DNA from: Gemmatimonadota bacterium
GTDB taxonomy: Bacteria; Gemmatimonadota; Gemmatimonadetes; Gemmatimonadales; GWC2-71-9
Length of the DNA stretch: 26,118 bases
NCBI GenBank assembly: GCA_003221985.1
Contig: QHUQ01000027.1
Coordinates: 1 to 26,118, forward strand
Direction of reading: 5' to 3'
How positions within the stretch are numbered: position 1 is the stretch's first letter; each line of letters begins with the position of its first letter. The notes beneath the pieces were generated by a model. The model saw only the letters and a program-made list of their open reading frames with translations. It did no database searches and was not told where the DNA came from. Below are positions 1-26,118 of this stretch, piece by piece. The translations under genes were made by a program, and so were the position numbers.

Positions 1-2
1 TC

Positions 3-392
3 ATGGAAAGCGCTAACCGAATGGTCACGCCGACGCGGTTGCAGGTGAAGGGTTGGGCTCGCGTCGGTCCGGCGGGCGCGCACACGCTGCGGCGTGGCGC
101 ATGGTATCCCGTCGTTCGCATCTCCTCGAGCAACATCGTCGTCCTCGACGTCGACCGGCACAACGTGCCGGTCGACCGTCGCTTCCTCGAGATCCGTTAT
201 CATCCGCCGGAGCGGTGGACGATCGTCCGCTGTGAGCCGCGCGTCATCGAACGGCTCGGTCGTATCTTCCCGCTGACGTACGCGGTGTGTCCGGCATGCC
301 GGCACCGCCAGGGGATCGAGGCGCGGACGAACGAGATGACATGCGACCGCTGTCATAAGTCGGCGGCGATGGCATGGGACGAGCTCTCGTAG
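3..392 (+). CDS. Small C-terminal zinc-ribbon protein (paralog A)
   Basis: A 129-residue protein of unknown function. The N-terminal part contains a WAR segment and LRRGAWYPVV (about residues 29-38), and PPERWTIV lies near residue 68. The C-terminus carries two Cys pairs, CPAC (about 97-100) and CDRC (about 114-117), a typical zinc-ribbon spacing. The same blocks recur in the gene at 1085-1456, so the two are paralogs. The ATG at 3 lies on the window edge; a second ATG at 21 (MVTPTRLQ) would also work and upstream context is missing. A strong terminator follows at 434-468, so this is the last gene of its transcript. The metal-binding call rests on the Cys spacing. No enzymatic motif is visible, and a role in nucleic-acid or protein binding would be a guess. 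Confidence 0.7.
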   Translation: MESANRMVTPTRLQVKGWARVGPAGAHTLRRGAWYPVVRISSSNIVVLDVDRHNVPVDRRFLEIRYHPPERWTIVRCEPRVIERLGRIFPLTYAVCPACRHRQGIEARTNEMTCDRCHKSAAMAWDELS

Positions 393-394
393 AC

Positions 395-418
395 GCCGAG
401 AGGCCGAGAGGCTGAGGG
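395..418. repeat. Tandem octamer, three units
   Basis: GCCGAGAG occurs twice in direct tandem, followed by the variant GCTGAGGG, between the stop codon of the first gene and the terminator hairpin. This is a short simple repeat; no function is visible. Confidence 0.6.
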
Positions 419-433
419 GCTATCGGGAACGAG

Positions 434-468
434 GGGTCAGGAAAGTCTCCTGACCCTTTTTTCTTTTT
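434..468 (+). terminator. Rho-independent terminator
   Basis: A perfect 9-bp stem (GGGTCAGGA pairing with TCCTGACCC) closes a 5-base loop (AAGTC) and is followed by six T, one C and five T. It ends transcription of the zinc-ribbon gene at 3-392. The T-run overlaps the stop codon of the converging MOSC gene. No T-run is present on the other side of the stem, so it should act on the + strand only. Confidence 0.93.
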
Positions 469-1045
469 ACAGCAGGGCGACCGAGTCTCCGAGTGAGACA
501 GTGCCCGTCCCTTCACCCACGCAGTAGAACCCTCTCATCCCATTATCCAGAAACTGTAGATGCTTTTTGAGCTCCTCGGGCTCTACGTGTTTGCCGAGCG
601 CCCATCCCGTGAACGGCCGGCACGGATGCGCCACCTGCAGGATTTTCAGCCGCACTCGTTCTTTGCCTTCGGGGGAGAGGATCGCCACGCCGGCCGCGAG
701 GTCGTCATAGCCGAATTGCCGGTCGCTCGTCGCGATGATGTTTTCGCCCGCGCATCCCATCACTACTCGGTCCCCGAAGTGCTCGCGCATCGCGTCGTAA
801 TGCGCTGTGAAGCCGAGCGAGATGCCGTGCAGCCCGTCTTCGTTTTTGGTAACGGGGTGCGACCGATGGTGGACGTCGACGACCCACATGCCGCCGGGGC
901 TCGCGCCGAGTGCACCGTCGGGTGAGACGTGCAACGCGGGCACGGCGAGCAGGGGTGTGGGGTCGTATGTCCGTGTGGGCTTCTCGCCCGTCTTGAGCGA
1001 GTCGCGTTGGATCTGCAGTCGAGTGACCGTTCCGATCGCGCGCAT
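467..1045 (-). CDS. MOSC domain-containing protein
   Basis: A 192-residue protein with MOSC-domain hallmarks: GCAGENI (about 97-103), HPCRPFTGWAL (about 139-149) and LDNGMRGFYC (about 166-175). MOSC domains occur in molybdenum-cofactor sulfurases and in the YiiM/YcbX family, where a conserved Cys takes part in sulfur or N-hydroxylated substrate chemistry; the Cys of HPC is the best candidate here. There is no signal peptide, so it is probably cytoplasmic. The ATG at 1045 is only 39 bp from the divergent zinc-ribbon gene's ATG at 1085, so the two promoters must be packed together. Its stop codon lies in the T-run of the opposing terminator. The family call is firm; the substrate is not deducible. 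Confidence 0.85.
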   Translation of the reverse strand: MRAIGTVTRLQIQRDSLKTGEKPTRTYDPTPLLAVPALHVSPDGALGASPGGMWVVDVHHRSHPVTKNEDGLHGISLGFTAHYDAMREHFGDRVVMGCAGENIIATSDRQFGYDDLAAGVAILSPEGKERVRLKILQVAHPCRPFTGWALGKHVEPEELKKHLQFLDNGMRGFYCVGEGTGTVSLGDSVALL

Positions 1046-1084
1046 AACGAAATCTAGCAGGATGTGCTACATTGGCCCCCGCTC

Positions 1085-1456
1085 ATGGCTCCCTCTCCAC
1101 GCGGCTGGGCGCGATGCCTGGACAACGTTGCCGACGTTCTGCGGCGCGGGGCGTGGTACCCCATCGTCGATGAAACCGACGACGGCAAAGTGGTCATCGA
1201 AGTGCGCAAGAGACCGGTGCGCGTCAGCCGCATCGATGTCGCCGTGCGCGAGACGCCCCCCGACCACTGGAGCATCGTCGTCCGGACCGGCCTGCTCCGC
1301 CCTACCGTGGGCGGCAGGGAAGGGGAGGAGGTCACCACCACGTACGCCGTCTGTCCCCACTGCCAGGAGCGTCAGGATTTCAGCGGCAAACCCGACTCCC
1401 TGAAGTGTCTCCGGTGCAAGACGGACGCGAAGGTGGACTGGTCGGAAACCTGCTGA
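1085..1456 (+). CDS. Small C-terminal zinc-ribbon protein (paralog B)
   Basis: A 123-residue paralog of the protein at 3-392. Shared blocks, in order, are RGWAR, LRRGAWYPIV, PPDHWSIV, TYAVCPHCQERQ, a second Cys pair CLRC, and a final W-S-E. Between the PPDHW block and the first Cys pair it has a slightly longer, glycine-rich stretch. I chose the ATG at 1085 because the resulting N-terminus (MAPSPRGWAR) resembles paralog A; a GTG at 1064 in the same frame is possible. No Shine-Dalgarno is seen before either start, and a -10-like TACATT sits at 1068-1073, which would suit a very short leader. Function unknown. It is divergent from the MOSC gene. Confidence 0.7.
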   Translation: MAPSPRGWARCLDNVADVLRRGAWYPIVDETDDGKVVIEVRKRPVRVSRIDVAVRETPPDHWSIVVRTGLLRPTVGGREGEEVTTTYAVCPHCQERQDFSGKPDSLKCLRCKTDAKVDWSETC

Positions 1457-1466
1457 GGGAGCGATC

Positions 1467-1592
1467 GGCCGTCAGCGATCTGCCATCAGGACCCCCCCAA
1501 AAGACTGCTCTTGCGAACAAGAAAATATTTAGTATGTTAACTATCAACATGTTAACATCTAACCCACGGCTGACGGCAGAAGGCTGACGGCC
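1467..1592. repeat. Imperfect 24-bp inverted repeats bracketing an AT-rich segment
   Basis: GGCCGTCAGC at 1467-1476 is exactly inverted at 1583-1592. The match continues inward with mismatches to about 20 of 24 positions (left arm to 1490, right arm from 1569). The 126-bp unit has a distinctly AT-rich core in GC-rich surroundings and ends directly before the ATG at 1593. The right arm also carries a direct repeat, GGCTGACGGC at 1568-1577 and 1582-1591. It has the form of a small non-coding inverted-repeat element, but no target-site duplication is visible. Confidence 0.45.
1511..1558 (+). promoter_or_regulatory. Promoter overlapped by two ATGTTAAC operator-like sites
   Basis: TTGCGA (1511-1516) and TATGTT (1533-1538), 16 bp apart, form a plausible sigma-70-type promoter. 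ATGTTAAC occurs twice, 15 bp apart, at 1534-1541 and 1549-1556; the second copy extends to the perfect palindrome ATGTTAACAT (1549-1558). The first site covers the -10 and the second the expected start point. Together with the downstream gene's MarR-like look, this suggests autoregulation (inference). Confidence 0.5.
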
Positions 1593-1958
1593 ATGGGTGA
1601 CCGCTCTGAGTTAGCACTGCAGCTCACTGACGCCGTGATCGCGGCGCGGCAGGCCATCGAGCGGGCAGGGAATCGCGCGTACAAGGCGTTTGGGCTGTCG
1701 CAGCGGGCTCACGCGGTCATGCAGGCCGTCGACCTGGGCGGCCCCGATGGCGCCCGGCCGAGTGACGTCGCCAGCGGATTGGGTGTGTCCCTCACTCGGC
1801 ACGGGCTGGAGGTGCTACTGCGCGTTGGACAGCTCGAGCGGCGCCTCGCCGCCCGCACGATCGAGGGAATGCCGGCCTCGGCCATGGCGCGGACCATCCA
1901 GGTACTGCAGGAGCTCAAGTCACGGCTGGCACAGAAGTCGCTCGAGGTCGTACGCTGA
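1593..1958 (+). CDS. Small helix-rich protein, possibly MarR-like winged-helix regulator
   Basis: A 121-residue, all-helical-looking protein. Residues about 10-35 (LTDAVIAARQAIERAGNRAYKA) and the run GLSQRAHAVMQAVDL followed by PSDVASGLGVS (about 56-66) resemble the first helices and recognition-helix lead-in of MarR proteins. The expected wing with its charged beta hairpin is not recognisable; the C-terminal half is simply helical (TIQVLQELKSRLAQ). It may be a diverged regulator or something else. The start is supported by AGAAGG at 1578-1583, nine bases before the ATG. The palindromic sites upstream (1534-1558) favour a DNA-binding role. The regulator call is tentative; that it is a real gene is fairly sure. 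Confidence 0.5.
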   Translation: MGDRSELALQLTDAVIAARQAIERAGNRAYKAFGLSQRAHAVMQAVDLGGPDGARPSDVASGLGVSLTRHGLEVLLRVGQLERRLAARTIEGMPASAMARTIQVLQELKSRLAQKSLEVVR

Positions 1959-2034
1959 GCGAGCATACAGATGTGCGAATCTTTATGCAGCGCCACTCCC
2001 CCCTTCGGAGCCACGGTGTCGCTTCACGCATTAC

Positions 2035-2086
2035 TTCAACGTTTCTCACTAGACGTAGTCAGTTCAACGTATTCGCTTCGACGTTG
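2035..2086. promoter_or_regulatory. Cluster of CAACGT-type repeats upstream of pyk
   Basis: TTCAACGT occurs at 2035-2042 and 2063-2070 (28-bp period), and ACGTTG at 2081-2086 is the inverse of CAACGT at 2065-2070, giving a 6-10-6 inverted repeat. These lie in the 213-bp gap before pyruvate kinase, where I see no convincing -35/-10 pair and no gene. They could be regulator sites; this is pattern only. Confidence 0.3.
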
Positions 2087-2141
2087 CTGAGCGCACTGTC
2101 GCTTGTTCTCGCGCTACCGCAGTCTGTTTCAGTCTGCCTAG

Positions 2142-2179
2142 TTTTCCACATCTCCAGCCCCGCGTGCATTTGTGGATAA
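2142..2179. promoter_or_regulatory. Two DnaA-box-like 9-mers at the pyk start
   Basis: TTTTCCACA (2142-2150, + strand) is one base from the consensus DnaA box TTATCCACA. TGTGGATAA (2171-2179) is the exact consensus on the - strand and overlaps the GTG start codon of pyk. The boxes face each other 20 bp apart. Nothing else here looks like an origin. Confidence 0.35.
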
Positions 2180-3596
2180 CCGAACGAACGGCCTCCCGCA
2201 GATCCGCCGCACCAAGATCGTCGCGACCCTGGGCCCCGCTACCGGCAACGAGCCCACGATCGGTGCTCTCCTCCAGGCCGGTGCGAACGTGCTGCGCATC
2301 AATGCCTCGCATGGGACGCCGGAGTTGCGCGCCGAGTGGATCGACGCCGCCCGTCGGGTCGCGGGGCGCATCGACTCGCCGGTCGCCGTGCTGCTCGACC
2401 TCCAGGGGCCGCGCATTCGGGTCGGACATCTGCCCGCGCCGCGCGAGCTGAAGCCGGGGCAGGAGGTCGTGTTCGCTCCCGAAGAGACTGCCCGGGGCGA
2501 CGAGTTGCCGACCACCTACGACGGCCTCGCCAATGACGCCCGGGTCGGCTCGCGCATCCTGCTGAACGACGGGCTCCTCTCCGTGGAAGTCACCGCCGTG
2601 AAGCCCCCACGCGTGCACGCCCGCGTGATCGATGGCGGCATTCTGACGGCGCATAAGGGCATGAACCTCCCGGGCGTGCAGGTTTCCGCGCCCGCGCTCA
2701 CCGAGAAGGACCGCGAGGACGTCCAGGACGCCCTCAAGATCGGTGTGGACTATCTCGCGCTGTCGTTCGTGCGTCGTCCGGAGGACATCGAGGAGCTGCG
2801 GGGACTGGTTCACGGGGCCGCCACCAAACTCGTGGCGAAGATCGAGAAGGCGACCGCACTCGACAATCTCGAAAAGATCGTGGCGGTATCCGATGCCGTC
2901 ATGGTCGCGCGCGGTGACCTCGGTGTCGAGCTGCCGTTCGAACAGGTGCCCCTGGTGCAGAAGCGGCTCATCAGCGAGGCGAATCACCAGGGCAAACCGG
3001 TGATCACCGCGACGCAGATGCTCGAGTCCATGGTGCACAACCCGCGCCCCACGCGAGCCGAAGCCTCCGACGTCGCCAACGCGATTCTCGACGGCACGGA
3101 CGCGGTGATGCTGTCGGCGGAGACGGCCGTGGGCCAGTACCCGGTGGAAGCGGTGCGCGCCATGGACCGGATCATCCGCGAAATGGAACGCCACCCGGCG
3201 CGGCGCGAAGAGCGGCGCCGGGAGACCGGAAGCGTACACACGGAAGACGCGATCGCGTGGGGGACGTACGCGGTGGCGCGCATGCTCAAGACACCGCTCA
3301 TCGTCACGCTCACCAAGGGCGGATTCACGGCGCGCAAAGTCGCCGCGCTGCGGCCACCGGTCCCGATTCTCGCCGTCACGACCGAGGCGCCCACCTACCG
3401 GCAGCTCGCCCTGGTGTGGGGTGTGACCCCGATCCTCGTGGATCACGTGCCCGGCTACGATGCCATGCTGACCGTCGTGCGCGATCTCATTCTCAAACGG
3501 CAATACGCGAAGCCCGGTGATTGCATCGTGATGACGGCGGGCGTCCCGTGGGACGTCTCCGGCAGCACCAACCTCATCAAGGTCGAGGTAGTGTGA
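2172..3596 (+). CDS. pyk: Pyruvate kinase
   Basis: A 474-residue cytoplasmic enzyme that transfers phosphate from phosphoenolpyruvate to ADP, the last step of glycolysis. The N-terminus RRTKIVATLGPA leads into RINASHG (about 42-48). Further hallmarks are LDLQGPRIRVG (76-85), the catalytic-Lys segment KIEKA (223-227), MVARGDLGVELP (244-255), ITATQMLESM (278-287) and PTRAEASDVANAILDGTD (293-310). Length is normal for the family. Translation must begin at the GTG at 2172, because no other in-frame start precedes the conserved N-terminus; no Shine-Dalgarno is visible. The stop is one base before the next gene's GTG, so the two are co-transcribed. The last residues (GSTNLIKVEVV) match the usual C-terminal effector-domain end. 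Confidence 0.97.
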   Translation: MDNRTNGLPQIRRTKIVATLGPATGNEPTIGALLQAGANVLRINASHGTPELRAEWIDAARRVAGRIDSPVAVLLDLQGPRIRVGHLPAPRELKPGQEVVFAPEETARGDELPTTYDGLANDARVGSRILLNDGLLSVEVTAVKPPRVHARVIDGGILTAHKGMNLPGVQVSAPALTEKDREDVQDALKIGVDYLALSFVRRPEDIEELRGLVHGAATKLVAKIEKATALDNLEKIVAVSDAVMVARGDLGVELPFEQVPLVQKRLISEANHQGKPVITATQMLESMVHNPRPTRAEASDVANAILDGTDAVMLSAETAVGQYPVEAVRAMDRIIREMERHPARREERRRETGSVHTEDAIAWGTYAVARMLKTPLIVTLTKGGFTARKVAALRPPVPILAVTTEAPTYRQLALVWGVTPILVDHVPGYDAMLTVVRDLILKRQYAKPGDCIVMTAGVPWDVSGSTNLIKVEVV

Positions 3597-3597
3597 C

Positions 3598-4380
3598 GTG
3601 CGGCTGATCTTTCTCGGCACCGGCACGTCGTTCGGCGTGCCGCAGATCGGCTGTCGCTGTGCTACTTGTACATCCGTTGACCCTCGCGACCGGCGTACCC
3701 GGACCGCCGCACTGATCGAGACCGAGGGCAAACGGCTCCTGATCGACACGCCACCCGAGCTGCGGCTGCAGCTCGTCGCGGCCGGCGTCGATCACATCGA
3801 CGCGGTGTTGTTCACGCACGCGCACGCCGACCACGTACACGGCATCGACGACCTGCGCGCCCTCTCCGTCCGTCAGGGCGCGATGCTGCCGGCCTATGGC
3901 TCGCGCGGGACGATGGCGGAGCTGGCGACGAAGTTTCCCTACATCTTCGATCCGTCGATTGTCGTGCCGATCGGAACGAGCAAACCGGAGCTCAAGGCAC
4001 ATGTGCTCGAGTCGGGAAAGACCATGTCCATTGCCGGGGTGCCGGTCCTGCCGCTGTCCTTGCCGCACGGAGATCACGCGGTCTTCGGCTATCGCGTGGG
4101 CGCGGTGGCGTATCTGACGGACGTGAAGACGATCCCCGATGACGTCGTCACCGTCCTGGCGGGACTCGACGTGCTGGTGCTCAACGCGCTGCTGTCGCGT
4201 CCCCATCCGCTCCACCTGTCCGTGCCGGAAGCGGTCGCCGCGGCACAGCGCGTCGGTGCCCGGCGCACGTTCTTCACGCATCTCACGCACGAGAACACGC
4301 ACGCGGCCCTTGCCGCGAAGCTGCCCCCCGGCATCGAGCCTGCGTATGACGGGCTGGTTATCGACCTACCCGGGGCATAA
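3598..4380 (+). CDS. PhnP-like metallo-beta-lactamase-fold hydrolase
   Basis: A 260-residue MBL-fold protein. The metal-binding motif THAHADH (73-79: H74, H76, D78, H79) is followed by GIDDLR, the signature of the PhnP/cyclic-phosphodiesterase branch. An N-terminal Cys cluster, GCRCATC (C19, C21, C24), matches the structural zinc site of that group. Later histidines (LPHGDHAVFGYR; the terminal FTHLTHEN) complete a di-metal centre. Such enzymes hydrolyse phosphodiesters; the in vivo substrate cannot be read from the sequence, and no phosphonate genes are near. It starts with GTG, one base after pyk, so translation is probably coupled. No signal peptide. Confidence 0.88.
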   Translation: MRLIFLGTGTSFGVPQIGCRCATCTSVDPRDRRTRTAALIETEGKRLLIDTPPELRLQLVAAGVDHIDAVLFTHAHADHVHGIDDLRALSVRQGAMLPAYGSRGTMAELATKFPYIFDPSIVVPIGTSKPELKAHVLESGKTMSIAGVPVLPLSLPHGDHAVFGYRVGAVAYLTDVKTIPDDVVTVLAGLDVLVLNALLSRPHPLHLSVPEAVAAAQRVGARRTFFTHLTHENTHAALAAKLPPGIEPAYDGLVIDLPGA

Positions 4381-4400
4381 ATTCCGCCGCGAGGAGACTC

Positions 4401-5756
4401 ATGCTCAAGGAATTCGACAATCCCGCCGTCCGGCAGAGCACCAGGATGGACGAATTGGTCCGTCCGGCCGTGTTCGGGAACGAAGACGAGAAGGCCCAGG
4501 CGCGCTGGTTGATCTGGGAGATCGGGCAGCGCGCCGGCGTCCGGCCCGCCTCGATTCACGAGCTGTACATGGCGCGGGGCCGGGGCGAAGTGCCGGCGTT
4601 CACCACGCCCGCGATGAACGTCCGGATTCTCTCCTACGACACGGGGCGCGCGATCTTCCGCGCGGCGAAGCGACTCGACGCCGGGGCGATCATCTGCGAG
4701 ATCGCCCGGAGCGAGATCGCCTACACCGACCAGCGGCCCGCCGAGTACGTCGCCGTGATGACGGCCGCGGCGCTGCGCGAGGGATTCACGGGTCCGCTGT
4801 TCATCCAGGGCGACCACGTCCAGGTCAACGCGAAGAAGTACGCGGCTGATCCCGAGGCCGAGCTCAAGGCGTTGCGCGCACTGATCGAGGAAGAGCTGCA
4901 CGCCGGCTTCTACAACATCGACATCGATACGTCCACGCTCGTCGATCTCTCCAAGCCCAATCTCGACGAGCAACAGCGGACGAACTACGAGCGCGCCGCC
5001 GAGCTGACGAAGTTCATCCGTGACCGCGAGCCGGACGACGTCACCGTTTCCGTCGGTGCGGAGATCGGCGAAGTCGGCGGCAAAAACAGCGACGTGCACG
5101 AGCTGAAAGCGTTCATGGACGGCTACAACCGGACGTTGAAGAAGTTCGGGACCCCGGCCGGTATTTCGAAGATCTCCGTGCAAACCGGCACGAGCCATGG
5201 CGGCGTCGTGTTGCCCGACGGCTCGATCGCCAAAGTGCAGCTCGACCTCGCGGCGCTGAAAGCGCTGTCGCACGATGCGCGGACGAAGTACGGGCTCGGA
5301 GGCGCGGTGCAGCACGGCGCCTCCACGCTGCCGCCGGAAGCGTTCTCGCAGTTCCCTGCGTGTGAGGCCGTCGAGATCCACCTCGCGACGAATTTCCAGA
5401 CCATCGTCATGGATCATCCTGCGCTGCCGAACGATCTGCGCCGCGAAGTGAACGAGTGGGTCAAGCGCGAAGCGAAGGAAGAGTGGAAGAAGGGCGACAC
5501 CGAGGAGCAGTTCATCTACAAGAGCCGCAAGAAAGCGATCGGACCCTTCAAGCGGCGGTTCTGGGATCTTCCCGCCGAGGTTCGCGCCGCCATCGGGGCC
5601 GACCTCGAGAAGACGTTCGCCTTCCTGTTCGAGCAGCTGCGGGTGCAGGGCACACGCGCGGCGACCGATCGGTACGTCAAACCGAAACTCGTGTCACACG
5701 CCGCGCCGCGCGCCGCGCTCGTGTCGGCACCGGATGACGCGGAGGCCGGCGAATGA
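4401..5756 (+). CDS. Class II fructose-bisphosphate aldolase-like protein, long form
   Basis: A 451-residue protein with the metal-ligand pattern of class II aldolases: QGDH (136-139), E221-I-G-E-V-G-G-K, GTSHGG (263-268) and VQHGAST (303-309). These match, in order, the catalytic Asp/first His, Glu and two later His ligands of the (beta/alpha)8 barrel. It is about 100 residues longer than typical FbaA, with an N-terminal helical extension (about 1-65) and a long charged C-terminal tail. The probable reaction is reversible cleavage of fructose-1,6-bisphosphate or a related ketose phosphate, which suits a neighbour of pyk; another sugar substrate is possible. A good Shine-Dalgarno (GAGGAG) precedes the ATG. 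The 3' end overlaps the next gene by ATGA. Confidence 0.8.
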   Translation: MLKEFDNPAVRQSTRMDELVRPAVFGNEDEKAQARWLIWEIGQRAGVRPASIHELYMARGRGEVPAFTTPAMNVRILSYDTGRAIFRAAKRLDAGAIICEIARSEIAYTDQRPAEYVAVMTAAALREGFTGPLFIQGDHVQVNAKKYAADPEAELKALRALIEEELHAGFYNIDIDTSTLVDLSKPNLDEQQRTNYERAAELTKFIRDREPDDVTVSVGAEIGEVGGKNSDVHELKAFMDGYNRTLKKFGTPAGISKISVQTGTSHGGVVLPDGSIAKVQLDLAALKALSHDARTKYGLGGAVQHGASTLPPEAFSQFPACEAVEIHLATNFQTIVMDHPALPNDLRREVNEWVKREAKEEWKKGDTEEQFIYKSRKKAIGPFKRRFWDLPAEVRAAIGADLEKTFAFLFEQLRVQGTRAATDRYVKPKLVSHAAPRAALVSAPDDAEAGE

Positions 5757-6121
5757 ACGAGCGGAGTGGAGGAGGCTTTGGCGCGTTCCTGTTCGGCATC
5801 GTGCTCGGCGCCGTGGCGGGGTTCGTCTTCGCGCCAACCGAGGGCGGGGAAAGCACGCGCCGCAAGGTGACCAAGGGCCTGCGCAACTTGAAGGAGCTGG
5901 CCGAAGAAAAGGTGGACGAGGTCCGCGGCCTGCTGCAGGAAGCTGAAGAGGACGCCGAGTCTCAAGAGTCCGAAGGTGAAGACGAAGAGGAGCCGGAGAT
6001 CGCGACACGCGAGCAGCTGCGCCGCCGGCTCGAGGCCGCCCGCCGCCGTCGCGCCCGGGCTACCAGGCCGCCGGTGTCCCCTGCCCCCGGGTCCGATGAG
6101 GAGGACGAGCCGCTCGCGTGA
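5753..6121 (+). CDS. YtxH-type single-pass membrane protein
   Basis: A 122-residue protein with a short Gly-rich membrane segment (about 8-27, GAFLFGIVLGAVAGFVFAP), immediately followed by a Lys/Arg-rich amphipathic helix (STRRKVTKGLRNLKELAEEK) and then an acidic coiled-coil-like, Glu-rich stretch and a basic tail. This layout is that of YtxH-like (gas-vesicle/stress-type) proteins. Function is not established for the family beyond stress association. It overlaps the aldolase stop by ATGA and the next gene by GTGA, so expression is coupled to both. Confidence 0.75.
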   Translation: MNERSGGGFGAFLFGIVLGAVAGFVFAPTEGGESTRRKVTKGLRNLKELAEEKVDEVRGLLQEAEEDAESQESEGEDEEEPEIATREQLRRRLEAARRRRARATRPPVSPAPGSDEEDEPLA

Positions 6122-6954
6122 ATCGTGAAGGCGGCTGGCACCGCACGGTCACCGGTGTCGTCCGGCGCACTCTCGAGGCCGCCTACGAAGACAACATCCC
6201 GTTTCTCGCCAGCGCCGTCGCGTTCGACATTCTGCTCACGGCCATCCCCTTCGTCGGGCTCGTCCTGGCCGTCGTCGGCTACCTCGCCCAATATCAGCTC
6301 GCCATTCACCAGCTCAACGTCCACGAGCTGCTGGAACGCTTCCTCCCCGAGTCGAGCGGCGGGGAGACCGGTCAGTTCGGCTTCATCGAGCGCGCGCTCG
6401 GCGACCTGGTCGCGCGGCGCGGCCACCTCACACTCCTCGCCGCGCCCCTGTTCCTGTGGTTCTCGACTCGTATGTTCGGAGGACTGCGCGCGGCATTGAA
6501 CGAGGTGTTCGACACCGAGGAGAACCGATCCTGGCCAAGAGCCAAGCTGGTCGATATCGCGATGGTCTTTGTGGCCGGAACCCTGTTCGTAGGGATCGCC
6601 TTCGCGTCCACGACCCGCGGCATCTGGTCGCAGCTGGCCTCGCTCCTGTTCAGCACCTCGCTGTTCTACGTGATCTTCAAGTACCTGCCGAGCCGGCGGA
6701 TCTACTGGCGGACGGGCGTGGTCGCATCGCTGTTCTGCGCGGTGGCGTTCGAAATCGCCAAGCGGCTCTACGCGCTATATGTGGCGCGCTTCGTGACCTT
6801 CGACCGCGTGGCATCGGACGCGAACCTGATCGGTTTCCTGCTGTTCGTTCTGTGGATCTACTACACGTCCTACGTGTTCTTGCTGGGCGGCGAAGTGGCG
6901 GAGACGTACGACCTGATGCGCATGCGGCGCCTCCAACGCGTGCAGCTCGGATGA
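6118..6954 (+). CDS. YihY/UPF0761 family membrane protein
   Basis: A 278-residue inner-membrane protein with about six hydrophobic segments, for example near 30-60 (FDILLTAIPFVGLVLAVVGYL), 100-120 (LTLLAAPLFLWFSTRMFGGL), 140-165 and the C-terminal NLIGFLLFVLWIYYTSYVFLLGGEVAE. The motifs FSTRMFGGLRAALNEVFDTEE and FLLGGEV near the end are typical of the YihY family, once mislabelled ribonuclease BN. Its biochemical role is unknown; some members have been proposed as transporters. The start is a GTG overlapping the YtxH stop, and the end overlaps the threonine aldolase start by ATGA. Confidence 0.9.
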   Translation: MNREGGWHRTVTGVVRRTLEAAYEDNIPFLASAVAFDILLTAIPFVGLVLAVVGYLAQYQLAIHQLNVHELLERFLPESSGGETGQFGFIERALGDLVARRGHLTLLAAPLFLWFSTRMFGGLRAALNEVFDTEENRSWPRAKLVDIAMVFVAGTLFVGIAFASTTRGIWSQLASLLFSTSLFYVIFKYLPSRRIYWRTGVVASLFCAVAFEIAKRLYALYVARFVTFDRVASDANLIGFLLFVLWIYYTSYVFLLGGEVAETYDLMRMRRLQRVQLG

Positions 6955-7982
6955 CATCGCCACCGATCGATCTCCGCTCCGATACCGTCACCCGGCCGTC
7001 GCCCGCCATGCGGCGCGCCATGGCGGACGCGGAGGTCGGCGACGACGTCCTCGACGGCGATCCGACGACCCGCCGACTCGAGGAGCGGGTCGCCGACCTG
7101 CTCGGCACCGAGGACGCGCTCTTCTTCCCGTCGGGCACCCAGGCAAATCAGACCGGCATCGCGCTGGTGACGGAGCCGGGCACGGAGCTCCTGCTCGAAG
7201 CGAACGCGCATCTCGTGCACTCCGAGGTCGCTGGCGTCGCCGCGCTGTCGGGCGTCCAGATCCGTCCGATCACGACACCCGATGGCCTCCTGACGCCCGA
7301 GCTGCTGCGCGGCGTGATACGCGCGCCGTCACCGCACGTGCCGCGCGCCACCGCACTGGCGATCGAGAACACGCACAATACGGCAGGCGGCCGCGTGCTG
7401 AACGCGGCGGCGGTCGATGCGCTGGTTCGCGTCGCGCGCGAGTCGCGAATGGCGGTCCACCTGGACGGCGCGCGCCTGTGGAACGCCGCGGTTGCCATGG
7501 GCGTGCCGCCCGCGCGCCTGACGCTGGGCGCCGATACCGTGATGGTGAGCATCTCGAAGGGGCTCGGCTGTCCCGTCGGATCGTGTCTCGGATTCAAGAA
7601 GTTGATGCGGGCGCGGGCGTGGGAGATTCGCAAGCGCCTCGGCGGCGGCATGCGCCAATCGGGCATTCTTGCGGCCGCGGGATTGTTCGCGCTCGATCAA
7701 AACTTGTCGCGGATCGGTGAGGACCACGCGAACGCCCGCCGTTTTGCGGAATTGCTTTCCGGCAGTCCGGCCGTCCGACCGACCGTCCCCGAGACGAACA
7801 TCGTGATGGTCGACCTGCTGCGCGAGCGCGATACGCCAGAAACGGTTGCGACGCGCCTTGCGACGGCCGGTGTGCGCCTCGCGCCGTGGGGGCCGCGGCG
7901 GCTCCGTGCCGTCACGCATCTCGACGTCGGACGCGAGGACGTGGAACGCGCGGCGCGAATCATCGTGGAGACGCTGGCGTGA
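6951..7982 (+). CDS. Low-specificity threonine aldolase
   Basis: A 343-residue PLP-dependent enzyme that cleaves threonine/allo-threonine to glycine and acetaldehyde. The N-terminus IDLRSDTVTRPSPAMRRAM is diagnostic, followed by GDDVLDGDPTT, FFPSGTQANQ (58-67), the ENTHNTAGG active-site stretch (139-147), HLDGARLWNAA (170-180) and the PLP lysine K203 in SISKGLGCPVGS. Length matches the family. The ATG at 6951 overlaps the preceding TGA, and the 3' end overlaps the next gene's GTG. It is cytoplasmic. Specificity (L versus L-allo) cannot be told. Confidence 0.95.
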   Translation: MTSPPIDLRSDTVTRPSPAMRRAMADAEVGDDVLDGDPTTRRLEERVADLLGTEDALFFPSGTQANQTGIALVTEPGTELLLEANAHLVHSEVAGVAALSGVQIRPITTPDGLLTPELLRGVIRAPSPHVPRATALAIENTHNTAGGRVLNAAAVDALVRVARESRMAVHLDGARLWNAAVAMGVPPARLTLGADTVMVSISKGLGCPVGSCLGFKKLMRARAWEIRKRLGGGMRQSGILAAAGLFALDQNLSRIGEDHANARRFAELLSGSPAVRPTVPETNIVMVDLLRERDTPETVATRLATAGVRLAPWGPRRLRAVTHLDVGREDVERAARIIVETLA

Positions 7983-9778
7983 GCGCGCGCCCGGAGCCCC
8001 GCTCGCAGGCGATGCCGATGGAACGGGCGATCTTGTGGAACCCGCCCGCCGCGCCGGGCACGACCGCCCCGGGGCGCCCGTCGAGCCGCTCGCCCTATCC
8101 GATTTTTTTCCAGCAGGAAGCCGTCATCGCCCTCCAGGAGCATCTCAAGAGCTCGCCGACGCAGGCGATCTTCGGCTTTCTCATCGGTGACCTGTACCGC
8201 GATCCGGAAACGGGCGTGCTGTACACCGTGATCGACAAGACGCTGAAGCTGAGCCAGGCGATCTACGGCGATAAGACGGAAGTCGTCGTGTCCCGGTTGT
8301 GGGATCGCATGCAGGAGCAGCTGGCGAAAGCCTCCGCGTCGTTGCTCGGCTGGTACCACAGCCACCCGGGGCAGGGCGGCTTCCTCACCACGCACGACGT
8401 CGAGACGCACGAGAAGTTCTTCACCGATCCGTGGCACGTGGCGATTCTCGTGGCAGCGGAGGCCGGCGGCCTCACGGGACGGTTCTTTCGCACGACGCAG
8501 AGTGCCGACTGGCACAAGACGCCGCTGCCATTTTACGAGCTGCTCCAGCCCGACTCGATCAAGCCGGACGGGAAGAAGCGTTCGTTTATTACGTGGCGGA
8601 ACTACAAGGCATACGGGCCGACGCTGACCGGGCCCAAACCGCCAAAGCCGGCACCCGCTCCAAAGCCGGAACCAGCGCCGCCACCCAAGGCGGAGGAGCC
8701 GGAAGAAGAGGAAGCCGAAGTCGAGGAGACGCAGGAGACGCAGGAGACCGCGCCGGCGCCGGCCCCCGAAAAAGGATTTCGCATCATGCGCTCGAGTGCG
8801 GACGACATTCCCGTCATCCGCACCAGCGCGGACGATGAGCCGGCGGCGCCTCCCCGGCCGGAACCACCGCCGCCACCGGCGCCCCCTCCCCCGCCTAAGA
8901 GCGCCGCGAAGACGCGGCCGGCGGCGCCGGTGTTCGTGCCCGACGAGCCTCCCCCTCTCCCTCCGAAGCCTCCACCAGCGCCGCCGCCGCCAGTGCGGAA
9001 GCCGATTGATGACATTCCCTGGACGGTGACACCGGAGTCGGTGGCGTCGGTGCCGCCCCCCCTGCTGGCGCCGGCGCCGCGGCGCACGCCGACCCACACG
9101 TTCCGGCTGCTCGAGCAGGATGAGGAGAAGAAAAAGCCCACGACCAAGGTGCGCCGCCGCAAACGCCGCGGACCCTGGCTCCGGCGGTTCGGGATGCTGC
9201 TGCTATTGGCGGGCGTGGGAGCGGGCGCGTATTGGTACGTCGCGCACCGCAATCCCCGCGTGCCGCCGCCGTGGGCGGGGTTGCTCGACAAGGCGAAGCA
9301 GTTGGTGTCGCGCGTGACGCAGAAGACCCCAGCGCCGCCGGCGCCGGGTCCGCGTCGTCCGTCTCGTACAACCGCGAGCGCACCCCCTGCCGCGACCTCC
9401 CCTATCGCCGCGCCGCCGCCGGCGCCGCCGCCCGCGCCGCCGCCGGCGCCGCCACCCCAGCCGCGCCCGGCACCGCCTCCGGCCCCACAGCCGGTCGTAT
9501 CGCCCTTCGCGCGGTTCGACCGCCTGAGCGACTCGTTGACACGGGCGGTGCGCAATTTCCAGGATCGGGCGCGCCTCTTCGCGAGTGGTCAGGTGGACTG
9601 CGCCGGACTCGCCACCGGCCTCGTGTCGGTCGAAAACCTGTGGATCAGGTATAGCACGGAGCGACGGGCGCGCGTGGCGGCGTTCGATCAGCGGCGGGCG
9701 GTGCAGGACCAGGCGCTGTACTCTGCGGTGGACTCGGTTTCGCGACGCTTCGACAACTCGGGGTGCCCGCGGCCGTGA
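7979..9778 (+). CDS. JAMM/MPN-domain protein with proline-rich linkers and one membrane anchor
   Basis: A 599-residue protein. An N-terminal MPN domain (about 40-190) carries HSHP (127-130) and a downstream T137-T-H-D140, that is, the JAMM zinc ligands H127, H129 and D140 with Ser replaced by Thr. The usual catalytic Glu, three residues before the Gly of GFLIG, is Ala63. A 200-residue Pro/Glu-rich linker follows (about 212-375), containing the reiterated short motif S-A-D-D-I-P. Then come a basic stop (RRRKRR, 392-397), one membrane helix (404-420), a second Pro/Ala-rich stretch (about 450-507) and a helical C-terminal domain with two Cys (541, 596). Charge bias puts the MPN domain in the cytoplasm and the C-terminus outside. 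The GTG start overlaps the previous stop. JAMM proteins cleave isopeptide or peptide bonds, but the missing Glu makes activity uncertain. No E1/E2 or ubiquitin-like gene is nearby. Confidence 0.8.
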   Translation: MSARPEPRSQAMPMERAILWNPPAAPGTTAPGRPSSRSPYPIFFQQEAVIALQEHLKSSPTQAIFGFLIGDLYRDPETGVLYTVIDKTLKLSQAIYGDKTEVVVSRLWDRMQEQLAKASASLLGWYHSHPGQGGFLTTHDVETHEKFFTDPWHVAILVAAEAGGLTGRFFRTTQSADWHKTPLPFYELLQPDSIKPDGKKRSFITWRNYKAYGPTLTGPKPPKPAPAPKPEPAPPPKAEEPEEEEAEVEETQETQETAPAPAPEKGFRIMRSSADDIPVIRTSADDEPAAPPRPEPPPPPAPPPPPKSAAKTRPAAPVFVPDEPPPLPPKPPPAPPPPVRKPIDDIPWTVTPESVASVPPPLLAPAPRRTPTHTFRLLEQDEEKKKPTTKVRRRKRRGPWLRRFGMLLLLAGVGAGAYWYVAHRNPRVPPPWAGLLDKAKQLVSRVTQKTPAPPAPGPRRPSRTTASAPPAATSPIAAPPPAPPPAPPPAPPPQPRPAPPPAPQPVVSPFARFDRLSDSLTRAVRNFQDRARLFASGQVDCAGLATGLVSVENLWIRYSTERRARVAAFDQRRAVQDQALYSAVDSVSRRFDNSGCPRP

Positions 9779-10716
9779 GCGCCTTGCTCGTCTTGCTGCT
9801 CGCGATGCAGGCGGGGGGGGGGCGGGGGGAGCGGGGGGGGCCGGCGCCGCTCCGCAAGAGCGATCTGGTGCGCCTGCTTTCCGGCTCGGTGATGGCGCCC
9901 GCGGAGCTCAGACAGCTCGTTCGACGGAACTGCCTGACGTTCGACCCCACCGACCGCGATCGCCACGATTTCAGGCTGCTGGGTGCGGATGCGGCGCTGC
10001 TGGCGGCAGTCGATGATTGCGCACGCCGTTCGGCGACGCGGCCGGCACCTCGCCAACCTCCACCACCTCCACGCTCCCCCCCACCCTCCTCCATCGCCTC
10101 CGCCACGCGTTCGGGCTTCCTGTCAGGTGGCGGCCAGCGCGGCTCTGCGGGTGGCCAGTTGCCGCGCGCGCTCGTGTTTGAAGCGCGCGACTCGGCGGGC
10201 ACACCGCTGTCGCGTCAGGCCGTCGCGTTCACGGGGATCAATGCGCGCATCGAGCCGGCTGCCGCGCTGACCGATGCGGCAGGACAGGCTCGCGTCGGCG
10301 TGACGTTAGGCGAGCGTGCCGGCCTGGCGACCGTCATCGCCTCGATCGGCGTGATCGAGAAGCAAGTTGCCTTCAACGTGGCGGCGGGAGCAGCGGCGCA
10401 GCTCGTCGTGCTGTGTGGCCAGGCCAGCGTCGCCACCCGATTCGCGATCCGCCCCGACTCGAGTGCCACGTTGCGCGTGTCCGCGCAGGATGGCTTTGCC
10501 AATGCGACACCGCTGCTGGGACTGCGCGCGGCCGTCGCCGACGCGCGCATCTTCCGGGTGGTCCGCGTGGCGCAGGACAGCGTCTCTGGGGTCGTGGTGC
10601 TCAAGCCCGATCAGCCCGGGACCACGAGCCTCGCCGTGATCGCGAACGGAATGCGCCAATATCTTACGGTAACTGTCCCGCCTCGCGCAGCTCCCGGAAA
10701 GACCGATTGTCCGTAA
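9775..10716 (+). CDS. Secreted protein with N-terminal unknown domain and Ig-like domain
   Basis: About 313 residues. The N-terminus SALLVLLLAMQAGG is a signal peptide. A helical domain follows (about 26-83: LRKSDLVRLLSGSVMAPAE through FRLLGADAALLAAVDDCARR, with two Cys), then a Pro-rich hinge and a beta-rich region (about 130-215) in the style of bacterial Ig-like (invasin/Big) domains: VFEARDSAGTPLSRQAVAF, then LTDAAGQARVGVTLGERAG. A second beta-rich segment ends the protein. I prefer the GTG at 9775, which overlaps the JAMM gene's TGA by four bases like its neighbours; a GTG at 9763 is also possible. Co-translation with the JAMM protein suggests a shared envelope role, perhaps contact with its outside domain (inference). 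Confidence 0.65.
   Translation: MSALLVLLLAMQAGGGRGERGGPAPLRKSDLVRLLSGSVMAPAELRQLVRRNCLTFDPTDRDRHDFRLLGADAALLAAVDDCARRSATRPAPRQPPPPPRSPPPSSIASATRSGFLSGGGQRGSAGGQLPRALVFEARDSAGTPLSRQAVAFTGINARIEPAAALTDAAGQARVGVTLGERAGLATVIASIGVIEKQVAFNVAAGAAAQLVVLCGQASVATRFAIRPDSSATLRVSAQDGFANATPLLGLRAAVADARIFRVVRVAQDSVSGVVVLKPDQPGTTSLAVIANGMRQYLTVTVPPRAAPGKTDCP
9813..9840 (+). repeat. G10-G6-G8 tract at the signal-peptide junction
   Basis: Runs of ten, six and eight G, separated by single C or AGC, encode GGGRGERGG just after the signal peptide of the secreted Ig-like protein. The reading frame is intact as given; a one-base slip in the G10 would abolish the protein. Confidence 0.8.
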
Positions 10717-10736
10717 TGGGACGGTGCGCCTTGGCA

Positions 10737-10778
10737 TGATCAATGATCAATGTTCAATGATCATTGTTCATTGATTAT
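10737..10778. repeat. AT-rich tandem heptamer array with internal palindrome
   Basis: Six contiguous 7-bp units read TGATCAA, TGATCAA, TGTTCAA, TGATCAT, TGTTCAT, TGATTAT. Because the unit is nearly self-complementary, 10746-10775 also forms an inverted repeat: ATCAATG, TT, CAATGATCATTG, TT, CATTGAT. It sits between the ends of two convergent transcription units, the Ig-like protein gene and the SRP RNA gene, and is the most AT-rich stretch nearby. Confidence 0.8.
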
Positions 10779-10790
10779 TGGATGTAAAAT

Positions 10791-10887
10791 GCCCCAGGCA
10801 CCCCGCAACGAATCCCGACATCGTTTAGCGCTGCTCCCTGCGGGGGCCTGACGCGGTTCACGAGCGGAAAGCCTGCGGACCTGGGGC
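10791..10887 (-). ncRNA. ffs: Signal recognition particle RNA, small (4.5S) bacterial type
   Basis: Read on the - strand, the 97-nt RNA opens with GCCCCAGG and closes with the complementary CCTGGGGC. Near the middle it has GTGAACC, GTCAGGCC and GGGAGCAGCG followed by TAA, the conserved SRP domain IV (helix 8), with the asymmetric AGG/AGCA internal loops that bind Ffh. Additional pairing (CCGCA with TGCGG) extends the stem. The length matches the short type without an Alu domain. The apical loop (10836-10846) reads CCC-CCGCA-GGG instead of the usual GGAA tetraloop. Its location beside dnaX-ybaB-recR matches the classical scr/ffs neighbourhood, although here it is transcribed away from dnaX. 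Confidence 0.88.
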
Positions 10888-10893
10888 ACACGA

Positions 10894-10922
10894 AAGCTAC
10901 CTAGGTTAGATTCCCTTCTCAA
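10894..10922 (-). promoter_or_regulatory. Predicted promoter of the SRP RNA gene
   Basis: On the - strand, TTGAGA (10922-10917) and TAGCTT (10899-10894) are 17 bp apart, and six bases later the RNA's first G (10887) would be the start point. The -35 touches the A of the dnaX ATG at 10922. On the + strand the same segment holds TAGATT (10907-10912), a possible -10 for dnaX with an almost leaderless transcript. Confidence 0.45.
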
Positions 10923-12541
10923 TGATTGCCCTCGCACGCAAGTACCGCCCCAAGCAATTCTCCGATCTCATCGCCCAGGACCACGTGGCCGCCGCGCTCC
11001 GTGGAGCGGTGGCGCAGGGTCGCGTGGCGCATGGCTACCTCTTTGCCGGACCCCGTGGCGTCGGGAAAACGACCGCCGCCCGTATCCTCGCGATGGCGCT
11101 GAATTGCGAGCGCCGCACGTCGGCGGGGGCAGGGGAGCCGTGCGGCGAATGCGATCCGTGCCGGCGCATCTGGACCGGAGCCGCCAATCTGGACGTGGTC
11201 GAGCTCGACGCCGCCTCCAACCGGGGCGTGGACGACGCGCGCGACCTGCGCGAGCGGGCCATGTACGCCGCGAGCACCGAGGCGGGATCCAAGGTCTATA
11301 TCGTCGACGAAGCCCACATGCTCACCCGCGAGGCGTGGAACGCGCTGCTGAAAATTCTCGAGGAGCCACCCGCCCGGGTCGTGTTCGTCTTCGCCACGAC
11401 CGAGCCGCAAAAGATCGCCAACACCGCCGCGCCGATCCTGTCGCGGCTGCAGCGCTTCGACTTCCGGCGCATCGGCCCGCACGCGATCGTCGCCCGCCTC
11501 AAGGAGGTCGCCGAAGCTGAACAGCTGTCGGTCGAGGACGACGCCCTGCATCTCATCGCGAAGAGCGCCAACGGCGGGATGCGCGACGCGCTCTCGCTCC
11601 TCGACCAGGTGCTCTCGTTCGGTGAAGGGCCGGTCGCCGCCGGTCGGGTGCGCGAGGTCCTGGGACTGATCCCCGACGAGCTCTACGGCGAGATGCTCCG
11701 GACCATCGTGGGACGGGATCCTGCCGGGGTCTTCCCACTCGTCGAGCGGCTGCTCGAGGGTGGTGCGGACCTCGGCGAGTTCGTCAACGGCGCCGCCGAG
11801 ACATTGCGCGCCTTGCTCCTCGTCGGCGTCGGCGGTCAGCCGGAAGGGATGACGGAAGGCCTGTTGGCCGTCGTGCGCGAGTACGCGCCGCAGCTCCCGC
11901 CCGGCGACATCGTCCGCCTGCTCACGATTCTGAGCGAGTCCGAAGAGCGTCTGAGCCGCAGTGCCAACACTCGCATGCTCGTCGAAGTCTTGTTGCTGCG
12001 ATGGGCGATGCTCGACCGAACCGTCGAGCTTTCCGAAGTGATCGAAGCGCTGGGGAAGGGGGACCTGGGACGGGAGACGGGTACTACCGGACCCGCATCA
12101 GTTCCTGCGCCAGCGGTACCCGTCCCCCCTCCCTCTTCCCCCGTCCCCGGTCAGAAGTTGGAACCCACCCTCGACAACGTTCGGTCGATTTGGGCACACG
12201 TGATCAGCGACGCCCGCGCGAAGTCGCCGATGCTCGGCAGCCTGCTGGCGGAAGCGGACGTCGTGGGCGTCGACGGCCGCGTCGTGACCCTCCGTCCCGG
12301 CCATGCAATCCATGCCGAGGGACTCGAGCGGCAGCGCGATGCGATCGCGCAGAGTCTGGGGCGTTATGTGAGTGAGGCACCGCGCGTGAAGGTTGTCGCA
12401 GGCAGTGCGACACCCCCCACCGCGCCCCCTGGGCGCATCACCGAACAGGGGGCCAACGCGGAACGCCTCAAGAGTCTGCGCGCCAAGGATCCCACCCTGA
12501 GCGCGGCTGTGGACGCATTAGATTTGGAGCTGCTCGAATAG
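10922..12541 (+). CDS. dnaX: DNA polymerase III subunit tau/gamma
   Basis: A 539-residue AAA+ clamp-loader ATPase that opens and places the sliding clamp. It has LARKYRPKQFSDLIAQ at the start, Walker A GPRGVGKT (43-50), the four-Cys zinc module (C62, C74, C77, C80), Walker B VDEAH (128-132), and the sensor-1 region FVFATTEPQKI. A Pro-rich hinge near residues 395-415 precedes the tau-specific C-terminal domain (about 420-539). I see no slippery A-tract that would yield a separate gamma. The start has no Shine-Dalgarno, and the ATG follows a -10-like TAGATT by nine bases. It heads the dnaX-ybaB-recR recombination/replication cluster. Confidence 0.96.
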   Translation: MIALARKYRPKQFSDLIAQDHVAAALRGAVAQGRVAHGYLFAGPRGVGKTTAARILAMALNCERRTSAGAGEPCGECDPCRRIWTGAANLDVVELDAASNRGVDDARDLRERAMYAASTEAGSKVYIVDEAHMLTREAWNALLKILEEPPARVVFVFATTEPQKIANTAAPILSRLQRFDFRRIGPHAIVARLKEVAEAEQLSVEDDALHLIAKSANGGMRDALSLLDQVLSFGEGPVAAGRVREVLGLIPDELYGEMLRTIVGRDPAGVFPLVERLLEGGADLGEFVNGAAETLRALLLVGVGGQPEGMTEGLLAVVREYAPQLPPGDIVRLLTILSESEERLSRSANTRMLVEVLLLRWAMLDRTVELSEVIEALGKGDLGRETGTTGPASVPAPAVPVPPPSSPVPGQKLEPTLDNVRSIWAHVISDARAKSPMLGSLLAEADVVGVDGRVVTLRPGHAIHAEGLERQRDAIAQSLGRYVSEAPRVKVVAGSATPPTAPPGRITEQGANAERLKSLRAKDPTLSAAVDALDLELLE

Positions 12542-12577
12542 CTTGCCAACAGTCTCACGAGGGGTAACTTTCGACGT

Positions 12578-12895
12578 ATGGCGGATTTATCTAGCCTGCT
12601 CCAGCTCTCCCAACAGATGCAGGGGCGGCTTACCGAGATCCAGACGCAGTTAGCGCAGCAGACACTGACCGTGTCGGCCGGTGGCGGCATGGTCCAGGCC
12701 ACGGTCGACGGGCGGGGGCACATTCGCGGCATCAAGATCGATCCCCAGGCGGTCAGTCAGGGCGACGTCGAGATGCTCGAGGATCTCGTGCTTGCCGCGG
12801 TGGCGGAGGCGCAGAAGCGCGCGGCCGAGCTGTATCAGGCCGAGGTGCGGAAGCTGGCGTCGGGTCTGCCGTTCCCATTTCAGTTGCCGCTCTAG
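12578..12895 (+). CDS. YbaB/EbfC family nucleoid-associated protein
   Basis: A 105-residue homodimeric DNA-binding protein. It opens with a long helix (LSSLLQLSQQMQGRLTEIQTQLAQ), then a glycine-rich beta segment (SAGGGMVQATVDGRGHIRGIKIDP) and a C-terminal helix (EDLVLAAVAEAQKRAAEL), the standard tweezer-like layout. Length is normal. It lies 36 bp after dnaX and just before recR, a gene order conserved in many bacteria and thought to reflect a link with replication and repair. A GAGGGG stretch upstream may serve as ribosome binding site, though its spacing of about 13 bases is long. Confidence 0.95.
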   Translation: MADLSSLLQLSQQMQGRLTEIQTQLAQQTLTVSAGGGMVQATVDGRGHIRGIKIDPQAVSQGDVEMLEDLVLAAVAEAQKRAAELYQAEVRKLASGLPFPFQLPL

Positions 12896-12916
12896 GCCCC
12901 CGCCCCCGGCCTACCT

Positions 12917-13519
12917 GTGTCCGCCATCGAGGACCTTGTGGCGGAGCTGGCCAAGCTCCCCGGGATCGGGCGTAAAACCGCCCAACGGCTCACGTTCCAC
13001 TTGCTGAAGCAGCCCGCAGAAACCGCGGAGCGGTTGGCGGAAGCGATCCGGCGCGTCCGTGGCACCGTCATGGCGTGTGGGGCCTGCGGCAATCTCTCGG
13101 ACGAGGATCCGTGCCCCATCTGCCGCGACCCGCGGCGCGACGCGGCGCTGCTGTGCGTGGTTGAAGAATCAGGTGACGTCGGTGCCATCGAGCGCGCCGG
13201 CCGCTATCGGGGCCGCTATCATGTGCTGGGCGGCCGGATATCTCCCCTGGACGGCATCGGGCCGGACGACTTGCATGTGGACCGCCTGCTCGCGCGGCTG
13301 GCGAACGGCTCGGAGGTTCGGGAAGTCATTGTGGCGACCAACCCGTCGATGGAGGGAGAGGCCACGGCGACATATCTCCAGCAGGTGCTGAAGCCCAGCG
13401 GCGTGCGGGTCACCCGGATCGCGCGCGGCTTGCCCGTGGGCGGCGACCTCGAGTATGCGGACGCGGTGACCATTGCCCAGGCGCTTGCGGCCCGGCGCGA
13501 GATGTCCGAGACTGACTGA
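12917..13519 (+). CDS. recR: Recombination mediator protein RecR
   Basis: A 200-residue protein that, with RecO (and RecF), loads RecA on gapped DNA. The N-terminal helix-hairpin-helix (LAKLPGIGRKTAQRLTFHLL, 11-30) is followed by a Cys4 zinc finger (C54, C57, C66, C69), a Toprim domain (VVEESGDVGAIE near 81-92; the later EVIVATNPSMEGEATATYL) and a C-terminal Walker-B-like stretch (RIARGLPVGGDLEYAD). Length is standard. The GTG at 12917 gives the usual N-terminus; only 21 bp separate it from ybaB and no clear Shine-Dalgarno is seen. Confidence 0.97.
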   Translation: MSAIEDLVAELAKLPGIGRKTAQRLTFHLLKQPAETAERLAEAIRRVRGTVMACGACGNLSDEDPCPICRDPRRDAALLCVVEESGDVGAIERAGRYRGRYHVLGGRISPLDGIGPDDLHVDRLLARLANGSEVREVIVATNPSMEGEATATYLQQVLKPSGVRVTRIARGLPVGGDLEYADAVTIAQALAARREMSETD

Positions 13520-13545
13520 CTCCCTGACCCACCTCTAGGAGGCGC

Positions 13546-14031
13546 ATGGCCGGGGCTGCAAGCTGGTCTTTCAACGAGAACGATTTCAAGCAAATCCAGA
13601 CGCACCTGCAGGCGTTCCTGCGTGACTCGAACGCCCGCTGTGCGCTGCTCGTCGACCGCAACGGCCAGCTCGTCGCCACCGTCGGGGAAACGCCGCAGTT
13701 CGATCCGACCGCTTTTGCCTCACTGACCGCCGCCGATTTCAGCGCCAACGATCAGCTTGCGAAGATGATCGGCGAAGCGGAGTTCGCGTCGCTGGTACAT
13801 CAGGGCGAGCGCGAGTCGATGTACCTCGCGGACGTGGCGAAGCGCGTGATTCTCGTCGTGCTGTTCGATCAGCGCGCGACGTTGGGGTTGGTGAAGCTCA
13901 AAGCCAAATCCGTCGTCGGCGATCTCAATAAGGTCTTCGAGGAGATGTTCAATCGGGTGGGGACGGGCCAGGCCCAGCAAAAAGGCCTGCTCGAAGGGGC
14001 GGAAGACGAAATTGACAAACTCTTCGGTTAA
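13546..14031 (+). CDS. mglB: Roadblock/LC7 domain protein, MglB-like GAP
   Basis: A 161-residue roadblock/LC7 protein: DFKQIQTHLQAFLRDSNARCALLVDRNGQLVATVG at about 10-46, a central SLTAADFSANDQLAKMIGE, and RVILVVLFDQRATLGLVKLKAKS at about 105-127. This is the MglB fold, the activator of the small GTPase MglA encoded 12 bp downstream. The C-terminal tail (about 140-161, acidic and helical, ending DKLFG) is of the sort that contacts the GTPase in Myxococcus and Thermus. AGGAGG lies five bases before the ATG. Together with MglA it should control cell polarity or motility. Confidence 0.88.
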   Translation: MAGAASWSFNENDFKQIQTHLQAFLRDSNARCALLVDRNGQLVATVGETPQFDPTAFASLTAADFSANDQLAKMIGEAEFASLVHQGERESMYLADVAKRVILVVLFDQRATLGLVKLKAKSVVGDLNKVFEEMFNRVGTGQAQQKGLLEGAEDEIDKLFG

Positions 14032-14043
14032 AGGGACGCGCCC

Positions 14044-14718
14044 ATGTCGATGATCAACTACGCGTCCCGCGAGATCAACTGCAAGCTCGTCTACTACGGG
14101 CCGGGCCTCGGTGGGAAGACGACCAACCTGGAGCACATCTACGGGAAGGTCTCGCCCAACACGCGCGGCAAGATGATCTCGCTCGCCACCGAGACCGAGC
14201 GCACGCTGTTCTTCGATTTTCTACCGGTCGATCTCGGGACGATTCGGGGCTTCAAGACGCGCTTCCACTTGTACACCGTCCCCGGGCAGGTCTACTACAA
14301 CGCCAGCCGCAAGCTCATCCTCAAGGGTGTGGACGGCATCGTGTTCGTCGCCGACAGCCAGATCGAGCGCATGGAGGCGAACGTCGAGTCGATGCAGAAC
14401 CTGTACGACAACATGGCGGAGTACGGCTACGATCTGACGAAGATTCCGTTCGTGATTCAGTACAACAAGCGCGACCTGCCCAACGCGGCACCGATCAAAG
14501 ACCTGCAGGCGTCGCTCAATCCGGGGTGGCCCATCGAGGACGGCGCGCGCCAGAAACAGACGCCCGACCCGGCGCATCCGGGCGAAAGCCTCGTCGAGAA
14601 AGTCGGGGGCGAGTGGGTCGGCCACGCGGCCTATCACGAGGCGGTGGCGGTCCGCGGGGACGGCGTGTTCGACACGCTGAAAGCCGTGAGCAAGCTGGTA
14701 CTCAAGACGCTGAGCTGA
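14044..14718 (+). CDS. mglA: MglA-type Ras-like GTPase
   Basis: A 224-residue polarity GTPase. P-loop GPGLGGKTT (19-27), switch region [16 protein letters not shown] (46-61), the MglA-specific TVPGQ (78-82) replacing the usual DxxG, and NKRD (141-144) are all present. Compared with the Thermus protein, as I recall it, there is an extra stretch of about 30 residues (161-195, charged and Pro-rich) between the helix after NKRD and the [14 protein letters not shown] segment. It is co-transcribed with mglB 12 bp upstream. MglA-GTP marks the leading pole in gliding bacteria; in this organism its output is unknown. Confidence 0.93.
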
Positions 14719-14729
14719 GAGTCGTCGCG

Positions 14730-15371
14730 ATGCGGTGGACCCTGCCCAACATCATCACGCTGGCGCGCATCAGCCTTACGCCGGTGATCGCGTTGCTGCC
14801 GTTCATTTCCGGATACTGGCCCAAAGTCATCGCGTTCGTGGTCTTCCTGATCGCCGCGTTCTCGGATCTGGTCGATGGCTATCTGGCGCGGCGCTACGGC
14901 TCGATCAGCGAGCTCGGCATGCTGCTCGATCCGATCGCCGACAAGCTGCTGCTGTTCGCGACCCTGATCCCGATCTTCTGGATGACGCGCCACCCGACGA
15001 TCCTCGTGGACTATCGGATCAAATGGTGGGGGAGCTTCCCGGTCTGGGTCGCGCTCCTCCTGGTCGGACGGGAGGTGCTCATCACGGCGTTCCGCTTCTT
15101 CGCCAAGCGCCGGGGAATCGTGATTCCCGCGATGGGTGCGGGGAAGCTGAAGGCCGTCGTCCAGAACATCTTCATCGGCGCGACGATCGCCTGGTTCGCC
15201 TGGAAGGATGCGATCGCCGAAATGCATCTGGCCGGGGCCTTCCGCAATTTCTGGGACCAGTTCCACGGCTGGTTCGTGGCGGTGACGCTCGCGGGCGCCA
15301 TCGTGCTCACCGTGTATTCCCTCCTCGTCTACCTCTACCGCTACCGGACACTCCTCAAAGTCGGCAAATGA
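14730..15371 (+). CDS. pgsA: CDP-diacylglycerol-glycerol-3-phosphate 3-phosphatidyltransferase
   Basis: A 213-residue membrane enzyme making phosphatidylglycerol phosphate from CDP-diacylglycerol and glycerol-3-phosphate. The CDP-alcohol phosphatidyltransferase signature DLVDGYLARRYG, followed by GMLLDPIADK, is complete (about 48-75), including both Asp pairs. The start MRWTLPNIITLARISLTPVI is the normal PgsA N-terminus. There are about five membrane segments. The ATG is 11 bp after mglA and the stop overlaps the cinA ATG. Specificity for glycerol-phosphate rather than another alcohol is inferred from the close N-terminal resemblance. Confidence 0.92.
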   Translation: MRWTLPNIITLARISLTPVIALLPFISGYWPKVIAFVVFLIAAFSDLVDGYLARRYGSISELGMLLDPIADKLLLFATLIPIFWMTRHPTILVDYRIKWWGSFPVWVALLLVGREVLITAFRFFAKRRGIVIPAMGAGKLKAVVQNIFIGATIAWFAWKDAIAEMHLAGAFRNFWDQFHGWFVAVTLAGAIVLTVYSLLVYLYRYRTLLKVGK

Positions 15372-16609
15372 AGCTCGAGGTCGTCACCATCGGCAGCGAG
15401 CTGCTGCTGGGCCAGATCATCGACACGAATGCCGCGGAGCTGGGACGGGCCCTGGCGGGCGCGGGCGTGGAAGTCGTCCGGCACAGCTCCGTCGCGGACC
15501 GGCCCGACGCGATTCGCGCCGCGGTGGCGGAGGCGCTGGACCGCACCGGCTTCGTCATCACCACCGGCGGCCTCGGCCCGACACGCGACGACATGACCAA
15601 GAAGGAAGTGGCGGCGCTTTTCAATAAGCCACTGCGGCTGGACGCCGCGCTGCTGCGCGCGCTCGAGGAGCGCTTCCGGCGGCTGGGCCGCGCCATGCCC
15701 GCGGTGAATCGCACGCAGGCCGAAGTGCCCGACGGCGCCACCGTCCTGGCGAACCCTCGGGGCACGGCGCCAGGGTTGTGGGTGGAAGACCGCGGTCGGG
15801 TGGTCGTGATGCTGCCCGGCGTGCCGTCGGAAATGCGCGGGCTGCTGGCCGAAGAGGTGCTGCCCCGGCTCGCCGAGCGCAGCTCGGGGGTGGTAGTGCG
15901 ATCGCGCACCGTCCGCACCACCGGCGTCGCCGAGTCGGCGCTCGCCGAGCGCGTGGGCGCGATCGAGGACGACATCGCGCCGTTGACGCTCGCCTACTTG
16001 CCATCGACTGAAGGCGTGGAACTGCGTGTCACGGCGTGGGGACTGCGCGCCGATGACGCGGAGCGCCGTCTCGCGGCGGTGACGGCGCAGCTGCGCGAAC
16101 GAGCCGGCGAGGACGGCTACGGCGAAGATGGGACCGACCTCGCTGCGGTTGTGCTGGAGCAGCTCCGCGCGCGAAAGGCGCGCCTAGTAGTCGCCGAATC
16201 ATGCACGGGCGGCCTGTTGAGCGGTCGGATCACCGCCGTTCCCGGCGCTTCCGATGTCTTCATCGGAGGGGTCGTCGCCTACGACAACGTGCTGAAGAGC
16301 GGGACCCTGGATGTTCGCCCCGAGCTGCTCGACAAGCACGGCGCCGTGTCGGAGCAAGTCGTTCGCGCGATGGCCGAGGGCGTGCAGCGACAGTTCGCCG
16401 TGGATGCGGCATTGGCCGTCACGGGGATCGCGGGGCCGACGGGCGGGACGGCGGAGAAGCCGGTGGGGACCGTGTGGTTGGCCGCGCGGTACGGAGCCGA
16501 CGTCCGCGCGTTGCGGCGCATCTTCCCCGGTGACCGTGGCGAGATCCGCGCGCGGGCGTCGCAAGCCGCCCTCGACTTGCTGCGCCGGCTGATCGCGGCC
16601 GCGCCGTGA
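15368..16609 (+). CDS. cinA: CinA family protein, competence/damage-inducible (NMN amidohydrolase type)
   Basis: A 413-residue, two-domain protein. The N-terminal molybdopterin-binding-like domain (1-170) has VVTIGSELLLGQIIDTN and TTGGLGPTRDDMTKK; in this family it acts as an ADP-ribose pyrophosphatase. The C-terminal CinA/PncC domain (from about 265) has AESCTGGLLSGRITAVPGAS, GGVVAYDN, HGAVS and GIAGPTGGTAEKPVGTVW, the nicotinamide-mononucleotide deamidase core. It would therefore recycle pyridine nucleotides. The ATG overlaps the pgsA stop; the end overlaps the next gene by GTGA. Confidence 0.95.
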   Translation: MKLEVVTIGSELLLGQIIDTNAAELGRALAGAGVEVVRHSSVADRPDAIRAAVAEALDRTGFVITTGGLGPTRDDMTKKEVAALFNKPLRLDAALLRALEERFRRLGRAMPAVNRTQAEVPDGATVLANPRGTAPGLWVEDRGRVVVMLPGVPSEMRGLLAEEVLPRLAERSSGVVVRSRTVRTTGVAESALAERVGAIEDDIAPLTLAYLPSTEGVELRVTAWGLRADDAERRLAAVTAQLRERAGEDGYGEDGTDLAAVVLEQLRARKARLVVAESCTGGLLSGRITAVPGASDVFIGGVVAYDNVLKSGTLDVRPELLDKHGAVSEQVVRAMAEGVQRQFAVDAALAVTGIAGPTGGTAEKPVGTVWLAARYGADVRALRRIFPGDRGEIRARASQAALDLLRRLIAAAP

Positions 16610-17382
16610 ACCGCGTCAATGCGCCCGACGGCACACCCCTCGTCTACGACGCCTACGAGGCCACCCACCCCGGCGTTGCCGTCCTGTTTCTGCATGACTG
16701 GGATCCCGAACCGGCGAAACCCGGCGAGCCATCGGCCGCAACGGGAATGCAGCTCCGCGATGCCGGCTACGCCGCGTACTTCCTCGATCAGCGCGGGCAT
16801 GGCCGCTCCGGTGGCCGCCGCGGTCACCTCTCCCGCTTCAGCCAGTTGCTTGGCGATTTACAGGCGTTTCGTCGTGCCGTTCGCCCGCGACACGAGGTCC
16901 CGCAGGTCCTGGTTGGCCATGGTTTCGGCGGCCTGGTCGTGCTGCGCTACCTCGAAACTCAGCCGGGCGAACCTCCCGCGGCCGCCGTCATCTCGAGTCC
17001 CTGGCTCGCGTGGCGCCGGCGACCCGCCGCGTGGAAACGCGTTGCCGCGAGGCTCGCCGATCTGTGGCCGACGCTGCCGACGGGAACCGGAAGCCGCTAC
17101 ATGACGGCCAGCGCGCGGGCCGAGCTGCAGTGGGCGCAGCACGCAGTCCTGGCCGACGCTCAGCGCATCGAGCGTCCGTTGCTGCTCCTGCTTGCAGGCG
17201 AGGATCGGGTGATCGACGCCGCGGTCGCCCGGCGCTTCGCGGACGATCTCGCGCCGCGTGCGCAGCTCAACTGGTACGCGGAGCTCCCGCATGAGCTGCT
17301 CGCTGTGCCACGCGTGATGGCGGACGTGACGCATTTCATTGCGACATATCGTCGCTCGGATCGCGATCCGAGCAGGGGATAG
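16606..17382 (+). CDS. Alpha/beta-hydrolase-fold protein lacking the nucleophile serine
   Basis: A 258-residue protein close to monoacylglycerol-lipase-like hydrolases: LFLHDWD (oxyanion region, 27-33), FLDQRGHGRSGGRRGH (59-74), VLVGHGFGGLVVLRYL (101-116), LLAGEDRVID with the acid Asp, and LPHELL with a likely catalytic His. At the nucleophile elbow, where GHSMGG is expected, the sequence is GHGFGG: residue 106 is Gly (codon GGT at 16921-16923, one base from AGT Ser). As written it cannot use the classical Ser mechanism. It may be a pseudoenzyme, a binding protein, or the product of a point mutation or base error. The start overlaps cinA by GTGA. Confidence 0.82.
   Translation: MNRVNAPDGTPLVYDAYEATHPGVAVLFLHDWDPEPAKPGEPSAATGMQLRDAGYAAYFLDQRGHGRSGGRRGHLSRFSQLLGDLQAFRRAVRPRHEVPQVLVGHGFGGLVVLRYLETQPGEPPAAAVISSPWLAWRRRPAAWKRVAARLADLWPTLPTGTGSRYMTASARAELQWAQHAVLADAQRIERPLLLLLAGEDRVIDAAVARRFADDLAPRAQLNWYAELPHELLAVPRVMADVTHFIATYRRSDRDPSRG
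17354..17373. repeat. Perfect 20-bp palindrome near the end of the hydrolase gene
   Basis: GCTCGGATCG followed by its exact complement CGATCCGAGC, with no spacer, lies in the last codons of the hydrolase and about 50 bp upstream of the predicted grpE -35. No T-run follows, so it is not an ordinary terminator. It is not the CIRCE element (TTAGCACTC type). Confidence 0.6.
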
Positions 17383-17401
17383 GTGCGGCACCCCGGGGCG
17401 C

Positions 17402-17430
17402 TTTCCAGACAAACTGCCTCCGGGTATCTT
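17402..17430 (+). promoter_or_regulatory. Possible grpE promoter
   Basis: TTTCCA (17402-17407) and TATCTT (17425-17430) are 17 bp apart, with the expected start about 17 bases before the grpE ATG. Each hexamer matches 4 of 6 consensus positions. No sigma-32 or CIRCE pattern is evident. Confidence 0.35.
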
Positions 17431-17453
17431 GTTGCCAGACCGAAAGTTCCCTT

Positions 17454-18023
17454 ATGACCAACAAACATCCGCGCCCCCACCAACCGCCCGTGCCCTCGCT
17501 CGACCCCGATACGGGCGAACCGCTGGACACTCCTGCGGCGTCTGCTGCGCCTGTTGCGTCTGGTGCACCGCCGACTGAGGTGTCCGAGGTCGATGTCTGG
17601 AAGGACCGACATCTGCGGCTCGCTGCCGAATACGACAACTTTCGCAAGCGCACGATCAAGGAGCGCGCAGAGACGTGGGCGCGGGCGCAGGCCGAGCTGG
17701 TCACGCGACTCGCCGACGCGCTCGACGATTTGTCGCGCTTTGCGCATATCGATCCCGCGGCTATCGACGCCAAGACGCTGCACGACGGAGTGGACCTGGT
17801 GGAGCGCAAAGTGTGGAAGGAGCTCGACAACGCTGGGGTGACCCGCATCGACCAGGCGGGCGTGCCGTTCGATCCGCAGGTGCACGAAGCCGTGACGACC
17901 CAACCTGCCGAGAAACCGGAGCAAGACCACACCGTAGGCCAGGTGGTGCAACCCGGTTACAAGATGCGCGAAACGCTGCTACGCCCGGCTCGCGTCGTCG
18001 TGCTCACCTGGCAGGGCAAGTAA
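17454..18023 (+). CDS. grpE: Nucleotide exchange factor GrpE
   Basis: A 189-residue co-chaperone that drives ADP release from DnaK. A disordered Pro/Ala-rich N-terminus (1-40) precedes the long dimerisation helix (WKDRHLRLAAEYDNFRKRTIKERAE, about 47-71) and the beta-domain with VPFDPQVHEAVTTQP and HTVGQVVQPGYKMRETLLRPARVVV, the GrpE signature. Length is normal. The stop TAA shares one A with the dnaJ ATG (TAATG), so translation is coupled. No dnaK is in the window. Confidence 0.95.
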   Translation: MTNKHPRPHQPPVPSLDPDTGEPLDTPAASAAPVASGAPPTEVSEVDVWKDRHLRLAAEYDNFRKRTIKERAETWARAQAELVTRLADALDDLSRFAHIDPAAIDAKTLHDGVDLVERKVWKELDNAGVTRIDQAGVPFDPQVHEAVTTQPAEKPEQDHTVGQVVQPGYKMRETLLRPARVVVLTWQGK

Positions 18024-19054
18024 TGGCGGGACAGCGCGACTACTATCAGGTGCTGGGAGTCGCTGAAACCGCCACGACCGACGAAATCAAGAAGGCCTTC
18101 CGGCGGTTGGCAAAGCAGCACCATCCCGACCGCAATCCCAACAACCCGCAGGCCGCCGAGCGCTTCAAGGAGATCAACGAGGCGCACGACGTGCTGAGCG
18201 ACGCCGAGAAGCGCAAGAAGTACGACCAGCTGCGCCGCTACGGGGCGTTCGCGGGGGGGGGCAGTGCCCGGCGCGGCCGCGGTGCGCCGGAGGACAGCGG
18301 CGATTTCGACATGTCGGATCTCGGCGGCCTGGGCGACATCTTCTCATCCATCTTCGGCCGGCGCGGAGCTGGGGGGGCGGGAGGGGGGGGGCGGGAAGCG
18401 GAGCTCGAAGAAACCGAGACCGAGGTCACGATTCCGTTCCGCACGGCGGCGTTGGGCGGGACGGTACCGATCACCCTCGCGATGCCGGAGGTATGCCCGA
18501 CGTGCGGCGGCAGCGGCGCCGCGAAAGGCGCGACGGTCAACACCTGCCCGGAATGCAAGGGCCGCGGCACGGTCTCGTTCGGGCAGGGCGGCTTTGCCGT
18601 CAATCGTCCCTGTCCGGTATGCCGGGGAAAGGGCACCGTTCCGTCGCAGCGCTGCCCGACGTGTCAGGGGAGCGGCGAACTGCGCGTCGAGAAGCGCGTC
18701 AACGTCGAAATTCCCCCCGCCGTAGAGGAGGGGGCGCGCCTGCGCCTCAAGAATCAGGGGCCCAAGGGCCGCGGCGACTTGATCGTGCAAATCCACGTGG
18801 CGCCCGACCGCTTCTTCCGGCGCGAAGGGCTCGATCTCATCGGCGTCGTGCCGATCAACCTCGCGCAGGCCCTGCTGGGCTCGCGCATCAAGGTGAAGAC
18901 GCTCGATGACAAGCGCGTGGTCCTACGGATTCCGTCGGGAACGCAGCATGGTCAGAAATTCCGCGTCCCGGGGCACGGCATAGAAAGGAATGGCCGGCGC
19001 GACTCCAGCAGTCGTCGATCACAACGTACTGGTATCCCGCGTCGGGGCGTGTAG
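18023..19054 (+). CDS. dnaJ: Chaperone DnaJ, C-terminus replaced (3'-truncated)
   Basis: 343 residues as read. The J domain (1-70) has HPD at 34-36. A Gly-rich region (about 78-128, encoded partly by two G9 tracts) follows, then four zinc-binding repeats (CPTCGGSG, CPECKGRG, CPVCRGKG, CPTCQGSG), CTD I and the start of CTD II (RIPSGTQHGQKFRVPGHGIERNGRR). After residue about 326 the homology stops: the expected GD plus 40-50 residues of CTD II and the dimerisation tail are absent and replaced by a Ser/Arg-rich tail (DSSSRRSQRTGIPRRGV). The break coincides with the edge of an antisense GH27 fragment, so this is a rearrangement or an assembly join. The protein might retain J-domain function but should dimerise poorly. 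Confidence 0.9.
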   Translation: MAGQRDYYQVLGVAETATTDEIKKAFRRLAKQHHPDRNPNNPQAAERFKEINEAHDVLSDAEKRKKYDQLRRYGAFAGGGSARRGRGAPEDSGDFDMSDLGGLGDIFSSIFGRRGAGGAGGGGREAELEETETEVTIPFRTAALGGTVPITLAMPEVCPTCGGSGAAKGATVNTCPECKGRGTVSFGQGGFAVNRPCPVCRGKGTVPSQRCPTCQGSGELRVEKRVNVEIPPAVEEGARLRLKNQGPKGRGDLIVQIHVAPDRFFRREGLDLIGVVPINLAQALLGSRIKVKTLDDKRVVLRIPSGTQHGQKFRVPGHGIERNGRRDSSSRRSQRTGIPRRGV

Positions 19055-19153
19055 GCGAGACCATTGTCGAGCAGGGGGCGCGGAGGACGAACGAGCGTAA
19101 CCGGTGCGGAATACGAGCGCGAGGCAGAGCAGCGTCGGGAATCGCGCGGACAC
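19001..19153 (-). pseudogene. GH27 alpha-galactosidase 5' remnant
   Basis: Read on the - strand, three pieces match in order the beginning of a GH27 alpha-galactosidase. A signal-peptide-like start (GTG at 19153, SARFPTLLCLALVF) is followed, after a frame change in a C-run, by LLDNGLAYTP. Then, with the expected MGWNSWN block and about 30 residues missing, comes DAGYQYVVIDDCW (19004-19042), the highly conserved strand that precedes the catalytic region. Immediately after the Trp the sequence becomes antisense dnaJ. It is therefore a broken, frameshifted, internally deleted gene start. The remaining stretch to 19319 shows no gene I can support. Confidence 0.5.
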
Positions 19154-19319
19154 AATGGGCCTCTCGGGGGGTAGGGAGTGCCGTGGCAAGCCGCATGCCG
19201 GTTCGCCCCGCCGTTGCCCTGGCGCAGCGGGTGCCGTCCGAGTGCAGCACCTCGGGGCCGCTCGCCGTTCCCTTCATTCCGCAACCGGCGGGCACGCGCC
19301 TTGCCTACCGAAGGCTCGA

Positions 19320-19754
19320 ATGAAGCGCGACGTCCGCTACCTCGTCGTCGCCGGCGCGATCGCCTGCGGGGGGGGGCCCGCGCCTCCGGGGCAATCCGCG
19401 CCTGGGACCGCGGTCACCACGGTCGTCCCGTCTGAAACGGATGCGCGCGTGACGCGGGTGGAGGAGATGCTGCGCGGCGTGCCGGGTCTCGAAGTGACCC
19501 GGTTGGCGGACGGGAACTATCGGCTCCGGATCCGTGGGCAACGCAGCATCCGGGGGAATCCAACGGACGACAATCCCCTCGTCGTGATCGACGGTATCCC
19601 CATTCCGAACGAATCCATGAGCAGTATGCTGGCGGATCTCTCGCCCGGCGACGTTGCGCGGATCGAAGTGCTGAAGGACGCGGCGCACACGGGCATGTAC
19701 GGATCACGCGGCGCCAACGGCGTGATCGTCATTACCACCAAACGAGCACGATAG
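19320..19754 (+). CDS. Lipoprotein consisting of a lone TonB-receptor plug domain
   Basis: A 144-residue protein. The N-terminus MKRDVRYLVVAGAIAC ends in a lipobox-like GAIAC, so Cys16 is probably lipidated; a G9 run encodes the glycines right after it. From about residue 40 it matches the plug of SusC/RagA-type receptors: VEEMLRGVPGLEVTRL, YRLRIRGQRSIRG, PLVVIDGIPI, LADLSPGDVARIEVLKDAAHTGMYGSRGANGVIVITTK. No beta-barrel follows; the gene simply stops. It may act as a free plug or an accessory of a receptor encoded elsewhere. The next gene, 11 bp downstream, encodes a small outer-membrane barrel. Confidence 0.85.
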   Translation: MKRDVRYLVVAGAIACGGGPAPPGQSAPGTAVTTVVPSETDARVTRVEEMLRGVPGLEVTRLADGNYRLRIRGQRSIRGNPTDDNPLVVIDGIPIPNESMSSMLADLSPGDVARIEVLKDAAHTGMYGSRGANGVIVITTKRAR

Positions 19755-19765
19755 GAGGCACCGCC

Positions 19766-20317
19766 GTGGCGAGTCGCATCACGTGGCTGGCGGTTGTGTT
19801 CGCGCTGGTGAGCGCCGCTCCCGCGGCTGGACAACGGGCCGGAGCCGTCGAGCTCGGCGCGTTCGCACGGTACACCGATTTCGATAACAGCCTGGCGATG
19901 GCGAACACGTTCGGTGCGGGTGGGCGGGTGTCGGTCGCGCTCCGGCCCCGGTTCGGATTCGAGCTCGATCTGTCGCGCACCAGTGCCTCCACCGACCGGA
20001 CGGGGGGGGGTTCGGTGACCTACACGCCGCTGCACGCCCGCGTGATCGGGGCGCTCCCAGCCGGGGAACGCATGGAAGTTCTCGTGGGAGGGGGCTACGT
20101 GCGCAACTCGTACGGTGGTGCATTCGAGGCGAGCGACGACGGCCTCTCGGCGATTCTGGGGCTCCGCTATCACGCGAGCAACCGGGTGTGGATGCGTCTC
20201 GGCGTCGACCTCGACCTCATGTTCCACCTGTCGAGCACCAGTCCCTTTACGTTCTACAACGGCAACTGGAGCCTCCAGCTCGGTGCCGGCGCGCGCCTCA
20301 CCGGCGGTGGCTCATAG
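19766..20317 (+). CDS. Small outer-membrane beta-barrel protein
   Basis: A 183-residue protein with a signal peptide (about 1-23, ending AAPAAGQ) and alternating amphipathic strands typical of 8-stranded OmpA/OmpX-like barrels, for example VELGAFARYTDF, GGRVSVALRPRFGFELDLSR, MEVLVGGGYVRN, LSAILGLRYH, WMRLGVDLDLMFHL and the terminal WSLQLGAGARL. The GTG at 19766 has AGGAGG eight bases upstream. A G9 run (20002-20010) lies in the middle. Its last six bases overlap the convergent uxaC gene, and no terminator is seen between them. Function unknown. Confidence 0.8.
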   Translation: MASRITWLAVVFALVSAAPAAGQRAGAVELGAFARYTDFDNSLAMANTFGAGGRVSVALRPRFGFELDLSRTSASTDRTGGGSVTYTPLHARVIGALPAGERMEVLVGGGYVRNSYGGAFEASDDGLSAILGLRYHASNRVWMRLGVDLDLMFHLSSTSPFTFYNGNWSLQLGAGARLTGGGS

Positions 20318-21655
20318 GTGGTAGGTCTGCTTCGCTAGGTCGTACGCCAGTGCGCGCGCCATGACGCGCGCATCGCTCTCGTCGATCACGTGGCGCGCGA
20401 CGAGTCCCGCGAGGTAGTTGGCATCCATGCGGCGCGCCAGGTCATGCCGTGCCGGGATCGAGCAAAACGCCCGCGTGTCGTCGTTGAACCCCGCCGTCTT
20501 GTAGATCCCGGCGGTCTCCGTCGTCCGCTCGCGGAACCGCCGCATCCCTTCCATCGAATCGAAGAACCACCACGGGGGACCGAGCCGCACCGCCGGATAG
20601 TGCCCGGCGAGGGGCGCTAACTCCCGGCTGTAGGTGGACTCGTCCAGCGTGAACAGGACCAGCGTCAGCCGCGGGTCGTTGCCGTAGGCGTTCAGCAGCG
20701 GCCGCAGGTTGCGCGTGAACTCGGTGGCGACCGGGATGTCGCCGCCCCGGTCGGGGCCGAATCGCTCGAACACCAGCCGGTTGTGGTCGCGGAGCGCACC
20801 TGCGTGGATCTGCATCGTGAGCTCGTCCGCGAGCGACAGCCGCGCCATCTCCATGAGGAGATGCGCCGTGAAGCGGCGCTCGTCGTCGGGCGTGACGTCG
20901 CGCTGACACGCCTGGTGAAAGAGGCGCTCGGCTTCCTGTCCGTCGAGGGCGCCGGTGAACGGCTCGAGCACGGCGTGGTCCGTAGCCGTGGCGCCCAGGC
21001 TCTTGAAGTAGGCGCGGCGGCCGGCGAGCGCCCGCACGAATCCGACGTAGTCGGGGACCGGCTCGCCGCCGGCCCGGCCCAGCGCCTCCAGCGCCTTCGG
21101 CCAGCCGGGCGCCGCGATCCGGAACAGGACGTCGGGGCGAAACGTGGGGATGACGCGCCCCTTCCAGCCCGATGCGCGAATCGCGCGATGGTGCTCGAGC
21201 ATGTCGCTCGCCGCATCGGTCGTGGCGAGCACCTCGATGTTGAACCGCTCGAACAGGGCCCGCGGCCGGAACTCGGGCGACTGCAGTCTCTCGAGGATCG
21301 CGTCGTACGTGCGCGCCGCCGTCTCGGCGCTGAGCCGCTCGCGCACGCCGAACACCTCGTGCAGCTCGTGGTCGAGCCACGCGCCGGTCGGCGTGCCGCG
21401 GAACAGGTGGTAGTGCTCGGCGAACAGCCGCCACACGCGGCGCGGATCCACCTCCACCGGCGTGCCGTCCTTGCGCGGCACGCCCAGCGCCTCGAGGGGC
21501 ACGCCGTTCGCGTACATCAGGCGCAGGATGTAATGGTCGGGCTGGACGATCAGCGACGTCGGCTCGGGGAAGGGGGCGTTCTCCGCGAGAATGCGCGGAT
21601 CGACGTGCCCGTGCGGTGAGATGAGGGGCAGGCCGCGCGTTTCGTCGTACAACAC
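20312..21655 (-). CDS. uxaC: Glucuronate (uronate) isomerase
   Basis: 447 residues from the first canonical start. It interconverts hexuronates (glucuronate, galacturonate) with fructuronate/tagaturonate in an amidohydrolase-type barrel. The metal motif HGH is in LISPHGHVDP; further matches are PDHYILRLMYANGVPLEALGVP, FNIEVLATTDAASDMLEHH, TFRPDVLF, QIHAGALRDHNR and PPWWFFDSMEGMRRFRE. Homologous-looking residues (LILAEDRFFDPDPSVRRVAR) extend 24 codons further upstream in frame, to the TAG that ends the preceding oxidoreductase, but contain no ATG, GTG or TTG. The true start is therefore unclear; an ATC at 21712-21710 behind GGGAG is one candidate. It is the last gene of the hexuronate operon. 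Confidence 0.9.
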   Translation of the reverse strand: MLYDETRGLPLISPHGHVDPRILAENAPFPEPTSLIVQPDHYILRLMYANGVPLEALGVPRKDGTPVEVDPRRVWRLFAEHYHLFRGTPTGAWLDHELHEVFGVRERLSAETAARTYDAILERLQSPEFRPRALFERFNIEVLATTDAASDMLEHHRAIRASGWKGRVIPTFRPDVLFRIAAPGWPKALEALGRAGGEPVPDYVGFVRALAGRRAYFKSLGATATDHAVLEPFTGALDGQEAERLFHQACQRDVTPDDERRFTAHLLMEMARLSLADELTMQIHAGALRDHNRLVFERFGPDRGGDIPVATEFTRNLRPLLNAYGNDPRLTLVLFTLDESTYSRELAPLAGHYPAVRLGPPWWFFDSMEGMRRFRERTTETAGIYKTAGFNDDTRAFCSIPARHDLARRMDANYLAGLVARHVIDESDARVMARALAYDLAKQTYHL

Positions 21656-21727
21656 GCGCGCGACTCGCCGAACCGAGGGATCGGGATCGAAGAAACGATC
21701 CTCGGCGAGGATGAGCGTGTCTCCCGA

Positions 21728-22880
21728 CTAGACGACCGGCGCCCAGCCCGGCGCGTACTCGCGCTGCCAGAACCTCATTGCCAGCTCGTCGCCCAGGATC
21801 CGTCCGGACTCCGGATCGGTGCGTAGGGCGCGGCCGGTCCACTGCGCGATGTTGCCGAGGTGGCACAGCAGCACGCTCTTGGCTCCCTCTGCGATCGGCT
21901 GGGTCAACGGCACGCCGCTGCGGATCGCCTCCACGAAGTTCGCGATGTGGAGCCCCGTCAGCTGGTCGTCGCCGCTCGGCGCGAGCGGGTCGGCGCCTGC
22001 CTGGGCGATCGATTCCTTCACGACCTTGTTCTCGAGGTCGTACACGGTGTAGCCGTCCTGATCCATCACGACCGTGCCCGTCGTCCCGTAGACGATCGTG
22101 CCCCGCCCGCGATTCTGCGTCGGGAACGGGTTGCAGCTCAGCCCCTGCCACACAATCGAGCGCTGCCCCTCGAACTCGAAGCCCGCCTCCTGCGTATCGG
22201 TGAACTCCCAGTCGTCCTCGAACTGGTAACGGCCGCCCACCGAGGTGACGCGCGTCGGATAATCCACGCCCAGGGCCCAACGCGCGACATCGACCTCGTG
22301 GGTGCCGTTGTTGCAGATCTCGCCCGTGCCCCAGCGACGGAACCAGTGCCAGTTGTAGTGGATGACGTTGTCGTGGTACGGCGTGCGTGGTGCTGGCCCC
22401 TGCCAGAGCTCGTAGTCGAGCCCCGCGGGGACGGGCGCCGGTTTCCACGAGCAGCTCGCCCTCCCGCGGATTGTGCCCGCAGGGCTTCTCCAAGTACACG
22501 TGCTTGCCAGCCGAGAGCGCCAGGATCGTAGCCGGCGCGTGCCAGTGATCGGGCGCGGCGATCACGAGCGCGTCCACGCCCTTGTCGTCGAGCGCGCGGC
22601 GGAAATCCACGAGCCCGTTCGGAGCTTTCCCTTGCGCCTCGCCCACGGAGGCGAGACCCTTGGCGAGCACCTGCGAGTCCACGTCGCAGACGTAGGCGAC
22701 TTCTGCGTTGGGCGTCTTGCCGAACACGCGTCCCAGGACGGTGCCGCGGCCGTTCAGGCCCATGACGGCGACGACCACCTTCTCGGCGGGAGAGCCCCCC
22801 AGCGCGAGCAGGGGGGAGCGGGCGGCGGCGAGGCCCAAACCCGTCGCGGAGACGGACTTCACGAACTGGCGGCGCTTCAT
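21728..22880 (-). pseudogene. Tat-exported Gfo/Idh/MocA oxidoreductase with internal deletion and frameshift
   Basis: The first 146 codons (22880-22443) encode a Tat-type signal (MKRRQFVKSVSATGLGLAAA) and the NAD-binding Rossmann half: VVVAVMGLNGRGTVLG, AYVCDVDSQ, LVIAAPDHWHAPATI, VYLEKPCGHNPREGELLVE. Near 22436-22443 the reading frame changes, and the second half (to 21728) resumes as APVPAGLDYELWQGP, HYNWHWFRRWGTGEICNNGTHEVDVARWAL and so on to YAPGWAPVV. About 55 residues normally between these parts are missing. As given, no full protein can be made. The intact family oxidises sugars, often to 3-keto forms. The ATG overlaps the DUF1080 gene's stop. Confidence 0.85.
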
Positions 22881-23647
22881 AGCGGTCTCACCTTGATGTT
22901 GCGGAAATAGACCTCATCGCCGTGATCCTGCAAGACGATGTGTCCGCGGCGTCGGTCTCCGAAGCCGGGAATTGAGCGGTACTTGCTCTTGGCGAGGAGG
23001 GAATCCATGTGCGCCGTACCCAGGTCGAACTCGACGATCTTCTGGCCGTTCAGCCAGTGCTCCCCGTGGTTGCCGCGGAAAATGATGGTCGAGCGGTTCC
23101 ATTCCCCCACCGGACGCAGCCGTTTCGCGGCGCTCGGCGCCATCAGATCGTACAGCGCGCCGGAGCGGTGGGTGGGCAGCTTGCCGTCCTCGTGCCGATC
23201 GTCGTCGAGCATCTGGTACTCGAAGCCCAGGGCCGAGTGATTGGGCGCGATCGCGCCGCGGGCGACGGCCGTGGGCGTCATCGTGCCGTTCTGCGCGAGC
23301 GACATCTCCTCGGAGACGTTGTACTTGACGCCGCTGTTCGCGCCCGGCGTGACTTTCCACTCCCAGGTCAGCGCGAAGTCCCCGAAAGTGTCCACCGTCA
23401 TGAGATCGCCGCCGTTGAGCGGCCGTCCATCGGCGACGCGGGGCACGTTGCCGTTCGCGATCTTCTTGATCGTGCCGTCCACGACGACCCAGTGGCCGGT
23501 GGGGACGGTGTCGTAGCCCAGGCCGCGCCAGCCGGCGAACGTCCGACCGTCGAAGAGCAGGCGCCACCCGGCGGCCCGCTCGGGGGCAGTCAGCTCGTTG
23601 GTCCCGCTCGTTTGAAGCGCGAGGATAAGGGTGAGTGCCGTGATCAT
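22877..23647 (-). CDS. Secreted DUF1080 protein (3-keto-disaccharide hydrolase family)
   Basis: A 256-residue protein with a short signal peptide (MITALTLILALQTSG) and one concanavalin-like beta-sandwich: AAGWRLLFDGRTFAGWRG (about 25-42), GDLMTVDTFGDFALTWEWKVTPGANSGVKYNVSEE, GFEYQMLDDDRHEDG, HRSGALYDLMAP, EWNRSTIIFRGNHGEHWLNGQKIVEFDLG and the final GHIVLQDHGDEVYFRNIKVRPL. These are standard DUF1080 landmarks; characterised members hydrolyse 3-keto-glycosides. The ATG overlaps the MFS gene stop and the end overlaps the Gfo/Idh ATG. With that dehydrogenase it would form a periplasmic 3-keto-sugar route. Confidence 0.93.
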   Translation of the reverse strand: MITALTLILALQTSGTNELTAPERAAGWRLLFDGRTFAGWRGLGYDTVPTGHWVVVDGTIKKIANGNVPRVADGRPLNGGDLMTVDTFGDFALTWEWKVTPGANSGVKYNVSEEMSLAQNGTMTPTAVARGAIAPNHSALGFEYQMLDDDRHEDGKLPTHRSGALYDLMAPSAAKRLRPVGEWNRSTIIFRGNHGEHWLNGQKIVEFDLGTAHMDSLLAKSKYRSIPGFGDRRRGHIVLQDHGDEVYFRNIKVRPL

Positions 23648-24894
23648 GACGTCTCCTTCAACCGAGCCGGTTCGAGCCTCGGGGCGAGCAGGTGAATAAT
23701 GATCCAGGCGGTCACATACGCGAACCCGCAAACCGCGAAGATGACGGTGTAATCGTTGCCGGTGGCGTCGAGAATGCGCCCGGTGGCGCGCTGAAATAGC
23801 ACGCCGCCCATGGCGCCGGCGAACCCGCCGATGCCGGAGATCGACGCCACAGCCGAGCGGGGAAACATGTCGCTCGCGAGCGTATAGACGTTTGCCGACC
23901 AGCCCTGGTGCGCCGCCGCGGCGACACTGACGATCAGCACCGCCGTCCACATGCTCCCCGCGCGCGGCGCGAGCGCGGTGGGCACGATTACGAGCGCCAT
24001 GAGGAGCATCGCCGTCTTGCGGGCGCGGTTCGCCGTCCACCCGCGCTTCATGAATCGGCTCGAGAGCCATCCCCCCGCGATCGAGCCGACGTCCGCCACG
24101 AGATACACCGCGATCAGCGGCAGCGCCACGCGCGCCAGCTTGATGCCGTACTTGGCATCCAAGAACTTCGGCAGCCAGTACAGATAGAACCACCAGATCG
24201 GGTCGGCCATCAGCTTGCCGACGACGATCGCCCAGGTCTGCCGGACGCCGAGGAGACGCACCCAGGGGACTCGGGCCTCCTCGGGATCCCCCGGCTGGGC
24301 GTCAGCGGAAGGCTGGCGGTAGAGGGCGAGCCACAGGAACAGCCACAGGAAGCCGATGGAGCCCGTGATGATGAACGCCCAGCGCCACCCCCACGTCAGT
24401 GCGATCCAGGGCACGAGCAGCGGCGTGACGATGGCGCCGGTATTGGTGCCGGCATTGAAGATGCCGGTCGCGAGCGCCCGCTCCTCCTTGGGGAACCACT
24501 CAGCGACGGTCTTGATCGCGCCGGGGAAGTTCGCCGACTCGCCCAGCCCGAGCAGCGCGCGCGCCGCCGAAAACGCGGCCGTCGTGCGGGCGAAGGCGTG
24601 GCCGATCGCCGCCAGGCTCCACACCACGACCGCCGTGGCGAAGCCGCGCCGCACGCCCACCCGGTCGAGCCATCGCCCGGCGAAGAGAAAGCCGAACGCG
24701 TACACCAGGCTGAACCAGGACACGACGTCGCCGTACTGCGACTCCGACCAGCTCAGCTCGCGCTGCAGCGTCGGCGCCAGAATGCCGAGCACCTGCCGGT
24801 CTACGTAGTTGATCGTCGTGACGATGAAGAGCAGCGCGCAGATCGTCCAGCGGTAGGTCACGCGGGGCGACGGGGGAGCGGCGGTGGAGGTCAC
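23644..24894 (-). CDS. MFS transporter, ExuT/hexuronate-like
   Basis: A 416-residue, 12-helix inner-membrane transporter. The anion:cation symporter landmarks are RWTICALLFIVTTINYVDRQVLGILAP (helix 1 with NYVDR), WSESQYGDVVSWFSLVYAFGFLFAGRWLDRVGVRRG, LGLGESANFPGAIKTVAEWFPKEERALATGIFNAGTN and WWFYLYWLPKFL. This pattern matches hexuronate (ExuT/GudP-type) carriers, and the flanking uxaA and uxaC genes support uptake of glucuronate/galacturonate. The GTG start at 24894 overlaps the uxaA stop; the end overlaps the DUF1080 start. The exact substrate is inferred. Confidence 0.9.
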   Translation of the reverse strand: MTSTAAPPSPRVTYRWTICALLFIVTTINYVDRQVLGILAPTLQRELSWSESQYGDVVSWFSLVYAFGFLFAGRWLDRVGVRRGFATAVVVWSLAAIGHAFARTTAAFSAARALLGLGESANFPGAIKTVAEWFPKEERALATGIFNAGTNTGAIVTPLLVPWIALTWGWRWAFIITGSIGFLWLFLWLALYRQPSADAQPGDPEEARVPWVRLLGVRQTWAIVVGKLMADPIWWFYLYWLPKFLDAKYGIKLARVALPLIAVYLVADVGSIAGGWLSSRFMKRGWTANRARKTAMLLMALVIVPTALAPRAGSMWTAVLIVSVAAAAHQGWSANVYTLASDMFPRSAVASISGIGGFAGAMGGVLFQRATGRILDATGNDYTVIFAVCGFAYVTAWIIIHLLAPRLEPARLKETS

Positions 24895-26118
24895 AGCGTC
24901 ACGCCGTCCTTCCAGATCGCGATCTCGCGATAACCGTGCTTCTCGTTGTTGGCGAGCTTCCGTCCTGACGCCACGTCGAGGATCAGCGTGAACAACTCGT
25001 CCGCGAGCTGGTCCATCGTCGTCGCGCCGTCGAGCAGCGCGCCAGCGTTCAGGTCGATCCAGTGCGGCTTCTTCTCGGCGATCGCGCTGTTGGAGGAGAT
25101 CTTGAGGGTGGGGACCGGGAAGCCGAGGGGAGTGCCGCGCCCCGTGGTGAAGAGCAGCACCGTCGCGCCGCTCGCGACCAACGCCGTGGACGACACGCCG
25201 TCGTTCCCCGGCGACTCGAGCAGCGCGAGGCCGCCTGCCCGCGTGGCCGCGGGCTCGCCGTAGCGCAGCACCTGCGTGACGGCCGCCTGCCCGCCCTTCT
25301 GGACCGCCCCGAGCGATTTCTCCTCGAGCGTAGTCAGCCCCCCGGCGATGTTGCCGGGCGACGGGTTCTCGTAGATCGGCTGACCATGGCGGAGAAAGTA
25401 CGCCTTGAAGTCGTTGATGAGCGCGACGGTCGCCTGGAACACCGTCTGGTCCACCGCCCGGCTCATCAACGCCCGCTCGGCGCCGAACATTTCCGGCACC
25501 TCCGTCAAGCCCGCCATCGCCGCGACGAGCTGCCCCAGGGCCTCGAGCCCTGCGTCGACTTCGTCGGTGACGTCCTGCGAGTTGAAGAAGCGGACCCGCT
25601 CCCGGTCCACGGGGGGACCCGCGAGGCGGAGCAGGGCGTCCATCTGGTTGCTCTCGCAGCCGAGGCCGAGCACCAGCACGCCGCCAGCGTTGGGATGGCG
25701 CAGCAGGCCGGCGAGGGCGCGCTGCGTGTGTCCCAGATCGTCGCCCAGCTGGCTGCAGCCGTAGGGGTGTGAGAAGTGGTAGACGCCGTCGATGCGACCG
25801 TGGAACAGCGTTGATCCCTCGTGGGCGATCCGCTCCGCCGCGTGGTTCACGCAGGCGACGGTGTTGAGGATCCACACCTCGTTGCGGGTGCCGACGCGGC
25901 CGCTCGGGCGGCGGTAGCCCATGAACGTGGGGGCGTGTAGGGGCGCAGCATGCTGCGCCCCTACCGCCCGTGCCGGCTCGTATGAGTACTCGAGCACGCC
26001 CTCCAGGCACGTCTTGAGATTGTGCGTGTGCACCCAGGCGCCCGCCGCGATCGGGGCCGTGGCGGCGCCGATCGGGAAGCTGTACTTGATGACCGTTTGG
26101 CCCCGCGCGAGCGGATGT
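24891..26118 (-). CDS. uxaA: Altronate dehydratase UxaA family, N-terminus cut by window edge
   Basis: The open frame runs to the window end: 28 codons before the first possible in-window start read HPLARGQTVIKY, FPIGAATAPIAAGAWV, then HTHNLKT, which is the end of the N-terminal SAF domain. The catalytic part follows: FMGYRRPSGRVGTRNEVWIL, HFSHPYGCSQLGDDL, VLVLGLGCESNQ, ENPSPGNIAGGLTTLEEKSLG, VLLFTTGRGTPLGFPVPTLKISSN, DLNAGALLDG and the end KHGYREIAIWKDGVTL. The conserved Cys residues (Fe-S/metal) are present. It dehydrates altronate (or the related mannonate/galactarate) to 2-keto-3-deoxygluconate. The linker between the SAF and catalytic domains carries an in-frame palindromic insertion (25931-25969). 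The real start lies outside the window. Confidence 0.92.
   Translation of the reverse strand, partial: HPLARGQTVIKYSFPIGAATAPIAAGAWVHTHNLKTCLEGVLEYSYEPARAVGAQHAAPLHAPTFMGYRRPSGRVGTRNEVWILNTVACVNHAAERIAHEGSTLFHGRIDGVYHFSHPYGCSQLGDDLGHTQRALAGLLRHPNAGGVLVLGLGCESNQMDALLRLAGPPVDRERVRFFNSQDVTDEVDAGLEALGQLVAAMAGLTEVPEMFGAERALMSRAVDQTVFQATVALINDFKAYFLRHGQPIYENPSPGNIAGGLTTLEEKSLGAVQKGGQAAVTQVLRYGEPAATRAGGLALLESPGNDGVSSTALVASGATVLLFTTGRGTPLGFPVPTLKISSNSAIAEKKPHWIDLNAGALLDGATTMDQLADELFTLILDVASGRKLANNEKHGYREIAIWKDGVTL
25931..25969. repeat. 28-bp perfect palindrome inside uxaA (39 bp with flanks)
   Basis: GTAGGGGCGCAGCA (25937-25950) is followed directly by its exact complement to 25964. Outside it GGGCG (25931-25935) pairs with CGCCC (25965-25969) with one bulged T. 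On the coding strand it is read in frame as VGAQHAAPLHA, between the SAF and catalytic domains of UxaA. It looks like a mobile palindromic element tolerated in a linker. Confidence 0.85.

Follow-up and report, generated by a model that had tools for sequence, protein, structure and literature searches.

Here we describe a putative two-gene envelope cassette of Gemmatimonadota in which a membrane-anchored protein with an MPN (JAMM-type) domain keeps all three zinc ligands of the active site and has alanine in place of the catalytic glutamate. We propose that this domain is a non-hydrolytic cytoplasmic binding or assembly module of a trans-envelope protein pair and not an ordinary protease, a reading to which we assign a probability of about 0.5. 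The gene lies in a stretch of 26,118 nucleotides, referred to below as the window, and its features are summarized in Table 1. A first-pass annotation of the same DNA had already reported the fold, the zinc ligands, the missing glutamate and the membrane topology; it omitted the adjoining partner gene, the family-wide architecture, and the paralogs that keep the glutamate or lose the zinc ligands.

Table 1. Features of the MPN gene and its immediate neighbours (window positions; residue counts are among the matches listed, except for the 20 proteins of the intact group, which were listed whole).
Feature	Position	Strand	Basis
Upstream neighbour, beta-eliminating-lyase-type PLP enzyme, no evident role	6945..7982	+	Pfam, neighbour comparison
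Membrane-anchored MPN (pseudo-JAMM) protein	7979..9778	+	599 aa, GTG start
MPN domain, residues 36-216	8084..8626	+	Pfam JAB; AF2 model; structural matches
Ala63 codon, replaces catalytic Glu	8165..8167	+	Family profile aligned to Rpn11; Ala in 121/121
Asp98, in stretch aligned with Rpn11 Ins-1 region, candidate zinc cap (hypothesis)	8270..8272	+	Acid in 121/121 and 119/120 in Glu-less clades
His127-Ser128-His129, zinc ligands	8357..8365	+	121/121
Asp140, zinc ligand	8396..8398	+	121/121
Glu142 (Asp140+2)	8402..8404	+	Acid in 241/241 Glu-less; Arg in 20/20 intact
Repeated SADDIP ... SADDEP motif, cytoplasmic linker	8795..8842	+	Motif in 105/121
Predicted membrane helix, residues 404-422, N side Arg/Lys-rich	9188..9244	+	Hydropathy
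Predicted extracytoplasmic three-helix domain, Cys541 and Cys596	9500..9775	+	AF2; two Cys in 108/108; profile A4
Partner: hydrophobic N-terminus, two-Cys helical domain LRKSDLVRLL..., Big_1-like domain	9763..10716	+	Pfam below cut-off; neighbour conservation
Downstream neighbour, dnaX-like, no evident role	10922..12541	+	Pfam, neighbour comparison

Architecture and zinc site of the MPN protein

Homologs were compared in three sets, comprising the window clade (the query plus 120 listed of 374 found, close relatives with 72-100% identity), a sister clade (120 listed of 277 found, close relatives with 68-98% identity) and a third, intact group of 20 proteins found from locus L111. In the 599-residue ORF, Pfam matched JAB/MPN over residues 52-147 (E 5.8e-9), and an AlphaFold2 model of residues 1-220 has the MPN fold (pLDDT 82.3, pTM 0.83), with BRCC36, Rpn11, archaeal Rpn11 and CSN5 among its highest structural matches. 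A long Pro-rich linker follows the MPN domain; hydropathy and charge predict one membrane helix with the N-terminus inside, and the outer helical domain was modelled by AlphaFold2 as three helices. Among proteins with complete C-termini, the last 100 residues hold exactly two Cys in 108/108 of the window clade and 96/97 of the sister clade, both among the matches listed, and in 16/16 of the intact group. The SADDIP-type linker motif, which the first-pass annotation had picked out in the single protein, is present in 105 of 121 window-clade proteins; an FLTA[AS]ED motif occurs in 86 of 120 sister-clade linkers (again among the matches listed) and a hydrophobic-Pro-acid motif in 6 of 7 MPN-less proteins, and all three are candidate docking sites. 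The architecture as described is virtually certain. MPN-domain dN/dS was 0.05-0.08 in three comparisons with no sign of gaps, and the RadC Pfam family was absent from matches at E <= 1, a search in which HMMER filters drop weak matches.

An active JAMM (MPN+) metalloprotease combines the MPN fold with JAMM-spaced HxH ... D ligands and a catalytic Glu, and only the last of these is missing from the window protein, whose zinc-site spacing (HxHx7Tx2D) is otherwise complete. When the family profile is aligned to Rpn11, the invariant Ala63 falls on the Rpn11 Glu. Among the matches listed, position 63 is Ala in 121/121 window-clade and Gly in 120/120 sister-clade proteins, with Glu in 0/121 and 0/120; the former show no change at H127, H129 or D140 (121/121 for each), and in the latter the three corresponding ligands occur in 119, 120 and 120 proteins. 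Thr or Ser occupies position 137 in 121/121 window-clade proteins, also among the matches listed. The homolog alignment proposed in the first-pass annotation thereby bears out its reading of the site. The intact group has Glu (15), Asp (2) or a gap (3) at position 63 and all three ligands in 20/20, and the family therefore contains both kinds. Codon usage at position 63 was also compared: three different codons encode the sister-clade Gly across 12 loci, and a single codon encodes the window-clade Ala in 10/10 loci, which lends no support in the window clade to selection on Ala itself.

On sequence grounds, it looks as if the zinc site is maintained and its usual base gone, and the MPN domain very likely binds zinc. 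The Glu of AfJAMM keeps the zinc-bound water in place and has been proposed to act as acid-base catalyst, and a Glu-to-Ala change in Schizosaccharomyces pombe Csn5 disrupted deneddylation and left assembly with Csn1 unaffected (PMC300881). Loss of the Glu, together with retention of the ligands and of an Ins-1-like stretch, suggests binding without cleavage, and the domain probably does not hydrolyse peptide bonds.

Acidic residues at positions 98 and 142

Residues 91-104 are near-invariant and align with a region of Rpn11 that we take, from that alignment and the known location of the loop, to be Ins-1. Residue 98, within this stretch, is acidic in 121/121 window-clade and 119/120 sister-clade proteins among the matches listed, and mixed in the intact clade (n=20; Ser 10, Glu 6, Ala 2, Gly 1). 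Residue 142 is acidic in 241/241 proteins of the two Glu-less clades among the matches listed versus Arg in 20/20 of the intact clade, and residues 54 and 150 follow a pattern resembling those at 98 and 142. The same tendency appears in 55 distinct ligand-complete ORFs, where an acid is found at 142 in 0/12 with the normal acid and 32/43 without it, and at 98 in 4/12 and 40/43, respectively. Because these acids are fixed in the Glu-less but not the intact clade, both a capped zinc and a relocated base are conceivable: Asp98 may cap the zinc, or an acid at 98 or 142 may have taken over as base. The first-pass annotation had asked whether another conserved acid fills the site; such acids exist and may lie at the zinc site.

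The strongest rival to our reading follows from the second option, namely that the protein is still a hydrolase, a membrane-tethered peptidase in which another acid, most likely Glu142 close to the Asp ligand or else Asp98, has replaced position 63 on strand beta-2 as the base. It draws on the counts above (for residue 98, an acid in 240 of 241 Glu-less proteins among the matches listed) and on the conserved Thr/Ser137, but those counts are clustered by phylogeny. In AMSH-type enzymes, moreover, the residue two past the Asp ligand coordinates a second zinc that lies outside the active site, and no JAMM is known to use such a base. For AMSH-LP, a non-catalytic zinc is described as stabilising Ins-2, in a passage that does not name its ligands (PMC9313428). 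We consider a relocated base unlikely.

For the alternative of a capped zinc, known JAMMs provide a model. Ins-1 helps to place the ubiquitin tail, and CSN5 is kept inactive by Ins-1 Glu104 on the zinc (PMC9313428); by analogy, Asp98 may be a zinc cap. CSN5 differs in retaining its catalytic Glu, which the window protein is without, and the equivalence of 98 to CSN5 104 is hypothetical.

The family and its partner gene across Gemmatimonadota

Profile searches covered one phylum, Gemmatimonadota, to which the protein matches carrying organism names, a minority of all matches, also belong. The window-type domain profile matched 51 of 395 possibly incomplete genomes, at least one of these matches (G203) being the ordinary-looking JAMM of L010, and Pfam JAB matched 74 of 395. 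After removal of copies, 89 ORFs could be classified. All ligands are present in 55, of which 12 (L010 included) also have Glu or Asp at the acid position and 43 do not. In 11 others the acid is retained but the ligand set is broken, in 19 both are gone, one has a gap at the ligands and three a gap at the acid, two of the latter with broken ligands. In a quick tree built from 85 of the 89 ORFs, the acid state changes at least 7 times, 3 of these changes being forced by well-supported branches. The active site is lost by more than one route in the Gemmatimonadota family. Many members keep the linker, single hydrophobic helix and C-terminal two-Cys domain, in a survey where some ORFs were cut by contig ends and some were without a detected helix. 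In L110:1666-5769 (-), with outer and MPN domain, and L151:2-3295 (+), with outer domain, the Pro-rich linker is swapped for approximately 900 or more residues that look coiled-coil-like by eye.

Broken ligands in 32 of the 89 ORFs, many of which still keep the architecture, are what would be expected if the MPN domain were a structural remnant, a dimerisation scaffold in which any bound zinc is structural. A mere scaffold would not need the ligands or the Ins-1-like stretch, however, and their near-perfect retention in the window and sister clades makes this explanation quite improbable for these clades. At L100:3749-7942 (-) and L104:3669-8344 (-), neighbouring genes of the family encode one protein in which the JAMM motif is complete and another in which it is degraded (RxH ... 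E), an arrangement that resembles, in bacteria, MPN+/MPN- pairs like Rpn11-Rpn8. That the window protein is likewise a regulatory subunit, dimerising with an active MPN enzyme encoded elsewhere as Rpn8 does with Rpn11, is very doubtful given a single PF01398 match in each of eight possibly incomplete window-clade relatives (G001-G008), although Prok-JAB matches in 8/8 of them, weak and above cut-off in 1, make a second JAB protein possible there.

The partner gene, whose start overlaps the 3' end of the MPN gene, encodes a protein predicted to be exported, with a signal-like N-terminus as judged by eye. Its Pfam matches are Big_1 (29.3 bits, under the cut-off of 34.9) and Invasin_D3, also below cut-off, with no match to an outer-membrane barrel of the kind that intimin/invasin-type adhesins have in the same protein; its helical domain has no Pfam match, and both Cys of that domain are invariant in 10 aligned partners. 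G runs near the gene start (window 9808-9848) are a possible slippage or assembly-error site.

Counting ORFs with at least 800 bases of downstream sequence, the partner helical domain follows 32/45 acid-less ORFs (24/30 that keep the ligands, 8/15 with ligands broken) versus 0/15 acid-bearing ORFs (L010 included) and 1/3 with a gap at the acid. It follows only 8 of 23 distinct ORFs that have the outer domain and no detected MPN domain. In the window clade the partner adjoins 6 of 8 genes, and in the close relatives L004 and L006 none was found beside the gene, also by tblastn. The association of acid loss with an adjoining partner is not independent of phylogeny: well-supported branches yield 2 independent pairs, for which a sign test gives p = 1. 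The cassette is tandemly duplicated in L070-L073. At L140-L146, seven short MPN-less proteins, each with a hydrophobic helix and a two-Cys domain, are followed by the same partner type, and these cassettes together with the MPN cassettes show that the outer domain pair recurs with or without the MPN head. On this gene-neighbourhood evidence the partner is quite likely to be functionally linked to the MPN protein. Paralogous partners carry additional Big_1 matches (L070, L099, L140), TPR repeats (L099, L106, L162) or a weak, sub-cut-off OMP barrel match (L078), and a partner-related helical domain is fused to TonB_C at L165:3169-4011 (+) and L168:3233-4147 (+).

The remaining surroundings offer no functional hint. 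Neighbours named by Pfam are aldolase-type, YtxH-like, BrkB, PLP enzyme, dnaX, ybaB, recR and roadblock genes, together with small GTPase, CDP-alcohol phosphatidyltransferase, cinA, hydrolase and grpE genes, and many keep the same order in relatives. Two small ORFs (window 3-392 and 1064-1456, +) cluster together by similarity, and relatives also have them around the minus-strand gene 467-1045. A TonB-receptor Plug domain (E 8.7e-17) was detected in a 216-aa ORF at window 19104-19754 (+), too short for a receptor barrel.

Related systems and proposed role

The closest known system by sequence is Rpn11/PSMD14, the proteasome-lid JAMM isopeptidase, which is the best match among solved structures and shares the MPN fold and zinc-ligand spacing but has a catalytic Glu where the window protein has Ala63; to our knowledge, Rpn11 has neither the membrane helix nor the outer domain. 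By structure, the best match to the MPN domain is BRCC36-KIAA0157, an MPN+/MPN- pair. MPN domains without activity can serve assembly, and MPN- domains such as those of KIAA0157 and Rpn8 are described as recognisable by missing zinc-coordinating residues (PMC4579573), whereas the window protein keeps its ligands and lacks the Glu. JAB proteins of bacterial ubiquitin-like operons, most of which adjoin E1-like and/or ubiquitin-like genes, likewise place a JAB/MPN domain in bacteria (PMC1779556). A Pfam scan of 18 window genes, a subset of the window ORFs, gave no match to E1-like, E2-like or ubiquitin-like families, as the first-pass annotation had stated; ThiF and ThiS matches occur in 8/8 relatives (G001-G008), away from the MPN gene. 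The partner and its relatives share Big_1-like domains with Big_1/invasin-type Ig-like proteins; the partner differs in its sub-cut-off Big_1 match, its lack of a barrel match and its unmatched helical domain.

In the role that we propose, the product of the MPN gene would sit in the inner membrane with its MPN domain in the cytoplasm and its C-terminal domain outside with the partner, and the outer helical domains of the two proteins would bind each other. The zinc-stabilised MPN domain would hold a ligand uncut, either the tail of a protein or, by way of Asp98, its own Ins-1 loop, and a ligand held inside could couple outer and inner events. We give such trans-envelope coupling roughly even odds. 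A more specific and decidedly tentative version is that the JAMM fold became a membrane-spanning sensor in which, after loss of the Glu, a fixed Asp98 caps the zinc to form a metal- or tail-gated switch coupled to the Ig-like partner. Of the three roles offered in the first-pass annotation, the receptor and the zinc-only binding protein are the best fits and could be one and the same thing; a regulated protease is a less favoured reading.

No description of such a family appeared among the matches listed in open-licence PMC text. Two of its clades retain the zinc site and lose only the base, within a membrane-spanning protein whose neighbouring gene is conserved. Since the family also holds complete-motif proteins and intact/degraded pairs, a path from enzyme to receptor may be traceable within one phylum. 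If our reading is true, a bacterial JAMM fold would serve trans-envelope binding or signalling and not the removal of ubiquitin-like tags, and the family would supply natural intermediates between an enzyme and a binding protein.
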